Notes under the pieces: model-generated
Databases searched by the model: none
Seen by the model: the letters and a program-made list of their open reading frames with translations, nothing else
What the model was told of the DNA's origin: nothing
Translations under genes and position numbers: made by a program
Source: a virus
Length of the DNA: 60,804 nt
Reading direction: 5' to 3' (one strand)
IMG/VR virus record: IMGVR_UViG_3300036760_000364
Span: 1 to 60,804 of that record
Part shown: positions 1-60,804 of the stretch, one piece after another
Numbering within the stretch: position 1 is the stretch's first letter
Layout of the letters: each line of letters opens with the position of its first letter

Positions 1-492
1 TCCTTTCTTGATTTTTTTGGCTTCTTTCCCTGTTGGAACTTTCTTTGGCATCTCTGACTCCTTTCTTTCTTCAAGCGTTGTTATTAAAGAAAAAATATCC
101 GTCTTTTTACCTTATTATACCCCCCATCCTGTGGTCTTACAGGAGGTGGAAGAGCTTTTTCTTCAACTTCACATCTACCAGGTTTCGGTTTCGATTCTGC
201 CGTTGAGTTTAAAACAGCCTCAATTGCTTTTCCTACCAGTTTTGCACCACAAACCCGCTTTTGGTGAATTAAGTATATACAATACTGTGACAGTACATCA
301 ATACAACGATCATACAGGGTATCCATTTACCTCCTTTCTTCTAGAGCCTTGTTAAATTTCTTCTATTGTTACCGTAACCTTGACAAATTTATCTCCAGGT
401 GTAAGATAATCCTCGTCCTTGACTTGATAAGTTGTCGCCTTGTTGATATCCTTGATGTATTTTCCATGATCGGCATCAAAGTACGAGCCGCA
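1..492. repeat. Left copy of the diverged terminal repeat
   Basis: Bases 1-492 align along their whole length with 60332-60804. The first 67 bases and roughly the last 85 are identical. Between them are scattered substitutions and one replaced block (about 85-150) that makes this copy 19 bases longer. The repeat holds a truncated 19-residue peptide gene (minus strand, start at 51, running off the window edge), the 80-residue gene 84-326 and most of 352-537. It suggests a circular or terminally redundant molecule whose overlap records two alleles, or a true tandem duplication. Confidence 0.9.
84..326 (-). CDS. Hypothetical protein, allele A of the duplicated end gene
   Basis: An 80-residue protein beginning MDTLYDRCIDVLSQYC with a perfect GGAGG site just upstream. 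Its first 55 residues match the protein at 60438-60638 closely, but the C-terminal 20-25 residues are unrelated (here basic, ending KRRIFFL). No family recognised. The conserved helical N-terminus with a switched tail suggests a hypervariable C-terminus or a recombination breakpoint. Confidence 0.7.
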   Translation of the reverse strand: MDTLYDRCIDVLSQYCIYLIHQKRVCGAKLVGKAIEAVLNSTAESKPKPGRCEVEEKALPPPVRPQDGGYNKVKRRIFFL

Positions 493-537
493 TTTCTTGT
501 GAGTCTTGTCGCATTGCTTAATCACATACGATGGCAT
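352..537 (-). CDS. Hypothetical protein (61 aa)
   Basis: A small soluble protein with Cys residues near the N-terminus (KQCDKTHKKC) and a beta-rich C-terminal half. A GGGAGGTGAAACA site precedes the ATG. A second copy, cut by the window end, is present at 60664-60804 and differs by one residue (T to A near the C-terminus), showing selection to keep the protein. Function unknown. Confidence 0.7.
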   Translation of the reverse strand: MPSYVIKQCDKTHKKCGSYFDADHGKYIKDINKATTYQVKDEDYLTPGDKFVKVTVTIEEI

Positions 538-609
538 TGTTTCACCTCCCTTGCTGCCAAATTTGCTAGATTCTATTGAGCTCCCTATTCCCTCCTTTCA
601 ATTTATTAT

Positions 610-1413
610 TTACTGTACTGCCGCTGCTGTCTTCACCTGTTTCTCAGCCCATTTATGAATCTTCTCAAACACAGCCCCAAAGTCCTGTGGCTCATATTGA
701 TTCAGAGCATCCCCAAAAACATGTCCTGCATACAACCTCCCGGTGTTCTGAGTCAACCATACATATTCACTTGGTTGATTCGCTTTCATCTGGCGTGTTC
801 CACTCCTAAAAGCGCACTGAAACATTCCCCCGAGGGCAGTCTTGAGATTCCCCACTACATCCGGCAACATCATCTTGAGTTGGGCTGACTCATTCTCAAC
901 GGTACGTTCGTGGCAATTCAGGATTAAGGTACACGGGAGACTTTTCAACCTCGCAATGAAGTATTGGAAAGAATATCTCTGTGTAGTGAAATCGTTATTT
1001 CCCATGTCTCCGACCTGGGGGATCGTTCCGGGTTTTCCATGCAAGAATAAAACCTGGTTCATAATAAGCTTGAGTAACTCAGTTGTACTGTCAAGAGCAA
1101 TCCAATCAATTTTCCATTCGGGGGTCTTTGTGTCTGAGAACCATACATAACCGGACTTTTTGGTGTTTACAATCATCTGCTCAACTGTATTCTGAGCCTG
1201 CCTGAAAGCAAGAGGAGCTTTGATGTCGATGTCGGTATAGGTGTCGATCATGATGTTACTGCAACCCGTAAGAGGTTGTACCTTGCCATCAAAATCAAAC
1301 ACATATCCCTGTCCAGGAAGTGTACGAAGGGCGGTGGTTTTACCCGTGAAGGGAGCTCCCAGCACTAAAACCTTGATGTTTTGAGTCACTTCGATATCAA
1401 CGGCACTTTTCAT
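610..1413 (-). CDS. Sak4-like / AAA_24 phage ATPase (single-strand annealing recombination)
   Basis: 267 residues. A Walker A motif (GAPFTGKTT, about residues 19-27) and a Walker B-type strand (WIALDST, about 105-112) fit the RecA-like phage nucleotide-binding family (AAA_24), whose best-known member is Sak4. That family works with phage ssDNA-binding proteins in homologous recombination. Context agrees: a Cas4/RecB-like nuclease lies upstream in transcription order and, once the ends are joined, a DUF669-like protein lies three small genes downstream. The start overlaps the end of the pentapeptide gene by 17 bases. Family call is firm; the recombination role is inferred. Confidence 0.8.
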   Translation of the reverse strand: MKSAVDIEVTQNIKVLVLGAPFTGKTTALRTLPGQGYVFDFDGKVQPLTGCSNIMIDTYTDIDIKAPLAFRQAQNTVEQMIVNTKKSGYVWFSDTKTPEWKIDWIALDSTTELLKLIMNQVLFLHGKPGTIPQVGDMGNNDFTTQRYSFQYFIARLKSLPCTLILNCHERTVENESAQLKMMLPDVVGNLKTALGGMFQCAFRSGTRQMKANQPSEYVWLTQNTGRLYAGHVFGDALNQYEPQDFGAVFEKIHKWAEKQVKTAAAVQ

Positions 1414-2155
1414 GTATGCCTTCCTCCGTTTTTGTAAGAGGGTCTAATAATCCCTTGACACCATGCAGGTTAGCCCCACTTAGGTAAGCATCATATAGGT
1501 TGGCCTGATGCAGATTAGCATTGCTCAGGTCTGCTCCACACAGATCGGCTTTGTTTAAGTCGGCCTTGCTTAGATTGGCATTGCTCAGATTAGCATTGCT
1601 CAAGTCAGCATCACACAAATCGACCCTACTCAAGTCAGCATTGCGCAGGTTAGCATTGCTCAAACTAACATTACTCAAGTCGGCATCACTTAAATTAGCA
1701 TCACTCAAGTCAGCATTGCTCAAATCGGCCTTCCACAAGCCGGCCCCACTCAAATCAGCCCTACTTAAATTAGCATTATTCAGGTCGGCCTGGTACAAAT
1801 TAGCTTCGTTCAAATTGGCCCCACATAGATCAACCTTGCTCAGATTAGTATTACTCAGGTCTGCATTGCTCAGATTAGCTACATTCAGATTAGCATCATG
1901 CAAGTCAGCATTACTCAGATCGGCCTTACTCAGATTAGCCCCACGTAGGCAAACATTACGCAGATTAGCCCTGTGCAAGTTAGCGGCGTGGAGATAGGCA
2001 TTACGCAGGGAGGCATTAGCCAGGTCAGCCTCACGCAAATTAACATCGTGTAGGTCGGCCCAGTCCAGGTTAGCCCCACGCAAATCAGCACGTTTCCCTC
2101 CTGGGCTGTTATTGAGCCAAGCTTCATGCCGGGCAAGCACGTCTTTTGTGTTCAT
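1397..2155 (-). CDS. Pentapeptide-repeat protein
   Basis: 252 residues from the chosen ATG. After a short N-terminus (MNTKDVLARHEAWLNN) almost the whole protein is A(D/N)LXX pentapeptides, about 45 in tandem, predicting a right-handed quadrilateral beta-helix. Some such proteins mimic DNA (MfpA/Qnr, which act on gyrase); others are structural. I cannot say which applies. GGAGGAGAA directly precedes this ATG, and the N-terminus is of the type usually seen just before the repeats. A GTG at 2218, overlapping the upstream stop as GTGA, would add 21 residues. A long opposite-strand reading frame here is a by-product of the repeats. Confidence 0.85.
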   Translation of the reverse strand: MNTKDVLARHEAWLNNSPGGKRADLRGANLDWADLHDVNLREADLANASLRNAYLHAANLHRANLRNVCLRGANLSKADLSNADLHDANLNVANLSNADLSNTNLSKVDLCGANLNEANLYQADLNNANLSRADLSGAGLWKADLSNADLSDANLSDADLSNVSLSNANLRNADLSRVDLCDADLSNANLSNANLSKADLNKADLCGADLSNANLHQANLYDAYLSGANLHGVKGLLDPLTKTEEGIHEKCR

Positions 2156-2214
2156 TTCTCCTCCATCTCTTCTGAACTTTAGCCTCCCTTCATTTATCGT
2201 CATCAGCATTGCCT

Positions 2215-2457
2215 TCACTCCCTCCTCTTCATTGGTAACTTACCTTCAGGATCCAAAGACAGGCCAAAATCGGGATTTATACTGTGATATAACCCAATTT
2301 CTCCATTAGGATATATACTCAACAAGCTCCCTAAAGGTAGTCGATCTCCATTTATATCGACTGCTTCTAAGTCAATGTGATTTTTGTATTCTATCAACCT
2401 TAAATACACGTCTTGTTCTTTAGATTTACTAAACCCACCAAAAATACCTTTTATCAC
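2215..2457 (-). CDS. Hypothetical protein (80 aa)
   Basis: Predicted small beta-rich soluble protein. It overlaps the next upstream gene by four bases (ATGA-type coupling), placing it inside a tightly packed operon between the membrane protein and the pentapeptide protein. No family recognised. Confidence 0.65.
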   Translation of the reverse strand: MIKGIFGGFSKSKEQDVYLRLIEYKNHIDLEAVDINGDRLPLGSLLSIYPNGEIGLYHSINPDFGLSLDPEGKLPMKRRE

Positions 2458-2624
2458 TTTACTTCACCTCCCCCTTTCTTGCCGATCTCATCTACCGCAT
2501 GGTAGGCCTTCTGATTCACACATACCTGATATCCCTTATCCCACTGCACAATCCCATACAGGACAGCGTTGAGCAATAACGACAACACAAGGGCGAAAAT
2601 TAACAGAATAATTGAGGGTTTCAT
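2454..2624 (-). CDS. Small single-pass membrane protein
   Basis: 56 residues from an ATG that overlaps the upstream nuclease stop codon as ATGA. Residues about 4-22 form one hydrophobic helix (IILLIFALVLSLLLNAVLY), followed by a short polar tail with one Cys. An upstream in-frame start (2660) exists, but the coupled start is more likely. Topology N-in or N-out cannot be settled; function unknown. Confidence 0.65.
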   Translation of the reverse strand: MKPSIILLIFALVLSLLLNAVLYGIVQWDKGYQVCVNQKAYHAVDEIGKKGGGEVK

Positions 2625-3478
2625 GCTTTCTTCTTCATTACCTCCTTCCACGGTTCCCACACCCTTACAAAGTAATCCCCACTCTGTTTTGCATAAGCCA
2701 GTGTCTCCTCAAGACTTTGATACGGTACTTCACATAAGGGTTTATACGGGCATGCCGAATTGAATGCCGTACATTCATTAGTGAACATGAGCCACTCATT
2801 TGATTCCCGTGCTTGACGAATCCCTTTCACGGAGGCCCTAACCCACTTCTTCCATTCGTCTATTTCCCATTCCCCTCGTGTAGTCAAAAATCTCGTGTAT
2901 TCCGTACGCCAGCCCGACTTGAGCTTCTTCCCTACGTGAATCGCATCTACAACGAGGCCCCAGGCATTCTCGTAAAGTTCTCTCAACAGGTAAATATACC
3001 CGGTATATTGATGCTTTGGCTGTACGGTTTTACCATAGTTACTCAGATACAATGAAGTAGTTTTATGGTCAAGGGCGGTTATGCCATATGCCCAGTTTAC
3101 CACTTTATCAAGCAGCCCAAAAAACTCGAAGTCCCCAAAGTCAACAAGCAATCCTTTCTCAACGCCAAGGACTTCAGTGAAAGGAGAAATACTGCCGTTG
3201 TATTCTTTGTAATAACCTCGAATTATGGCCTCGGCATTTTCAAGAGTGCGTTTCTCTTCATCGAGATCAGTCGGCACGAGGGACTTGAAAGCCGCAATAG
3301 CCTCATCAACTGTTCCGCCGGTGAAAAACACGTCTCCTGCCCGATGGATTCCCCTGCCAAATGTCGGAGCCGCCTGGGACTTCGGACTTACAAGCTGGTG
3401 CTCATATTCGAAGAAATATTTCCGTGGGCACTGCTCAAGGAAGCAGGCTAACATGGAGTTGTCGTAGCGTTCGGTCAT
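2621..3478 (-). CDS. PD-(D/E)XK nuclease, Cas4/RecB-like with Fe-S cysteines
   Basis: 285 residues from the chosen start (MTERYDNS). RecB/Cas4-type landmarks appear in order: Cys17 in FLEQCPRKYFF, His45 (FGRGIH), Asp124 (GLLDK), Asp137-x-Lys139 in ALDHKTT, Gln157-x3-Tyr (HQYTGY), and a C-terminal Cys triad (236, 243, 249). The four cysteines fit a 4Fe-4S cluster as in Cas4/AddB. Phage members are 5'-to-3' exonucleases or host Cas4 decoys. A longer 320-residue form starting at 3583 would overlap the upstream gene and adds an unrelated N-terminus, so the shorter form is preferred. Likely partner of the Sak4-like ATPase. Confidence 0.85.
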   Translation of the reverse strand: MTERYDNSMLACFLEQCPRKYFFEYEHQLVSPKSQAAPTFGRGIHRAGDVFFTGGTVDEAIAAFKSLVPTDLDEEKRTLENAEAIIRGYYKEYNGSISPFTEVLGVEKGLLVDFGDFEFFGLLDKVVNWAYGITALDHKTTSLYLSNYGKTVQPKHQYTGYIYLLRELYENAWGLVVDAIHVGKKLKSGWRTEYTRFLTTRGEWEIDEWKKWVRASVKGIRQARESNEWLMFTNECTAFNSACPYKPLCEVPYQSLEETLAYAKQSGDYFVRVWEPWKEVMKKKA

Positions 3479-3503
3479 CTGGCCAAAATCTCCTTTGCCT
3501 CTC

Positions 3504-3728
3504 TCAATTTTCTGTCCTCCGGGGGCTGAATACCTTATCAAACGCCTCAAACATTTGTTTTCGATCCTTGGCATAAAATTCATTTACAACAGGCGATGTG
3601 CAATCATCTTGAGAACTTCTTATCGATTGGTGTAAATAATGCCACATTACGACTGCCTCGAAATACGATTCAAGGGTTATCGCAATCGGCTGGAACGTCT
3701 GTGGTGGTAAATTTAGTCTTACTTTCAT
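3504..3728 (-). CDS. Hypothetical protein (74 aa)
   Basis: Soluble, with a likely helical central part (MWHYLHQSIRSS). Its start overlaps the stop of the preceding gene by four bases, and a GGAGGTGACAAA sequence lies upstream. No family recognised. Confidence 0.6.
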   Translation of the reverse strand: MKVRLNLPPQTFQPIAITLESYFEAVVMWHYLHQSIRSSQDDCTSPVVNEFYAKDRKQMFEAFDKVFSPRRTEN

Positions 3729-3964
3729 TTTGTCACCTCCTCTCCAAAATCACATTGAGTTTGAAGTATTTGAAGTACATACTCTGCTCTTTCTCGTGTA
3801 CCTCTACAATTAGTAAGAAAGTACGATGAACCCATCTCCCAAAAACGGGATGAATCGACAAGGTCTTGAAATTCATAGCAGCGTTTAAAGTGAACACCTC
3901 TAATTAAAACCTCTCTTCTTACGCCATATTTGCCATCCCTGAATTTAACTAAGACAGCTTTCAT
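3725..3964 (-). CDS. Hypothetical protein (79 aa)
   Basis: An alpha/beta protein starting MKAVLVKFRDGKYGVRR, of the type common in phage early operons. AAAGGAGCTCTT precedes the ATG. Coupled to the next gene through a four-base overlap. Function unknown. Confidence 0.65.
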   Translation of the reverse strand: MKAVLVKFRDGKYGVRREVLIRGVHFKRCYEFQDLVDSSRFWEMGSSYFLTNCRGTRERAEYVLQILQTQCDFGEEVTK

Positions 3965-3986
3965 AAGAGCTCCTTTCTCTGCTTAA

Positions 3987-4026
3987 TATCTAATCTGGTA
4001 TCTAATTTATCTAACGTGTTATCTAA
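3987..4026 (-). repeat. Four TTAGATA repeats
   Basis: TATCTAA on the plus strand (TTAGATA on the minus) occurs at 3987, 3999, 4008 and 4020, spaced 12, 9 and 12 bases. They could be iterons or operator sites. Because all spacings are multiples of three and one minus frame reads as a heptad-like LDNTLDKLDTRLD segment without a start codon, a decayed or frameshifted coiled-coil peptide is an equal possibility. Confidence 0.5.
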
Positions 4027-4071
4027 TTTTTCTGCACCCGGAACCTGTCTTCAATTTCAATGCACCGTGCA

Positions 4072-4272
4072 TTATGCGTCCCGCTTTTTTGGCACTTTTA
4101 TCTTTTTAACCTTCTGGTATAATGCTCTTAATGCCCCGAGATCATTATAAATAGTGCCCTTTCTATCCACAACATACTTTCTCTCGTCTTGATAGGTTGC
4201 AACAACCCTGTGTAACCGATTAAATTCCTCTCTGGCAGCCCGCCGAAGCGCTCTGGCACGTTTACCTTTCAT
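4072..4272 (-). CDS. Basic hypothetical protein (66 aa)
   Basis: Very Lys/Arg-rich at both ends (RARALRRAAREEF near the N-terminus, KKIKVPKKRDA at the C-terminus), with a helical core. Charge suggests nucleic-acid contact, but no fold is recognised. The spacing upstream contains AAG-rich sequence rather than a clear ribosome site. Confidence 0.6.
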   Translation of the reverse strand: MKGKRARALRRAAREEFNRLHRVVATYQDERKYVVDRKGTIYNDLGALRALYQKVKKIKVPKKRDA

Positions 4273-4306
4273 TTAAGTTATGTTTATCTTTCATTTAAGT
4301 TTTCCC

Positions 4307-4444
4307 CTAGTGACCCAAGCCATTGCTATACAGAAAGACTATGGCCCTCAAACAACTGAAACAAAGCAAAATAAAGGCAATGAACAAAGGAACATCTAAC
4401 AACCGCATCGAAGCGACACGGTATAAACCCATTTTCTTTTTCAT
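4307..4444 (-). CDS. Tiny membrane protein (45 aa)
   Basis: Starts MKKKMGLYRVASMRLL and contains one hydrophobic stretch (PLFIAFILLCFSCLRAIVFLY). The ATG overlaps the stop of the preceding membrane protein gene as ATGA, so the two are translationally coupled. It lies where no longer frame exists. Function unknown; the pairing of two overlapping membrane peptides is the notable point. Confidence 0.6.
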   Translation of the reverse strand: MKKKMGLYRVASMRLLDVPLFIAFILLCFSCLRAIVFLYSNGLGH

Positions 4445-4575
4445 TTTAGTTTCCTTGCCCTGTGCGCCTCATTTGCTGCGTTGTGCATAAATAATAAAAA
4501 ATAAATTGAAATCCATAACGGCATTAAACCCAATGCGAATAGCCAAAATAGAAGGAAAACTTGATCAATTGACAT
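4441..4575 (-). CDS. Tiny membrane protein (44 aa)
   Basis: MSIDQVFLLFWLFALG begins one long hydrophobic helix, followed by a basic/polar tail (NEAHRARKLK). GAAAGGA lies seven bases before the ATG. Coupled to the following 45-residue membrane peptide. By the positive-inside rule the C-terminus is probably cytoplasmic. Confidence 0.6.
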   Translation of the reverse strand: MSIDQVFLLFWLFALGLMPLWISIYFLLFMHNAANEAHRARKLK

Positions 4576-4637
4576 AAAAAATCCTTTCTACTGTTATATT
4601 CACCCCCATTGTTCAGCCATTGCCTTTGCGATTTCAA

Positions 4638-4832
4638 TTAGTGTCCTTTTTCCAGATGCGCCGGATGCACCCACGTTGCAAGGTTGGTCGAATCTTGTGG
4701 TGTCATCCACGAGGATTGAGTTGCTTTAAGCATCAACTCATTGATCCCCTCCAGTTTGGCCTGTGTAACCAGCAAGTCAAGCTCAGTTTGGGTCATCATC
4801 AAGTATCCAAGGAGTTTAATCATTCTTTTCAT
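4638..4832 (-). CDS. Hypothetical protein (64 aa)
   Basis: Mostly helical soluble protein (TQTELDLLVTQAKLEG). The start may be the second Met, for which AGGA lies eight bases upstream. Overlaps nothing on this strand and fills the interval between recognised genes, but coding evidence is modest. Confidence 0.45.
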   Translation of the reverse strand: MKRMIKLLGYLMMTQTELDLLVTQAKLEGINELMLKATQSSWMTPQDSTNLATWVHPAHLEKGH

Positions 4833-4850
4833 CCTGTGAAACCATACCGA

Positions 4851-5057
4851 TTATAGTTTTAACAGCTTTGCACACTTTGTCAGGCAATCTTCATTAAATT
4901 CAATCGTTGGCTGCAACCTCTCTAAAAGCAAGCAGAGTAAAATATCCTTTAAACCTGCGTTCACAAGCCGTCCATTCGGTAAGCGAACTGCGTATCCAAA
5001 GTCAGCCTTCTTGCTTTCTTCCAGCGAAACATCAAAATTTTTCAATTTAACCTCCAA
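4851..5057 (-). CDS. Hypothetical protein (68 aa)
   Basis: Alpha/beta protein starting MEVKLKNFDVSLEESKK. Its start overlaps the end of the twin-arginine signal gene by 11 bases. No family recognised. Confidence 0.55.
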   Translation of the reverse strand: MEVKLKNFDVSLEESKKADFGYAVRLPNGRLVNAGLKDILLCLLLERLQPTIEFNEDCLTKCAKLLKL

Positions 5058-5373
5058 GACCCGCTTCCATTAAAAAATTGTCGTATTCAACCAGATAGTT
5101 ATTCCAGAGCATTATCTTTAGTGCCTGTCTGTCGTATTCAACCAGATATTCCAGAACATTATCTTTAGTGAGTTTTACAGGATTATCAGAAGTGCCCAAG
5201 TTTAGTGCCCGTCTGCTGAAAGGATATGATATAGATCGGGAATCCGCCAAAACCGGCAGAAAGGCTGAAACAGGCACAAGCGGCTTTACAGGCATCAGCC
5301 TTTCGATTCTTATAATTGCTGGAGCCGAACAGCACAAAAGAATATCTTTTAAAAATGAACGACGAGAAATCAC
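5047..5373 (-). CDS. Tat-signal (twin-arginine) exported protein
   Basis: 108 residues from a GTG with a strong GAAGGAGG site. The N-terminus MISRRSFLKDILLCCSAPA carries the SRRSFLK twin-arginine motif followed by a hydrophobic stretch and a short-residue Ala/Pro region, the layout of a Tat export signal. Tat signals mark folded proteins for export across the host membrane. The mature part is short and unrecognised, and contains an internal duplication (YLVEYD repeated) caused by a tandem repeat in the DNA at 5080-5170. Small SRRSFLK proteins occur in other phages without known function. Confidence 0.7.
   Translation of the reverse strand: MISRRSFLKDILLCCSAPAIIRIERLMPVKPLVPVSAFLPVLADSRSISYPFSRRALNLGTSDNPVKLTKDNVLEYLVEYDRQALKIMLWNNYLVEYDNFLMEAGLGG
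5080..5170. repeat. Tandem duplication of about 41 bases
   Basis: Two near-identical units (5080-5123 and 5131-5170) share the segments gtcgtattcaaccagata and cattatctttagtg. They differ by a short indel in between. The duplication lies inside the Tat-signal gene and keeps its frame, duplicating the YLVEYD segment. Confidence 0.85.
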
Positions 5374-5442
5374 GCCTAAAACCTCCTTCGGAATGCCCTT
5401 ATCATAACACCCTCTTCAAGCGATGTCAAATCTGGCCAATCG

Positions 5443-5757
5443 TTATTTTTCAATAACATCCGTATTACCACACATTTTGCAAATTTTTCCTTCAACATGG
5501 TTTTTAATGAAGGGGCAGGGCAGTAACGTCCGACCTGGATTATCAACCCTTCCTGTGATCTGCAACCTGCAGCCATTCTCGCAACTCCACTCTTTTTGAG
5601 AACAGTCCAAACATGGCGGCGGTAAGAATCCAACCCCACGGTATTTTGGCGACCACACTTCATACGTTACAAACAATCGGAAAGCCTGACATTCCAGGCC
5701 CGATACCTCACATACCTTAATCGAGGGGCAATCATCGCAAGGATGGATATCACGCAT
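5443..5757 (-). CDS. Cysteine-rich protein
   Basis: 104 residues from an ATG with an AGGTGGAAT site. It contains about 13 cysteines, including HPCDDCPS, PPCLDCSQ and a C-terminal CKMCG, suggesting several zinc or metal sites. The start lies inside the end of the upstream gene (8-base overlap). No family recognised. An overlapping frame at 5376-5663 is judged a shadow because it lacks this pattern. Confidence 0.65.
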   Translation of the reverse strand: MRDIHPCDDCPSIKVCEVSGLECQAFRLFVTYEVWSPKYRGVGFLPPPCLDCSQKEWSCENGCRLQITGRVDNPGRTLLPCPFIKNHVEGKICKMCGNTDVIEK

Positions 5758-5962
5758 ATTCCACCTGTCTTTCCCATGAATCACACACTTTGTCCATATA
5801 CACTGCAGTCTGGAACTTTAAACAAAGTACATCTGGCAATTCCTGAAAAGGTATCAAACCACAATATTGACATGTCCCGCAGCATATGGCATCTTGATAG
5901 TGGTGCGCATTCATATTTCTAAATTGGCTTATGTCCCACGCTCTAAACTTTAATTCTTTCAT
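5750..5962 (-). CDS. YopX-N-terminus-like short protein
   Basis: 70 residues. The first 10 (MKELKFRAWD) match the start typical of YopX-family phage proteins, but the rest diverges into a Cys-containing segment (CCGTCQYCG), so this is a short or rearranged relative of the full YopX protein at 6149-6556. Function of YopX proteins is unknown. Confidence 0.6.
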   Translation of the reverse strand: MKELKFRAWDISQFRNMNAHHYQDAICCGTCQYCGLIPFQELPDVLCLKFQTAVYMDKVCDSWERQVEYA

Positions 5963-5966
5963 TTTT

Positions 5967-6152
5967 TTAGTCCTTAACCTCTAAGTCAACCGGTCGGTCA
6001 TCTATAAAATCCTCAAGCATCCCATTGTCATTCTCATCCTGAGTCCACAAAATAAGACGATGAGGTAAATTAATCGACACATAAATATTATCCAACCGCC
6101 AGTCTCCTTGTTCGAGTATTTCTCCTGTGGGTTTATAGCGAATTTCAATCAT
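5967..6152 (-). CDS. Hypothetical protein (61 aa)
   Basis: Acidic, beta-rich protein (MIEIRYKPTGEILEQGDW). Coupled to the YopX gene by a four-base overlap. The aligned sense of 'tyrosine-turn-proline-glycine' beta strands resembles small phage proteins linked with YopX, but no family is assigned. Confidence 0.6.
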   Translation of the reverse strand: MIEIRYKPTGEILEQGDWRLDNIYVSINLPHRLILWTQDENDNGMLEDFIDDRPVDLEVKD

Positions 6153-6556
6153 TTGGAAAACGCCTTTTGGCGTATCTCGGGATTTTCGTAAATGTTGCCG
6201 ATAACCTTTATATTATCATCAAGACCTGTAAAATCATATTTACCCTTGTGGAGAAAACGAAATGCTCCCCTTTCAAATCTAACCTCGCAGTTTATTTTTT
6301 CATTTATAGAAACAATATCTCCCTCCCAAATCTCCCTCCGAAACCGGTCAGTCAACCCGGTGAATTGCATAAGATCGCATTCCGAAGGATCAATCGACTG
6401 TCTGTTATCTCCATAAAAGTCTCTTTTATACTCCTCTCCTACTGGTAGCATACCAATGTATCCTTGTCCTATCCCATATTTCATTCCCCATCTGACATCA
6501 AACCACCACATAGACTTTGTAACTCTGTTCCACGCCCGAAACGTTAATTCTCTCAT
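6149..6556 (-). CDS. YopX family protein
   Basis: 135 residues starting MRELTFRAWN. The family signature is clear: the FRAW N-terminus, the central MQFTGLTDR segment, and IWEGDIVSI ahead of a C-terminal VIGNIYENPE motif. YopX proteins are very common in phages of many hosts; their function is unknown. The start at 6556 gives the standard N-terminus; an earlier ATG at 6577 has no ribosome site. Confidence 0.85.
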   Translation of the reverse strand: MRELTFRAWNRVTKSMWWFDVRWGMKYGIGQGYIGMLPVGEEYKRDFYGDNRQSIDPSECDLMQFTGLTDRFRREIWEGDIVSINEKINCEVRFERGAFRFLHKGKYDFTGLDDNIKVIGNIYENPEIRQKAFSK

Positions 6557-6577
6557 TTTTAGTCTTTCTCTCCTCAT

Positions 6578-6817
6578 CTAATTATTTTTGGTGTGCATCT
6601 TCCACATCCATTCTCGATGCACCCATTCTCGATGGTCAAGCGTCTGCTCAAGCAGTTCGAGATATCTCTTACAAGCATCACAAAGAAGCGCAACCCCCGG
6701 TTCCATCTCGACATCCTTCCATACGGGAGTCTCCCCAAGCGGATCAATACGGCCCTTGCACCGAGAGCACTGGTAAGTTGATCTCCAGGGCCACAACATA
6801 GCGAGTTCAAGTTTCAT
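6578..6817 (-). CDS. Zinc-ribbon-like protein (79 aa)
   Basis: Contains CSRCKG and CDACKR, spaced as a two-knuckle zinc ribbon, then a helical Trp-rich tail. GGAGG lies about 11 bases before the ATG. Another frame over the same bases (6574-6810) lacks the paired CxxC pattern and is rejected. Function unknown. Confidence 0.65.
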   Translation of the reverse strand: MKLELAMLWPWRSTYQCSRCKGRIDPLGETPVWKDVEMEPGVALLCDACKRYLELLEQTLDHREWVHREWMWKMHTKNN

Positions 6818-6851
6818 AGTTAATCAGTCCTCCTTCAAGCCCTGCCTACCA

Positions 6852-7037
6852 TTATTTCTGATTGTCATTACAGCCCTTCTCCTTACGAGTTATAACCCAT
6901 CCATGTCCATTACACAACGGGCAGGCTTCAATCTCTACAAGTTTCCATGAGGGATTCTTACCTAAGAATGCCTCGAACATTGTCCCATCCGCTACACGAA
7001 GTTGAATGATTCCTTTATCATCAATCAGCCCTTTCAT
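6852..7037 (-). CDS. Hypothetical protein with one CxxC knuckle (61 aa)
   Basis: An N-terminal beta segment (GIIQLRVADG) is followed by ACPLCNGHGW, a DnaJ-type zinc-knuckle half, and a basic end. Its start overlaps the stop of the preceding gene. Function unknown. Confidence 0.6.
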   Translation of the reverse strand: MKGLIDDKGIIQLRVADGTMFEAFLGKNPSWKLVEIEACPLCNGHGWVITRKEKGCNDNQK

Positions 7038-7390
7038 TTGGCTTTGCTACCTTTCGCAAAGGGGCACATCCTGTTCAACATACTTTGAGGGCGGATACAT
7101 CTGTATTTTGTTGTCATTCCCCGTTCAAGCTTCCCTTGGCGTATTGCTTCCACCTGTTTATTCCAAAACTCACACACTTCTGGATGATCTGAATTCGGTA
7201 TCGTTACCCAGCATTCTACCACATCCCCAATCTCACATATTCCTAGGGCAGCCTGCAAAGCCACAAACGTCATCCCTTTGTGCATATCCACCAGTACTTG
7301 AATCGGAATTGTCTTCTGCTCGGAAATCCGGTAATCCGTAATAACCCCGTTCAAATCACTAGCATCCGTTGGTTCAATGCGTTTTCTCAT
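7034..7390 (-). CDS. Hypothetical protein (118 aa)
   Basis: An alpha/beta protein starting MRKRIEPTDASDLNG, with Cys residues (CEIGDVVECW) but no clear metal site. Shares an ATGA junction with the next gene. No family recognised. Confidence 0.6.
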   Translation of the reverse strand: MRKRIEPTDASDLNGVITDYRISEQKTIPIQVLVDMHKGMTFVALQAALGICEIGDVVECWVTIPNSDHPEVCEFWNKQVEAIRQGKLERGMTTKYRCIRPQSMLNRMCPFAKGSKAK

Positions 7391-7418
7391 TTTTTAGTTC
7401 TCCTTTTTTTGCACATTC

Positions 7419-7880
7419 CTATCTCCATACCTTGTTAGCCAGTACTTTTTTCATTTTGCACATCCCCATCTCCACACCCTGACTGAAAAGTACTCCCAGA
7501 GTTCCATCGATTTTATCGATGTTCTTCTCAGGGATATCCAGTAGCACCCGAATGGTTTCTTTTGCATCCGCAATCAATTTCTGACGATTATCATCCAATT
7601 TCTGACGATTATCAGACGTTATGGCTTCTTTCGATTCATCCATTTCAGGCGTATTTCTTCTGGCCAGCCATGCCTCAACGCTTTCTGGGCTGCCATGACA
7701 TATCGATGGCACATTATCGTAGACATACGCACATATATCAAGAAAGTCTTGCCGATTCTCATAATCTGCCCGTCCTATTGCACCCATCAAATCATTTGAC
7801 AAAACCGCCTTGAGGAAACCTCCTGGGGAGATATGATAAGTAACATATCTGTCAAGTGCATCTTTGATATCTTCTCTCAT
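7419..7880 (-). CDS. Conserved phage protein of unknown function (153 aa)
   Basis: The N-terminal 50 residues (MREDIKDALDRYVTYHISPG, then FLKAVLSNDLMGAIGRAD) fit a small protein found in many phage early regions, typically ending near a GSPExVEAWL motif, also present here. The C-terminal extension is acidic and helical and contains a short tandem duplication (SDNRQKL/DDNRQKL). Start chosen at the conserved MREDIK. Function unknown. Confidence 0.7.
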   Translation of the reverse strand: MREDIKDALDRYVTYHISPGGFLKAVLSNDLMGAIGRADYENRQDFLDICAYVYDNVPSICHGSPESVEAWLARRNTPEMDESKEAITSDNRQKLDDNRQKLIADAKETIRVLLDIPEKNIDKIDGTLGVLFSQGVEMGMCKMKKVLANKVWR

Positions 7881-7889
7881 TTCTATCAT

Positions 7890-8165
7890 CTATTTTCCTT
7901 TTTCTTCTTTCTTTACCTTAATAAACAATATTCTCAACTCCCGTGATAGCCGTGAATGCTTACTCACGGAACTCCTCAACCAGGCATCGCTCCCTGGGCG
8001 ACACTTGCTTTTATGTCGCCAGAGGCCCTGTCCTACATATTGCCCGGCTCCCTTTATGGCCTTTCCGCAGACATAGCAACTCTGCTGACGGTGCTGACGA
8101 TTTTTTACCGATGGCAGCTTCTCTGAATCTTTATTACATCTCATTTTAGTTATTTTCTTTTCCAT
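7890..8165 (-). CDS. Zinc-finger-like basic protein (91 aa)
   Basis: Contains CYVCGKAI followed by WRHKSKC, a Cys2-His-Cys arrangement, then an Arg/Lys-rich C-terminus. The start could be 8165 or the Met at 8144. The first overlaps the interrupted gene at 8150-8329. Probably nucleic-acid binding, by charge only. Confidence 0.6.
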   Translation of the reverse strand: MEKKITKMRCNKDSEKLPSVKNRQHRQQSCYVCGKAIKGAGQYVGQGLWRHKSKCRPGSDAWLRSSVSKHSRLSRELRILFIKVKKEEKGK

Positions 8166-8329
8166 TCCACATTAATCCGATATATTTTTCCTGTTTCCGG
8201 GTCTTCGACATCAAATATCGTTGCTACCGATTCAGGATCCTGTTGGATCCTCAGTGTTTTCTCTGCCGCTTGCTGTGGAGAGTCTGCGAGGATACTTATA
8301 TCCCATTTTACTCAATATTCCACGCTCAT
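8150..8329 (-). pseudogene. Small conserved phage gene interrupted by in-frame TGA
   Basis: A GGAGGTGTTATAAA site and ATG (8329) lead into MSVEY, then TGA, then 53 further codons in the same frame ending in TAA at 8150. The downstream part (VKWDISILADSPQQAAEKTL, then RIQQDPESVATIFDV) looks fully coding and resembles small phage proteins of the pattern WDIDI-AESPEEAA-L-IQRDPES-A-VFEV. A Trp codon (TGG) in place of TGA would restore it. TGA is used as a normal stop throughout this window, so this is a point nonsense mutation, a sequencing/strain variant, or a readthrough site. Confidence 0.7.
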
Positions 8330-8363
8330 TTTATAACACCTCCATTTCCCTTCTCCTTTATCC

Positions 8364-8987
8364 TCAATGCATACCTCCGTTTGCCAGAAGTTCAATAAAG
8401 TAGAATTTTTCGACTTTCCGCAAATCGATGATTTCAGGATTGTTGACGATGAAGCGCCTCAAATCCTTTTCTTTGATAAAATAGATGTCCCCGCCCTGTT
8501 TTTCCGTGCGTCCCGTTCCTCTTTTTTCCGCCTTGAGCAATCCTTGTTTGATCTTATTCGTAACCCAGTGCGAATCCACTCCGAAAAATTCCGCTACTGT
8601 CATGGCCGACATGCCATCCATATTCTTCAGAAATCTCATCCTCTTTCTCTTTAGGTGTATTCCCGCAATGCTTCTTTGATAGCCAGCCGCACTCAATTTT
8701 TTCTTAATGACCTCCACGGACAGTTGCGCATTATGTTCCAGGATGCTTAGTTCCTTTTCATCCCATGCCGGTTCTTTTTTCAGCGGGGTATATGCGCCGA
8801 TCGCTGCGGCACGTCTGGAGATTACATGTCGCGGCACACCGAAGGCTAGAGCCGTTTTCTTGACGAGACCTTGCCGTGCGATGTTCTCCCGATAGAGTTT
8901 AAAAATAAGGGCATCCATCGCAGGAGTGAAATTTACCTTTTGTGCCTTTTGTCTCTGCTTCGCTCTTGTTTGCTCTTGCCTGTTCAC
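8364..8987 (-). CDS. Helix-turn-helix DNA-binding protein
   Basis: 207 residues. Two helical DNA-binding-like parts are visible: an N-terminal Myb/SANT-like region (FTPAMDALIFKLYRE, then a GVPRHVISRRAAAIG recognition-helix-like segment) and a central MSAMTVAEFFGVDSHWVTNK helix-turn-helix with a following winged tail (GDIYFIKEKDLRRFI). Such proteins are frequent in phage early regions and probably regulate transcription. It is one of the few candidates in the window to bind the TGACA-N5-TGTCA sites, but nothing in the sequence ties the two. Confidence 0.75.
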   Translation of the reverse strand: MNRQEQTRAKQRQKAQKVNFTPAMDALIFKLYRENIARQGLVKKTALAFGVPRHVISRRAAAIGAYTPLKKEPAWDEKELSILEHNAQLSVEVIKKKLSAAGYQRSIAGIHLKRKRMRFLKNMDGMSAMTVAEFFGVDSHWVTNKIKQGLLKAEKRGTGRTEKQGGDIYFIKEKDLRRFIVNNPEIIDLRKVEKFYFIELLANGGMH

Positions 8988-9026
8988 CCTTCACTTTCCT
9001 CCTTTACGGCCTCTTCGATATTCCCC

Positions 9027-9230
9027 TTATTCCTCACCCTCGGTAATAAAGATATCATAGACATTGTCAAAGATATCCTCGATCTCCCCACCAAACCAGC
9101 TATTTAGTGTCTTTATAGCCTCCTGACGTGTAGTGTATTTCCCGACATTTATCCAGGAGTCTTTATCCTTGTCAAATGGATTCGGTAAATCCAACCAGAA
9201 AATCTTTTTCTTCTTTATGTTCTTTTTCAT
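9027..9230 (-). CDS. Hypothetical protein (67 aa)
   Basis: A basic start (MKKNIKKKKIFWLDLP) is followed by an acidic C-terminus. The middle (SWINVGKYTTRQEAIKTL) looks like a small alpha/beta fold. GGAGG lies 11 bases before the chosen ATG. Function unknown. Confidence 0.6.
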   Translation of the reverse strand: MKKNIKKKKIFWLDLPNPFDKDKDSWINVGKYTTRQEAIKTLNSWFGGEIEDIFDNVYDIFITEGEE

Positions 9231-9286
9231 GCGCCCGTCCACCTCCTTTCTCATAATTCTATTAGATTCGACAAGCTTTCAGACTT

Positions 9287-9565
9287 CTAGCAACAACACT
9301 CCACCCTTCTTCGTCCACACATACGACAGTGCCCCATCGCAAAGTCATTCCACAATATGCACCCCGGATTCGTGCAGGAATGATAAAACAGCCCCCCGAA
9401 TTTTCCCTGATGGCACACCGGACAGGTAATCCAGTCTGTGCCTGCAGGCCGACTTTTATAGGTCTGCCAGGCCCGTTCTTTGTTTATAAGCCAATCATTA
9501 TACATTTTATATGCTTTGTTTATCGTATCTGGCATATCCGGCATTTTTAGCACCTTATCTGGCAT
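9287..9565 (-). CDS. Cysteine-rich zinc-ribbon protein (92 aa)
   Basis: Excellent site (GAAAGGAGGTAATAAAA) before the ATG. After a helical N-terminus come CPVCHQG, CTNPGC, HCRMCG and a terminal CCC: two or more zinc sites. Similar small ribbon proteins crowd this early arm. Function unknown. Confidence 0.7.
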   Translation of the reverse strand: MPDKVLKMPDMPDTINKAYKMYNDWLINKERAWQTYKSRPAGTDWITCPVCHQGKFGGLFYHSCTNPGCILWNDFAMGHCRMCGRRRVECCC

Positions 9566-9746
9566 TTTTATTACCTCCTTTCTTAAAGAGACATTTTAGG
9601 GACATTAGAGACATTTCTTTTCGTAAATCAAGCAAGTTTCGTGCCACATCCCGACAACTTTCTAAGCCTCTGATTTCATTTGCTTTTCCCCAACCACATT
9701 TTGTCAACCCACCAATTCGGGGTGACAAATCTTGTAAAGTTGACAA
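9555..9746 (-). CDS. Possible small protein (63 aa), TTG start
   Basis: An open frame beginning at a TTG within the repeated TTGTCA tract and ending over the ribosome site of the next gene. Its last 19 codons begin MSLMSLKCLFKKGG and may be the only translated part, as a short leader. Weak evidence. Confidence 0.3.
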   Translation of the reverse strand: MSTLQDLSPRIGGLTKCGWGKANEIRGLESCRDVARNLLDLRKEMSLMSLKCLFKKGGNKNAR

Positions 9747-9755
9747 TTTATGTCA
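9741..9755. promoter_or_regulatory. TGACA-N5-TGTCA palindrome, copy 1
   Basis: TGACA-ATTTA-TGTCA. Flanked within 50 bases by further TTGTCA/TGACA half-sites near 9702, 9723 and 9763. Candidate operator in the intergenic tract upstream of the 9287-9565 gene. Confidence 0.6.
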
Positions 9756-9798
9756 CTACAGTTGACAGCCTCCTTTTCCATTATTGCTATCCGAAAAT

Positions 9799-9921
9799 TC
9801 ACCTGCATATCTTCAAGGTGAGCAATGCAATCTCAATCAAGACCATTACCAATAACCAGTTAATTTCCGCAACCGGTGGTTCAACTAGCTTTTCTTCTCT
9901 CTGGAAATATAAACGCCTCAC
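9799..9921 (-). CDS. Possible tiny membrane protein, perhaps frameshifted
   Basis: A GTG-started frame of 40 codons ends in a hydrophobic helix (INWLLVMVLIEIALLTL). A second frame (ATG at 9961, starting MSLMSRLGRLWGVCEAF) ends inside it at 9881. Joining them by a one-base shift in the AGAAGAAAAG tract would give one continuous membrane protein of about 50 residues. Either two overlapping peptides or one broken gene; coding evidence is limited. Confidence 0.35.
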   Translation of the reverse strand: MRRLYFQREEKLVEPPVAEINWLLVMVLIEIALLTLKICR

Positions 9922-9975
9922 AAACGCCCCACAAACGCCCCAAACGACTCATTAATGACATCCACAACCGGGGAT

Positions 9976-10161
9976 TCAACTTAGCTCTTTTTCTATCTCT
10001 TCCTCCTTCAGTAGCTCCTGAAGCAAATCAAGCTGATAACCGTATATCCCAAACATCCCGTAGTGTATTCCCTCCTTAATAAACGATTTTTCCAAAGGTT
10101 TAGCACTTTCTAACAGCACTTTAATCGCTTCCCAAAGTGCCTTTTCATTTTTGTTCGTCAT
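9976..10161 (-). CDS. Hypothetical helical protein (61 aa)
   Basis: Strong GAAAGGAGGTATCATAAA site before the ATG. The protein is mostly helical and amphipathic (ALWEAIKVLLESAKPLEKS), ending in an acidic tail. It is the first gene downstream of the palindrome-rich 10.2-10.7 kb tract. Function unknown. Confidence 0.65.
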   Translation of the reverse strand: MTNKNEKALWEAIKVLLESAKPLEKSFIKEGIHYGMFGIYGYQLDLLQELLKEEEIEKELS

Positions 10162-10246
10162 TTTATGATACCTCCTTTCTCAGTTATTTTAGGAAACCGA
10201 TAAGCTATCCCACTTCCCTTCATGAAGTCATTAAGCATCTGCTAAA

Positions 10247-10261
10247 TGACAAAATTTGTCA
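10247..10261. promoter_or_regulatory. TGACA-N5-TGTCA palindrome, copy 2
   Basis: TGACA-AAATT-TGTCA; the symmetry extends one more base on each side (ATGACAAAATTTGTCAT). Candidate operator. Confidence 0.65.
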
Positions 10262-10284
10262 TCTACCTCAACAAGCTCCCTGAC

Positions 10285-10299
10285 TGACATTTTTTGTCA
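10285..10299. promoter_or_regulatory. TGACA-N5-TGTCA palindrome, copy 3
   Basis: TGACA-TTTTT-TGTCA; symmetry extends to GACTGACA...TGTCAGTC (10282-10302). It lies 38 bases centre to centre from copy 2. Candidate operator, or a hairpin in RNA. Confidence 0.65.
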
Positions 10300-10307
10300 G
10301 TCCTGTC

Positions 10308-10320
10308 GGGCAAAATGCCC
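10308..10320. repeat. GGGCA-AAA-TGCCC palindrome
   Basis: Perfect 5-base arms with a three-base centre, directly after operator-like copy 3. Part of the palindrome cluster. Confidence 0.5.
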
Positions 10321-10327
10321 TGTCTAA

Positions 10328-10344
10328 TTGAAAATGATTTTCAA
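10328..10344. repeat. TTGAAAAT-G-ATTTTCAA palindrome
   Basis: Perfect 17-base palindrome with one central base, resembling Fur-box or repressor-site style symmetry, but no regulator can be named. Confidence 0.55.
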
Positions 10345-10380
10345 AAGGCCCAAAAACAATTTTGAAATTTTCTCTTATAA

Positions 10381-10430
10381 ATCAATAGTAACAGTAGGTT
10401 TTTGGAGCTCTCGAAAAATGGGTATTGTTA
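10381..10430. repeat. Left arm of 50-base inverted repeat
   Basis: This segment is the reverse complement of 10663-10712 at about 40 of 50 positions. The outer part (atcaatagtaacagtagg) and inner part (aaaaatgggtattgtta) are the best conserved. Confidence 0.8.
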
Positions 10431-10565
10431 AATATCAAAGACTTCGGGGCGTTGAAAAGGGCCCCTATCATCCCCTTATATCCTACCCTATCCTACCCCT
10501 ATTATACTTAATATATATTTTTATATAATATATATATAAAAGGCTATCTAAGCCATTCTCCAGGA

Positions 10566-10585
10566 GTGTGGTAAATTTACCACAC
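10566..10585. repeat. GTGTGGTAAA-TTTACCACAC palindrome
   Basis: A perfect 20-base palindrome located near the centre of the inverted-repeat-enclosed tract; candidate protein-binding site. Confidence 0.7.
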
Positions 10586-10662
10586 CTCCATATTCCCCAA
10601 ATGAGGAACATTTACAGGGGGAGGGGGGGGACCCTCTTTGACGCCTGTAACTTATTGATTTA

Positions 10663-10712
10663 TAACAATACCCATTTTTTGAACCTCTCAAATTCCTACT
10701 GTTACCATTGAT
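10663..10712. repeat. Right arm of 50-base inverted repeat
   Basis: Partner of 10381-10430; together the arms enclose 232 bases that include AT-rich sequence, a G-run and a 20-base palindrome. Confidence 0.8.
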
Positions 10713-10735
10713 ATTAAACAAAAAATTTCCTTTTC

Positions 10736-11095
10736 TTAAAGATTTACTTTAACTTTTCCAGCCTCTATGAAAGCATTTGCTAAAGACGCATGGGGATTTT
10801 TAATCTGCCAGCGTAAACGAGGGATGCCTAGAAGGTCTCCAATTTCTCCTCCAGGACAAAACGCCCGAACCGCATTCCCATCAATCTCATTTACAAAAGA
10901 CAGATTTCCCACCGCCCCAATCATTAGAACCGCTCCACACCGACGGCATCTCGAAATGGTTTTGTATACCCAGCGCCCACGTGCACCTACTTTTTTCTTA
11001 TGCCACCTGAAACGAGTCATAACATGCCCTCGTGCTCGACATACGGCGAGCGCCATGTGTTGCAAATTAACAACATCTTTCTTACTCTTATTCAT
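10736..11095 (-). CDS. Zinc-knuckle protein (119 aa)
   Basis: Arg-rich N-terminal half (CRARGHVMTRFRWHKKK) leads to SRCRRCGAVLMI, one CxxC knuckle, then an alpha/beta part. The ARGH...C-RCG layout recurs in small phage proteins that I recognise only by pattern. First gene upstream of the palindrome tract. Function unknown. Confidence 0.65.
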   Translation of the reverse strand: MNKSKKDVVNLQHMALAVCRARGHVMTRFRWHKKKVGARGRWVYKTISRCRRCGAVLMIGAVGNLSFVNEIDGNAVRAFCPGGEIGDLLGIPRLRWQIKNPHASLANAFIEAGKVKVNL

Positions 11096-11098
11096 ACG

Positions 11099-11488
11099 TT
11101 ACGTTCTGTCGTTATGTTCTGTAGCCATGGCGATAGCCTTACCAAAGGCCCTTTCTGCCGCATCCAGGAGATGGTCAAATGACCGTCTGAGAGGCGCATC
11201 CAGGGTCTCCACGGCCCTTTTAAGTTCCTGGAGAGCATAATATAACTCAAAAGTAACACTGGTTGGGTGTACAGGATACAATTGCCCCTCAACCTCCTTT
11301 CCAGTTTCAATTCTAACCCCTGCTAGACTGGTCTCTCCTCCACAATCATCACAGGTTGCATTGTAGTAGACCTCTCCTAACTCCCACTGTTGTTTCTCCA
11401 CATTCCATATTGCGTCGGCATCCCGACGCACATGCTCCCCTCCACATGCTCTGCAAACTACCCTGATTCCCCGTTTCTCCTTTGTCAT
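11099..11488 (-). CDS. Zinc-ribbon protein (129 aa)
   Basis: Starts MTKEKRGIRVVCRACGGEHV with a GAAGGAGGTTTACG site. It has CRACGG and later CDDCGG separated by a beta-rich segment (DADAIWNVEKQQWELGEVYY), a pattern common in phage ribbon proteins, followed by a helical C-terminal domain. An overlapping frame 11092-11310 is a shadow. Function unknown. Confidence 0.7.
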   Translation of the reverse strand: MTKEKRGIRVVCRACGGEHVRRDADAIWNVEKQQWELGEVYYNATCDDCGGETSLAGVRIETGKEVEGQLYPVHPTSVTFELYYALQELKRAVETLDAPLRRSFDHLLDAAERAFGKAIAMATEHNDRT

Positions 11489-11525
11489 CGTAAACCTCCT
11501 TCTCTCTGTTAAAATTCCTAGTTTC

Positions 11526-11873
11526 TTACCAACCACTCTGTCTATGAAAAAAAGTCCTGTCTGTTTTCTCGGAGTCTTTTCCCAGACATAGCCACTCCCT
11601 GACCCATTGTATTTTCTTTATTGCCTCCTGGATATTGTCCCCCGCATATCCAGATTTATATCCGTAGCCCCTCATTTTTCTGGTTATATCGTTTTCCGCA
11701 TCATACAATGATAACCACATCTTGTGCTCTGCCTCTGTCCCAAAATTATCGCCGTGATAATGTTTCCGTAATCCTCTCATATATCCGATCCAATAATCCT
11801 GTTCGTCGGATTTAGAGAGACTACAAAATAAATCGGCGGATGTCAAATTAGATTTGAATTCTTCTTGTGTCAT
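11526..11873 (-). CDS. Hypothetical helical protein (115 aa)
   Basis: Aromatic-rich helical protein (DYWIGYMRGLRKHYHGD) with an AAGGAGGACATAACG site. No motif recognised. Lies in the early arm between ribbon proteins and a P-loop protein. Confidence 0.65.
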   Translation of the reverse strand: MTQEEFKSNLTSADLFCSLSKSDEQDYWIGYMRGLRKHYHGDNFGTEAEHKMWLSLYDAENDITRKMRGYGYKSGYAGDNIQEAIKKIQWVREWLCLGKDSEKTDRTFFHRQSGW

Positions 11874-11904
11874 CGTTATGTCCTCCTTGTTATATCGATT
11901 AGTT

Positions 11905-12225
11905 TCATCTTAATTTTCTTTTCGTGGGGTTGGGTTTTTCTTCCGGCAAATTTAAACTTATACCTCCCAACTCACAACAACACCCAATTTGTTCACTGAT
12001 AAAATAATCTGCATTATCCATAAATACTTTTCTTCTCTCTTTACCCATAAGACAACCTGGTAAACTATGCCAGGAAAATATCTTATCTCTTAAATCAGGG
12101 TATAAATTTATTAACCTTACCCTTTCAGTTTCATTATGAACAAGCAAATACCCTTTAAACTTCTTAACCTCCTTTATAATCTCCGTAGTTTTGCCTCCAC
12201 CTCTTGCTGTTATAATATATTTCAT
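11905..12225 (-). CDS. Small P-loop protein
   Basis: 106 residues from MKYIITARGGGKTTEII. GGGKTT at the very N-terminus is a Walker A loop preceded by a beta strand, and SWHSLPGCLMG could follow a second strand. The protein is far shorter than a full NTPase domain, so it is either a minimal or a truncated ATP/GTP-binding protein. Upstream Met at 12252 is possible. Function unknown. Confidence 0.55.
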   Translation of the reverse strand: MKYIITARGGGKTTEIIKEVKKFKGYLLVHNETERVRLINLYPDLRDKIFSWHSLPGCLMGKERRKVFMDNADYFISEQIGCCCELGGISLNLPEEKPNPTKRKLR

Positions 12226-12337
12226 TTTATCCTCTTTCTCTTCTTTTTTCATTTTTTCCTTCCCTTGCGCTGCTGCAGGTTGCGCCTGGTCAAGAGACTG
12301 TCCCCAATTTTTACCCTACCGGGGAAGCGGCTTTTGC

Positions 12338-12360
12338 GGGAGGCGAAGCCTCCCTTTTTT
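12338..12360 (+). terminator. Intrinsic terminator reading on the plus strand
   Basis: GGGAGGC-GAA-GCCTCCC forms a seven-base-pair stem with a three-base loop, followed at once by TTTTTT on the plus strand. All neighbouring genes are on the minus strand, where no T-run follows, so the signal would stop antisense transcription entering the early arm. Confidence 0.7.
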
Positions 12361-12383
12361 CAATACTACCTCCTTTTAGTTCT

Positions 12384-12587
12384 TTAAATTAAGCTACCTT
12401 TAAACCTTGCAGACATCCCTATTATGCCCGTATAATCACCCAACTTGTAGTTAGGAATATATAACCTCTCTATTATCCCGTTGTCATATTTCCGGTAGGA
12501 CAGGTTTTTATATCGCTTTTTTGCAAATTTCACAAACTTATCCGTTGGGCTGTACACTTCAAGCCCCTTGTATCCTTTATTCATCAT
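12384..12587 (-). CDS. Hypothetical basic protein (67 aa)
   Basis: ATG preceded by GGAGGGTGAAA. Tyr/Lys-rich (FAKKRYKNLSYRKYDNG) followed by beta segments. No family recognised. Interval 12226-12383 upstream of its end holds only the plus-strand terminator. Confidence 0.6.
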   Translation of the reverse strand: MMNKGYKGLEVYSPTDKFVKFAKKRYKNLSYRKYDNGIIERLYIPNYKLGDYTGIIGMSARFKGSLI

Positions 12588-12597
12588 TTTCACCCTC

Positions 12598-12825
12598 CTA
12601 TAAAAAATACCACTGCCCGTGTAGTTTAACCAATGAGCCTACAGCTGTTTTAATAGCTGTAACACCTATTTTATCTGCCTGATTACAGGCATCGTCAACA
12701 TCATCACCTCTATAGAGAGGACACAACGGTTTCCTATCCGATAAAGAAAACCGTCTGTACAGAGTTGTCTTTGGTATTGGACTTGTATCTATTGCAATTT
12801 TCTCGGATTTCTGTGTCTGTGTCAT
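12598..12825 (-). CDS. Hypothetical protein (75 aa)
   Basis: AAGGAGGAGAATAAA before the ATG. Alternating charged and beta segments ending LVKLHGQWYFL. No family recognised. Confidence 0.6.
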   Translation of the reverse strand: MTQTQKSEKIAIDTSPIPKTTLYRRFSLSDRKPLCPLYRGDDVDDACNQADKIGVTAIKTAVGSLVKLHGQWYFL

Positions 12826-12861
12826 TTTATTCTCCTCCTTGTTATACCGATTAGTTTCATC

Positions 12862-13110
12862 TTAGTTTTCCTGTTGTGGGGTTGGGTTTTTCTGTGGCAA
12901 AATTAAATGTTCTAATCTTTTAACAGCTTCTTTTGTTATAGCGTCATTAAATTTTCTACAATTTTTTTCGTGTAGTCCGGTAGCCAATTTACCGCAAAGA
13001 CAAAACACCTTGTTCTTTTCAGAAAACTCATTCTCTACTTCGTGGCGAGTATTAAGCCAATCGGAAAAGTATTTACTTTGTATATACTCTAATTTCTTGG
13101 TTAGCTTCAT
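12862..13110 (-). CDS. Hypothetical Cys-His protein (82 aa)
   Basis: Start at MKLTKKLEYIQSKYF with GAAAGGTGGAAAA. Contains FCLCG and HEKNC, a possible Cys3His metal site, within a helical protein. Function unknown. Confidence 0.6.
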   Translation of the reverse strand: MKLTKKLEYIQSKYFSDWLNTRHEVENEFSEKNKVFCLCGKLATGLHEKNCRKFNDAITKEAVKRLEHLILPQKNPTPQQEN

Positions 13111-13124
13111 TTTTCCACCTTTCA

Positions 13125-13223
13125 TTATGACCACCTGTTAATTCCCCGTCGTGTATTGCATTTATTACAGCGGAATGACTCTGCCGTCCGTGCGTTTGAT
13201 TGAAAATCACGTTGTGCTACCAT
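13125..13223 (-). CDS. Tiny CxxC peptide (32 aa)
   Basis: MVAQRDFQSNARTAES then CNKCNTRRG. A TGGAGGAAGCT site precedes the ATG, and the reading frame ends over the start of the next gene. A single CxxC knuckle with Arg residues suggests a minimal nucleic-acid-binding peptide, by composition only. Confidence 0.5.
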   Translation of the reverse strand: MVAQRDFQSNARTAESFRCNKCNTRRGINRWS

Positions 13224-13269
13224 AGCTTCCTCCATTTCTTGAACTCAAAAACAACCTGTTTCTGAAAAA

Positions 13270-13308
13270 TAAAAAAGGCCCGATCTTCCGAAAGGAAGAA
13301 AGGGCCTT
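13270..13308 (-). terminator. Intrinsic terminator
   Basis: On the minus strand an AAGGCCC/GGGCCTT outer stem and a TCTTCC/GGAAGA inner stem enclose a small loop and are followed by TTTTTTATTTTT. It closes the 13360-14406 group, so genes further left need read-through, antitermination or their own promoter. Confidence 0.8.
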
Positions 13309-13359
13309 GACTCCATCTCAGCCTATGTGGGCATCTCGCCCGTTTATGATCAGGACGCT

Positions 13360-13854
13360 TTAAACGTCAGCGTCCTTGAAAAGCTCCTGCCGTGCTGTGG
13401 CCAGGGCTTTTTCCCATTCCTCTGAAATAGAGGAATGTTTTGAGGGTTTAAGGATCGTTATTAGATCCTTATCACTTCCATCTTGATACGAGCAATACGC
13501 ATACTCATACCTTACGAGGAAGTCAAACGGCTCTTCCTCAACCAGAACAGACAGAAACGTCTGTCCCTCTGTTCGGGTCGCCTTATCGTAGGCGTAACCC
13601 GTAGAATGGTCAAGTGACGGAATCAGTGTAATTTCTGCCACCTGTCCGTTGCGAACTGCAAACAGCCGCTCTTCCCGGCTGTCGCTCCCAGCCGAGGACT
13701 CGTACGATTCCCGAACCGGCACGTCAGATAAAAATGCCGCATCCATCCGGGCAACCGTTATCTGTCCGCTTTTCCAGTCCCATTTTGTGGCCTCTGCAAT
13801 GGCCTGCAAAAATGGAAACTCTTCAAACAGCACTACTACTTTTTCTCTTCTCAT
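13360..13854 (-). CDS. Hypothetical protein (164 aa)
   Basis: Acidic alpha/beta protein beginning MRREKVVVLFEEFPFLQ, with a helical C-terminus. More GC-rich third positions than the neighbouring ribbons. It sits between the divergent control region and a terminator, so it is probably among the first proteins made. Function unknown; an inhibitor of a host process would fit position, but nothing in the sequence shows that. Confidence 0.65.
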   Translation of the reverse strand: MRREKVVVLFEEFPFLQAIAEATKWDWKSGQITVARMDAAFLSDVPVRESYESSAGSDSREERLFAVRNGQVAEITLIPSLDHSTGYAYDKATRTEGQTFLSVLVEEEPFDFLVRYEYAYCSYQDGSDKDLITILKPSKHSSISEEWEKALATARQELFKDADV

Positions 13855-13972
13855 TGTTTTCCTCCTTCAACGGCTTCTCGCCTCAGCCGCCTGCCTTGTG
13901 GGTCAGGGCTTATGCTTAATTCTAATTATCCCTCCATTTGCCCTCGCAAAGGAGCGGTTCAGTGCCTAATAG

Positions 13973-14245
13973 CTAGGACAGGAATATCTCGACAATTTTG
14001 TTAAGAAATTGTTTATCTTTACGGAGACAATCCTTTATCCGTCCTCTGAGGAGGATTATGCCCTCCTCGTCCACAGGGTAACAGTATTGCCCCATACAAC
14101 AGTCGGAACACCCTCCCCACTCACGGGGTTCGAGTGCCCCGCAGAGAAAGAACCTGGAACACCCGCCCTGGGCATCTCTTACTGACAGAACTATCCATAG
14201 TAATCTCTGATGCAGATACCGAAAGTACAGTATCCGCACTCCCAC
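13973..14245 (-). CDS. Possible cysteine-rich protein
   Basis: The C-terminal half (GGCSDCCMGQYCYPVDEEG) looks coding. The N-terminal half overlaps the end of the next gene upstream and may not be translated, as no ribosome site is seen at the GTG (14245). The real start is uncertain. Confidence 0.4.
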   Translation of the reverse strand: MGVRILYFRYLHQRLLWIVLSVRDAQGGCSRFFLCGALEPREWGGCSDCCMGQYCYPVDEEGIILLRGRIKDCLRKDKQFLNKIVEIFLS

Positions 14246-14406
14246 GGACTGCCCTTGTCGCAGTCCCTGATACCGTCGGGAGGACAGAGAAATATATCTC
14301 CAACCTCCCTATAAAACTTTGCTCCCCCCTCTTTTAAGAGGGAGGCCATCTCTGCAGAGAACGGCTCTACCTCGACAACCGTTCCGTCTTTTTTAATGCC
14401 TATCAT
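14191..14406 (-). CDS. Hypothetical protein (71 aa), first leftward gene
   Basis: CGAGGAGGTTAAAAAA precedes the ATG. The C-terminal part has CPPDGIRDCDKG and CGYCTFGIC, a compact metal-binding pattern. As the first gene of the leftward arm it is a good immediate-early candidate. Function unknown. Confidence 0.6.
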   Translation of the reverse strand: MIGIKKDGTVVEVEPFSAEMASLLKEGGAKFYREVGDIFLCPPDGIRDCDKGSPWECGYCTFGICIRDYYG

Positions 14407-14539
14407 TTTTTTAACCTCCTCGGTTTTTTTTGCCTCGTTTTCCCTGGATGCAAACCCCGTGCCAATCCGTATTTTGTGTCCTGCCTCGGTTCAACCTCAA
14501 CAGGTTGTGGTTCCCCTCAAAAATCAAGCACTTGCACAG

Positions 14540-14554
14540 TGACATAAACTGTCA
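14540..14554. promoter_or_regulatory. TGACA-N5-TGTCA palindrome, copy 4
   Basis: TGACA-TAAAC-TGTCA, symmetrical to GTGACA...TGTCAC. Lies in the divergent control region, same arm and spacer length as the three copies at 9.7-10.3 kb. Confidence 0.7.
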
Positions 14555-14565
14555 CCTCGACAGGA

Positions 14566-14587
14566 TTTGTCACCAAAATTTGTCACC
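14566..14587. repeat. TTTGTCACC direct repeat
   Basis: Two identical nine-base copies (14566-14574 and 14579-14587) separated by AAAA. They repeat the TGTCA half-site of the adjacent palindrome, making a cluster of possible binding sites. Confidence 0.6.
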
Positions 14588-14717
14588 CCTCCTCTAATCA
14601 AGCATGTGCTTATCTTCATTTTCAGCACACTCCAGAAATCTCTTGCAAAATCAGCATGTTCCGCCCTCGTGAGTTTTCGCATTTGCCTAAATTTCCTGAA
14701 TCGCCCATAATATCCCT

Positions 14718-15695
14718 ATGTTAGCTAACCCTAACGACACAGTGGAGTCCCTACCAACGCCCGTTTCAGCGTATCCTAACCCGGATCAGGGTATAACAAA
14801 TAACGCCTCCGAGACGGGCAACTCCACTGATTCCCACCCGGATACACCGTCAGAAACACCACCAAATACGCCATTAACCATAAATCGTACCCCAAAATAT
14901 ATTCCCATCCAGGATATCATCAAATACATCGAAAAAGGCTTAACCTACGCAGAGATAGGCTCTCTCGTGGGCTGCAGCGCTTCCAACGTCTGTCAGCGCC
15001 TAGAACGGGCCGGTTATACGCTACAAGGCTCCGAAAATTATAGAAAAAATCGGGCTGAGGTATTACAACATGTAGAGTCGAGAATTATTAACACTGTGTC
15101 TGATGGCCTAAATAATATCGCCGTTGAGAGCACGAAGGACGTGTTGAATTTGACGTTGGCTGCTAGTAAGTTGTACGGGGATGAGCGGCTGGAGAGAGGG
15201 TTGTCAACGGCAAACGTGGATATTGAGGGGATGAGTGCGGAGTATCAGAAGCTTAAACAGGAACTAGAGGAATATGAGAAACGAGAGGGTCTGACGATTG
15301 ATGTTACGCCCACTGAATCCACAACACCCACCGCTGGCCCTAATACCGGCATAACACCTGGGGTATCTGAGGCTCCTGAGACATCCGAATCTCCTGCGTC
15401 ACCAGACCCAGGCACGGGGAAGCCGTTCGAAGTCTCCGAGGCCGCCAGCACCGAAACTCGATGCGCCTCTTATAATGATCGCACGTGCATCAGTAAGTCT
15501 GTAACCCGTAAGCGCACCCGCAAGACCTCAAAACGCCGGGCCAAAAAACGTCCTCCACTGAAGCTCAAAGCACTGAAACCCAAAGCACCGAAGCTCGCAG
15601 TCTCTGTGTTCCCCAACCTCAATGCTCTCTCCGAGACCCCTGCTCTCTCCACACTTACAGTCCCCCCCGAAACTTCTAGCCCCGGACTTTTGTAA
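14718..15695 (+). CDS. HTH protein, candidate terminase small subunit
   Basis: 325 residues. After a Pro/Thr/Ser-rich N-terminus of about 60 residues, a helix-turn-helix (IIKYIEKGLTYAEIGSLVGC, about residues 68-100) is followed by a helical part with KLYGDERLERGLSTANVDIE, the sort of segment seen in small phage HTH proteins encoded next to terminases. The C-terminal third is low-complexity and very Lys/Arg/Pro-rich. DNA recognition for packaging is plausible, but terL lies 3.3 kb away beyond the lysis genes, so a late regulator is the alternative. No clear ribosome site at this ATG, so the true start may be internal. Confidence 0.55.
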   Translation: MLANPNDTVESLPTPVSAYPNPDQGITNNASETGNSTDSHPDTPSETPPNTPLTINRTPKYIPIQDIIKYIEKGLTYAEIGSLVGCSASNVCQRLERAGYTLQGSENYRKNRAEVLQHVESRIINTVSDGLNNIAVESTKDVLNLTLAASKLYGDERLERGLSTANVDIEGMSAEYQKLKQELEEYEKREGLTIDVTPTESTTPTAGPNTGITPGVSEAPETSESPASPDPGTGKPFEVSEAASTETRCASYNDRTCISKSVTRKRTRKTSKRRAKKRPPLKLKALKPKAPKLAVSVFPNLNALSETPALSTLTVPPETSSPGLL

Positions 15696-15741
15696 CCACA
15701 ATATGTTGTGGTGGATAACCTCAGCAACCACAATATGTTGT
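15694..15741. promoter_or_regulatory. Paired AACCACAATATGTTGT sites
   Basis: The same 16 bases occur at 15694-15709 and 15726-15741, 32 bases apart (about three DNA turns). The first extends to a perfect ACCACAA-TATG-TTGTGGT palindrome. It lies directly after the HTH gene stop, upstream of the lysis cluster. Candidate operator pair. Confidence 0.6.
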
Positions 15742-15881
15742 ATGTACTTGACTCTCGTACATACCCTCCATCAGGCAGGGCCCCCGGTGGCACAGTCCGG
15801 GTAGGCATATGTTATATAGAGAATAGACCTTTTCCTGTGTACGAAATTTCAAATAGGCGGGTCTGAGATTGGCGGGTCTGA
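15742..15881. other. Untranslated interval with a short tandem repeat
   Basis: No gene seen. It contains ggcgggtctgaga twice (about 15857 and 15871) and an ATGTAC...GTACAT inverted repeat near 15740-15760. Confidence 0.5.
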
Positions 15882-16103
15882 GACACTGCAGAGTTCCATG
15901 GGCTTGACCGTGGGTATCTAAGACCGGCAGGACAGGTAAGCTTAAAGAAAGAGAAGCGGCATGGGGTAGAGAGAGTAGAAAAGCCAGAGAAAATAGCAGA
16001 ATTTGAAATAGCACGGATTTATTCAGGGACAGAGGGGCTAGACGAGGCATTCAGACTATCGATGAGATACATAAAATATGGATACATAAAATATTATGAA
16101 TAG
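15882..16103 (+). pseudogene. Coding-like frame without a start codon
   Basis: 74 codons are open and read like a real protein in the second half (EKIAEFEIARIYSGTEGLDE, then AFRLSMRYIKYGYIKYYE). There is no usable ATG, GTG or TTG in the first 60 codons. Its stop overlaps the ATG of the next membrane protein in the manner of coupled genes. It may be a remnant whose 5' end was lost, or may use an unusual start. Confidence 0.45.
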
Positions 16104-16245
16104 CATTATACAGACTTATATATTGACCACTTCGGTGGCTGTAGAGACTCCTCCTGATGCCCTGAACACTTCAAGTGTTCTGGTAACTATTGCGATAATA
16201 CTCGTAGCTATAATAATACTCTGGTATACATCTACACAACGCTAA
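16096..16245 (+). CDS. Small membrane protein (49 aa)
   Basis: MNSIIQTYILTTSVAVETPP is followed by a 20-residue hydrophobic helix (VLVTIAIILVAIIILWY) and a short polar end. One transmembrane segment, N-terminus probably outside. Overlaps the preceding open frame and precedes a ribbon protein. It may belong to the lysis cluster, as a holin-like or regulatory peptide. Confidence 0.55.
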   Translation: MNSIIQTYILTTSVAVETPPDALNTSSVLVTIAIILVAIIILWYTSTQR

Positions 16246-16257
16246 GGAGGCTAATCC

Positions 16258-16383
16258 ATGAAATGTAGCAATTGCCTAACAAACGAAGCCACTGACGTGC
16301 ACATCAAGGGGAACGTGTATTGGTTGGTTTGTCAGGCGTGTGCTCAGAAAATTAGAGAAGAATACGGACTGGAAGTCGCATGA
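16258..16383 (+). CDS. Two-knuckle zinc-ribbon peptide (41 aa)
   Basis: MKCSNCLTNEATDVHIKG then CQACAQKIREEYG: two CxxC knuckles 20 residues apart, a minimal zinc ribbon. AAGGAGG lies nine bases upstream. Function unknown. Confidence 0.65.
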   Translation: MKCSNCLTNEATDVHIKGNVYWLVCQACAQKIREEYGLEVA

Positions 16384-16393
16384 CCGGAAGATA

Positions 16394-16597
16394 ATGAAAT
16401 CCATCTGCAACCATGCTGACTTTAACTGTATCAGAATTGATGTTCCCTGTCGTCATGCCACTCTGCATGATGCTGTCGAGGAAGGCTACCATACCTGCAT
16501 GAATTCGGGCGGGGTATGCAAGATTAAAGGAAAGGAAGTCAAGTGTGTTCCGGTAGACGTGGTAAGCGACACAACAGAGCCACAGGTGTGGAATTGA
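16394..16597 (+). CDS. Cysteine-rich protein (67 aa)
   Basis: Starts MKSICNHADFNCIRIDVPCR and carries six cysteines and three histidines over 50 residues, suggesting a metal-binding fold. The stop overlaps the next start (TGATG), coupling it to the holin candidate. Confidence 0.6.
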   Translation: MKSICNHADFNCIRIDVPCRHATLHDAVEEGYHTCMNSGGVCKIKGKEVKCVPVDVVSDTTEPQVWN

Positions 16598-16878
16598 TGG
16601 GGGAGTTCAGAAAGTACCTCTACCGCTTTGGATTCCTGTTGGCAGCCCTGGCTTTAGCCTATGCAACTGCACTTGACCCGCAGAGTCTCCAGCGGCTTAT
16701 TTGGAAAGGCACACAGGTTGTATTTGCGGTAGCTCTGGCTGAACTTATCTGGATGATTTTCTTTAAGATGCTCATTGGTAAAATGGAAAAGATGAAAGGT
16801 CATGACTTACGGTCGTATGCGTTTCTTCGTGCTATTATTTATGGTTCTGTTATCCTGGCAGTCGGCCTGGGGCTCTAA
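16597..16878 (+). CDS. Holin candidate (three-helix membrane protein)
   Basis: 93 residues from an ATG overlapping the previous stop. Three hydrophobic segments: about 9-27, 37-60 (VVFAVALAELIWMIFFK) and 77-93 (IIYGSVILAVGLGL). A short basic loop (KMEKMKGHDLR) separates the last two. Size, topology and its position directly before and overlapping the lytic transglycosylase fit a class I holin that permeabilises the inner membrane. Assigned by topology and context, not by family. Confidence 0.6.
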   Translation: MGEFRKYLYRFGFLLAALALAYATALDPQSLQRLIWKGTQVVFAVALAELIWMIFFKMLIGKMEKMKGHDLRSYAFLRAIIYGSVILAVGLGL

Positions 16879-17398
16879 CTACCGGCCCGACCTATGTGAG
16901 AAGTTTGTCAGGATAATTGTGCAGGAGAGTGAATACACCTGGGGGCTCAATGCAGAATGGTGGACAGTTGGAGGACAGATAGAACATGAGAGTGCCTGCA
17001 AGGAATGGATTACGGCCCCGGATGAAGGACGAGGGCTCGGGCAGTTCATGGATGCTACGGCGAAGATACTTCAGAAAAGAGAACCGAGACTTCAGGAACT
17101 CAGTATACAGCCTTGTCCCTATGACCCTGCCTGGTCAATCCGGGCGGTCGTTCTCTTCGACAACTGGCTCATGGCAAGAACGTCTTGCCCAGGTTGGTAT
17201 TTTATTCTCAGAGCCTATAATGGCGGATTCCTTATCAACAAGGAAATTGCCCGAGCGGGCAGTTGTAATATCAAAAGCGTCGAGGCGTGTTGCAGAAGAA
17301 AACTTCAACCTCTCGACATGTGTAAAATCAACATCAGTTATCCCATAACCATCGGGAAGCTTGCAAAAAAATGGAGGAAAAGATATGTCTACCCTTAA
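16802..17398 (+). CDS. Lytic transglycosylase endolysin with signal sequence
   Basis: 198 residues. Residues 6-24 (MRFFVLLFMVLLSWQSAWG) form a Sec signal or signal-anchor. The catalytic domain shows the SLT-type signatures: the catalytic Glu in IEHES (about residue 63), GRGLGQFMDATAKI (about 76-89), and RAYNGG near residue 150. These enzymes cleave peptidoglycan between MurNAc and GlcNAc. Six or more cysteines suggest disulphides, as expected for an exported enzyme. Overlaps the holin candidate by 77 bases. A signal-carrying endolysin can reach the periplasm by Sec, with the holin setting the timing. Confidence 0.8.
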   Translation: MTYGRMRFFVLLFMVLLSWQSAWGSNYRPDLCEKFVRIIVQESEYTWGLNAEWWTVGGQIEHESACKEWITAPDEGRGLGQFMDATAKILQKREPRLQELSIQPCPYDPAWSIRAVVLFDNWLMARTSCPGWYFILRAYNGGFLINKEIARAGSCNIKSVEACCRRKLQPLDMCKINISYPITIGKLAKKWRKRYVYP

Positions 17399-17492
17399 GG
17401 AGAAGTTTCTGGCTCACCCAATTTGGACGGTGATTGTGCTGGGTATTGCTCTTGTGATTGCGGTCAGGTTTGTTAGTTGTGCGGTCAGGTAA
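17385..17492 (+). CDS. Tiny membrane protein (35 aa)
   Basis: TGGAGGAAAAGAT precedes the ATG, which lies inside the endolysin end. One hydrophobic helix (IWTVIVLGIALVIAVRFV). Part of a run of tiny membrane peptides in the lysis region; function unknown. Confidence 0.55.
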   Translation: MSTLKEKFLAHPIWTVIVLGIALVIAVRFVSCAVR

Positions 17493-17606
17493 ATGACCGA
17501 GCAAATAATAATCTTGCTGGTGCTGGCCGGGGTTTCGATTATCATCGGAATCATCAAGGGGCTCAGGAAAGTCAGGGATGCAAAGAACCCACAAAAATCT
17601 GATTAG
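17493..17606 (+). CDS. Tiny membrane protein (37 aa)
   Basis: Starts directly after the previous stop (TAAATG). MTEQIIILLVLAGVSIIIG forms one helix, followed by a basic tail (KGLRKVRDAKNPQKSD), giving an N-out/C-in topology. Function unknown. Confidence 0.55.
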   Translation: MTEQIIILLVLAGVSIIIGIIKGLRKVRDAKNPQKSD

Positions 17607-17673
17607 TCTGTTTGTCGGGCTGCTGTTAATGTTGGCCTTCGGGATGACATTTGCGGATTTCGGCGTCAAATGA
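17578..17673 (+). CDS. Tiny signal-peptide-like protein (31 aa)
   Basis: A basic start (MQRTHKNLI), a hydrophobic core (SLFVGLLLMLAFGM) and TFADFG resemble a whole signal peptide with almost no mature part. The stop overlaps the next start (ATGA), indicating coupling to the spanin-like gene. Only a weak ribosome site. Confidence 0.45.
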   Translation: MQRTHKNLISLFVGLLLMLAFGMTFADFGVK

Positions 17674-17987
17674 AGAAATGGCTTATTGGAATTATTATTG
17701 TACTGGTGCTTGGGATACTCATGATGGCTCTCATACCGAGAGATCTCTTCAATTCAATCCTCTTTGACCTCCAGAACATCATCATGCGCCACGAACAGAA
17801 CAAGATTGTGAGTAAGGAAGCTGAAGTCAAAGGAATCGAACAGACCGTGAAGGGGCTGCTTGAACAAAACGCAAGACAGGCCAAAACCATTGAGCAACTT
17901 CGAACCCAACGGGCACAGATCAAACCTACAAAGGACACTCAGGAATTAAAACGGGCTTTTGCCCAATTAGGATACCCCCCAAAATGA
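17670..17987 (+). CDS. Inner-membrane spanin candidate (Rz-like)
   Basis: 105 residues: an N-terminal signal-anchor (WLIGIIIVLVLGILMMALI) followed by a long charged coiled coil (about 38-90) and a short C-terminus. This is the layout of inner-membrane spanins, which span the periplasm and disrupt the outer membrane after peptidoglycan is cut. Its position just after the endolysin fits. It would imply a Gram-negative (two-membrane) host. Assignment rests on topology and context. Confidence 0.6.
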   Translation: MKKWLIGIIIVLVLGILMMALIPRDLFNSILFDLQNIIMRHEQNKIVSKEAEVKGIEQTVKGLLEQNARQAKTIEQLRTQRAQIKPTKDTQELKRAFAQLGYPPK

Positions 17988-18424
17988 CCCGGGCAAGACA
18001 TGATTTGCTGGTAATCTGGATCAGGATTTTATTGATATGCGGGGTGTTGGTGCTTGGGATGTGCGTAAAAGCCCGGGCAGACGACACCATATGTTTTGAT
18101 TTCTCGGTTGCACAGCCCATGCTCCTGGAACTTCAACAGTGCCGAATCACCGACAGGATTTCCGACGAGCAGCAGGCAGAGATTGACACCCTCAAACAGC
18201 TTGTACAGGGGAAGGATCAGATCATTAAAATCAAAGATGACATCATTGCCGCAAAGGACATGCAGATTCGTACCCTGCAGGCCGCCGAGATTGTAAAGAG
18301 CCTTGAGGATGTGGTGAGTGTGCAGGGAAGTGTAATAGAAAAGCTGCGACCCTCAAGCGCAACCGGGATTGCAAGATTCGGGCTGGTAATATTGAGCATA
18401 TTGACATTCGGGTTGATTCATTAG
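17984..18424 (+). CDS. Periplasmic coiled-coil protein with two membrane ends
   Basis: 146 residues. An N-terminal signal-like helix ending VKARADD is followed by Cys residues, a coiled coil (about 62-115) and a C-terminal membrane helix (FGLVILSILTFGLIH). Coupled to the previous gene by ATGA. A signal at the N-terminus plus a membrane helix at the C-terminus recalls unimolecular spanins, but the LGMC sequence is a poor lipobox. It may be the partner of the Rz-like protein or a new spanin variant. Confidence 0.5.
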   Translation: MTRARHDLLVIWIRILLICGVLVLGMCVKARADDTICFDFSVAQPMLLELQQCRITDRISDEQQAEIDTLKQLVQGKDQIIKIKDDIIAAKDMQIRTLQAAEIVKSLEDVVSVQGSVIEKLRPSSATGIARFGLVILSILTFGLIH

Positions 18425-18460
18425 GGATACCAAATAATACCCACGAAAGGAGCAAGAAAG

Positions 18461-18547
18461 ATGGCAGAAAGCGTTGGACTCAAAAAGTGGCGGGCAAAAC
18501 AAAAAAAAGGGCGCAATTATGAAACCCTCGACTTTTCAGGATATTAA
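18461..18547 (+). CDS. Short peptide before an A8 run (28 aa), possibly 5' part of a frameshifted gene
   Basis: AAAGGAGCAAGAAAG precedes the ATG. The peptide (MAESVGLKKWRAKQKKG...) runs through AAAAAAAAGGGC at about 18498. Shifting frame at that run joins it to the 47-residue gene at 18519, giving a basic protein of about 64 residues. Either a homopolymer error, a real frameshift, or programmed slippage. Confidence 0.5.
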   Translation: MAESVGLKKWRAKQKKGRNYETLDFSGY

Positions 18548-18662
18548 AGACCGAGCAATTAAGCAGGGTTTGTCTGAAGCAAGGGCCTCTAATGTTGCCG
18601 GAGCCGCCTATTGGAATGCAGCCGAAAAGAAATATCCCAAACACGGGAAGGAAAAGAAATGA
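18519..18662 (+). CDS. Small basic protein (47 aa)
   Basis: MKPSTFQDIKDRAIKQGLSE and a C-terminal KKYPKHGKEKK. Helical, with an ARASNVAGAAYWNAAEKK segment recalling small phage proteins that copy 'AGAxYWK' motifs. No strong ribosome site of its own, consistent with being the 3' part of the frame starting at 18461. Ends over the next start. Confidence 0.5.
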   Translation: MKPSTFQDIKDRAIKQGLSEARASNVAGAAYWNAAEKKYPKHGKEKK

Positions 18663-19018
18663 GCTTTAAAACATTTGCGCAGAAGGTCAGATTGGTTCTT
18701 GAAGAGGGTTTTGAAGACCTCCTCCCATTCCTTGAGAAAGTTCTAACGGATGAGTTTAAGGCTCTGAAGCCGATTGTTGAGAAGACAGTTGACTCCATAG
18801 CGGCCCTACCGAACTACAATTCAATGACATTTCTTGAGTGTCTCGGAGTCGCTGTTCCACAGATTATAGCTGAGGCTCTGGTGGTACTCAAAAAGGAAGT
18901 CTCGGTGGGAGTTGTCATTGACCAGATCCAGATAGCACTGGCAAAGAAACAGGCTCTGGCAAAGCAACGGTTAACCCCACCAACAATAACACCACCAACA
19001 GGAACCGTTTCAATCTAA
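18659..19018 (+). CDS. Hypothetical helical protein upstream of terL (119 aa)
   Basis: Starts MSFKTFAQKVRLVLEEGFED; overlaps the previous stop. Predominantly helical with a Thr/Pro-rich end. Ends one base before terL. Position would suit a packaging accessory, but no terminase-small-subunit feature (HTH) is visible. Confidence 0.6.
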   Translation: MSFKTFAQKVRLVLEEGFEDLLPFLEKVLTDEFKALKPIVEKTVDSIAALPNYNSMTFLECLGVAVPQIIAEALVVLKKEVSVGVVIDQIQIALAKKQALAKQRLTPPTITPPTGTVSI

Positions 19019-19019
19019 G

Positions 19020-20459
19020 ATGCCCATTCAGTCCAACAAAGACGCTATTAAAGTCAAGCTCAGGATGATAGAGCTTGAAAAGAAAATCAATGATTACAAA
19101 GAAACGCACAAGATTGAATCCTTTAAACCTTTACCATATCAGGCAAAGGTCATTGAGTTCATCAAACTCGGCAAGAAAACTGTCTTGTTTCAAGGTGCAA
19201 ACCGGATAGGTAAAACCCTGGTCGGGGTTAATCTTGCAGGAGCTTTCTCACTGGGCTGTAAGATCCCCTGGGGATCCAAAGATGAATTGTACCCCTCTGA
19301 AGCCGCAAAGGTTAATAAAGGTCGCAAGGTCATCGGGCGTATAGTGGTAAATGACTGGGAAAAAGCTGCCCGGGACACTATTGTGCCAAAGCTTAAAGAA
19401 TGGCTTCCGCTTGGAACCTATGAGACCAAAAAGAACAATGTAGGAGTTGAACACGAGTTTGTGTTTCCCAAGACAGGAAGCAAGTTTTCCATTCTTACCT
19501 ATAAAGAGGATACCAAATCCCACGAGGGTTGGACAGGAGACTGGGTCTGGTTTGATGAGCCGCCTCCAAAAGACAAGTATCGGGCAAACCGTAGAGGTCT
19601 TGTGTCCACATCGGGTCTTGTCTTTATCTCCATGACCGCACTTGATCAACCCTGGATTCTTGATGATATTGCTCTTGCAAATGACCCGACAATGGGAGTA
19701 ATTGGCGATATACCAATGAAAGCGAATCCTTATTTAAACCAGAGTGATATCGATATCTATGCGAATTCTTGTACCGATGATGAAAAAATTGCCTGTATCG
19801 AAGGCGGATGGCTTCAGTTATCGGGGCGAATCTGGAAAGGTTTTAACAAGGACATCCATGTGGTTGACCCGTTTAAAATCCCTCCTGATTGGCCTGTGCA
19901 GTTTCAAATCGATTTCCATCTCAATCTCCCCCACGCTATTATCTTTTATGCAGTTGACCACTACAATCGGTTGTTTTTCTTCAATGAAGTTTGGGAGAAT
20001 ATGGGAACTGAGGATCTTGCCAACGAAATTATCCGAGTTAAACAGTCAAAGGTACTGCGACTGGACTACGGGGAGATCGATGCCCTCTCAAAGGGCGACA
20101 CCTCATACATAAAGAATCGCTTCGGTAAGGCTGAAGATTCATTTACGATTATAACTCGTATTCTGGCACAGCGTGGTATCAAACTTGGGGTTGGCAGCAA
20201 GGATGAAAAATCCTACATTCGTGCCGTTGAAACCAAACTCAAGGGCGAGAATGGAATGCCTACTCTGTTTATCTTTCGGGATTGTCCTGAAACCATCAAG
20301 CAGGTGCAGCGTTGGAGCTATGACGACTTCGGCACTCCAAAAAGCGATGGGCATTTTCCAGAGTGCATCGGGCGTGCCACACAGACCGGTCTTAAATACA
20401 CCCCCTACAGGAGATTTCCCGTTAAGCAACAGCAGATTTCGGTGGGAGCATTTACGTAG
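19020..20459 (+). CDS. terL: Terminase large subunit
   Basis: 479 residues, the usual length. ATPase domain: adenine-contact Gln (LPYQAK, about 41), Walker A GANRIGKT (59-66), Walker B WVWFDEPP (175-182, Asp179/Glu180), coupling motif ISMTAL (203-208). The C-terminal nuclease part shows acidic clusters such as QIDFHLN and EIDALSKGD. Packages concatemeric DNA through the portal and cuts it. Starts one base after the upstream gene with no strong ribosome site, so it is probably translated by coupling. Confidence 0.92.
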   Translation: MPIQSNKDAIKVKLRMIELEKKINDYKETHKIESFKPLPYQAKVIEFIKLGKKTVLFQGANRIGKTLVGVNLAGAFSLGCKIPWGSKDELYPSEAAKVNKGRKVIGRIVVNDWEKAARDTIVPKLKEWLPLGTYETKKNNVGVEHEFVFPKTGSKFSILTYKEDTKSHEGWTGDWVWFDEPPPKDKYRANRRGLVSTSGLVFISMTALDQPWILDDIALANDPTMGVIGDIPMKANPYLNQSDIDIYANSCTDDEKIACIEGGWLQLSGRIWKGFNKDIHVVDPFKIPPDWPVQFQIDFHLNLPHAIIFYAVDHYNRLFFFNEVWENMGTEDLANEIIRVKQSKVLRLDYGEIDALSKGDTSYIKNRFGKAEDSFTIITRILAQRGIKLGVGSKDEKSYIRAVETKLKGENGMPTLFIFRDCPETIKQVQRWSYDDFGTPKSDGHFPECIGRATQTGLKYTPYRRFPVKQQQISVGAFT

Positions 20460-20460
20460 A

Positions 20461-20506
20461 ATGAACAGAGTGTCCATAAACAGTAGCTGTTCATAAATAA
20501 TGAACA
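20461..20506 (+). promoter_or_regulatory. Alternative hairpins between terL and portal
   Basis: ATGAACAG (20461), CTGTTCAT (20487) and ATGAACA (20500) can pair in two mutually exclusive ways: 20461-20468 with 20487-20494, or TGTTCAT 20488-20494 with ATGAACA 20500-20506. No T-run follows. Possible RNA switch or processing site setting terminase against portal expression. Confidence 0.4.
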
Positions 20507-20550
20507 CCAGAACACCAGTATATTCCGAGTGTCGAAAGTAGGCTGTAGAG

Positions 20551-20766
20551 ATGACAAATGGCGCACAGGATATAGTAAAGTATATGAACCGCAAACATAA
20601 AATACATCTTATCTGGACTTGCTCTGCCTGGTTATGCGGCAGATTTCAAAGGCTGCTGCAGGAGCTCTCAATGTTGCTTGAGTCAAAATCCAGCCACATC
20701 ACAATAACATTTGCTGTGTCTTACATAATCACAACGATAATCATGTTTATATTAGAAGGAGTCTAA
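20551..20766 (+). CDS. Small membrane protein (71 aa) before the portal
   Basis: The C-terminal 20 residues (ITFAVSYIITTIIMFIL) form one membrane helix; the N-terminal part is basic. Its last codons contain the portal ribosome site (GAAGGAG). Weak ribosome site of its own, and AT-rich; unknown function. Confidence 0.45.
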   Translation: MTNGAQDIVKYMNRKHKIHLIWTCSAWLCGRFQRLLQELSMLLESKSSHITITFAVSYIITTIIMFILEGV

Positions 20767-20767
20767 A

Positions 20768-22912
20768 ATGCCACTTGAACCCTCACCACTTACACCATTT
20801 AAAACCGCTGATCAGGTTGTCAAAGAAGCCGAACAGAAGGCTCGTGACCTGACTGCAAAAGCCAGAGAGGGTGAACCCGTACTTCAAAACCTTGTGGCGC
20901 ATATTCGGGACAGATGGCAACTGGCCCAAAACGCTAAAGCCACCCGCATTGAACCCCGGCTCCTCAAGTGCAAACGAGCCGTCCGACAGGAGTACGAAGC
21001 CGGAAAACTCAAAGCAATTCAGGAACTCTACGGCAAGGAATTTGACCCTCCCTATCCACCTATCATTGCCACCAAGCGGCGTGATCTTGTGGCATGGCTC
21101 AGGGACTTTCTGCTCAGACCCGATGTGGATATTTTTGACATCGAGCCTACTCCTCTACCCGAACTTCCCGGTGACATGAACCAGCAAATCAAGATTCTTG
21201 CCGAACAGCAAGCCTTCAAGATGTTGTTCGATCAGGCTTTCCAAAACAACCAGATCATGGACAAGGAAAGTGTCATGGAACAGGCTGCTCAAATTGTGCC
21301 TCTGATCAAAGACCACGCCATGTCGCAAATCCTCAAAAAGGCCAAAGATGCCGTTGAGAGAATGCAGCAGAAAATCGATGACCAGTTTCAGGAGGGCGAC
21401 TTTGATGTGGCTCTCAAGGAAGTTATTTCCGACATTGGTATGTATCCTAATGCTTTTATCGAGGGGCCTATTCAACAGAAAGTCCTCGTGCAAAAGATGG
21501 TTTACGATACCAAGACCGGCAAGTGGAAAAGCGAGACTCAATCGGAAGTTATCTCGAAATTCGAACGCTTCTCTCCAATGGATGCCTACCCGCAACCTGA
21601 CGCAAAAGGTATCAAGGATGGATATTTTTTTCGTAAGATTCGCCTGACTCCTAAATCCCTGAGTGATTGTCTTGGAGTCAAGGGTTACAGTGATGCCAAC
21701 ATTCGTGAGGTTCTCAAAGCCTTCCGCAGTGGCGGGTTGATCGAGTGGACAAACATCGAAGCCGCACGAGCCCGTCTTGAAGACCGTGATACTGTGGCCT
21801 CCTATGATACCGACAAAATAGACTGTCTCAAATTTTGGGGCACTGCCTCGGGGCGTATGCTTACTGAATGGGCGGGCTCTTCTGAAAAAGCCAGAGAACT
21901 CTATGAAAGAGACCTTGATCCCGAAAAAGAATACCAGATCATCGCCTGGGTCATTAGTAACTATGTTATCAAAGCAATGCTTAATCCTGACCCGCTGGGG
22001 CAGAAGAATGTCTTCATGGCCACCTTCGATGATGACCCGGATAACTTCTGGAGTCCGACTTCGCTGCCTGAATCCCTGTGGGATGTTCAAACTTCCTGTA
22101 ATGCCATTGCGAGAGCGACGGTGCTTACGGTTGGATTCGCAAGTGGCCCCCAAATCGAGTATGATAAAGACAGATTCCCTGATGGAGTTAGTCCCTCCTT
22201 CTATCCCCTCAAGCAGTGGGCAAGTACCGGCGGTCAAATGACTGCCGGTAAGCCCATTAATTTCTGGCAGCCGGAGCTCCTCACTGAACCTCTGCGGTTG
22301 ATTTATGAGTTTTATCGCTCTCTTGCAGATGAGTACAGTGGCATCCCCCGCTATATGCAGGGAGAAAAGAAAGGTTCCAGCCCCACAGCTTCGGGATTTT
22401 CCATGCAGATTTCGCAACAGTCCCGGGGGCTTAAGTCTATCTTAATGAACCTCGACTACGGTATTATCGAACCCGCTGTCAGAGCCCAGTATAACTTCAA
22501 TCTTGAATACGAGGAGGATGTTGACATGGTGGGGGACTGCAAAATCACGGCGAAGGGCTCCTCAAGCGTCATAGCGAAAGAGCAACTGGCCATCAGAAGA
22601 CGTGAGATTCTTGGCGAAGTTGTAGGAAGCCCCATACTTACCCAAATTGTGGGAATGAATGGTATCAAGGAACTGTTCAAAGCCTCGGTGCAACCTGTGG
22701 ATATTGATCTCGACCGGATCTTCAAGGAGGAAGAATTACTCAACGAGATGAGTAAAAATACTCCGCCCCCGCAGCCGCTGCCGGGTCAGCAACCTCCGCA
22801 GGCTAATCAGGGGACACCAGAGCGTCCGATGGGAGTGAATCCTGCGGGTGATAAAGCTTCAGGAGGAGATTTCTTACTCCATCAAACCCCTGAAGGGAAT
22901 TCGCCACAATGA
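20768..22912 (+). CDS. Portal protein
   Basis: 714 residues, in the range of large podovirus portals. Early features include a long helical N-terminus, RRDLVAWLRDFL and a helix-rich clip/stem region. The middle has SPTSLPESLWDVQTSCNAIA and a core LADEYSGIPRYMQGEKKGSS, typical of the wing/stem of P22-type and related portals. The C-terminus is Pro/Gln-rich. Forms the dodecameric ring through which terminase pumps DNA. Follows terL and precedes scaffold and coat as expected, although separated by an accessory block. Confidence 0.88.
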   Translation: MPLEPSPLTPFKTADQVVKEAEQKARDLTAKAREGEPVLQNLVAHIRDRWQLAQNAKATRIEPRLLKCKRAVRQEYEAGKLKAIQELYGKEFDPPYPPIIATKRRDLVAWLRDFLLRPDVDIFDIEPTPLPELPGDMNQQIKILAEQQAFKMLFDQAFQNNQIMDKESVMEQAAQIVPLIKDHAMSQILKKAKDAVERMQQKIDDQFQEGDFDVALKEVISDIGMYPNAFIEGPIQQKVLVQKMVYDTKTGKWKSETQSEVISKFERFSPMDAYPQPDAKGIKDGYFFRKIRLTPKSLSDCLGVKGYSDANIREVLKAFRSGGLIEWTNIEAARARLEDRDTVASYDTDKIDCLKFWGTASGRMLTEWAGSSEKARELYERDLDPEKEYQIIAWVISNYVIKAMLNPDPLGQKNVFMATFDDDPDNFWSPTSLPESLWDVQTSCNAIARATVLTVGFASGPQIEYDKDRFPDGVSPSFYPLKQWASTGGQMTAGKPINFWQPELLTEPLRLIYEFYRSLADEYSGIPRYMQGEKKGSSPTASGFSMQISQQSRGLKSILMNLDYGIIEPAVRAQYNFNLEYEEDVDMVGDCKITAKGSSSVIAKEQLAIRRREILGEVVGSPILTQIVGMNGIKELFKASVQPVDIDLDRIFKEEELLNEMSKNTPPPQPLPGQQPPQANQGTPERPMGVNPAGDKASGGDFLLHQTPEGNSPQ

Positions 22913-23625
22913 AAATTGACGTTCTAAAATTAATTCAATACATAGTGTGGTATGCCACGGATAGGGGGGTGAAGCTCACCTTTTTGAGATTGGTGAAATT
23001 TCTCTATCTCGTGGACTTGACTTGGGCGAGAGAAAATAAAGGGGAACCACTCACTGGCTGGCCCTGGAAATTTGTATACTATGGGCCTTTTTGCATTGAA
23101 TCTTTGGATGCCATAGAAAAAGCGTATTATTCTGGGTTCATAAAAAAAGATACCTATCCAAGCAAATTTGTTGATGAGGATTACAATCTTTATTGGTGCA
23201 GTGAAAAACCGGATATTTCAGAAAGCATGCCCTCATTTCTTAAGTCTCCGCTCGATGATGCTATTTCCAAATGGGGTGATGATACTTATGGACTTCTGGA
23301 TTACGTCTATTTTGATACCGAACCTATGCTTGATGCCAAGAAAGGTGACTTGTTGGATTTTTCGAAAGCCAGGAAGTTTGAAAAACCAATAGAGATAAAA
23401 ATGCGCAAACTTAATCCAGAAAGTGTTGCTAAAGGTAAAGAAATCCTTGAGAGATTAAAAACAAAATATAAGGAAGAACTTGCGAACAGATCAAAAGGTT
23501 CTCAACCCATTTATGATTATGATGAGGTTTATTATAAGGCTGCACAGTTTTTAGATGAGGAAGACCTTGTGGGCGAACTTTCCGGGAAAGTTTTAATATC
23601 TACCACAGGTACTAATGAACAATGA
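22909..23625 (+). CDS. Panacea/DUF4065 (SocA-like) antitoxin-domain protein
   Basis: 238 residues. The N-terminal 130 fit the DUF4065 domain: MKIDVLKLIQYIVWYATDRG, KFLYLVDL, PLTGWPWKFVYYGPFC, and later GLLDYVYFDTEPML. Domains of this group act as antitoxins for many unrelated toxins (Panacea) or as proteolysis adaptors (SocA). The gene starts within the portal stop (ATGA) and stops within the next start (ATGA), so it is fully embedded in the head operon. No toxin-like partner is visible beside it. It is AT-richer than the portal, suggesting transfer. May neutralise a host toxin-based defence. Confidence 0.8.
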   Translation: MKIDVLKLIQYIVWYATDRGVKLTFLRLVKFLYLVDLTWARENKGEPLTGWPWKFVYYGPFCIESLDAIEKAYYSGFIKKDTYPSKFVDEDYNLYWCSEKPDISESMPSFLKSPLDDAISKWGDDTYGLLDYVYFDTEPMLDAKKGDLLDFSKARKFEKPIEIKMRKLNPESVAKGKEILERLKTKYKEELANRSKGSQPIYDYDEVYYKAAQFLDEEDLVGELSGKVLISTTGTNEQ

Positions 23626-23876
23626 AACCTACCGATAAGGTACTTAAAGCAATCGCCTCGCTAAAAGACAATCCGCACTTTCAGGAAGTCGTTGAGTGGC
23701 TTAAATGGGAGCGGGACGATGCGGCGCTTTCAAGCTGCCATGAGGCGACTGATGTCGGCAGCCGCTGGATTCAGGGACATGCTCAAATCCTTGAAAAACT
23801 TTTAGTCATTATTAACCATGCTGAGGAAAAGCTTGTTGCTCGCAAGGAACCGGCAAAGCATGGCGTGATTGTATAG
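23622..23876 (+). CDS. Conserved small phage protein (84 aa)
   Basis: Helical protein (KVLKAIASLKDNPHFQEVVE, then RWIQGHAQILEKLLVII). Proteins with a NPxFQ-VVEWL and QGxAQxLEELL pattern accompany portal/scaffold genes in many podoviruses. Role unknown, probably head assembly. No toxin features. Confidence 0.65.
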   Translation: MKPTDKVLKAIASLKDNPHFQEVVEWLKWERDDAALSSCHEATDVGSRWIQGHAQILEKLLVIINHAEEKLVARKEPAKHGVIV

Positions 23877-23884
23877 GAGGAAAA

Positions 23885-24040
23885 ATGCCAACTGTTAAAC
23901 CACATGAAACGCAGTCGAGTTATGTATCGAGGGCGGTTCCCGTCATTATGCAAGAGGGAGCAACTCAAAAGCAGGCTTTAGGAAAGGCGTATGGAATGTT
24001 TCGTTCAGCCAAAAAGAAAGCACGGAGGAAAAGTAAATGA
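23885..24040 (+). CDS. Small basic head-region protein (51 aa)
   Basis: Starts MPTVKPHETQSSYVSRAVPV and ends in a very basic tail (SAKKKARRKSK). The E-T/S-xSYVSR-x-P-x5-G-x4-QA-GxAYGMF pattern is common for small proteins near portal genes. GGAGGAAAA before the ATG. Role unknown. Confidence 0.65.
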   Translation: MPTVKPHETQSSYVSRAVPVIMQEGATQKQALGKAYGMFRSAKKKARRKSK

Positions 24041-24255
24041 GTAATCTGACTGAAAATAATCGGTGTCCGTTTTGTGGAGCTCCTCTAACAATGGGTGTGG
24101 GGCATAGTTGTCAGGACAGTGAAGAAAACGAATGGATCTACATGATGGCCGACAGGACGGGGTGTACTGAAGGAGCCCGGGAGAGAGTTGAAATGAATAA
24201 GAAATGGGGTTGGGAGCCCTACAAAAAAGGGGAAATTATATCAAAGGGGGATTGA
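24037..24255 (+). CDS. Zinc-ribbon protein (72 aa)
   Basis: CPFCGAPL followed by GHSC gives one ribbon; the rest is helical and acidic/Trp-containing. Coupled by ATGA to the preceding gene. Function unknown. Confidence 0.65.
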   Translation: MSNLTENNRCPFCGAPLTMGVGHSCQDSEENEWIYMMADRTGCTEGARERVEMNKKWGWEPYKKGEIISKGD

Positions 24256-24268
24256 TGGGGAGGTATCG

Positions 24269-24364
24269 GTGAAAGGTTATTTGAAGGTTATTATTACTAC
24301 AGTTATTTTAAGTGAGCTATATATTGCACTCCTGAAGTGCATTTGGGGTGTGTCGGTATGGTAA
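24269..24364 (+). CDS. Tiny membrane protein (31 aa)
   Basis: GTG start with a GGGGAGGTATCG site. VKGYLKVIITTVILSELYIA forms one membrane helix. Overlaps a possible 23-residue frame (24358-24429) that leads into the spike gene. Confidence 0.5.
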   Translation: MKGYLKVIITTVILSELYIALLKCIWGVSVW

Positions 24365-24429
24365 CTCTTCTTTTAATATGGGGTTATACAAATCGTCCAT
24401 GGGGCATCGAAATAGAGGAAAAGAAATAA
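24358..24429 (+). CDS. Possible 23-residue leader peptide
   Basis: MVTLLLIWGYTNRPWG..., ending EEKK at the ATG of the beta-helix gene and containing its ribosome site (GAGGAAAAG). Could serve as a translational leader; weak evidence. Confidence 0.3.
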   Translation: MVTLLLIWGYTNRPWGIEIEEKK

Positions 24430-26499
24430 ATGGCAATCTACTACATGGATTATATAAACGGCAATGATACTAGTAATGGTTCATCTTGGACTTTGGCTTG
24501 GAAGACAATTACTTCTGGGGCGACTGCGGCAAGGATAGCCCCTGGCGATGTTATCAGGATTGCCAAAAGCCCAGCACCAACTTCAATAGGTAATGCTACT
24601 TGGACTAACCTTTCAAAAACTGTTACTTTGGCTGCGGCTCAAAATGCTAATATAAATATGTGCGAGGTGGCTTGGACTGCGGCTAATGGTGCGACAGTAA
24701 CTTTAATTGGTGTAGCTACTGATGCAAAAGAAGGCGCTAATTGTATGAAGGTTGCCTTTCCTCCTACGCCAATTGCCTATACTTTATATGCTTATTATGC
24801 TACAGGAACATTAAACTTATCCACTTATCAACAGCTTTCTTTCTGGTTAAAAAACTCGGCTGCGATTGCTAATGCTACCACAATTGACGTTTGTTTATGT
24901 TCTGATGCGGCAGGAGCGACAATTGTTGATACTTTCAACATTCCAGCAATTCCTTCAACAGCAAGATGGATACCACTTACTCTGGCAAGAGCAGGGGGCG
25001 GCAATTTAGGAGCGTCAATTCAATCAATTGCAGTTTATACGGATGCTTCTCCGCCAACTGGTTCAAGCTATATCTTAGTTGATGACTTTATCGCCTGCAC
25101 AACTAACGGGCTTAATCTTCAAAGTTTAATTTCTAAAAACTCACTTGAGCAGGGCGGAACAGAGGGCTGGTATGGAATACAGAGCATAAATGGGACTGCG
25201 GTCTTACTGGATAATGATACAAATACTAAAGCCAATGCTGGTAGAGGGTATTCGGGAACAACAGAAACTGTAACTACTTATAAAAGAGAAACGATTAAAA
25301 CTGCTATGGTTTCGCCTACAACGACTGTTCAAGAAATTCAAGATAGTGGAACTTTAGGAAGCAATATAGCATTCCAAGGTGGCTGGAATACTTCTACCAC
25401 CGTTCAAGAAGGAGAAACATTTTTTGATGGGTTGAATGGGAATGGTTATGGAATATATCTAAACGCTAAATCTTATATTACTTTCAATTATCTTAATGTT
25501 TGTCGCTATTACAATGGGGTCTATTACGACAGTAGCAGTAACAATAATACCATAACTACCCTATCAAATGCCAATAATAATTCCTATTATGGAGTCTACT
25601 ACTACAACTGCACCAACAATACCATAACCACCCTTTCAAATGCGAACAATAATTTCTATTATGGGGTCTATTACAATTCCGGCATCAATAACATTATCAC
25701 CACTCTTTCAAATGCCAATAATAATTTCTCCTATGGGGTTTATTACAACACCTACTCCGCCAACAATACCATAACTATCTTATCAAATGCCAATAATAAT
25801 GCTTCCTGTGGGGTTTACTACAACTACTGCTATAACAACACCATTACTACCTTTTCAAATGCCAATAATAATTCTTCCTATGGAGTCTACTATCTCAAAG
25901 GCTACAACAACATCATTAAATCTTTATCAACTTCGGGAAATGGAACAGCGGGGATTTATAATGATTATGGAGTAAATTATCTTTTTAATGCCTTAATCGC
26001 AGAAGCGACAGAAGTTACAGGCTATTCAAGTTTTGTCAATTCAAGGATTTTCTCCAACAAGCATGACCAGACTCCAGATAACCATTGGATATTTACTGAT
26101 GGCGGAACGATAAACTCTCAAATAGCAGTCAGGCACACTGCTTCAGGCATAGCGTGGAAACTGGCAATTACTTCTTCAAATAGAGCCAGCAATTATCCGC
26201 TTACTTTATCAATCGCTAAAATAGCGGTTGCGGCTAACGCTTTAGTAACAGTTAAGGTTTGGGTGTATAAAGATAGTGCGGCTGGGGTGGCGGCAAAATT
26301 AGTTTGCAGAGGTAAACAGATTGCGGGAGTAGATAATGATGTGGTGGCGACTGCGGCTGATGTTTTACAGACCTGGGAAGAGCTAACCATAACCTTTACA
26401 CCCACAGAAGCAGGAGTGGTTGAGATTGAAGGTTGGGCATACTATGTGTCAGCATTGAGTAATGTGTATTTTGATGATATGACCATCACACAAGCATAG
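24430..26499 (+). CDS. Beta-helix spike or decoration protein with tandem repeats
   Basis: 689 residues. The N-terminus (MAIYYMDYINGNDTSNGSSW) is the DUF1565/pectate-lyase-like start. A jelly-roll-type domain (about 60-225) precedes a parallel beta-helix with six 24-residue NosD-like turns (about 370-515) of the pattern NNTITTLSNANNNSYYGVYY. A further beta-sandwich (about 540-689) ends with VYFDDMTITQA. Likely host-surface binding or enzymatic spike. It is AT-rich and lies between portal and scaffold, an odd place for a tail gene, which suggests insertion as a unit. Confidence 0.7.
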   Translation: MAIYYMDYINGNDTSNGSSWTLAWKTITSGATAARIAPGDVIRIAKSPAPTSIGNATWTNLSKTVTLAAAQNANINMCEVAWTAANGATVTLIGVATDAKEGANCMKVAFPPTPIAYTLYAYYATGTLNLSTYQQLSFWLKNSAAIANATTIDVCLCSDAAGATIVDTFNIPAIPSTARWIPLTLARAGGGNLGASIQSIAVYTDASPPTGSSYILVDDFIACTTNGLNLQSLISKNSLEQGGTEGWYGIQSINGTAVLLDNDTNTKANAGRGYSGTTETVTTYKRETIKTAMVSPTTTVQEIQDSGTLGSNIAFQGGWNTSTTVQEGETFFDGLNGNGYGIYLNAKSYITFNYLNVCRYYNGVYYDSSSNNNTITTLSNANNNSYYGVYYYNCTNNTITTLSNANNNFYYGVYYNSGINNIITTLSNANNNFSYGVYYNTYSANNTITILSNANNNASCGVYYNYCYNNTITTFSNANNNSSYGVYYLKGYNNIIKSLSTSGNGTAGIYNDYGVNYLFNALIAEATEVTGYSSFVNSRIFSNKHDQTPDNHWIFTDGGTINSQIAVRHTASGIAWKLAITSSNRASNYPLTLSIAKIAVAANALVTVKVWVYKDSAAGVAAKLVCRGKQIAGVDNDVVATAADVLQTWEELTITFTPTEAGVVEIEGWAYYVSALSNVYFDDMTITQA
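25535..25920 (+). repeat. Tandem repeat of about 72 bases encoding the beta-helix turns
   Basis: About five to six units, each beginning near aacaataccataactaccc and encoding 24 residues (one 25). Units differ at scattered positions. The array can change copy number by recombination and alter spike length. Confidence 0.8.
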
Positions 26500-26510
26500 G
26501 AAGACAGAAA

Positions 26511-26786
26511 TTGCAATATTCAAGAATAATTGAACAGTCCCAAGATATGGCAGGAAAGTGGCGAGTAAAGGTTAAGGTTGCTGATAATGAGGCAATATTT
26601 CTGAGGTTTCAGAGTAAACCGACGGAAGCACAAGTTGTAGAGGAGACCAATAAATATATTGCTAATTTCATTGCACAACAAGCTGTTATTGCTGAAGAAA
26701 CAGAGAAGATGGATTTAATTGGAGATATTCCTCTGAAAGATTTAAAGATTAAATTAGGAGTCAAGGATGGCATTACCATCGCCTAA
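26511..26786 (+). CDS. Hypothetical protein (91 aa), TTG start
   Basis: Starts at TTG with AGGAAGACAGAAA upstream. Beta-rich first half (KWRVKVKVADNEAIFLRF), helical second half. Sits between the spike and the hydrophobic repeat protein and overlaps the latter by 20 bases. Probably a spike accessory or chaperone by position only. Confidence 0.6.
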   Translation: MQYSRIIEQSQDMAGKWRVKVKVADNEAIFLRFQSKPTEAQVVEETNKYIANFIAQQAVIAEETEKMDLIGDIPLKDLKIKLGVKDGITIA

Positions 26787-28017
26787 TGATTTGGGATCAA
26801 TGAACTGGGCATTTCAGGCACAACCATTTGTAGATGTGCCCGCAAAAGATGCTATTGATATTAAGACAATGGACTATGCCTATAAAGCACAGCCGTTTGT
26901 CAGGAATTATAGTATTGGACAAATATTCTATCAAAGTATTAATGGAATTATTTCTTTTGGGGGAAATCTGATTAAAACAATATCTAAACTCTTAACTGGG
27001 ATTCTTTCTTTTGCTGGAGTTGTAGCAAAGGGAATATCTAAACTTTTAATTAGTGCTTTAAGTTTTATTGGAACTTTAATTAAAGGAGTATCTAAATATT
27101 TTACTGGAATTATTTCTTTTGGAGGAACTTTAACTAAGAATATATCTCATTTTTTGGTTGGTATCTTAGGTTTTACTGGTAATTTACTTAAAACTATTTC
27201 TAAGTTATGTGCTGCTTCTTTAAATTCTCAAGGACTTGTTGTTAAAACAGATTTTAAATCTTTTATTGGTAGTTTAACCTTTATTGGTGTAATAGTTAAA
27301 AGTGTGCCTAAATATTTTGCTGGAATTGTCTCACTTACTGGAACTTTAACTAAAGGAGTATCTAAGTTTTTAATTAGCACTCTTTCTTCTGTTGGTATTT
27401 TAACTAAAATTCCAACATTTAGTAAGGTTTTAGTTGGTATTATTTCATTTAATGGTATTTTAATAAAAGGAGTATCTAAGTTTTTAACTGGAGTTATTTC
27501 TTCTGGAGGAGAATTAATAAAAAGAGTTAGTAAGTTCTTTGTTGCATCTTTGAGTTTTCAGGGTATTCTTAATGCTGTAGCGTTAATATTGAAAGCTCTT
27601 ACAGGGGCTTTGAGCTTTACTGGAACTTTAGCCGAAACTTTAATATTTGGTAAGGTTTTGACTGGAGTTGTATCTTTTAATGGAATTGTAACTAAGGGAA
27701 TATCCAAATTTTTAACTGGAGTGATTTTGTTAAGTGGGGCTTTAACGAAAACAATATCTAAGTCCTTAACTGGAGCATTGACTTCTATTGGGGACTTTAT
27801 AAAAAGATTTGGTAAGTTTCGTGTTGAAATAATACGGTTACAGTCTTCAGTAACTAAATCAGTCTCATTAGAGTCTTTAGTAACTAAATCAGTTTTATTA
27901 GAATCTTTAATAGCTAAATTAGTTTCATTACAGTCTTCAATAACTAAATCAGTCTCATTAAAGTCTTTAATAACTAAATTAGTCTCATTAGTAACACAGA
28001 TAAAGACGGAGGAATAG
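26767..28017 (+). CDS. Hydrophobic repeat protein (LTG-xxSFxGxLxK-xxSK units)
   Basis: 416 residues. After about 50 residues the protein is built from some 15 units of about 20 residues, consensus KFLTGIISFxGTLxKGxSK, alternating beta-strand-like hydrophobic stretches with a Lys-Ser/Tyr-Lys turn. The last 60 residues change to a 12-residue repeat (TKSVSLESLV). No membrane signal is apparent; a fibrous beta structure is more likely than a membrane protein. Very T-rich DNA. I know similar repeats in other phage hypothetical proteins, but no function. Confidence 0.7.
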   Translation: MALPSPNDLGSMNWAFQAQPFVDVPAKDAIDIKTMDYAYKAQPFVRNYSIGQIFYQSINGIISFGGNLIKTISKLLTGILSFAGVVAKGISKLLISALSFIGTLIKGVSKYFTGIISFGGTLTKNISHFLVGILGFTGNLLKTISKLCAASLNSQGLVVKTDFKSFIGSLTFIGVIVKSVPKYFAGIVSLTGTLTKGVSKFLISTLSSVGILTKIPTFSKVLVGIISFNGILIKGVSKFLTGVISSGGELIKRVSKFFVASLSFQGILNAVALILKALTGALSFTGTLAETLIFGKVLTGVVSFNGIVTKGISKFLTGVILLSGALTKTISKSLTGALTSIGDFIKRFGKFRVEIIRLQSSVTKSVSLESLVTKSVLLESLIAKLVSLQSSITKSVSLKSLITKLVSLVTQIKTEE

Positions 28018-28019
28018 TT

Positions 28020-28301
28020 GTGGGAAAAGTTTATGTTGGCGATGTAGGAACGATAATTGAAATAGATATGGGTGAAGATATTTCTACAGCAACAAATTTG
28101 AAACTTATAGTGCAGAAGCCAAATATGACAGAGGTAGAATGGATACCTACTATTTACGGGACGAACTATTTGAGATATAAAACTGTAGCAAATGACTTAA
28201 ATACTGATGGTAGATATATGATTAATCCAGTGTTAACATTAGGTGAGTGGTCGGGTAGTGCAGATACTGTGTTTTTTGACGTCTTTAAAGAAGGACAATA
28301 A
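28020..28301 (+). CDS. Beta-rich virion-type protein (93 aa)
   Basis: GTG start after GGAGGAATAGTT. The pattern GDVGTIIEIDMGEDISTATN, then LKLIVQKPNMTEVEW resembles small proteins related to phage baseplate/fibre N-terminal domains (BppU-like). Probably a structural or fibre-associated protein. Confidence 0.6.
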   Translation: MGKVYVGDVGTIIEIDMGEDISTATNLKLIVQKPNMTEVEWIPTIYGTNYLRYKTVANDLNTDGRYMINPVLTLGEWSGSADTVFFDVFKEGQ

Positions 28302-28338
28302 ATGCCTTATAAAGGCTAAGAAAGGAGGTAAGTAAAAG

Positions 28339-28947
28339 ATGAGTAATGTGGGAAGTATCCTGATGTCAGGAGAGTTAGTTGCAAGATATAGCAGAGGTGA
28401 GGTTAGGAAGAGAGGTTTAAGGAATCTCAAACCTCTTATGTGGCGGGGTCTTTTGAAGATGATAACTAAGGTTCTACACTATTGTCGCCTGCCTTTTGTA
28501 ACATTCTGGAGTGACCTTTCTGTAAGAAAATGGGATTCTCAGAAAGACTTGTGGCTTGACTATGGATTAGTATCTTGCAGAGTAATAACAAATGCAGGTG
28601 TTGCTTTTCTGGTGGATGATTGGAACAATGATGCAACAGATATAACAACTATGAACTACCATGATTCAGGAACTGGCACTGTAGCTGAAGCTGTTACAGA
28701 TACTGGATTGGGAACACCCTGTGGCGAAGCAAGAGATGCAGGAACAAAGTCTAAGCCAACAGCAAATCAGCTAAGAACAGTTGCAACTCATACTTACGCT
28801 GGTAGTTTTGCTATAACTGAGCATGGGATATTTAGTGCAACTACTGCGGGCACACTTTGGGATAGAAGTGTATTTGCAGCTATAAATGTTGTTGCAAATG
28901 ATAAAATTGAGTTTACTTATACTTGCACAGTTAATGCAGGTGGATAA
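28339..28947 (+). CDS. Virion structural protein candidate (202 aa)
   Basis: AAAGGAGGTAAGTAAAAG before the ATG. A basic N-terminal 60 residues, then a beta-rich domain with TMNYHDSGTGTVAEAVTDTG, TYAGSFAITEHGIFSA and a final DKIEFTYTCTVNAGG. That sequence set recurs in phage particle proteins of unknown exact role. Last gene of the AT-rich block. Confidence 0.65.
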   Translation: MSNVGSILMSGELVARYSRGEVRKRGLRNLKPLMWRGLLKMITKVLHYCRLPFVTFWSDLSVRKWDSQKDLWLDYGLVSCRVITNAGVAFLVDDWNNDATDITTMNYHDSGTGTVAEAVTDTGLGTPCGEARDAGTKSKPTANQLRTVATHTYAGSFAITEHGIFSATTAGTLWDRSVFAAINVVANDKIEFTYTCTVNAGG

Positions 28948-29104
28948 AAGTGAGGTTTCCGTATTCCAGAGGGAACATTATAGTATAGACTGACCATTGA
29001 CTTCTCTGTTTCACAGGGCTCAATGGCGCTGAAGTGGGGATTTCCAAAGGGCTCCCCGATTAGCAAAAGATGACCTCCCGAAAGGGCTCATCAAGGAGAA
29101 CAAA

Positions 29105-30109
29105 ATGGCAAAAAAGGCAAAGACAGCAGATGAATTAATGAAAGAGGCAGAGGCTTTGCAGAAAGCCGAAGCTCCTGAGTTGTATCAGGATGAACCCACG
29201 ACTTCTGCACCCGAACCAGGTGCGGCTCCTGCGGTTGAACCTGAAACACCTCCTGAGACACCTCCTGAGCCGGAACCACCCGCCCCAAAAGAGACTCCTC
29301 CTCCCGTTGAGGATCTTGAGGCTCTCAGGGCTAAATTGAAAGCGGTTGAAGACGAACTCGCAAAAGAGAAATCCGCACGACGGTTTCTCAGCGACCGGGA
29401 TAAGAAACTCAACCAGGCACATGATGAAATCGAGGGCTTAAAGAAACGCCTTGCAGAAGTCGAATCTAGGCCCGAACCAAAGCCTGCTCCCGTTGAGGAT
29501 TTAACTCGAAAGAAGCTCGTTGAGAAATATGAGGAAGGCTCCGAGGCAGTACAGATGTACGATACCCTCAAAGCCGAAATCAAATCCATCGATGAACGAA
29601 TCAACACAAGTCTCAAAACCGTCGATGAGAAAGTCAAAACTGTAGATGAACGTGCAATGAACGCAGATGAACGGGCCTTTCTTGGGGAACTCAAATCTAA
29701 AGTCCCCGATTGGGAAGACATCGTGAAGATGCCCGAATTTGTGGATTATTTACAGTTTAATAAGGTTCCGTATACAGAGATCTCCCTGCTGGATCGTCTC
29801 AGAGATGCTGCCGGTGAAAGAGATGTTGAAAACACCGCCAACATCTACAAAGCTTTCAAAGAAACTCTGCCCAAAGCAACATCTGTTCCTTCTGAACCTC
29901 CAACCAAAAAGGACAAGGAAAAACTCCTATCGCCGTCAACAACGCCGAAATCGGAGTCAACACTAACAGAGATAGAATCATTCACGCCGGACGAAATGCA
30001 AAAGCTGCTGATGAAAATCACAGACCTCAAATCGAAAGGGCGACTCAAGGAAGCTGCAACCCTCGAAGCTAAAAAGGATGCCTTTCTTGAATCCCTTGGA
30101 ACATTTTAG
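29105..30109 (+). CDS. Scaffold protein candidate
   Basis: 334 residues, highly charged. A Pro/Glu-rich N-terminus (about 25-75), a long coiled coil (about 75-200) and a helical C-terminus with KGRLKEAATLEAKKDAF. This composition and the position directly before the coat gene are what phage scaffolding proteins show; they direct coat assembly and are then released or cleaved. Strand-specific shadow frames opposite it are by-products of its composition. CAAGGAGAACAAA precedes the ATG. Confidence 0.75.
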   Translation: MAKKAKTADELMKEAEALQKAEAPELYQDEPTTSAPEPGAAPAVEPETPPETPPEPEPPAPKETPPPVEDLEALRAKLKAVEDELAKEKSARRFLSDRDKKLNQAHDEIEGLKKRLAEVESRPEPKPAPVEDLTRKKLVEKYEEGSEAVQMYDTLKAEIKSIDERINTSLKTVDEKVKTVDERAMNADERAFLGELKSKVPDWEDIVKMPEFVDYLQFNKVPYTEISLLDRLRDAAGERDVENTANIYKAFKETLPKATSVPSEPPTKKDKEKLLSPSTTPKSESTLTEIESFTPDEMQKLLMKITDLKSKGRLKEAATLEAKKDAFLESLGTF

Positions 30110-30142
30110 CGCTTTCCTCCGGTAATATAGGAGGCTTTTAAT

Positions 30143-31087
30143 ATGCCTGTGGGTAACGCAAGTGGCTATCCAAATTATGCCTATGAGGGATTAAGTAAAC
30201 TTATCCCGATATTGTGGGCTGCGGATGCCCGAGAGAAGTTTTACGCCTCAACGTGTTTACCTGATATAACAAATCAGAACATTTTGGGTGCGGCTGAAAT
30301 TAAGAACATGGGAGACAGAATATGGATCAACACTGTTCCCGATGTTCCGATTAATGACTACGTTAGAGGGGAACTTCTGAACGTAGACTATCTTGAATCC
30401 CCTGCGATTGAAATGACCGTAGATTATGCGAAACAGTTTAATTTTGCTGTTGATGAGATTGACCTCAAACAGGTTAAAATCAAGGACTGGATTTCAAGAT
30501 ACGCTGAAGATGCAAACAAGCAGATGAAGATTCACATCGAGACGAAAGTACTTGCAGGAATCTACGGAGGTGTAGATGCTGCCAATACCGGCTTGACTGC
30601 TGGAAAGATATCGGCGAATATCAATCTTGGTACAGTCGCTTCACCGTTGACTCTTACCAAATCGAACGTCCTCAGCAAAATCATCCAGTGCAGTCAGGTT
30701 CTTGGCGAGCAGAACATTCCCAAAGACGGACAGTGGTGGATGGTAATTCCTGAAGCCATGTCAACCGTTCTTCAGGACTCAGATCTCAAGAACGTCAGTA
30801 TGACTGGAGATTCGTCATCCGTCATGAGAAACAAGGGGCTGCTTGGTGAGATAAGCAGGTTCAAACTCTATGAGAGCAACCTGCTTCCAATGGAATCAGA
30901 CGGGTCGTATCATATTCTATTTGGTCACAGAATGGCAATATGGTTCGTATCCCAGTACACCAAGGTCAAAATGTATGAACCCGAAAGAGGATTCGCTCAG
31001 GCCATGAAGGGACTCAATGTGTATGGTTATGGTGTCCTTCAGCCGACAGCAATGGGGCAGATGGTTGCATCCATCAGCTACTCATAA
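30143..31087 (+). CDS. Major capsid protein
   Basis: 314 residues, next to the scaffold. Visible HK97-fold-type features include the N-arm (YPNYAYEGLSKLIPILWA), a helical region with RYAEDANKQMKIHIETKVLAGIYGG, and WWMVIPEAM followed by LFGHRMAIWFVSQ and a final GLNVYGYGVLQPTAMGQM. This fits the coat proteins of P22/T7-like and many metagenomic podoviruses. GGAGGCTTTTAAT precedes the ATG. Abundant expression expected. Confidence 0.85.
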   Translation: MPVGNASGYPNYAYEGLSKLIPILWAADAREKFYASTCLPDITNQNILGAAEIKNMGDRIWINTVPDVPINDYVRGELLNVDYLESPAIEMTVDYAKQFNFAVDEIDLKQVKIKDWISRYAEDANKQMKIHIETKVLAGIYGGVDAANTGLTAGKISANINLGTVASPLTLTKSNVLSKIIQCSQVLGEQNIPKDGQWWMVIPEAMSTVLQDSDLKNVSMTGDSSSVMRNKGLLGEISRFKLYESNLLPMESDGSYHILFGHRMAIWFVSQYTKVKMYEPERGFAQAMKGLNVYGYGVLQPTAMGQMVASISYS

Positions 31088-31105
31088 GAAAGGAGGTAAT
31101 GAATA

Positions 31106-31582
31106 ATGGCAACTTATAATTTAACCGGAACAACCGTTACCTCTGGTGTACCCTCAACAGCGGGTGAACCCTGGGCAGCGATGCCATTGTATGTGGCGAA
31201 GTCGGGGTTGATTGACCTGTCGGGTTATGCTACAACCGATGGGCAATTGACTGCTGCTGCGGTTTTGCAGGTTCTTTCAGTTCCTGCAAATACCTTGGTA
31301 TTACAGGTAGCGGTTGAGGTAGCCACTGCCGCAGTCGGGACAACCTTAACGGCAAATGTAGGTGATGGAAGCGGTGCTGATAGTTGGAATGCCGCTATCG
31401 ACATCAAAACTGCCGGAACCTATATCTTCTCGACAGTCGGTACAGATGCTTATGCGTCTGCTTCCAACATGGGTAAGTTCTACTCAACAGCCGATACTAT
31501 CGATTTAACAATCGGAACTTCGACTGCCATCACAGCAGGCCCGAAATTTAGAGTCTTCGCATTATGCGCAGACTATAACTAG
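31106..31582 (+). CDS. Head decoration/fibre-type beta protein (158 aa)
   Basis: AAAGGAGGTAATGAATA site. Thr/Ala-rich beta protein (MATYNLTGTTVTSG...) with strands such as VLQVLSVPANTLVLQVAVEV. Directly after the coat gene, as decoration proteins often are. Virion role inferred from position and composition. Confidence 0.65.
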   Translation: MATYNLTGTTVTSGVPSTAGEPWAAMPLYVAKSGLIDLSGYATTDGQLTAAAVLQVLSVPANTLVLQVAVEVATAAVGTTLTANVGDGSGADSWNAAIDIKTAGTYIFSTVGTDAYASASNMGKFYSTADTIDLTIGTSTAITAGPKFRVFALCADYN

Positions 31583-31591
31583 GAGGTTACT

Positions 31592-32125
31592 ATGGCTTTT
31601 TGGGAAGAACTATCCATAGGATTTCTTAGATGGGCCGGAGCGTACAAGACCAGCACTGTTACAACCCTTGCGGTTAATGGTAATGGAAATGTTACCCTGT
31701 GCTCTGGCTCAAGTGCACCAAGTGGCACTGCGGGGTATGCAATAGGCTGCCTCTTTGTAAACACATCTACAGGGGCAGTTTCTGCTAACACTGGAACCGC
31801 CTCCTCGTGTACATTTACGGCATTGATTGCTAACGCAGCCGGATCGGTAGCCCTGACAAATCTTGCCTCTGGAATAGCTCCATCGCATATTGTGAAATAT
31901 GCAGGGACAGTTACCTGGTCAGGTGGCGGTACATCGAAGGCGCTAACCGTTACAGGAGTTGTCGCATCGGATATTGTGATGGCAACGATTAAAGTGGCTC
32001 CCACACAGGCAGCTTATCTTGTGTCGGTAGCACCAACAACTGACACAATCACCTTCACATTGTCTGCTGCAAATACTTCAAACGATGCTCAGATATCGTA
32101 CACGGTGTTTAGAGCAGCTTCGTAG
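31592..32125 (+). CDS. Virion-associated beta protein (177 aa)
   Basis: GGAGGTTACT before the ATG. Thr/Ser/Ala-rich; segments such as GNVTLCSGSSAPSGTAGYAI and VNTSTGAVSANTG look like the collar or head-fibre proteins with repeated 'TGT' loops seen in phage heads. Role inferred. Confidence 0.65.
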   Translation: MAFWEELSIGFLRWAGAYKTSTVTTLAVNGNGNVTLCSGSSAPSGTAGYAIGCLFVNTSTGAVSANTGTASSCTFTALIANAAGSVALTNLASGIAPSHIVKYAGTVTWSGGGTSKALTVTGVVASDIVMATIKVAPTQAAYLVSVAPTTDTITFTLSAANTSNDAQISYTVFRAAS

Positions 32126-32139
32126 TAGAACTCAAGCTG

Positions 32140-32162
32140 GGGAGGGGCTTTTAGCCTCTCCC
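32140..32162 (+). other. Strong hairpin between virion genes
   Basis: GGGAGGGGCT-TTT-AGCCTCTCCC makes a ten-base-pair stem with one G-T wobble. It is not followed by a T-run, so it is more likely an mRNA-stabilising or processing hairpin (or weak attenuator) downstream of the coat and decoration genes. Confidence 0.6.
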
Positions 32163-32184
32163 TACTTCTTAGAGAGGAGGAAGC

Positions 32185-32532
32185 ATGACACGAATTAAAC
32201 AGGCCTTTAAATTCTCATCGTCAGCTACATCCGCAACGAATGTCATCTCAGAAAATGGAGAGATAACGCAGGTTGTGCTGGTTGTTCCGAATTATACCAA
32301 CACGATAAACACAACCTTGACCATTTATGACCCTGATGGATATGCGCTTTATACAACCGGCACAAAAACACAAAACGCTACTTATGTACTCGCAACTGCA
32401 TTGGCTTCGGAGCTTGAAGATATTCCTGTAGTATTTGGAAGCTATGCAACAGTGACATTGAGCGGGATAACAGGTGACAGCGGAACAGACACCGTAACTG
32501 TAATTTATTACATTAAACGTAACAGGCCATAA
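32185..32532 (+). CDS. Virion-associated beta protein (115 aa)
   Basis: AGAGGAGGAAGC before the ATG. Beta-rich (TQVVLVVPNYTNTINTTLTI) with a final DTVTVIYYIKRN strand. It matches a type of small phage particle protein that ends in a hydrophobic strand; role unknown. Confidence 0.6.
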   Translation: MTRIKQAFKFSSSATSATNVISENGEITQVVLVVPNYTNTINTTLTIYDPDGYALYTTGTKTQNATYVLATALASELEDIPVVFGSYATVTLSGITGDSGTDTVTVIYYIKRNRP

Positions 32533-32534
32533 CG

Positions 32535-33581
32535 ATGTTAATGCAAGCAATAATCGACAGGGTTAGAAAGACCCCTCTCGGAGACACCGAGAAACCATAT
32601 CTCTGGGATGACCCCGAGCTCATAGAGCTCGGTAATGAAACCATCGATGAGTTGTGTGAGGAGACTTTCCTGCTGGTGGATTCTTCGAGTCTTGATATTT
32701 GCCGGCAGTATGTGGGAATCAAGAGTGCCTGGCTTGCACAGGGAACGAATCCCGGAACACTTAAGGTCGTAACGGCGTTTGACTTCTGGAACACCATAAT
32801 TGGAGGAGCCCCCAAAAAATACACCTTCGCTGTGACTGACAACATCGCAATGACCGCTTGCACAACTCAGGCAGTTTCGACTTATTGTCGGTATCTGATT
32901 TCGACAGATTACTTATTTAATATTACTGTTACAAAAGGTGTGGATTCCACGACATCCGCCGGGGCGATTCTACCTGAACTTCCTGCCTGGAATACGCCAA
33001 TTGGTATGTTACTTATAGTAACCGATGCCACACATACCTTTACAAGCGGTACAAACAGTCTTGATGTTGCCGGTATCACCGCAACCTTCGAGTCGAGTCC
33101 TGCAACCTTCAAAACCGATTCACGTGTAATTCGAATTAATGAAGCGCAACTCGATCAGGTACGGGATCCTCTCAGTCTCCTGGACATCTATGAAATGAGC
33201 AGGTTTAACCCTGGCTGGAGAAATCTTGATGCCGGAATGCCATGTATTCTTATCAAAAAGAAGGATCGGGACACCTATCAGGTCTGGCCTCCTGCAAAGT
33301 ATCCCGATAGACTGGTTTTAACGGTTGCTCGAAGACCTCTTACGGCAATCGACCCCTCGAATACATCTGTTGAGCCCGAGATCCCCGCAATGTATCACAA
33401 GCGGTTATTTTCAGGAATCGCATTCCGGGCCTTCCAAAAGCAGGAATCCGATGCTTATAATTCAAGTCAGATAATTGATCAGGAACGCCTATGGCATGAA
33501 GACATCGAAAAGGTCAAACAAACTGAGAACCGACTCAATCAGCGAAATGAGACAAATGTCCTTCCCGGAGGTGCAACCTGA
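32535..33581 (+). CDS. Head-tail adaptor candidate
   Basis: 348 residues. The N-terminal helical part (IIDRVRKTPLGDTEKPYLWD, then ELIELGNETIDELCEE) and C-terminal YPDRLVLTVARRPL...HKRLFSGIAFRAFQK match the split-domain adaptors that bind under the portal ring (gp4/gp6-like), here with a beta insertion (about 75-190). It follows the head genes and precedes a propeller-type protein, as expected in podoviruses. Confidence 0.65.
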   Translation: MLMQAIIDRVRKTPLGDTEKPYLWDDPELIELGNETIDELCEETFLLVDSSSLDICRQYVGIKSAWLAQGTNPGTLKVVTAFDFWNTIIGGAPKKYTFAVTDNIAMTACTTQAVSTYCRYLISTDYLFNITVTKGVDSTTSAGAILPELPAWNTPIGMLLIVTDATHTFTSGTNSLDVAGITATFESSPATFKTDSRVIRINEAQLDQVRDPLSLLDIYEMSRFNPGWRNLDAGMPCILIKKKDRDTYQVWPPAKYPDRLVLTVARRPLTAIDPSNTSVEPEIPAMYHKRLFSGIAFRAFQKQESDAYNSSQIIDQERLWHEDIEKVKQTENRLNQRNETNVLPGGAT

Positions 33582-34585
33582 TGCCAATAACGGGTCAACC
33601 ACGAGATAAAGAGGTTGTTTTAGACTACAGGTTTGTTACAGGGCTTGAAAAGGTCAAAGATCCCTCCAGAGTTGTGGCAACCACTCCTGAAGGGGGTGTA
33701 TCGCCCGTGTATGGCCTTCTAACGGCTCAAAACGTGGATGTTAGTGAAACAGGCTGGCTATCCCGCAGACCGGGGCAAAAAGCCCTTATAAGTGGTTCTC
33801 CGCATAGTATTGCAGCCTGGGAGGACATCTGTTTGTATGCGGAAGGAGTCAACTTAAAGCGTTTGCTTGAAGATTTTTCCACCACAATTACACTTTTTAG
33901 CGGGTTAAGTAGTGGAAATCCGGTTTCATACTGTAAAATCGGGAATGAAATCTATTTTAGTGATGGCGTTACTATTGGAAAAGTCGTAAATGGCACTTAT
34001 TCCGCCCTTCCATCCATAACATTTGGTGTCAGCAAGACCATAACAGTTAATCATTTGCTTACGACTCGTATGACAACCCCTGCTGGGCAGTTTCTTGAGC
34101 GTTATAAGACTCGAATGATGGTTGCAAGTGGGGATAATCTATGGCTTACAGATCCTGGATCGTTTCATCGTGTCCACAAAAAATCCGGTTTTATTCAAAT
34201 GCAGGGGCATATTTCAATGCTTAAAGCAGTACAGGATGGCTTTTTTATAGCAGATGCTTTAGGAATTTACTTCGTCCAGGGGGATTATTTTAAGGTTTTC
34301 AAATGGAATCATAAAGAATCATATAAAGCAATTGCTTATGCGGTATCGAGTCTTATCGCCCATTCCCGAATTGGCGGGGAGATTCCTCCCGGAAAGTATT
34401 TCTTTTTCCTGACGGAACACGGGGTATGTATTGGTGGGGATGGCGGGTACTTTAAGAATCTCACCGAGCGCAAATACCCAGCGATTTCAGCAAAACAGGG
34501 CTGTGCTCTCTTTCGTACAACTATAAAACAGGTTTTTGGGCAGCAACGGTCGATTGACCAAGTTATCTTCGCTACAGAAGATTAA
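33581..34585 (+). CDS. gp10-like tail hub / DNA-stabilisation protein
   Basis: 334 residues. N-terminal AQNVDVSETGWLSRRPGQKA is the typical start of phage beta-propeller proteins of the P22 gp10 kind, which close the portal channel. Repeated blade-like segments include YSDGV-type EIYFSDGVTIGKV, DNLWLTDPG and GIYFVQGDYFKVF. Overlaps the adaptor gene stop (TGATG). Supports a short-tailed virion. Confidence 0.7.
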   Translation: MPITGQPRDKEVVLDYRFVTGLEKVKDPSRVVATTPEGGVSPVYGLLTAQNVDVSETGWLSRRPGQKALISGSPHSIAAWEDICLYAEGVNLKRLLEDFSTTITLFSGLSSGNPVSYCKIGNEIYFSDGVTIGKVVNGTYSALPSITFGVSKTITVNHLLTTRMTTPAGQFLERYKTRMMVASGDNLWLTDPGSFHRVHKKSGFIQMQGHISMLKAVQDGFFIADALGIYFVQGDYFKVFKWNHKESYKAIAYAVSSLIAHSRIGGEIPPGKYFFFLTEHGVCIGGDGGYFKNLTERKYPAISAKQGCALFRTTIKQVFGQQRSIDQVIFATED

Positions 34586-34603
34586 TTAAAAGGAGGATGG
34601 GAA

Positions 34604-35356
34604 ATGTTTAGATATTCAACAGGGGCAGTAGAAAAAATGGCAGGACACCAGACCGTGAAAGAGATGTTTAATGACGGGGTGCTGGTGATTTACTCAGGGG
34701 CACAGCCGGCAACCGCAGATACAGCATACAACGGGATAGAGTTGTGCCGACTTGCTTATGGCGGGACGTTTGTTGCGGGTACGAAGTCAACACGGCAGGT
34801 GAGTACGGTAACCTGTACAGCCGGTACAGCCGCAGATAAGTATATCGTAGTCATCAATGGAACAGCCTATGAGTATGATATGGGTAGTGGGGACACCGCA
34901 ACAATTATCGCCACTGCACTTGCGGCGCTAATCGATGCCGATGATGCTGTTACAGCGGTCAACACGGCAGGTGTAATTGTGGTTAGAGCGAGATTTGGCG
35001 GGGTTGCTTTTACAATAGCCAATACGGGTTCTACGCAGCCAGCCAATGTTGTTATTGCAACTCCGACTGCAAATTCCCGTGCCGCTGGAATCCAGTTTGG
35101 TGCGGCTACTGCAGGAGTGCTGGCACAGGAATCAAACCCCTGGACAGGAACCGCAACTGCTGATGGAACCGCAGCCTGGTTTAGAATCTACGCCAATGCT
35201 GTCGATGCCGGTGGCGCATCTACGACTCTTCCACGAATTGACGGCAATATATCGACAACTTCAGGCGATATGATCTTGAGAACCCTCAACATCATAACTG
35301 GCGATCCACTTTCAATTAGTGGCTCTTCAATAACCTTCCCGACAGTCAGGACGTAA
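34604..35356 (+). CDS. Virion-associated beta protein (250 aa)
   Basis: AAAAGGAGGATGGGAA site. Thr/Ala-rich with repeats like VSTVTCTAGTAADKYIVVIN and FTIANTGSTQPANVVIATPT; the C-terminal half resembles a short tail-fibre or collar domain. Structural by composition and place. Confidence 0.6.
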   Translation: MFRYSTGAVEKMAGHQTVKEMFNDGVLVIYSGAQPATADTAYNGIELCRLAYGGTFVAGTKSTRQVSTVTCTAGTAADKYIVVINGTAYEYDMGSGDTATIIATALAALIDADDAVTAVNTAGVIVVRARFGGVAFTIANTGSTQPANVVIATPTANSRAAGIQFGAATAGVLAQESNPWTGTATADGTAAWFRIYANAVDAGGASTTLPRIDGNISTTSGDMILRTLNIITGDPLSISGSSITFPTVRT

Positions 35357-35370
35357 CCATCGCCCGTGTA

Positions 35371-37026
35371 ATGCTCAGCGGCGACAAGTTTGGTGCGGGC
35401 CACCTAATAGCCCGTGGATACCAGCTTCTTGCCCAAATGAAGAATCAAATGAGCCTTGGGGGGCTTCGGGTCAGTCAGAACTATATAAACTTTATGACTG
35501 ATACCGGAGTCCCCGGATACATTATGCTCAGGTCGAATCAGAATCTCGGAGCGGCGCTGGCACTGGATGAGATTGAGATTTATTATCCGCCGGTTATTAC
35601 ACCACAGGAAGAAGTTATCGCTGGCGGATTATTGTATCTAATCACCATTGCAAATCCTGAATGGTACGAGGAAGGAATGGTTTCCAACGAAGACGTTGAC
35701 CATCTGCCATTATGGAAAATGTATACCTATACTGTTTCTGTTTCAAATAATAAAGTGTACCTCCAACCTTCGACATTACAACTGCAGTGGGATTTATCTG
35801 ATGAATATGGTTTGCAACTTGTTATGCAGGAGGCGGCATCCCGGCATTATGGGGTGCTTTCAACTCGATTCTCTCAAAAAGAGGAAATTGGTTCCATAAA
35901 TCCACTTGCCTGTATGGTTGGATGGAGCATTTATGATCCAGGTATACCTGATTGGAATAACTGGTGGGGGGAGACACAGGTTTATGGCGGACTCGGAGGA
36001 ATTGTTGGATCTAATATGGCTAAGAAGTCTCCAATATCAAAGCTCGATACCAGCCTGAGTGCCAGAAAAAACTATGATGTTGTTGGAGACACTCTGTATA
36101 CCGACTTACGATTTGTGAGAACGCAAAGTGATGCCTTATTCTATCCTCCTCCTAACAGCGGGAATCCCGGAGTGGCGTATTTCAGGGGGATCAAAGAAGC
36201 GTGTAATCCCACCTGGAGATATGTGTATAACTTTAAACTGGATTCCATAGATTCTAATAATAATCATAGTTTAATAGATATAGGAACTGACCAGAATAAC
36301 GGGTTACATGCAGACTATGATAACTGGACATATTTTGTACCCATTATTGCAGTTGCACATGACAAGGCCCTTTATAGGAAGGTTAACCGAACGGCTTCAG
36401 GAGATACTTGTTGGTCAGCAACAATTCATGAAGAACTGAATATCGGGATCGATACTGGACATAAAAATATAGAATCTATTACGCTCACAGAAGGCTTTAA
36501 TCTCACCTCAACGAGTATAGAAGGCCCAGATGAGGTTACATCCGGTACTTCTGCTGACCCAATGATAATCGGTTATGGTCTTGCCGGATGTTCTCAAAGT
36601 GACCAGGCTTGGACAGTCTCAGGTACAGGCGTTACGGTGGATCCAAAAACCGGTGCGGTAACTCTCATTGATGCCTGTGGAACCTTTACAATAACCGGAA
36701 GGTGTATCTCTTGTGGGATTTCCGCAAGTCTTCGGGTAAGGGTTACTTCAGGGCACTGGAATTATACTCCACTTGAAAACTGTGTTGCAACCGGAGTGCA
36801 CGACTGCTTTCCTACTGGAGAGTATTTTGTTTGCTATGTCGGCGGATATAGATATGATCTAGGCACGGATATTTGTTACAGTGATGGGGAAAAAGGTTGT
36901 GCTGGAGTTGGTTTTGACTGTGGGGAATTTCCTCCTTGCGGCTATTATTGTGATGACCTGGGCAGCCCTCCAGGTTATCAAGTAGGGACTGTTGTAGGCT
37001 GGACTAAAAAGGACTGGGTGTGTTAA
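35371..37026 (+). CDS. Large virion protein with Ig-like and Cys-rich C-terminus (551 aa)
   Basis: Residues 1-80 look like a beta-sandwich ending DEIEIYYPPVI. The central part is aromatic and Asn-rich. Residues about 370-455 form a BIg2-like domain (SLTLTEGFNLTS-, TGRCISCGISASLRVRVT), and the last 90 residues hold a dozen cysteines (VGFDCGEFPPCGYYCDDL), unusual for a cytoplasm-assembled virion protein. Possible adhesin. No ribosome site is seen, so it is probably coupled to the gene ending at 35356. Confidence 0.6.
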   Translation: MLSGDKFGAGHLIARGYQLLAQMKNQMSLGGLRVSQNYINFMTDTGVPGYIMLRSNQNLGAALALDEIEIYYPPVITPQEEVIAGGLLYLITIANPEWYEEGMVSNEDVDHLPLWKMYTYTVSVSNNKVYLQPSTLQLQWDLSDEYGLQLVMQEAASRHYGVLSTRFSQKEEIGSINPLACMVGWSIYDPGIPDWNNWWGETQVYGGLGGIVGSNMAKKSPISKLDTSLSARKNYDVVGDTLYTDLRFVRTQSDALFYPPPNSGNPGVAYFRGIKEACNPTWRYVYNFKLDSIDSNNNHSLIDIGTDQNNGLHADYDNWTYFVPIIAVAHDKALYRKVNRTASGDTCWSATIHEELNIGIDTGHKNIESITLTEGFNLTSTSIEGPDEVTSGTSADPMIIGYGLAGCSQSDQAWTVSGTGVTVDPKTGAVTLIDACGTFTITGRCISCGISASLRVRVTSGHWNYTPLENCVATGVHDCFPTGEYFVCYVGGYRYDLGTDICYSDGEKGCAGVGFDCGEFPPCGYYCDDLGSPPGYQVGTVVGWTKKDWVC

Positions 37027-37385
37027 TGCGAATTGAACACTGGAAACCTCTCAAAGCTCTCGAAGGGGATGAATTACCTGATACTGAGTACCGGCTTTAT
37101 AATGGCGAAATTCAAATGCTTGTTTCCAGAAAAGACTTTCCAGAAGGAAGTCAAGAAACTCAGGCAATGCACAGAATGTTGGGCCTTATTCCACCGGGTA
37201 GTCTGTCCAAGCAGAAATGCAAAAAATGCGCCTCCCCGATGCAAGTTTATCCTGTTCCTCAATGTAAAAAAGCAAACCCGCTTGGGTGGAAAGTAAGATT
37301 AGAGTGCCCAGGTTGTGGGGCTGAAGCTTATTCAAAAAATACTATTAATGAGGTAATGAGTGGAAACGCTATACTCTGTGGGTGA
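37026..37385 (+). CDS. Zinc-ribbon protein (119 aa)
   Basis: ATG overlaps the previous stop (TAATG). The C-terminal part has CKKCASPM and CPGCGAEAY around a beta hairpin (VRLE), a classic zinc ribbon. Placed among virion genes; unknown function. Confidence 0.6.
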   Translation: MRIEHWKPLKALEGDELPDTEYRLYNGEIQMLVSRKDFPEGSQETQAMHRMLGLIPPGSLSKQKCKKCASPMQVYPVPQCKKANPLGWKVRLECPGCGAEAYSKNTINEVMSGNAILCG

Positions 37386-37980
37386 ATCTTCGTCGGGGGG
37401 TTACAGGCTCGGTGTAATGATGGCCGATAATCTTAATACCGACAACACCATGATTGTTTTTTTTAATTATACAGAATATTCCATGTCTGGCAGTTATAGT
37501 GTTCCTACGGATGTCGGAAATAATCAGACAGTCGGCACAAAAAGCATTACAGCAACCACGAAATACTATATGGCGTATAAGATAATGAATTCGGAATGGC
37601 GAATTGTTTTCTTGGCCTCCGCTACAAGTCATTCTGCCTACAATTATAAATATATTATAGATATCCCCTTTAAATTCGTTAGAACCGAATTCATAAAAAC
37701 CACCTATTCTGGAAATGCCCTGGATGCAGTATCATGCCAAATAACAGGCGATTTTATTGTTTATACGTATAGAATTTTAAAAACTCTTGTGAATATACAA
37801 ATATTCCCTGGAGTAAAAGATAGAGTTGTCGGGGTGATTCATATTCCAACACAGGCACAGGGGGAGTTTCATTCCCGTGGGGAGAATGATGCCGACGATT
37901 TGAAGATAACAGATGAATCTCCACTTTTAAGCGGGGAACAAAGATGGAAACTTTTAACCGCAATTGGAATAATAGAATAG
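37360..37980 (+). CDS. Virion-associated protein (206 aa)
   Basis: GTG start with AGGTAATGA upstream, overlapping the previous gene by 26 bases. Tyr- and Thr-rich beta protein; ends with GEFHSRGENDADDLKITDES and a short helix. No family recognised; structural by place. Confidence 0.55.
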   Translation: METLYSVGESSSGGYRLGVMMADNLNTDNTMIVFFNYTEYSMSGSYSVPTDVGNNQTVGTKSITATTKYYMAYKIMNSEWRIVFLASATSHSAYNYKYIIDIPFKFVRTEFIKTTYSGNALDAVSCQITGDFIVYTYRILKTLVNIQIFPGVKDRVVGVIHIPTQAQGEFHSRGENDADDLKITDESPLLSGEQRWKLLTAIGIIE

Positions 37981-37993
37981 GGGAGGTATTAGT

Positions 37994-38395
37994 ATGGCAA
38001 ACGTTTTATATGATAAAGCACGAACAGCCTTTGCTGTTGCGCAGCTTAACTGGACTTCAGACACTATCAAAGTAGCTCTGGTTACAAGTGGGTATACTGT
38101 AAATTTGTCCACACATCAATATGTGTCGGATTTGGGAGCAAATATCGTGGCTCGCTCAACTTTGTTGCTTACTCCAACTGTTACAGCGGGTATAGTTGAT
38201 GCCGCAGATATTACAATCCCGGCTGTAACCGGAAGTACAATTGCCTATCTGGTTATTTATAAAGATACCGGAAATGATGCGTCATCTCCGCTTATCGCAT
38301 ATCTGGATACTGTAACCGGACTTCCTATGGCTCCTGCCGGTGGGGATATAATAATTTCTTGGGATAACACAACAAATAAAATATTCAAATTATAA
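37994..38395 (+). CDS. Conserved virion protein (133 aa)
   Basis: MANVLYDKARTAFAVAQLNW followed by IKVALVTSGYTVNLSTHQYVSD is a widely shared N-terminus in phage particle proteins; the rest is beta-rich with AYLVIYKDTG. Found with tail-fibre or head-fibre genes. GGGGAGGTATTAGT precedes the ATG. Confidence 0.7.
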   Translation: MANVLYDKARTAFAVAQLNWTSDTIKVALVTSGYTVNLSTHQYVSDLGANIVARSTLLLTPTVTAGIVDAADITIPAVTGSTIAYLVIYKDTGNDASSPLIAYLDTVTGLPMAPAGGDIIISWDNTTNKIFKL

Positions 38396-38414
38396 CAGAA
38401 GGAGGAGGAAATAA

Positions 38415-38918
38415 ATGTCTACGTTAAAACAAAATCTTGGAACATCTAATGCTCTTACAGTAACAAATCTTGCAAACCTTGCAAGCTCCGCAACGGCTGG
38501 TTGGAAATCCGCACTTGTGGATAATACCACAACGCTGGCATTAGATTACCAGTTGAGTATCATGCTGCCAATGGCAAACACCGCACCGGCGAATGACAAA
38601 CTTGTTTATGTGTATCTTTATGGAGCTTTCTATGATGGAAGTTACTGGAGATACACAGATGGCGGAACCGCAACACCAATCGATGGAACTGAGGGAACAT
38701 ACACCATTGCAAATCCGAACGATCTTATCCTGTTTGCCTCCTTGAATTACACAACTCAATATATGACACTCAATATGGGAGGCCGCTATATTGCACGCGC
38801 CTTCGGTGGAAGGATGCCTGATGGCTGGGGCATTGTTGTTGTGAATTACTCCGGTGCAGCGTTGGCTGCATCAGGACATCAAATTGCTTATAAAGCTCTT
38901 ACGGAGACAATCAGCTAA
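38415..38918 (+). CDS. Virion-associated beta protein (167 aa)
   Basis: GAAGGAGGAGGAAATAA site. MSTLKQNLGTSNALTVTNLA and later DKLVYVYLYGAFYDGSYWRY and NMGGRYIARAFGGRMPDGWG. Proteins of this pattern lie beside the LamG-type gene in related phages. Overlaps the next start (TAATG). Confidence 0.65.
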   Translation: MSTLKQNLGTSNALTVTNLANLASSATAGWKSALVDNTTTLALDYQLSIMLPMANTAPANDKLVYVYLYGAFYDGSYWRYTDGGTATPIDGTEGTYTIANPNDLILFASLNYTTQYMTLNMGGRYIARAFGGRMPDGWGIVVVNYSGAALAASGHQIAYKALTETIS

Positions 38919-40840
38919 TGTCACAATTACTTCCATTTGGTATTCATAAACCGTCTCAGGGTTACCGGCTCGATCCGGGTAATCCCCTAAGCAAGGGATT
39001 GGTATGGGCGTATCTGTTTAATGAGGGTGGAGGAAAACCACAGGATTTAGTAAAGAATCGTGTAGGTACGTTGAATGGCACTATTTCGTGGACACGTCAG
39101 GCTTCGGGAAAATGTCTTGAAATCACCTCCGTAGCAACAACTAATTATGTGAACCTGGGGCTGTTTCCGGCAAGCTGGTATTCCGGCCAGGGAGAATGTA
39201 CTATAGTTTGTGGCTATCGTAAGACGGATGCTACTGCAAGAGCGGCTGGAGTATGTGCCGACTCTTATGCGGGAGCGACTCAGCGGCTACTGTTTGCTGC
39301 CCCTTGGAGTGATGGAATTACCTATTGGGAGTTTGGGAATTCTACTGAAGGATCAGGAACGCTATCTGTTTCCGGTTTAACCTTCGGAAATGATATTTGG
39401 GTAACTATAGCAAGCACAAAAAACGGTGGCAGAAGAGAAATCTGGCAAAATGGCGTTTTGCGAGGAAGTAATACAGGAAATGCTGTATTTACCCCGTATA
39501 GTTCCAGTGTCTATTTTGAGCTCGGGGGAGATGCCAGCCTAGGCGCTTCTTCAGATTTAGCCCAATATACATTTTTCTATGTGTATAATCGAGCATTAAG
39601 CCCAAATGAAATCCAATCAATATCGACTAACCCGTATCAAATAGTTCAAGCTCCCTACGAAGAATGGATGCCCTATCCGCCTGTTACGCTTCTTCCAACA
39701 GGCATTACAAGTGCAGAGGCTTTTGGAACACCTTTATCACAAGTACAAATTCACCCGACAGGGATTGTTTCTTCTGAGGTATTTGGCACACCTGGTGTCA
39801 TTCAACAGGTTTCAGGGGAGTTTCATCTTGAATCCCCCGTCCCTACAATATCGGGTGAACTGGAACTTTACAACCATGGCCTGATTACCATCACAGCCCC
39901 GATAGTTGAGATGTCGTGTGAGGCCATCCTTACAAATCGTGGAATCATCACGGTAATATCTCCCATGGCCTCCATCGATATAAGCGGCGGGGATAAGTTT
40001 GCGGTTGTGTCACCAATGTCCATATTTGAAGGGGCCTTGTTGTTGACAAACCGTGGTACAATTACAGCTACCTCTCCTATCACAATCGGTAATTTTATTG
40101 GAACTGCCCCGATTTATGGGACTATCACAGCAGTCTCCCCAATGTCAACAGTTTTAATGCAGACCCGTCTGACCAACCGTGGAGCTATAACTGTCGCTTC
40201 CCCAATTGCGATCTTTGCCATTAATGGACTTTACACAAATTGGGGTGCATTTACGGTTGATGCCCCCGTACCCACAATCGATATTCCCGCAACAATAACA
40301 GTTCAAGGTCAAATTGTTGCAGTAGCTCCAATGTCCTACATGAATATCATCGGAATCAGTCTATCGCACACAGGTGTTTTAACGCTTGTTATCAATACCG
40401 AGAATTTTGCATTGAGTGAATATTCAAATTATGCTTTCAACAGCTTTACACATTTCAATGGGAAGGATATCGGTTGTAAGTCTGATGGAATTTACGAGCT
40501 TGCCGGTAATGATGATAATGGAATCGGTATTTCGGCCCTTGTAAGATTCCCGACAGTCGATCTGGAGGAAAACCTTGCCAAACGCCTTAAGGAACTTATC
40601 TATACAGGGCGCAACTCAGGAATACTCGTATTCAAGGTCATTGAAAACGAAAATACTACCGGAGCTTATTCATACAACACCGAGCTCGCCACCTCCACGA
40701 TTCACTGGGAACGCATCAAAACCGGTAAGGGACGCAGGAGCCGATTTGTAACAGTAGAACTATCCAACTTCAACGGTTGTGATTTTGATATAAACAGTCT
40801 GCGTGGATTGGCTGATCCAATCCCACAGAAGAGGAGATAA
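38918..40840 (+). CDS. LamG/concanavalin-domain tail or spike protein
   Basis: 640 residues. Residues about 15-245 form a LamG-like lectin fold: GLVWAYLFNEGGGKPQDLVK at the start and YNRALSPNEIQSIS at its end. Then about ten short repeats with TNRGTITATSPI-like units (about 300-490) and a C-terminal beta/alpha domain (about 495-640). Likely binds host-surface glycans. Overlaps the upstream gene by one base. Confidence 0.7.
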   Translation: MSQLLPFGIHKPSQGYRLDPGNPLSKGLVWAYLFNEGGGKPQDLVKNRVGTLNGTISWTRQASGKCLEITSVATTNYVNLGLFPASWYSGQGECTIVCGYRKTDATARAAGVCADSYAGATQRLLFAAPWSDGITYWEFGNSTEGSGTLSVSGLTFGNDIWVTIASTKNGGRREIWQNGVLRGSNTGNAVFTPYSSSVYFELGGDASLGASSDLAQYTFFYVYNRALSPNEIQSISTNPYQIVQAPYEEWMPYPPVTLLPTGITSAEAFGTPLSQVQIHPTGIVSSEVFGTPGVIQQVSGEFHLESPVPTISGELELYNHGLITITAPIVEMSCEAILTNRGIITVISPMASIDISGGDKFAVVSPMSIFEGALLLTNRGTITATSPITIGNFIGTAPIYGTITAVSPMSTVLMQTRLTNRGAITVASPIAIFAINGLYTNWGAFTVDAPVPTIDIPATITVQGQIVAVAPMSYMNIIGISLSHTGVLTLVINTENFALSEYSNYAFNSFTHFNGKDIGCKSDGIYELAGNDDNGIGISALVRFPTVDLEENLAKRLKELIYTGRNSGILVFKVIENENTTGAYSYNTELATSTIHWERIKTGKGRRSRFVTVELSNFNGCDFDINSLRGLADPIPQKRR

Positions 40841-40841
40841 C

Positions 40842-42992
40842 ATGGCAACAAATTATACCGGCGATGCTGTTCCAACAAAAACTCTTATTCAGGAGCGAAT
40901 ACAGGATGTTAATGACGTTTTGGCCTCTGCTTTAACAGGGCTTGCGACCTTTGTAACAAATCTTTCAAATATTATAGGAAGTACACATCTTCCGTATGTT
41001 ACACCACAACAAAATGCATTTGTGCCCGCAACTATTAAAGTTGATCCAGGTGAAACACCTAAAATGAGCCCTCTTGATCATACTGGTTATCATCCAGAGC
41101 GGGGAAGCGTCAATACTTCTATGGCTCCTTTATCCCCACAGGCAACGATAGATGGTTTAGTTACCCAATTAGAAACTACAACCGACCGGGGTATTATTGT
41201 GGATCCTGCTCGAATTGACCCGCCTACAACAATCCCGCCTGATTTTACGACAGAACCAACACCTCCTATACCACCTACAACACCAGTACCATTTACAGAA
41301 GAACCTCCTGTAAAGCCGGAACTTGATCCTGTTGTCCCAGATAAAGTAACTGACCCCGTACTTCCACCTCTTCCAATATTCCCTCCACCTCAATGGCCTG
41401 AGCGAATACCGATTAATACCACAATAACCTTTACAGGAATTCCCCCGCAACCCTTAACAGACAAATCACAATACATTGTCCCGTACAGCTATAACGATCC
41501 CGCAGAAAACTACACATCGGCTTTATTAAATGCAGTTAGAGCAAAACTATTACATGATGCCACCTATGGCGGAACAGGACTTGGGGCAACTATTGAAAAC
41601 GATATCTGGAACCGTAGTCTCGAACGGGATGAGCTTGCTTTATTTGAAGCCATCCAGAATACGATGGACACATGGGGAGCCTCAAACTTCCCGCTCCCAA
41701 ACGGGGTACTCGTCAGTGACATCGATGAGTTGAATGAGAAACACTATGATAATTTAATCGACCGCTCACGGGATGTGGCAATTAAACAGGCAGAGCTTGC
41801 CGATGCTAACACCAAATTTGCGGTTACTTCCGGGGTTCAAGTGGAGCAGATGTGGATAGCTCATCAGGATAACATTGCAGCCCGAGCTCTCGAATCCGCA
41901 AGAAACACTGTTGAAATGGCCGTGGCCATATTTAAAGCACATGTTGATTACTATAATTCGCAACTTGACCTTTATAAAGCAGAAGCGGAGGTCTATAAAA
42001 CCAAAATTAGCGCTGAGATGTTGAAGGTTGAAATCTACCGGAACGAGCTTGAAACCGTAAAAACTCAGGTCGAGATCAATAAGGCGGATGTGGAACTGTA
42101 CAACGCACAAATTGCCGGAATCGAAGCACAGATTAAAGTCTACAATATTCGGCTCGAACAGAATAAATTACAGTTAGGGATTAATCAACTCCGCTCGGAG
42201 GTTTTTCGGACTCAGATCGAGGCATTCACGGCGTTGGTTAAAAACAAGGAAGCCGAGTATGGTTTATATAAAGCGGAATGGGAAGGTGAGATAGCAAAGA
42301 TTCAACTGTTCAGCGAACAGGTTAAGGCATATGCTGCCCAGGTTGAAGCGACTAAAATCAAGGCAGATATTGCCATTGCAGATATGCAGGCGGCCATTGA
42401 AACGAATAAGTACAATCTTGAGACCATGAAGGTAAGATTACAGAAATACGAGGCAGATGTCAGAGCCGCTTCCGCAAAAATCGATTCACTGGTTAAAGAG
42501 TACGAAGCGGATTCCAGAAACTTTGGGCTTTTCATAAGTGCATCTGAAGCGGATAACAGACTTGACCTTGAAAAAGCCCGTGTTACATCACAGGTAAGCA
42601 CAAGCATAAATGATGCCGTTACACGCAAATATGAAGCTGATGCCCGGGTGTATGCGGATATAATTCAGGAAGCCAAAGCAGATGCAGAAGTAGAGATGGA
42701 ACGTGCCAAGATTATCGAACAGACCAACAATGCCAATATTCAAGTTGCGCTTCAGGCAGCTATTCAAAACTTGCAATCATTTGTGAGTCTTGTAAATATC
42801 GATGTTGAGGCCGCTAAAGGGGGAGCACAGTATTATGCCCAACTTGCTGCTGCTGCAATGCAGGCAATTCATGCCACTATGCAGATTGGCGCAAGCTTCG
42901 GTGTAAGCGATACCACGCATGTTGGATATGGGTATAGCGGAACTTATCCTACTACAACTACCCTTCCAAATCCAATGCAAACAAGTCCGTAA
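40842..42992 (+). CDS. Long coiled-coil virion protein (716 aa)
   Basis: From the ATG with AGAGGAGATAAC upstream (an earlier ATG lacks one). An N-terminal Pro-rich segment (about 90-215) precedes nearly 400 residues of heptad-rich helix (about 330-690) with repeats such as YKAEAEVYKTKI and VEIYRNELETVKTQVE. Gly/Thr-rich C-terminus. Could be a rod-like tail or internal ejection component. Similar 'ELY-AEVEAYRA' helix arrays are known in podoviral proteins, without firm function. Confidence 0.65.
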   Translation: MATNYTGDAVPTKTLIQERIQDVNDVLASALTGLATFVTNLSNIIGSTHLPYVTPQQNAFVPATIKVDPGETPKMSPLDHTGYHPERGSVNTSMAPLSPQATIDGLVTQLETTTDRGIIVDPARIDPPTTIPPDFTTEPTPPIPPTTPVPFTEEPPVKPELDPVVPDKVTDPVLPPLPIFPPPQWPERIPINTTITFTGIPPQPLTDKSQYIVPYSYNDPAENYTSALLNAVRAKLLHDATYGGTGLGATIENDIWNRSLERDELALFEAIQNTMDTWGASNFPLPNGVLVSDIDELNEKHYDNLIDRSRDVAIKQAELADANTKFAVTSGVQVEQMWIAHQDNIAARALESARNTVEMAVAIFKAHVDYYNSQLDLYKAEAEVYKTKISAEMLKVEIYRNELETVKTQVEINKADVELYNAQIAGIEAQIKVYNIRLEQNKLQLGINQLRSEVFRTQIEAFTALVKNKEAEYGLYKAEWEGEIAKIQLFSEQVKAYAAQVEATKIKADIAIADMQAAIETNKYNLETMKVRLQKYEADVRAASAKIDSLVKEYEADSRNFGLFISASEADNRLDLEKARVTSQVSTSINDAVTRKYEADARVYADIIQEAKADAEVEMERAKIIEQTNNANIQVALQAAIQNLQSFVSLVNIDVEAAKGGAQYYAQLAAAAMQAIHATMQIGASFGVSDTTHVGYGYSGTYPTTTTLPNPMQTSP

Positions 42993-43005
42993 GGAGGATA
43001 TAGAT

Positions 43006-44256
43006 ATGGCAGATGATTATACAAACAACCCTGAATTAAACTCCTGGGTAAAGCAGTTTACTTCAAATTTTCCAGGCCCGACAAGTAAGCCACTTGTCAA
43101 TGTACCTTCAAGTCAGGGAGCAGTGCCACTGGTAACTTACACACCCGGAACTCCACCTGCAATCACAAAGATCTGGAAACCCGGAGGAGAGAGTGTCGAA
43201 AAAGCCGTTAATGCGGCGAATGCTTATACTAAATATAATGTACCGCCTGTTAGTTCTTCTGGGTATAACGTACCTTCAGTTAGCCCATTCGGATATGATG
43301 TAACACGAGGAATCCTTACCGGCCAGTGGCCTGCACCTGTGCCGCCTGCTATGAGTCCTCCATCACCTACTCCAGTGCCTACCACCTCTTCGTTCCCGCA
43401 GAATTACGCTGGTTATAAAGGAACCGTTACAGATGCAATGATGGCTGAGCGAAATCGGGCAACCGGATGGATTCCCTCAAACATCCCAAGGCCCAACACT
43501 CCTGAATACGCCACATGGTCAGCACAACAGGCCAAAGAAGATGCAAATCGCTGGAATGCGGTTGACCTATCGAGACTTGCAAGAGAACGGGAAGCCGCAA
43601 CAGCTTATGCCCGTCAGGTAATGGAAGCTGCAACTATGGCCGATATACAACACCGTGCCGACGTTGAGAGGTGGGAACGACAACCACATCTTTTTGCAAC
43701 GGAACTTGCTGCCGAGTATGCCGGACGACACCCCTCCTCACTGGCAGTTCCGGCAACAGCAGCATATCAAGCTGCTCTTGGTGGTGAGGAAGCAGCCACC
43801 GTAGCCCGTGCCAAGCTTCCCGGAGAACTGGGGATGAGTGAGGCAGAACTGGGCTACAAAAAATCCGAGATTGAAAAGAACAAAGCCTATGCAGACTGGC
43901 TGACAAAAGGAAGGGTGCAAGCGGCTCAAGCTGAACTTGAGCGCAAGAAACAGGTTCAGGCTGATAGAGCAGCAGCCGCAGAGGAAGCCGCACAGCAGAA
44001 AAGAATTAAAGCATATCAGGATTATGAGAAGAGTTGGGCTTCCGGGGAACATCTCTCAACCGAAAAAATGCTAACCCCGGAACAATGGCTTGCCCGCTAC
44101 GGGGCATTCTATAAACCCACATCTGCCGCTGTACCAAAACGTGGCGGGGATGAAACACTTAGTTCGGCAGCGGGAGCCCCTCCAGGAGCCGTACAGGGAG
44201 TTCAAATGCCCGATGGAACCATGAAATATTGGGATGCCCAAGGAAATGAACTATAA
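43006..44256 (+). CDS. Internal virion protein candidate (416 aa)
   Basis: AAGGAGGATATAGAT precedes the ATG. Pro/Ser-rich first 150 residues, then Ala/Glu/Gln-rich helices (about 150-370) ending in a small beta end (GVQMPDGTMKYWDAQGNEL). Overlaps the next gene start (ATAATG region). Probably ejected with the DNA or part of an internal core, by position before the giant protein. Confidence 0.6.
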   Translation: MADDYTNNPELNSWVKQFTSNFPGPTSKPLVNVPSSQGAVPLVTYTPGTPPAITKIWKPGGESVEKAVNAANAYTKYNVPPVSSSGYNVPSVSPFGYDVTRGILTGQWPAPVPPAMSPPSPTPVPTTSSFPQNYAGYKGTVTDAMMAERNRATGWIPSNIPRPNTPEYATWSAQQAKEDANRWNAVDLSRLAREREAATAYARQVMEAATMADIQHRADVERWERQPHLFATELAAEYAGRHPSSLAVPATAAYQAALGGEEAATVARAKLPGELGMSEAELGYKKSEIEKNKAYADWLTKGRVQAAQAELERKKQVQADRAAAAEEAAQQKRIKAYQDYEKSWASGEHLSTEKMLTPEQWLARYGAFYKPTSAAVPKRGGDETLSSAAGAPPGAVQGVQMPDGTMKYWDAQGNEL

Positions 44257-47200
44257 TGACCTACGATGAAGCTATTCAAGTCGGTGGAAAGCCGATTGAT
44301 ATACAGGCACAAGAAACAATACCCGCCGCACCCGTCGCAAAATTAACCTATGAGGAAGCGATTAAAGCCGGGGGAAAACCTATTCCGGTACAACAACCTC
44401 AAAACATTTATTCCAAATCCGAGGCCCTGCCTCCCGAACAACAAGCCGGGTATCTGTATGAGCAGCCTTTCACAAGACCAAGTGCCGCTGTTCCTGAAAC
44501 AGGTTTATGGGCGGCAGCCAAGGGAGGACTGACACAATCATCTGCGGGGCTCGGATACCGTATTGCTGCCGGAGAGAAAGGAATGCCTGCTCCGTATCAA
44601 CCACAGGGATTTCTTGAGAAACTTGCTATGGGTGCAGGAGAATTAGCCGGTGATATTCCTGCAATGATTGGAGGCGGAGTTGCCGGTTCTGCTGTGCCTA
44701 TTGTAGGAACTACTGCTGGAGCTCTCATGGCTCCCGCTGCAATAAAGGAAACAGAAAAAGCCTATTTAGCTCCTGAAACAACCTCCCTCGGAAAAGCTGC
44801 TAAAGAGGTAGCCATTGCAGGTACAGTTGGTAAATTAATGGAATTCGTAGGCGGAGCAACATTTTTACGTGCCCTCGCACCGGAGTTTCGTCCAATGTAT
44901 CAAGCAGCCGTTAAAGCCGGGGATACCCTGGCAGCAAGAAGCATTATTACGGCTGCTCAGGCAAGTGGAAAGTTTTCGCCTATGATAGCCAAAGCAGTTA
45001 CCCCTGCCGCAGAAATAGCCACAATGGGCACAGCAGAACCCCTCATTCGTGAGGGTAGACTTCCAACCGCAGAGGAACTTGCTTTAACTGCGCTGCCAAT
45101 TACAGGATTGCATATGGCTGGAAAAGTTGGAGGAGCAATTAAATCTGCTGCTGTGCCGGAGGTTAAACCGAAACCGGTTGCCTCAGTTGCTGTTCCGCCA
45201 ATCGAAAAAGGTGGAATGCTTAATGAACCTGCGGTGCGAAAGCAATTTGCTGAAATGGGAATCGAACAACCCACTCCCGGTCTCGCAGAATATGTAACCC
45301 AACGGCCTGAGCTCCATACACCGGAAGTTGTTGCTGAGGCCAACCGGATTAAACAGGATATGTTTGCGCCTCTTAAAGAGGAAAAAGGTGCGATTAGTGT
45401 TGGAAAGCCTGAAACTGAAACACCTCCAATAGACCGCCGTGCGATAGATCGCCTCGATACTCCTAAATCACTTAGAGAACAACTTGATATTGTACGTGAA
45501 AGAATCGAATTCTGGAATAAAGAATTCAAACCAAAGAACGCAGCAGAGGAAATATCTCAAAGAATAGAGATTGAACGGCTTCCTAAAATCGAACAAGAAC
45601 TAACTGACCAACTCAAAGCTGTTGAGGCCTCCAAGGAATTAAAAGACCTGGGAATAGAGCCTCCGCCTGTTTCACCTAAAGAGCCGGTTTCACCAATTGT
45701 TGAAAAGCCCCCTATAGGTGAAACACCTCCTGTCGAGAATCTCCGTCCCGCTATTCAAACTCGCCGAGGGCTTCTTGAGGGGGTCGTTGGCGAAAGTCAC
45801 ATCGATATTCTCAAACGTACAGGCACAAAAGAGTCTCTTGACCACTCAAAGGGGTTCATAACTCCCGATGGGCAATTCCTTAATCGCAAACAGGCAATGG
45901 ATTGGCTTAAGGATAACCAACCTGAAGTCGCAGCGAAACTTAAAGAGCAAGGGGTCAAGGCGCTTCACACCGAGGATTATAATGCAGCGGTTAAAGAAGT
46001 TACCAGAGTCGGTCGTCAAGCCGAACTCAGCCCGCTTTTAGCAAAAAGCTCTGACTCGCTTTTAAGGGCTTACAACCTCAAAGATATTTCTGAAGTTACC
46101 CCGGAAGTTGTAACCAAAATGTCGCAGGATCTGAATCTGCCCGAAAAGGTAATCCAGCAGAATCTCGGACTGCCGTTTTTAAGGTCTGAAGAAGTTCCTA
46201 TAACCAGACCTGAACCTCCAAAGCCTATAGCAGATATTTCTACAACGCCTACTGAAGAAACATTAATCCAACGTTATATAGAAGGTACGTTAGAAATACC
46301 AGAGAAGATAAAACAAAAAGCAACAGAATATATGAAAAAAGGCGGCTATCAGGCTCCATCAAAGATTAGAGAAAGATATGATAATTATATATACAAACAT
46401 TACATACAAAAGATAGCTAGATCTGAATTAGAAACACCGCCGGTTACAGCAGAAGTTCCTCCTGAAACCAAACTCTATGGTGGCGGCCCCTCAACTGAAG
46501 AAATCCTCAAAACAGGAAAGCAATCCGCCGGGGATATTATCGATAAGGCCCGTGAGTTCATCCAAACAGCCAAACGGTCTTTTGGTCATCCCTTTTCTGA
46601 AGTCGAAGCCGCCAAGGGAGCAATGCTTAAACACCATGAAGTAATTCGAGACAGTGCCTGGATGAATAATCTTATAACCAAATGGGGCATTCAACAATAT
46701 GACAAACTGGGTGTTAAGTTAGGAGACAAAGATAAGATTGAAACCCAAACTAATATCCTACTCGCCACTGAAGATCCCGAGCTTAAAGCACAACTTCCCA
46801 GAGAACAACAGACGATGTTAAATCACGCCGAAGAACTCCAAAAATCCATCACCAAGTATGCTGTTGATAATGGCCTGATTACCGCTGAAGTTGCTGCAAA
46901 ACATCCTAACTATATCAAGCACTGGTTAATTGATCCCAAAACCGGAGAGCCGTTTTCGCCCTTTTGGGGGCAATTTTCCAAGAGTGGCCCTTCAATGAAA
47001 GAACGTACCTTTGGAACGTACAAAGAGGCTATGGCCGCTGGATACCAACCGGCTACACTTAATGTAGCAGAGCTTGTTGGTAAAAGCTACCAGGAGGTGC
47101 ATCGTATTGTTGAAACCCGCAAGATGCTTGCCACAATACGCCAGATCGAATCCCCTGTAGGCGGAGAGATGTTGCGCTCTGCCCAGGGAGAACTCAAACC

Positions 47201-48881
47201 AATGCGTATCATGGAACCGTGGTCACGGCTGATTAAACAAAACAAGACCGACGGCTATACCAAATTCGATCATCGGCTGCTTGACTATGCAATTCATTAT
47301 AAAGATCAAGACGGAGTATCACACATTATCGAGGGGCCAGTTGGAGTTCGAAAAGAGTTCCTTCCGTGGGTTAGGGCATATATAGAGAACCCCACATACT
47401 CAAAAGCCGAGCAACTCAATAATATGTTTAAAACCGGTAAGATGACTTCGGGCTTTCATATAATCTCATTGACCGCAAATGGGCTCGCCGGCGGACGTGG
47501 AATAGCTGGAAAGATGCCTATTGAGAACGTCATTCGGGGCCTCAAAGAAGCTGAGGTAATGTCTCCTGAACTGCGGGTACTTAATAAATGTGGGCTGGAT
47601 GCCTTTAAACGTATCAACTATGAAGATATCGGACGCTATCACAACATGCTCTATGGTGGAGGACTTGTCAAGAAAACTATAACCTTCGTACCCCGGGAAA
47701 TGACCGCACTCACTTTTGATGTTGTTCATCGGGGGCTTTCTGTTAGTCTCGGGCTGGATATATTTCGGGATATGAAACAACGTGCCATTAACAGGGTGGA
47801 ACGACCTCTTACCGTGGCAGAAGAAACTGAAATTGGCTATAAAGCAGTTGATATCGTAACCAACATGCTAAGTGGCGGCGATGCTAAATCCAAGATGCTG
47901 CGGGCAACCGAGTGGATGGCAAAATACTGGTATAGCCCAGAAGCAAGACAGAAATGGCAATTTGGTTTGCTCTCCCCTTCCTGGCAACGAGCTCACATCG
48001 CCATAGCCAAGGAAATTCTTAAATCCGTTGCGCATCCAATGGCACTCGAATCGAAATACTATCGTGGCTATGTGTATGGCGCAATAGGTGTTTATGCGGC
48101 GGCAAATCTCTATAATTATTTTATGACACAATACCTGGACGGCGAAGGAAAGTGGATGTTTGAGAACCCTAATCCCTGGGTTGTCAGGATGCCTTGGAAT
48201 AATCCTGATGGGTCAGCAGTCTACGGGCGACTCTTAAAATCTATCTTCGAGATTCCCGAAGCGATTCAAGACTTATCTGGACGTGTTATAGCAAAGGTAA
48301 GCCCGCCTATTGGGGCAGCCCTGCATTATTACAAGGACAGGTTGGCTAAATCGAACACGGAACTTGCAAAGGACTTCGTGAAAGATCTAGCTCTTCCAAT
48401 GGCCGCACAACGCACTGAGGAATGGATGAAAGGTAAAGCTGCTTTACCAACTGCTCTCGCACCGGTTATTGGAGTTCCTATGACTGCCAGTAAAGCCCAC
48501 ACTCCCGCTGAAGTTGCCGCATCTCGTTATATGACGAAAAAATACTCAGGGTTATTTCAGCAAACCAAGGAAAGCGAGCTCCGCAAGAATATTGTGGACT
48601 CATTCAGGCGCAGTCCTTATATTGACATGTTGCCTAAAAAGGAACGAGCGTTTTATGAGACTCTTTCAGAAACTACACGGAGGAGGCTCAGAAATGAAGC
48701 CCAGTTAGGCTACCTGGAAGGTGCAATCTCCCATCTCTCCATCGATGAGGCTTTTGAGGTCTATAAAAAGGCTAACCCCGAAGAACGTCAGAAACTTTTC
48801 AAACACATTCAATCAAGGCTCCGTGACGTACCATCCGACAAGAGAGATGCAGCTATCTTAAAATGGAGGGCATTGCAATAA
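44256..48881 (+). CDS. Giant internal/ejection protein with LPD38-like C-terminus (1541 aa)
   Basis: Two N-terminal copies of a 'TYDEAI-xxGGKPI' segment; a hydrophobic Gly/Ala-zipper region (about 105-175, GELAGDIPAMIGGGVAGSAV and GALMAPAAIKE) that could insert into the host membrane; Pro/Glu-rich linkers; then a large C-terminal helical domain (about 750-1541) with GLLSPSWQRAHIAIAKE and RFYETLSETTRRRLR-type segments, resembling large polyvalent protein domain 38. Phages with this layout use such proteins to form or cross a trans-envelope channel. Confidence 0.7.
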   Translation: MTYDEAIQVGGKPIDIQAQETIPAAPVAKLTYEEAIKAGGKPIPVQQPQNIYSKSEALPPEQQAGYLYEQPFTRPSAAVPETGLWAAAKGGLTQSSAGLGYRIAAGEKGMPAPYQPQGFLEKLAMGAGELAGDIPAMIGGGVAGSAVPIVGTTAGALMAPAAIKETEKAYLAPETTSLGKAAKEVAIAGTVGKLMEFVGGATFLRALAPEFRPMYQAAVKAGDTLAARSIITAAQASGKFSPMIAKAVTPAAEIATMGTAEPLIREGRLPTAEELALTALPITGLHMAGKVGGAIKSAAVPEVKPKPVASVAVPPIEKGGMLNEPAVRKQFAEMGIEQPTPGLAEYVTQRPELHTPEVVAEANRIKQDMFAPLKEEKGAISVGKPETETPPIDRRAIDRLDTPKSLREQLDIVRERIEFWNKEFKPKNAAEEISQRIEIERLPKIEQELTDQLKAVEASKELKDLGIEPPPVSPKEPVSPIVEKPPIGETPPVENLRPAIQTRRGLLEGVVGESHIDILKRTGTKESLDHSKGFITPDGQFLNRKQAMDWLKDNQPEVAAKLKEQGVKALHTEDYNAAVKEVTRVGRQAELSPLLAKSSDSLLRAYNLKDISEVTPEVVTKMSQDLNLPEKVIQQNLGLPFLRSEEVPITRPEPPKPIADISTTPTEETLIQRYIEGTLEIPEKIKQKATEYMKKGGYQAPSKIRERYDNYIYKHYIQKIARSELETPPVTAEVPPETKLYGGGPSTEEILKTGKQSAGDIIDKAREFIQTAKRSFGHPFSEVEAAKGAMLKHHEVIRDSAWMNNLITKWGIQQYDKLGVKLGDKDKIETQTNILLATEDPELKAQLPREQQTMLNHAEELQKSITKYAVDNGLITAEVAAKHPNYIKHWLIDPKTGEPFSPFWGQFSKSGPSMKERTFGTYKEAMAAGYQPATLNVAELVGKSYQEVHRIVETRKMLATIRQIESPVGGEMLRSAQGELKPMRIMEPWSRLIKQNKTDGYTKFDHRLLDYAIHYKDQDGVSHIIEGPVGVRKEFLPWVRAYIENPTYSKAEQLNNMFKTGKMTSGFHIISLTANGLAGGRGIAGKMPIENVIRGLKEAEVMSPELRVLNKCGLDAFKRINYEDIGRYHNMLYGGGLVKKTITFVPREMTALTFDVVHRGLSVSLGLDIFRDMKQRAINRVERPLTVAEETEIGYKAVDIVTNMLSGGDAKSKMLRATEWMAKYWYSPEARQKWQFGLLSPSWQRAHIAIAKEILKSVAHPMALESKYYRGYVYGAIGVYAAANLYNYFMTQYLDGEGKWMFENPNPWVVRMPWNNPDGSAVYGRLLKSIFEIPEAIQDLSGRVIAKVSPPIGAALHYYKDRLAKSNTELAKDFVKDLALPMAAQRTEEWMKGKAALPTALAPVIGVPMTASKAHTPAEVAASRYMTKKYSGLFQQTKESELRKNIVDSFRRSPYIDMLPKKERAFYETLSETTRRRLRNEAQLGYLEGAISHLSIDEAFEVYKKANPEERQKLFKHIQSRLRDVPSDKRDAAILKWRALQ

Positions 48882-50137
48882 TGGCTACTCCGAAAGCATT
48901 ATTTTTTGATTATGGATTATTTCTTGGGATAGCAATGGAGTTTGCAAGGCACGGGATTGATACAGGTTATTATAGTCCCTGGAAAGGTTCAATGCCTACT
49001 GCGGAGAAAGCTCAAATTGGCGAGGGGATTGATGGTATCGATAATGAATGGCAGTTTTTTGATGCCGTCAGGAAACGCAACAAACATGAGGACGTAATTA
49101 TCTTCCCTGATGTCGGAGATGGCGATCTCATTACGCATCTTCGGGAAGATGGTTATAATGTTTTTGGCTCAGGCCATTCGGATATTATCGAAATGAACCG
49201 ACTTCAACTCAAGGAGGTGCTTAAAAAAGTCGGGCTGCCTGTGATACCGTTTAAACATATTATTGGAATCGATGCTCTCGAAAAGCACCTCAAAACCGTC
49301 AATAATAAATACATCAAGACTTCCTATTTCAGGGGCCTGATGGAAACCATGCACCATGATACGTGGGATCACTCCAAGCAGCGTATTGACAAGCTTCGTC
49401 ATGATGCAGGAGCTTTCCAGAATAAAATGGATTTCATTGTTGAGGATCCCGTTGAGGGCATTGAATGGGGAACAGAATGGTTCTGTGCCAAGAAGGGTTT
49501 CTTACCAATGGGTGCAATAGGAATCGAGAACAAGAACACCTGCTACCTTGGAAAACCAATCTCACTTTATGATCTGCCTGCTCCCTTCGGGGAGGTTCAT
49601 GATAACCTGGAAGGGTGGTTTGTTCGGCATGGCTTGCTTGGAGCCTTTAGCACGGAAGTCCTGGTGGATGAGAACCTGACTCCCTGGTTCAATGATGCCA
49701 CACAACGCTTTGGCTCCCCCCCGGATGCCTCTCTTTGTAACCTGTGGGAGAATCTCTCGGACAATATGATAGCAATTGCTAAAGGGGAATCACCACAGCT
49801 AAAAGCAAATGCTAAATATGTGGCTCAGGTATTTTTAAAGTCGGAATGGGCAGTCCAGGAGACCACATATCTTGATTTCCCTGAAGAAAACCTTGGCAGA
49901 TTGTTCTTTCGGAACCTCTGCAAGATGGATGACAGGTATCTTTACGTCCCCCAGGATAAGTCTGACATTGTAGGCTCAGCAGTGGGGCTTGGTAACACTA
50001 TCGAGGAAGCTGAAGCAAATGCTTTCAAAATGGCAGAGACGGTAACGGCAGATGAATTAACATATGCTAAAGATGGATTTGATAAGATACACGAATCCAT
50101 CGAGACAGCTAAATCATTCGGAATGGGGGAATTCTAA
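48881..50137 (+). CDS. PurD-like ATP-grasp ligase
   Basis: 418 residues. Rossmann-like start (MATPKALFFDYGLFLGIAME), then FPDVGDGDLITHLREDGYNV, FGSGHSDIIEMNRLQLKEVL and KVGLPVIPF, which parallel PurD's 'VFGPS-A-LE-SK-F-K-GIPT'. An ATP-grasp acidic motif is visible in VEGIEWGTEWFCAKKG, and a metal-binding end in WFNDATQRFGSPPDA. ATP-grasp enzymes join a carboxylate to an amine via acyl phosphate. It is not a typical purine gene: it stands alone between virion and SpeD-like genes. Substrate unknown. Confidence 0.75.
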   Translation: MATPKALFFDYGLFLGIAMEFARHGIDTGYYSPWKGSMPTAEKAQIGEGIDGIDNEWQFFDAVRKRNKHEDVIIFPDVGDGDLITHLREDGYNVFGSGHSDIIEMNRLQLKEVLKKVGLPVIPFKHIIGIDALEKHLKTVNNKYIKTSYFRGLMETMHHDTWDHSKQRIDKLRHDAGAFQNKMDFIVEDPVEGIEWGTEWFCAKKGFLPMGAIGIENKNTCYLGKPISLYDLPAPFGEVHDNLEGWFVRHGLLGAFSTEVLVDENLTPWFNDATQRFGSPPDASLCNLWENLSDNMIAIAKGESPQLKANAKYVAQVFLKSEWAVQETTYLDFPEENLGRLFFRNLCKMDDRYLYVPQDKSDIVGSAVGLGNTIEEAEANAFKMAETVTADELTYAKDGFDKIHESIETAKSFGMGEF

Positions 50138-50544
50138 TGGCATTGAGTATTCATGTTATTACAATTGATGGAACAGATATGAGATATCCTACTGTCGGGG
50201 ATTATATCGGTACACCTAATGCAAGGGTTGTTATGGTGGCTGAAATGGGGGATTGGAGAAAGGAATTGCTTGTTGCGGTACATGAGATAATTGAACAATC
50301 TCTCTGCTTTGATCGGGGAATTAGCGAAAAAGCCATCACCGCTTTCGATAAACATTTTGAAGCTACCAAGGGGAATACCCATGAGGAACCCGGAAACTAG
50401 CCTGATGCGCCTTACTATAAAGAACATCAATTCGCCACAAAAATCGAGAGGGAACTATGTAAGAAATTGAGATTGTCCTGGAAAGAATATAATGACGCTG
50501 TAAACGAAACTTTCGACAAGGCTTTTTCAAAGGAGGAAACTTAG
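50137..50544 (+). pseudogene. HExxE metallopeptidase-like protein interrupted by in-frame TAG
   Basis: 87 codons (ending THEEPGN) then TAG at 50398-50400, then 47 more codons in the same frame (PDAPYYKEHQFATKIERELC...) to a second TAG at 50544. The layout fits a phage protein with VGDW-x-LLVALHELVE, EEPGDDP-x-APYxxEHxxA-xIER. The HEIIE motif (49-53) may bind zinc. Restoring one sense codon at 88 gives the full 135-residue protein. Either an amber nonsense mutation, a strain variant or programmed readthrough. Coupled to the ATP-grasp gene (TAATGG). Confidence 0.75.
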
Positions 50545-50946
50545 TTGGCCAAAATCGTTAAACCATTTGGGGTGCAGCTTTTGCTCGATTGTTATGAATG
50601 TAGCCATGAGGCTATTGACAATCTGGATATCGGTTATACATTTCTTGAAGAGGCCGTTGAGGTACTGGGAGTCCATAAACAGGCTCCCCCGTATATTTTC
50701 AGAACACCGACAGAGTTTGAAGACAAGGCCGGTTTGAGTGGGGTTGTAATGCTTGTGGAATCATCGATTGTGCTTCATACGCTGTGCGTAAGGGATTATG
50801 TTAGTATAGATTATTATACATGCTCCATCATTGACAGATACAAAAAATCTGCCCTTATTGAACTGGCCCAGGACACCTTCAACCCGACTCATATCGAAAC
50901 GCAATTCCTCAAACGAGGCAGAGCCTATTATGGACAAACCGCTTAA
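50545..50946 (+). CDS. SpeD-like pyruvoyl-dependent decarboxylase
   Basis: 133 residues from TTG with AAAGGAGGAAACTTAG. Matches the S-adenosylmethionine decarboxylase proenzyme: FGVQLLLDCYECS at the start and GLSGVVMLVESSIVLHTL with the cleavage pair Glu72-Ser73, His78 and Cys93 (DYYTCS). Ser-to-His and His-to-Cys distances (5 and 15) equal those of Thermotoga SpeD (S63, H68, C83). Self-cleavage would make a pyruvoyl group. Family members make decarboxylated AdoMet, or agmatine/putrescine in neofunctionalised forms. Substrate here undetermined. Next to an ATP-grasp ligase. Confidence 0.8.
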   Translation: MAKIVKPFGVQLLLDCYECSHEAIDNLDIGYTFLEEAVEVLGVHKQAPPYIFRTPTEFEDKAGLSGVVMLVESSIVLHTLCVRDYVSIDYYTCSIIDRYKKSALIELAQDTFNPTHIETQFLKRGRAYYGQTA

Positions 50947-51061
50947 ATGCAAGGATTGTTTGTTTTACAGAGCCAAGCTCAAGTTAAATTGCATCCAGAA
51001 AGTGCAATTGACGAATCCCCTATACCCGGCTTGTAAAGAATTCAAACCCAAGGAGAAATGA
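50930..51061 (+). CDS. Small Cys protein (43 aa)
   Basis: MDKPLKCKDCLFYRAKLKLN with further Cys at CIQ and ACKEF: CxxC plus two single cysteines, a compact metal site. Starts inside the SpeD-like gene. Basic. Function unknown. Confidence 0.55.
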   Translation: MDKPLKCKDCLFYRAKLKLNCIQKVQLTNPLYPACKEFKPKEK

Positions 51062-51064
51062 GAT

Positions 51065-51469
51065 ATGCAAGTTGAAATAAACAGCCAGAATATGCAGGGA
51101 TTTCTTGTTGTGTTAACTATCTGTGCCATTATTCTGAAAGGGGCTTTTACGGCAATTGGAGCATGGCATAAATCAAAATCCAAGGTAATAATGAAGGAAG
51201 ATTATCAAGTAGCTCATACCGCACTTCAGACAGAACTTGAGGCATTTAAGGCAGCCTGTGAAAGGAGACGGGCTGAGTGTATGAATTACCTACTGGCCAT
51301 TAAAGAAAAACAAACAGAACTCCGCCAAAAGCTCCCGCTGGATTATCTGCTCAAGAACGATTTCCGTCAGGAAATGCAGGGGATCAAAGAGTGGTTAACC
51401 TCAATAGATAACAAGATTGACAAGTTAATATCATGCCGTTTGTATGACCGTGAGGAGGAAACAAAATGA
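51065..51469 (+). CDS. Membrane-anchored coiled-coil protein (134 aa)
   Basis: One helix (about 13-33, LVVLTICAIILKGAFTAIGAW) followed by a charged coiled coil to the C-terminus. AAGGAGAAATGAGAT upstream. Layout again resembles an inner-membrane spanin or a signalling adaptor. Ends in ATGA with the next gene. Confidence 0.55.
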   Translation: MQVEINSQNMQGFLVVLTICAIILKGAFTAIGAWHKSKSKVIMKEDYQVAHTALQTELEAFKAACERRRAECMNYLLAIKEKQTELRQKLPLDYLLKNDFRQEMQGIKEWLTSIDNKIDKLISCRLYDREEETK

Positions 51470-51762
51470 CACTAACACTGGAACAGAGAAAGTGTCCTGC
51501 TACTCTTATCAAAATTGTTTGCGATATAATGAAGCGAGACGGGAAGGTTGAACTGGACTGCGGTCACTATGCAATCCTGGGACATACCGAACAGGAACTA
51601 ACTGTTGAGGAAACCGAGCCCCATCAGTTCATTGTGATTTGTAAGAACTGTGCTACCAGGCAGGGTGATGAGACCTGTGCGTTTATACTGGGAGAGGAAG
51701 ATGTGGTGGAGAGAGATCCCGAGGAAGACACACCGGAGGAACCGATTGGATGCAGGTGTTAG
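51466..51762 (+). CDS. Cysteine-rich acidic protein (98 aa), last rightward gene
   Basis: Cysteines in KCPATLIKIVCDIM, DCGHYA, CKNCATR and a terminal CRC; acidic tail (EEDTPEEP). Likely zinc-binding. Last plus-strand gene before the convergent point. Confidence 0.6.
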   Translation: MTLTLEQRKCPATLIKIVCDIMKRDGKVELDCGHYAILGHTEQELTVEETEPHQFIVICKNCATRQGDETCAFILGEEDVVERDPEEDTPEEPIGCRC

Positions 51763-51872
51763 TGTAGCTCATTTAACACTGTTTCCTGTTCTCCGGCACG
51801 ATCTGTCATGTTGCTATAGCTTACCATAAAGCAAGCTTAGATTAAAACTGAGACACTACCTGTTTTCCCATC
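51763..51872. other. Convergent junction
   Basis: 110 bases between converging arms. No clear hairpin-plus-T-run terminator is visible on either strand. Confidence 0.5.
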
Positions 51873-52643
51873 TCATCCTCGATAGACCTTCCCATTCCAG
51901 ATGGCCCGTCTATTAACTATATCCACATTATACATCGAAAAGAACCCCTCCTTGTCCAGATAAAAAACCCCAAAAGATTGTTGCCATACCGATTTCTGGT
52001 TATACATCCAATCTCTGTCTCGAATACACAAACAGCCAATGCCAAAAGCGGCATGACTGTCGGTAGTTCCATCACGTTTCAGGGTTTCATGTGGGAATCT
52101 TTGTACGCTATGAAAATGGCCATAGACAACCGACCGGCCAATCTGTGCCCACTGTTTTGCGTGATGAATAGATTGATACCCACGTCTGTCTCCGTGATGA
52201 AACATCAACTTGCCCTCGTTATAAAATCTGCCATGTGGAACATTCAAGTCGCAATGCTTAAAATTAACAACCCGCTTTGTTACGTCAATATCAAAGGTTT
52301 CTGCAAGTTCGGCGTGTGCCTCAACATAGCGAATAAGCCTTTCACAGTGATTGCCAGTTAAATGAATAAACTGGCAGTCCTTACCGATGATTGTACGAAA
52401 ATCAGACAGAATGTCTTCAACTCTTTCGATGTCTTTTGTAAGCCGCTTCCCCTCAAGTTTGAGGGGTTTGTTTTTATCGTAGTGATTGATGGATTCAAAC
52501 TCGCTTGTATCCCCAAGATCGATAAGTACGTGGGGTTTTACATCCTGAATGACCTGTTTCAGGATTTCAACTGCGTGCTCATCTTGATAAGGGGCATGTA
52601 GATCCCCAAAAACGATTCCCCGTTTGATGGTTTCTTTGGACAT
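51873..52643 (-). CDS. Calcineurin-like metallophosphoesterase
   Basis: 256 residues with all family motifs in order: GDLHAPYQD (13-21, D14/H16), LGDTSEF (about 43-49), GNHCER (about 97), MFHHGDRRG (about 147) and YGHFHSVQ (about 174). The dinuclear metal centre is complete. Phage members act on nucleotides, DNA/RNA ends or phosphoproteins; substrate unknown. Its start overlaps the end of the next gene upstream. Last gene of the leftward (minus) arm. Confidence 0.85.
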   Translation of the reverse strand: MSKETIKRGIVFGDLHAPYQDEHAVEILKQVIQDVKPHVLIDLGDTSEFESINHYDKNKPLKLEGKRLTKDIERVEDILSDFRTIIGKDCQFIHLTGNHCERLIRYVEAHAELAETFDIDVTKRVVNFKHCDLNVPHGRFYNEGKLMFHHGDRRGYQSIHHAKQWAQIGRSVVYGHFHSVQRFPHETLKRDGTTDSHAAFGIGCLCIRDRDWMYNQKSVWQQSFGVFYLDKEGFFSMYNVDIVNRRAIWNGKVYRG

Positions 52644-52930
52644 TATCTGGCCTCCCGTAGCACTCTCTCATGTTCTTTTAGTTTTTTAAACGCCCTTGTA
52701 TATATCAAAGGGCACTCTACATCTGGTGTTGGGAGTTGTAACGGTGCATTAAAGGTCATAACAGTTAACCAAAGTTTACCCCTGATCAAAATCTTCAATC
52801 TTTCAACAAAGGATAAACCCCAGCAACTAACAACAGTTCCCTCCTTTGATTTAAAAATAGGCGTAGGCGAATCCTCTAATTGGTTTCCCCGAAAAATAAT
52901 GTTTGCCTCCTCAAATTTTATTGGAATCAT
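52643..52930 (-). CDS. Conserved small phage protein (95 aa)
   Basis: The pattern GTVVSCWGLSFVERLKILIRGKLWLTVMTFNAPLQ is a known small phage family: 'VVSCWxLSWRERLKLLxxGxLWLSVLTFGxPLQP'. N-terminal FEEANIIFRGNQ also fits. Function unknown; common in podo- and siphoviruses, usually among replication genes. Confidence 0.75.
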   Translation of the reverse strand: MIPIKFEEANIIFRGNQLEDSPTPIFKSKEGTVVSCWGLSFVERLKILIRGKLWLTVMTFNAPLQLPTPDVECPLIYTRAFKKLKEHERVLREAR

Positions 52931-52948
52931 TTTAGTCTCTCTGCTTTC

Positions 52949-53146
52949 TTATTTATAGTCCCAAATGCCCAGCTTTTCATAATGTGCGCTTTTGCCCACA
53001 TAAGTAATTTTAAAGTAGTCTTCAAGCGCATAATTACGTTTCCTATGTTCGTTAATATGTTCGTATAAATCCTTAATAGCTCTTTGATTAGCTTCGAGTG
53101 ACGCATATAATTTGTCAATCGACTCTCTTGCCTGGGCATCTCTCAT
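52949..53146 (-). CDS. Hypothetical helical protein (65 aa)
   Basis: ATG overlaps the helicase-like gene stop (ATGA). Charged helices (SLEANQRAIKDLYEHINEHR) then an aromatic C-terminus. A competing frame 52927-53139 is a shadow, as the coupled start favours this one. Confidence 0.6.
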   Translation of the reverse strand: MRDAQARESIDKLYASLEANQRAIKDLYEHINEHRKRNYALEDYFKITYVGKSAHYEKLGIWDYK

Positions 53147-54312
53147 TTCTCATGTCCTCCTATCCAATGTAACATCTCTCCCTTAACCGTTGTTTCTACT
53201 TGAATCTTCTGCATGGCCAGTAGTGATCTTACTACCTCTTGCGTGTCTCTATAAGACACATCCTGCCAGAACTCCCCACACACCTCACTCAGCAGACAGG
53301 ATTTCTTTGCCTGTATGTATTTCTGCACCCGAGATATTGCATAAGCCAGCTTGTTAAGTCCATAAGCTCCATAAGCCTCCGCCATGTGCTGTTCGAGCTT
53401 TACAAGCCATTTGAGGCCCCGATGCCAGTCTACTTTCTTGATAATATAGTCAATTTCGCCCTTTCCCGACGACCTCGCAAGAGACATCAACATAGCCAAC
53501 TTGACGACATGCGTAGGGATTCGGTCAATATAAGAAGTGAAGTAAGGATGTTGGCGCAGAGAGGATTTTTCAAATTCTCCATTTTCGTACCAGTTAATTA
53601 AGAGCTTCTTGGTCTCGTTATCAAAATGCATCTCGCCCTGGGCGGCATTGATAAGTGCGACCTGTTTTAGAAGTTGTTCTTCCATTAATGGATTGATAAT
53701 AGGAAAAGCCCTCTTGAGGCGTTCCCTGTTACAGACGACATAGATGATTCGGGAGGTCGTACCCGAGCCAATAGCCTCCTTGGGTAGCGTGGAGGCCAAG
53801 ATGTCAGGTTGAATTGCGCCGATCATGGTAAAGTAGACATTCTTCAGATGAACCTCATCCTGGGTGGCGGTGATGTAGTCAAACTTATCACGGCAGTCGA
53901 AGAGTTTGTTGAGATTGTTAAGAAATTCCTTGTCCTGGTCGCCAATAAAGAATTGCCACTCCTCGCTTATCAAGCCCCAGGAACAATGCCGGATGTCCTT
54001 GCCGTCAATCTGGATAACTTTGTGCTTGGCCTCCATTGCATTCCACATCGCACGCAGGGTAGCTTTATCAGGCATCAGATTAACTTCAAGGCCCCGAAGA
54101 AGTTGATTTGCCCGACGAATAACGCTTTTCTTTGTTCCAGGAGGCCCAACAAGAATAAGATAGACGTTCGGATAGATCGAGTCAACTCCCCAGTTAACCC
54201 AGACCTTACGTTCCACTGCGGCACTGATTGTAAAAAGCGCCGTGGCGGTCTGGAAATTCAAGGGGGACTCGACTTCGTGAAGCCAGTCATGGAACAGGTC
54301 TATGAAGTGCAA
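53143..54312 (-). CDS. DUF3987-type P-loop protein (helicase/primase-like)
   Basis: 389 residues from TTG with AAAGGATTACTAA. N-terminal WLHEVESPLNFQTATALFTI, then YPNVYLILVGPPGTKKSVIR: Walker A GPPGTKKS at 56-63. Walker B-type WGLISEEWQFF follows at about 110. Such proteins occur in many phage replication modules as putative replicative helicase-like ATPases, with the region 'SPPxFHEAxALWLLSSA' upstream. Lies between the polymerase and the end of the arm. No zinc-binding primase domain is visible. Confidence 0.7.
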   Translation of the reverse strand: MHFIDLFHDWLHEVESPLNFQTATALFTISAAVERKVWVNWGVDSIYPNVYLILVGPPGTKKSVIRRANQLLRGLEVNLMPDKATLRAMWNAMEAKHKVIQIDGKDIRHCSWGLISEEWQFFIGDQDKEFLNNLNKLFDCRDKFDYITATQDEVHLKNVYFTMIGAIQPDILASTLPKEAIGSGTTSRIIYVVCNRERLKRAFPIINPLMEEQLLKQVALINAAQGEMHFDNETKKLLINWYENGEFEKSSLRQHPYFTSYIDRIPTHVVKLAMLMSLARSSGKGEIDYIIKKVDWHRGLKWLVKLEQHMAEAYGAYGLNKLAYAISRVQKYIQAKKSCLLSEVCGEFWQDVSYRDTQEVVRSLLAMQKIQVETTVKGEMLHWIGGHEK

Positions 54313-54338
54313 TTAGTAATCCTTTCTTTCGAAGTGCA

Positions 54339-54560
54339 TTAGGCCCCTATCGCTGGCGGAGTATTCTCCCCGCTTACAGGTTCAAGCTGCCTGGTAACAT
54401 CCAGCCTTACGATGGTCTGGTTATGAGCATCATCATAACGAATCTCTGTCCACCTTGCCTCGACATGTTGCTGTTTCTCAAAGACTCTCACGGCTTCCTC
54501 GATAAGGGGCAACAGGACAATCTCATTGAAGGTTAGAACAAAAGAGCCGCTGGCCATCAT
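54339..54560 (-). CDS. Hypothetical protein (73 aa)
   Basis: Helix then beta strands (VLTFNEIVLLPLIEEAVRVF, then TIVRLDVTRQ). ATGA overlap with the preceding gene. No family recognised. Confidence 0.6.
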   Translation of the reverse strand: MMASGSFVLTFNEIVLLPLIEEAVRVFEKQQHVEARWTEIRYDDAHNQTIVRLDVTRQLEPVSGENTPPAIGA

Positions 54561-54958
54561 TCCACACTGTCCATTTCCATTTTCATGCCGAGGAGTCCGT
54601 ATCCTGTAAGATCAGAATAAGCATCCTCTCCAAGCGCATACTGGTTGCCAGATGCAATCCGCATCATCTTGTCGAACATCCTGACAAGCACCAAAACATC
54701 TTTGTATTGTTCAACCTTGATACCAGCAGGATAGAGTATACACAAAAAATCCATGCTTTTTGAGAAGGCATCTCCATAAGCCTCATTTTTCTCCTGCACC
54801 AGCTGTCCAACACCCTCAGCGAGTTCGACAAAGGAAAGGGGCTTGATTTCACCCACCGGTTGATCCCCCGGTAAATCGGATATCTTTCCAAACAACGGCT
54901 TTGTATCTTCGGGCTTGAAACCCGAACATTCTTTACTAAACTTGCAGCGTTCGATCAT
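54557..54958 (-). CDS. DUF1599-like (nucleotide-modification-associated) protein
   Basis: 133 residues. The C-terminal 80 fit the MazG-like/DUF1599 fold: EKNEAYGDAFSKS, VLVRMFDKMMRIASG, EDAYSDLTGYGLLG. This family is linked to nucleotide metabolism or modified bases in phages. The N-terminus has CKFSKEC. Lies between DUF1937 and DUF3987 genes, a nucleotide-metabolism neighbourhood. Catalytic activity uncertain. Confidence 0.75.
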   Translation of the reverse strand: MIERCKFSKECSGFKPEDTKPLFGKISDLPGDQPVGEIKPLSFVELAEGVGQLVQEKNEAYGDAFSKSMDFLCILYPAGIKVEQYKDVLVLVRMFDKMMRIASGNQYALGEDAYSDLTGYGLLGMKMEMDSVE

Positions 54959-54980
54959 TTTTTACCTCCTCCTGGCATTA

Positions 54981-55340
54981 TTATTTTGTTACCGCATTTT
55001 GAGCATTCCCACCGGCTTCCACGTATTCTAAATATTCAATCGGTTTGTGCATCTCGGTCATCAAAGCAATCTCCTCTTTTATCCCCTTTGATTCCTCCCA
55101 ACCATCACACAGCACGATAATCATTTTCTCGCATATATCAAGAAAAACCTTATTATATTTCCCCCAAAACGCCCAGTCCAGTGGTAAGCCGTATTGAGCA
55201 ATAGGATGACAATGACTGATTGGAGAATAGACATATTCTCCGGTCTTCATTAGCTCAGAGGCTATTTTATTGGCTAGCTGAAAACGTTTTTCTCGTATCT
55301 CCTTATCAGGATGAGAGTAAGGAATTGCAAGATAAATCAT
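54981..55340 (-). CDS. DUF1937/nucleoside 2-deoxyribosyltransferase-like protein
   Basis: 119 residues. MIYLAIPYSHPDKEIREKRF, then YSPISHCHPIAQYGLPLDW, then CDGWEESKGIKEEIALM is the DUF1937 pattern. Related to nucleoside deoxyribosyltransferases, with the acidic pair in GWEESKGI...E. May process deoxynucleosides or modified bases. Supports a nucleotide-handling role of this neighbourhood. Confidence 0.8.
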   Translation of the reverse strand: MIYLAIPYSHPDKEIREKRFQLANKIASELMKTGEYVYSPISHCHPIAQYGLPLDWAFWGKYNKVFLDICEKMIIVLCDGWEESKGIKEEIALMTEMHKPIEYLEYVEAGGNAQNAVTK

Positions 55341-55354
55341 TTTGGGGCTCCTTT

Positions 55355-56059
55355 TTAAATTCCATCGCTATACCTAAAAAGCCTTTCTGTTCTTTTATAT
55401 TGGCTGTTCTGGCTGTTCTTGTCAAGTATTGTTTTGTATTCAACCGTTTTTACACACTTAAAATCATCTGGTGCGTTATATTCACTCACGAAAACCACAT
55501 GACCTTCATTTGCTTTATCTCTGCACCATTGAAAAAATTCTGTATGATTAAAAGTATCTTTGTAGGCAGTTGTGCCCTCATAAGGCGGGTCACAATAAAT
55601 AATGCTATTCTTAGGGATTTTCATATCTAAGTAACTTCCACAGATAAACTCAACGCCGTTTAGATTTTTTGCTTGCTTTGTCAGTGCTCTACTACCCACT
55701 TCCGCATAGTTGCGGCCTTCGTTATCTTTGGCGTAACCGCCCCACCATTTACCCCCAAAACTGCACAGAAAACCAACAAAACCAACTAATTCATCGTCGT
55801 ATTTATCTTGGTTTTGTTTAATATCGTAGTACATTTCCTTGTTAACTTCAGTTGGTGGTATCCAACCCTTTTGTAACGACTTGAGTAAAGCGATAAGGTA
55901 TTTGTGACTATCGTTTCCAATCCTTTTGCCTTGCACTTTGTCTATCATATTTGCGCCACCTACAAAGGGTTCCACCCAAAACATTTCTGGCTTTCTTTCA
56001 GCAAGCATAACTGGCAAAATGTATTTTGCTATTTTGTTTTTACTTCCCATGTATCGCAT
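55355..56059 (-). CDS. DNA N6-adenine methyltransferase (D12 class, Dam-like)
   Basis: 234 residues. N-terminal KNKIAKYILP, SAM-binding WVEPFVGGANMID (28-40) and catalytic DPPY (157-160, IIYCDPPYEG), in the D12/alpha-type order; target-recognition part between. Methylates adenine, target sequence unknown. May protect phage DNA from restriction or time replication/packaging. No restriction enzyme next to it. The start overlaps the small gene upstream. Confidence 0.88.
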   Translation of the reverse strand: MRYMGSKNKIAKYILPVMLAERKPEMFWVEPFVGGANMIDKVQGKRIGNDSHKYLIALLKSLQKGWIPPTEVNKEMYYDIKQNQDKYDDELVGFVGFLCSFGGKWWGGYAKDNEGRNYAEVGSRALTKQAKNLNGVEFICGSYLDMKIPKNSIIYCDPPYEGTTAYKDTFNHTEFFQWCRDKANEGHVVFVSEYNAPDDFKCVKTVEYKTILDKNSQNSQYKRTERLFRYSDGI

Positions 56060-56250
56060 TATCTTTCAACCTCTATGCCCCGTGCCACATAATGAACACA
56101 TCTCCAACAGCCTCCTATCTCCTCCGGCACATAAAACACATAAAACTTCCAGTAACGTGTAAACCAACTCTTCGGGATGTCGGATTCAAACCTGCCACAT
56201 GCGCCGTTCAAGGGACATGAGGCATTAGTACAACAATTAATCTCAGCCAT
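56059..56250 (-). CDS. Cysteine-rich small protein (63 aa)
   Basis: CCTNASCPLNGACGRF near the N-terminus and CWRCVH near the end: seven cysteines. The NASCPL-x-x-x-CGRFE pattern recurs in small phage proteins beside methyltransferase genes. Metal binding likely; function unknown. Confidence 0.65.
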   Translation of the reverse strand: MAEINCCTNASCPLNGACGRFESDIPKSWFTRYWKFYVFYVPEEIGGCWRCVHYVARGIEVER

Positions 56251-56268
56251 TTCTGGTGCTCCCTGTAT

Positions 56269-58674
56269 TCATTTCAATTCCCCCCACGACCTTCCTTGTT
56301 TCATATCCACAGGTATTGTATATTCAAGTCCTGTATAGTAAGCCTTTAAGGAAAGGGACATACAATCCTTTACTATTGGTATAACAAACTCGACATGTTC
56401 CATTGGACATTGTAAAAGCAATTGATCGTGTACTTGCAAAAGACTTTGAACTTTATGTGCCAGCAGAGCTTCGTTTCTACTAATCCTCTTAAACGCTGTC
56501 TCTGTTAAATCCGCCACTGTCGATTGGGGAATATGGGCCACCAACTCCTTCAGGCTTTTTCCTGACGGTCTCCCCAGGTAAACCCGTTTTCTGCCAAAAC
56601 AATTCCATACTGTTCGATTTGCAAGGATATCTTTCATAATGCGCTCGTGGAAAGCTCGCAAACCCGGATAATGTGCGAAGTAAGCCTCCTGGAATCTCCT
56701 GGCCTCCTTTTCTAAAATTGCATAGTTAGGGCCGAGTTCCCGTAGCACGGCATCAACTATACCACGTGGGGAAATCCCATAGTCACAGGCGTGACCGATT
56801 CTTTTACCCAGCTGCCGCTCGTCATTGTTAATAACCTCTTTCTCGAAGATTGCCTTGGCGTTTTCAGTGTGGATATCACGTCCTTCCTCGAACACCTGAA
56901 TGAGTCGTACATCTCCCGACTCATAGGCCATCACCCGTACCTCCGCCTGACTGTAATCCGGCCCCAACATCGTGAACCCCTCATCCGCCACAAACAAGTC
57001 CCGAATTGGAACTTTCGTTTTGCGATGGATATTTTGTAGATTCCGGCCCGTTCCCCAAGGGCTACCTGATGACGCAAGCCGCCCTGTCTCAGTCGTACAG
57101 GCAAGAGTTGTACGAATCCGCCCATCGCTATCGCATTTCATACACAGCATCTCGTGGAGCTCTTCAAGTTCCCGAAGGTCGAGAATTATCTGGAGTACGG
57201 GATGATGAGTCTTCGCCTGAAGCTTTAAAAGAGCGTCCTCATCGGTACTCAGCTTTTTTCCGAAGGCGCTTTTGGGTAATTTTAAATGCGTGTAGATGAG
57301 TTCCTTAAGTTGCGCCGGACTCCGGTAGTTAATCCACTTAACGAGACCCTTACAGGCAGGACATTCCTTGACCTTCTTCTTGCCTATCGTTCCAACTCCC
57401 TTGCATTTCTTACATACCCAGGTGTCAGGAATGTACTTATTCAAATCAACAAGCTTTTCAACAATCATATCCTCAACAACTTTCTTTTGCTCACCTTGCT
57501 TCTTTCGGTCGAACTTGATCCCCCGCATTGTCATATCCACGAAGATCGGCACAAGCTCCATCTCAAACTCAAACTGCTTACGAGTACCGGTTAGTGCGAT
57601 TTCAGATTGAAGAGGCTCGATCATTTCAAATACCGAACAGGCATCGAGACAATTATAATGCCATAACTTTTTATAATCCCGAATGCGTTTCCAGTCTTTG
57701 TTCTCATCTTTCCAGAAAGGCCGATCTGTATAAATGGAAGCAAGAGTTCCCAGGTCTTTCGGCATTTCTGACCAGGCCGCATGATGTGCCACCATAGTAT
57801 CAAACCACAGGTTATCTACCGGGAATCCTTTGCGTTGCAACCAACTCATATCGTATTGAAAATTTTGCCCGACTTTTTTAACTTTAGAGTCCATTAAGAG
57901 ATCCTTTAACTCTCCTGTAATCTCTTGATAGTCTCCATTTTGCCAATAAGGTTGGTTGTTTTCATAGAATGGAATGCAGATGGCGGTAGTCTTTGCACAG
58001 GACAAGCCGATGCACAGGATTTGATAATACCGAAAGGTCTCAATATCCACCGATACAATGCCAACCTGACGACATTTCTCGATATAAGCAAGAGCCTGCT
58101 CGATAGTCGGGCGCAGAATAAAATTCTCCGGGGGCAAGATGATTTTGGGGTGTAGGGATTCCCGCTTGGCTTTTCGCAGGTCGAGGATAGCCAGGGGCCT
58201 TGCTTCCCAATTCTGTATAATGCCGCTGGGGTGATACGTCGGAACGCATTTTGCTCCCCACTTCGAGGGAACAATTGAGCCACGCCACTTGCCTATTCCC
58301 TGTAAGCCGGTAATGGCATGAAGAGCAAAACGCCCGAGAGGAACAATGACATTGGGGTTTACGCCCTTAAGCTCCTGTTCAAGATAGGCCCACCACTCCT
58401 GGAGTTCCAAGGTTGGTTTAGTACAAGATTTATCAAGATACATAACGGAGAAGTCGTTCCGAGGAAGCTTGTATCTTACAATATTTGTAATGAATGTGTC
58501 TTCCCGCCGGATTCCCGCACGTTGCAGTTCATTATTTAATTCTCGCCCGGCGGGGCCAACAAAAGGTCTTGGCGTAGGACGATAAGCCATCTCCTCTGCG
58601 CCGGGGGCTTCTCCACAAAAGGCAATCTTTGCGCCCTTTTTTCCCTGGGGTTGAATTTGGATATCGAGGGTCAT
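56269..58674 (-). CDS. polA: Uracil-DNA glycosylase (family 4-like) fused to DNA polymerase I
   Basis: 801 residues. Residues 1-165: UDG-like domain with CGEAPGAEE (20-28), FVGPAGREL (38-46), ITNIVRYKLPRND (62-74) and YHPSG (147-151), but without family 4 iron-sulphur cysteines. Residues 200-355: proofreading exonuclease with D210/E212, N271/D275 and Y340/D344. C421, C424, C438, C441 form a zinc knuckle between exonuclease and polymerase. Polymerase: motif A D573 (GPDYSQAEVR), motif B R620-K624-H628-Y632, motif C H749-D750-Q751. His628 aligns with E. coli Pol I Phe762; Gln751 replaces the usual Glu. Confidence 0.88.
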   Translation of the reverse strand: MTLDIQIQPQGKKGAKIAFCGEAPGAEEMAYRPTPRPFVGPAGRELNNELQRAGIRREDTFITNIVRYKLPRNDFSVMYLDKSCTKPTLELQEWWAYLEQELKGVNPNVIVPLGRFALHAITGLQGIGKWRGSIVPSKWGAKCVPTYHPSGIIQNWEARPLAILDLRKAKRESLHPKIILPPENFILRPTIEQALAYIEKCRQVGIVSVDIETFRYYQILCIGLSCAKTTAICIPFYENNQPYWQNGDYQEITGELKDLLMDSKVKKVGQNFQYDMSWLQRKGFPVDNLWFDTMVAHHAAWSEMPKDLGTLASIYTDRPFWKDENKDWKRIRDYKKLWHYNCLDACSVFEMIEPLQSEIALTGTRKQFEFEMELVPIFVDMTMRGIKFDRKKQGEQKKVVEDMIVEKLVDLNKYIPDTWVCKKCKGVGTIGKKKVKECPACKGLVKWINYRSPAQLKELIYTHLKLPKSAFGKKLSTDEDALLKLQAKTHHPVLQIILDLRELEELHEMLCMKCDSDGRIRTTLACTTETGRLASSGSPWGTGRNLQNIHRKTKVPIRDLFVADEGFTMLGPDYSQAEVRVMAYESGDVRLIQVFEEGRDIHTENAKAIFEKEVINNDERQLGKRIGHACDYGISPRGIVDAVLRELGPNYAILEKEARRFQEAYFAHYPGLRAFHERIMKDILANRTVWNCFGRKRVYLGRPSGKSLKELVAHIPQSTVADLTETAFKRISRNEALLAHKVQSLLQVHDQLLLQCPMEHVEFVIPIVKDCMSLSLKAYYTGLEYTIPVDMKQGRSWGELK

Positions 58675-58733
58675 CCTTGTATTATGCCTTCCCGTAGGCT
58701 TTCCCGCAAACAGGGTTTTGGAGGTCTGCTGGT

Positions 58734-58747
58734 TGTATTGTAATACA
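58734..58747. promoter_or_regulatory. TGTATT-GT-AATACA palindrome upstream of the polymerase
   Basis: Perfect 14-base palindrome. Further TTGTATTAT copies lie at 58677 and 58750. They cluster in the 100-base gap before the polymerase gene and may form an operator. Confidence 0.55.
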
Positions 58748-58774
58748 GATTTGTATTATAGAGGAGGGTCATTC

Positions 58775-59026
58775 TTATTTTTCCTTTCCTACCCAATCTT
58801 CTGTATGGGACAAAGTTAACCCAAATGACCTGCACAACAGGAATGTCGCTCGCTTCATCCTTTCTAACTTGGCATAACGCTTGGTGGTAATACTATGACA
58901 CTGGTAAAGCTCGAACTTTCCTTGAGACGTTCTCCAACCCCAAAAGAGCGTAGCATAATAACCCAAAGAGTCCTTTCGCCAGATAATGGCGCAATTTTTA
59001 TTGAGAACGTGTTTCTGGCGTATCAT
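58775..59026 (-). CDS. Hypothetical protein (83 aa)
   Basis: AGGTGAATAAAAA precedes the ATG. Basic, beta-rich (DSLGYYATLFWGWRTSQGKF). No family recognised. Confidence 0.55.
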   Translation of the reverse strand: MIRQKHVLNKNCAIIWRKDSLGYYATLFWGWRTSQGKFELYQCHSITTKRYAKLERMKRATFLLCRSFGLTLSHTEDWVGKEK

Positions 59027-59057
59027 TTTTTATTCACCTGGTGCATCAAAATAATTA

Positions 59058-59162
59058 TTATCGCAATAGTGCAGCCATGAGTATCAAGGTTAATGTAAGA
59101 TTGCACATGGAAGCTAAAAATGCCAGCCACACTATCCAGTGTATTTGATCAATTTGTCTCAA
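59058..59162 (-). CDS. Tiny membrane protein (34 aa), TTG start
   Basis: GGAGGTGACTA precedes the TTG, which overlaps the TSCPD gene stop as TTGA. WIVWLAFLASMCNLTLTLIL forms one membrane helix. Function unknown. Confidence 0.55.
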   Translation of the reverse strand: MRQIDQIHWIVWLAFLASMCNLTLTLILMAALLR

Positions 59163-59554
59163 TAGTCACCTCCGACCTCTAGAGCAGCCTTCTGTTCGTT
59201 TTCCTTTTGTTTACCGACTCGTTCCTTGATTTCCCTAACATACTCTTTATTACAAAAAGGTTCAAGCACATTTGCAATAATATTCTGACACGATAGCCCT
59301 TCGATATTTCCCACACAATTTATCCCATAATAATGTTTCCATATACGGTCTACTTTGGAGGTGCTGAGCCAATCCGTTATAATTTCTCCTTGATTTTGAA
59401 GCCAGGCTCTTGCACAGCTACCCTGCTTGCCCAGCCGAAAAAAAACCTCAACTAACTCATTTTTCTCATTAACATCAACCGTAACATAAAGCCAACCACA
59501 CTTTGACTTGAAACGTGGAGTCTTACCTAAAAGTGTTTCGGGGCGTTTTGGCAC
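59159..59554 (-). CDS. Stand-alone TSCPD-domain protein
   Basis: 131 residues from GTG with AAGGAGGTAGCT. LYVTVDVNEKNELVEVFFRL, GKQGSCARAWLQNQGEII, KHYYGINCVGNIEGLSC form the TSCPD pattern, best known at the C-terminus of B12-dependent ribonucleotide reductase (NrdJ) and as separate proteins in phages. Here the usual catalytic domain is absent from the window, so it could assist the host reductase or act on its own. Supports nucleotide metabolism near the polymerase. Confidence 0.75.
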   Translation of the reverse strand: MPKRPETLLGKTPRFKSKCGWLYVTVDVNEKNELVEVFFRLGKQGSCARAWLQNQGEIITDWLSTSKVDRIWKHYYGINCVGNIEGLSCQNIIANVLEPFCNKEYVREIKERVGKQKENEQKAALEVGGDY

Positions 59555-59681
59555 AGCTACCTCCTTTAATTAGATTTATTATTACGGAGCCCCCCACCTG
59601 AGCTTATTCCGCATTGCCATCCCCCCACCAGCCCTTACGCCATACCACCCTTCTGTTAAATACGCCAACCTGTATGTGATT
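59555..59681. other. Interval without a clear gene
   Basis: One minus-strand TTG-started frame of 28 codons (about 59592-59678, LAYLTEGWYGVRAGGG...) is open, but its ribosome site is poor. Nothing else recognised. Confidence 0.35.
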
Positions 59682-59860
59682 TTAAGGACTAGCCCACTTA
59701 TCTGCTAGCAAGATAAGTTTTGTTCCACTCATGGATAAGGCCCTCATCGGGGCTTCTACTACCATAGTAACTTTCCATAAGCCGTTATATTCCTTATACA
59801 GTAGGATTGTTCGTTTTTCGCTTTCGTTGACGTAGTACCCTCTTCCTGTGATCCTCTCAT
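59682..59860 (-). pseudogene. Small coding-like gene apparently out of frame with its start
   Basis: The frame RITGRGYYVNESEKRTILLY, then KEYNGLWKVTMVVEAPMRAL, then SMSGTKLILLADKWASP* looks like a real small protein of about 50 residues, but has no start codon. An ATG at 59860 (ATGAGAGG) is one base out of step. Inserting one base after ATGAG would join them. Either a frameshifted gene or a sequence error. Confidence 0.45.
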
Positions 59861-59875
59861 TGTGCTTCAGATGGC

Positions 59876-60319
59876 TTAAAATGCTTCTGGTGCCGACATT
59901 ACAATCCGCTTGATTGTGTTGCGATCTCCAAACTCATCAGAGTGCTCAAGACCCAACTTGGCCTTAAATTCACAATTGATCCAACTATCCGTATCGATAC
60001 CTTTAGTCGGTTCACCGTCCACGCCAACATCCCCAATAGCTTTCTTGAATCTCCTGATGTTCCCTATAGTGCTCTGAACCTGGTCGCTTGTTTCTTCACC
60101 TGTAAGCAAAAAAAGTGTCTTTCTTACAAGCTGCGGGTTTTCTACCTCCGAATCGGTAACCTTGCATAATATATCAAGTGTATGATAGGGCTTGTTTTTC
60201 TTCTCGCTTACACCCTCTTTCTCCTCGATGCTCACAATTTTGAGGGTATAGACCTGATCAAGCCCCTTGATGACCTGTGGCTCAATGTAACCTGACAGGT
60301 CAATATCGATGTAACTCAT
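59876..60319 (-). CDS. DUF669-like phage ssDNA-binding/recombination protein
   Basis: 147 residues, AAAGGAGGACGCTAAATC before the ATG. Starts MSYIDIDLSGYIEPQVI and continues with OB-fold-like strands (LDQVYTLKIVSIEE, HTLDILCKV) and KAIGDVGVDGEP-type segment, like DUF669 proteins. Those are usually encoded next to the Sak4-like ATPase, as here if the ends are joined. Role: single-strand binding partner, inferred. Confidence 0.65.
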   Translation of the reverse strand: MSYIDIDLSGYIEPQVIKGLDQVYTLKIVSIEEKEGVSEKKNKPYHTLDILCKVTDSEVENPQLVRKTLFLLTGEETSDQVQSTIGNIRRFKKAIGDVGVDGEPTKGIDTDSWINCEFKAKLGLEHSDEFGDRNTIKRIVMSAPEAF

Positions 60320-60322
60320 GAT

Positions 60323-60382
60323 TTAGCGTCCTCCTTTCTTGATTTTTTTGGCTTCTTTCCCTGTTGGAACTTTCTTTGGCAT
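60323..60382 (-). CDS. Leader peptide (19 aa)
   Basis: MPKKVPTGKEAKKIKKGGR, with AAAGGAGTCAGAG upstream. It ends over the ribosome site of the DUF669-like gene (GGAGGACGCTAA), so it likely couples translation. Present again, cut by the window edge, at 1-51. Confidence 0.55.
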   Translation of the reverse strand: MPKKVPTGKEAKKIKKGGR

Positions 60383-60437
60383 CTCTGACTCCTTTCTTCC
60401 TTCAAGCGTTGTTACTAAACAAACTTTTGGAATACCC

Positions 60438-60638
60438 TTACAAAGCATTAGAGGGAGAAGGAAGAGCTTTTTCTGCAACCTCACATCCACCTAGTTTCGG
60501 TTTCGATTCTGCCGTTGAGTTTAAAACAGCATCAATTGCTCTTCCTACCAGCCTTGTATCACAAAACCGCTTTTGTTGAATCAAGTATATACAATACTGT
60601 GACAGTACATCGATACAACGATCATACAAGGTATCCAT
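60438..60638 (-). CDS. Hypothetical protein, allele B of the duplicated end gene
   Basis: 66 residues, GGAGG before the ATG. Same N-terminal 55 residues as 84-326 with about ten changes; C-terminus different (PSPSNAL). The position of divergence matches the replaced DNA block between the two terminal copies. Confidence 0.65.
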   Translation of the reverse strand: MDTLYDRCIDVLSQYCIYLIQQKRFCDTRLVGRAIDAVLNSTAESKPKLGGCEVAEKALPSPSNAL

Positions 60639-60663
60639 TTACCTCCTTTCTTCTGGAGCTTTA

Positions 60664-60804
60664 TTAAATTTCTTCTATTGTTACCGCAACCTTGACAAAT
60701 TTATCTCCGGGTGTAAGGTAATCCTCGTCCTTGACTTGATAAGTTGTCGCCTTGTTGATATCCTTGATGTATTTTCCATGATCGGCATCAAAGTACGAGC
60801 CGCA
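60664..60804 (-). CDS. Partial copy of the 61-residue hypothetical gene
   Basis: The last 46 codons of the gene also found at 352-537, running off the window end; one amino-acid change (T to A) is seen. Confirms that the window ends overlap. Confidence 0.7.
   Translation of the reverse strand, partial: CGSYFDADHGKYIKDINKATTYQVKDEDYLTPGDKFVKVAVTIEEI

Follow-up and report, generated by a model that had tools for sequence, protein, structure and literature searches.

A SpeD-like pyruvoyl-type protein and a PurD-fold ATP-grasp ligase are encoded side by side in uncultured phages, and this decarboxylase-ligase pairing is real and recurrent. The superfamily of each enzyme is already known; of their pairing no description was found in the open-access literature searched, although an earlier mention in the main amidoligase review is possible. 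We read the two genes as a phage-specific late biosynthetic cassette that would make an amine and form an amide, and that would act in virion assembly or DNA packaging, a reading to which we give a probability of roughly 0.4.

Gene order and the interrupted HExxE gene

The cassette stems from a 60.8-kb uncultured phage record, and the window analyzed here comprises all 60,804 bases of that IMG/VR virus record. At positions 48881-50946 it carries three consecutive genes on the plus strand in the order ligase-HExxE-SpeD, forming a single late operon; the three adjoining genes of the preliminary description were found at the coordinates given there. The ligase gene (P0001, 418 aa) spans 48881..50137 and its stop codon overlaps with the start of the HExxE gene (TAATG), which in the full extent of its family covers 50137..50544 (plus strand, 135 codons through an in-frame TAG). 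It is followed by the gene for the SpeD-like protein (P0003, 133 aa, 50545..50946), which has a TTG start with AGGAGG upstream. The description of the genes as coupled or abutting is thus supported by the TAATG overlap of ligase and HExxE gene, but the HExxE reading frame that was described is incomplete, as it is interrupted by the TAG at 50398..50400 (plus strand). The gene directly upstream of the cassette encodes a giant late protein of 1541 aa (44256..48881, plus strand), which is mentioned as context.

The open reading frame at 50137-50400 ends at this TAG, while the same frame runs on for 47 codons into PDAPYYKEHQFATKIE. These codons correspond to the latter, conserved half of the HExxE family (APYxxEHxxATxIE), and therefore the apparent gap before the SpeD gene is the tail of the HExxE gene; a second in-frame TAG ends it immediately before the TTG start of the SpeD gene, which lies in the same frame. 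When viral contigs were scanned with a DNA pattern encoding APYxxEHxxATxIE, 103 were retrieved, and in 103/103 of them both halves of the gene lie in one open frame. The window protein with TAG read as Q (P0004) shares 30-48% identity with 70 of the 103 relatives, and the position of the TAG is variable in the family (D/S/H/E/A/N). Since none of the 103 contigs shows such an interruption, the window copy is either truncated, mis-assembled or read through. Genome-wide recoding of TAG was set aside as unlikely, because TAG ends 11 of the 49 window reading frames checked.

No match of note for the HExxE family was found in Pfam, PHROGs or NCBIfam. The structural model is confident (pLDDT 95.8) and shows weak fold resemblance to SprT and IrrE proteins, none of the matches falling below E=0.001. 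With the SprT/IrrE-type minigluzincins the protein shares the HExxE/H helix and a distal His (His97); contrarily, its second ligand is Glu and not His, and its catalytic Glu is not invariant. Among family rows holding the respective position, H49, E53, D71, H97 and E104 never vary, whereas the would-be catalytic Glu, E50, is replaced by Ala in 4/110 members. The HExxE motif with its distal His and the weak fold matches would be in line with a protease or amidase of the SprT/IrrE type, which might trim the target or take the conjugate off again. We regard this function as doubtful, as the conservation pattern suggests that metal binding is kept and peptidase chemistry not strictly so, no significant match was obtained and the window copy is interrupted. 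Hence, what was previously taken for a possible zinc peptidase retains its metal-binding residues, while the peptidase assignment is questionable, and the HExxE proteins constitute a metalloprotein family to which none of the three databases gave a clear match.

The ATP-grasp ligase and the SpeD-like protein

The preliminary assignment of a PurD-like ATP-grasp enzyme was confirmed at the level of both family profile and fold. The profile of the ligase family retrieved PurD structures (2yw2, E=1.8e-30), and the AlphaFold model of the window ligase (pLDDT 95.6, pTM 0.92) has a three-domain, PurD-like ATP-grasp fold that matched GAR synthetases in the PDB with E of about 2e-23 (2.4e-23) and TM of 0.7-0.75 (0.72-0.75) using Foldseek. 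Residues E104, E216, K218 and R276 are invariant across the ligase family. PurD/GAR synthetase (TIGR00877; PDB 2yw2, 1vkz) and the window ligase have the whole-length fold and the ATP-grasp core in common, and the acidic residue and the Arg of the metal/phosphate site are kept (fldpTcR versus leFnvR). By contrast, the window ligase scores 24.6 bits against the PurD equivalog cut-off of 288, the PurD signature RFGDPE reads RFGSPP and the GPNTGGMG loop is absent, GPNTG being kept in some distant HExxE-linked relatives; moreover, the gene is virus-borne and adjoins virion genes. R2K ATP-grasp peptide ligases are likewise encoded by phages and, in the passages of PMC4431377 covered here, predicted to modify proteins, which is the likeness to the window ligase. 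They differ from it in that searches by profile and by fold place the window ligase with PurD, and that those same passages describe no SpeD partner for R2K.

PurD acts on ribosylamine, and amine-bearing modified bases occur in some phages. A PurD-like ligase might form an amide on nucleotides, in the manner of the hypermodified bases of phages, but this is very improbable given the altered PurD signature and the position of the cassette among head genes and not among replication genes. Furthermore, no thymidylate-synthase-family gene was found in the 25 virus records searched, which argues against the known thymidine hypermodification routes, and a DNA-modification pathway was rejected as unsupported by these family searches.

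The SpeD-like protein belongs to PF02675 (59.2 bits versus a curated cut-off of 25, E=5.6e-16), and its Ser73, His78 and Cys93 align with S63, H68 and C83 of the Thermotoga protein at identical spacing, so that the claim of perfect Ser-His-Cys spacing holds. The roles of the Thermotoga residues in pyruvoyl formation and catalysis are as described in PMC10407285. The motif HTWPE reads HTLCV in the window, i.e., Trp, Pro and Glu after the His are lost and Cys81 replaces Pro. A Pro that, according to PMC10407285, all true AdoMet decarboxylases retain thus appears to be absent, if it is the Pro of HTWPE as we infer. Additionally, the SAM_DCase_Bsu equivalog cut-off was not reached (54.5 versus 75.65). 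AdoMet is unlikely as substrate, judging from the sequence, because Trp-Pro-Glu after the His is missing.

Decarboxylated AdoMet, one of the products suggested in the preliminary description, found no support, considering the apparent absence of the invariant Pro and of spermidine synthase in the cassette-bearing records searched. Neither a spermidine synthase nor an arginase family member was detected in 35 cassette virus records, so that no partner enzyme other than the ligase was seen, and ordinary spermidine/polyamine synthesis found no support as an explanation. In both phages and bacteria there are SpeD homologs that have become arginine or ornithine decarboxylases (SpeDA/SpeDC; PMC9992855, PMC10407285). 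They share with the window protein the Pfam family and the occurrence in phages; the window protein keeps the Ser, His and Cys and, with Cys81, lacks the Pro of HTWPE. The differences are that the cassette SpeD is partnered with an ATP-grasp ligase, that the cassette virus records searched are without spermidine synthase or agmatinase and that Asp replaces the His in most ligase-linked relatives.

Ser and Cys are invariant in 37/37 rows of ligase-linked SpeD proteins (the window being counted twice and row L119 coming from an HExxE record), and in the same rows the catalytic His position is occupied by His in 8, Asp in 28 and Glu in 1, the window protein keeping His. The residues near this position differ widely, and PF02675 was recognized at E<0.01 in 30/35 ligase-linked SpeD proteins. 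With the cassette, a SpeD subfamily comes to light in which a catalytic residue has changed. With Asp in place of the catalytic His in 28/37 rows, processing or decarboxylation may differ in these proteins.

Recurrence and evolution of the pairing

Single-protein searches in the first round yielded no relatives of the window ligase or of the HExxE protein, and three different queries retrieved no ligase relative from 50,697 phage records. In the HExxE-based sample of 103 loci the ligase is present in 56, usually adjoining, and SpeD stands beside the ligase in none of these 56. This sample was dropped as evidence against the trio, as it is biased towards HExxE-linked ligases and the picture was reversed by a scan for the ligase motif FPDxYxGxLQxxL in viral contigs. 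Of the 71 new loci from that scan, 69 contain the ligase; SpeD stands beside it in 38/69, HExxE occurs in 15 and all three genes in 4. In a second scan, based on an alignment of SpeD-linked ligases (A7), a relative was found to be encoded in 163 viral contigs; the best 80 of these 163 together with three genome contigs gave 76 newly analyzed loci, 72 of them uncut, with SpeD directly upstream of the ligase in 51/72 and all three genes in 6. The two ligase scans overlap in that some contigs are common to both samples. Taking both together, the adjoining trio was seen in seven distinct contigs other than the window, where the order is mostly HExxE-SpeD-ligase as opposed to ligase-HExxE-SpeD in the window. 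Start/stop overlap of SpeD and ligase genes is frequent, and the gap between them lies between -17 and +7 nt in 33/51 pairs when the nearest possible start codon is taken. Conserved co-occurrence in other phage genomes, which the preliminary description had named as the test of its proposal, is therefore borne out by two overlapping samples, by the recurrence of the trio and by the presence of the pair on separate ligase branches.

These counts also bear on the possibility that SpeD is a separate auxiliary gene whose product raises the level of putrescine or agmatine to serve DNA packaging or translation, in which case the ligase would be unrelated and both would simply be late genes. Phage-encoded polyamine enzymes of the SpeD kind are established (PMC9992855), and the idea of packaged DNA neutralized by polyamines, put forward earlier for this locus, requires the amine alone. 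Nevertheless, coupled adjacency recurs on separate ligase branches, and SpeD (PF02675) occurs in 1/103 other HExxE-bearing virus records, at a distance of about 36 kb from the HExxE gene, so that a chance neighborhood is not expected. We consider independent functions of the two genes improbable.

Many ligases are found without SpeD, having HExxE instead or neither partner, and therefore the ligase can work without SpeD. This would fit a reverse order of the reactions, in which the ligase would first attach an amino acid to a carboxylate of a small molecule or protein, and SpeD would then decarboxylate the attached residue or use its pyruvoyl group otherwise than on a free amino acid; ligation would be the core step and decarboxylation an add-on. 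The invariant Ser and Cys, the frequent exchange of His for Asp and the widely varying neighboring residues are in line with an unusual SpeD substrate. Contrarily, the closest characterized SpeD homologs use free arginine, ornithine or AdoMet (PMC10407285), and the reverse order is in our view unlikely, if less so than independent functions.

On a tree built from 102 ligases, the distribution of SpeD requires 5 changes as compared to 26 for shuffled labels. The window ligase falls outside the main SpeD-linked clade, and a single clade of all SpeD-linked ligases including that of the window was rejected (AU p=0.0016, 32-row tree), a test to be read with the caveats of long branches and of a group named after the first tree was seen. 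The SpeD proteins closest to that of the window are seven distinct sequences with 41-45% identity, all of which adjoin a ligase of the main SpeD-linked clade; the next relatives (27-30% identity) occur in other settings without the ligase. Because the window ligase lies outside the clade, yet its SpeD is closest to the SpeD proteins within it, the partnership was either rebuilt or kept while being lost in many lineages. In both cases selection appears to favor it.

Proposed pathway and its genomic setting

Since the coupling is recurrent, the product of one enzyme is suggested to feed the other. From folds and conserved residues, pyruvoyl-dependent decarboxylation and ATP-dependent carboxylate-amine ligation are predicted. 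Following this, we propose that the SpeD-like protein would self-cleave at Ser73 to form its pyruvoyl group and would decarboxylate an amino acid, possibly arginine, ornithine or a similar one and not AdoMet, to a primary amine. The PurD-fold enzyme would activate a carboxylate with ATP to an acyl phosphate and join it to the amine made by SpeD, yielding an amide, with the amine being formed before ligation. The conjugate, or a protein carrying it, might then act in virion assembly or DNA packaging. The HExxE metalloprotein would be an optional third component, as it is found more often with the ligase alone.

The late, virion-related setting assumed in the preliminary description is supported by neighboring head, packaging and structural genes. 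In the window a terminase (19020), a portal-like adaptor (20768), a major head protein (30143) and further structural genes precede the cassette. In the SpeD-linked clade the gene for the large terminase subunit is located some 3.5 kb upstream of the cassette, and the portal gene some 2.2 kb downstream of it, followed by that for the major head protein; the usual place of the cassette is between the terminase and portal genes or behind that of a large late protein. Where HExxE-linked loci leave room to see it, 34/37 follow a large reading frame of at least 500 aa. About 85 aa of the 1541-aa late protein (approximately aa 500-600) recur in large reading frames upstream of the cassette (L068, L099, L179, L006), and the same part is fused in front of ligase relatives in L131, L156 and L158.

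The late location suggests a possible virion target of the conjugate. A broader proposal, which we hold with less confidence than the cassette itself and consider rather doubtful, is that of a widespread phage pathway not represented in sequenced phage isolates, in which the pyruvoyl enzyme and the ATP-grasp ligase would, during head assembly, conjugate an amine to a capsid or portal protein, to a virion protein that is ejected or to the DNA cargo. That dozens of phage contigs carry a conserved two-enzyme unit in the interval from terminase to portal, with no ligase relative found in the 50,697 phage records searched, suggests unrecognized covalent chemistry in virion assembly. The hosts named by the genome contigs are Bradyrhizobium sp. 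YR681, an uncultured Rhizobiales and an Acidobacteriaceae MAG. The ligase of Bradyrhizobium sp. YR681 has 80% identity with the query used for the SpeD-linked group and is adjoined by SpeD, and this pair offers a concrete route to testing the chemistry.

Domain common to giant late proteins and ligases

A small domain is common to the giant late proteins encoded upstream of the cassette (those of the compared loci L068, L099, L179 and L006, and that of the window at 44256-48881 on the plus strand, where it occupies about residues 500-600) and to the N-terminal extensions of some of the PurD-fold ATP-grasp ligases, namely those of L131, L156 and L158.

Relatives of the cassette genes

In L169 (1646-4090, plus strand) the FPD motif is the point where an intein-like insertion, containing a LAGLIDADG match, splits the ligase; such insertions are common at conserved sites of enzymes. 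HExxE relatives in L135, L171 and L189 carry HAxxE, with alanine replacing the presumed catalytic glutamate. Two SpeD homologs, adjoining spermidine synthase and agmatinase, were found in Microcystis phage MaAM05 (L105, MW495066), a stretch that looks partly bacterial by its gene content.

Other genes of the window

A family A DNA polymerase with a uracil-DNA glycosylase domain fused in front is encoded at 56269-58674 and a pentapeptide-repeat protein at 1397-2218, both on the minus strand.
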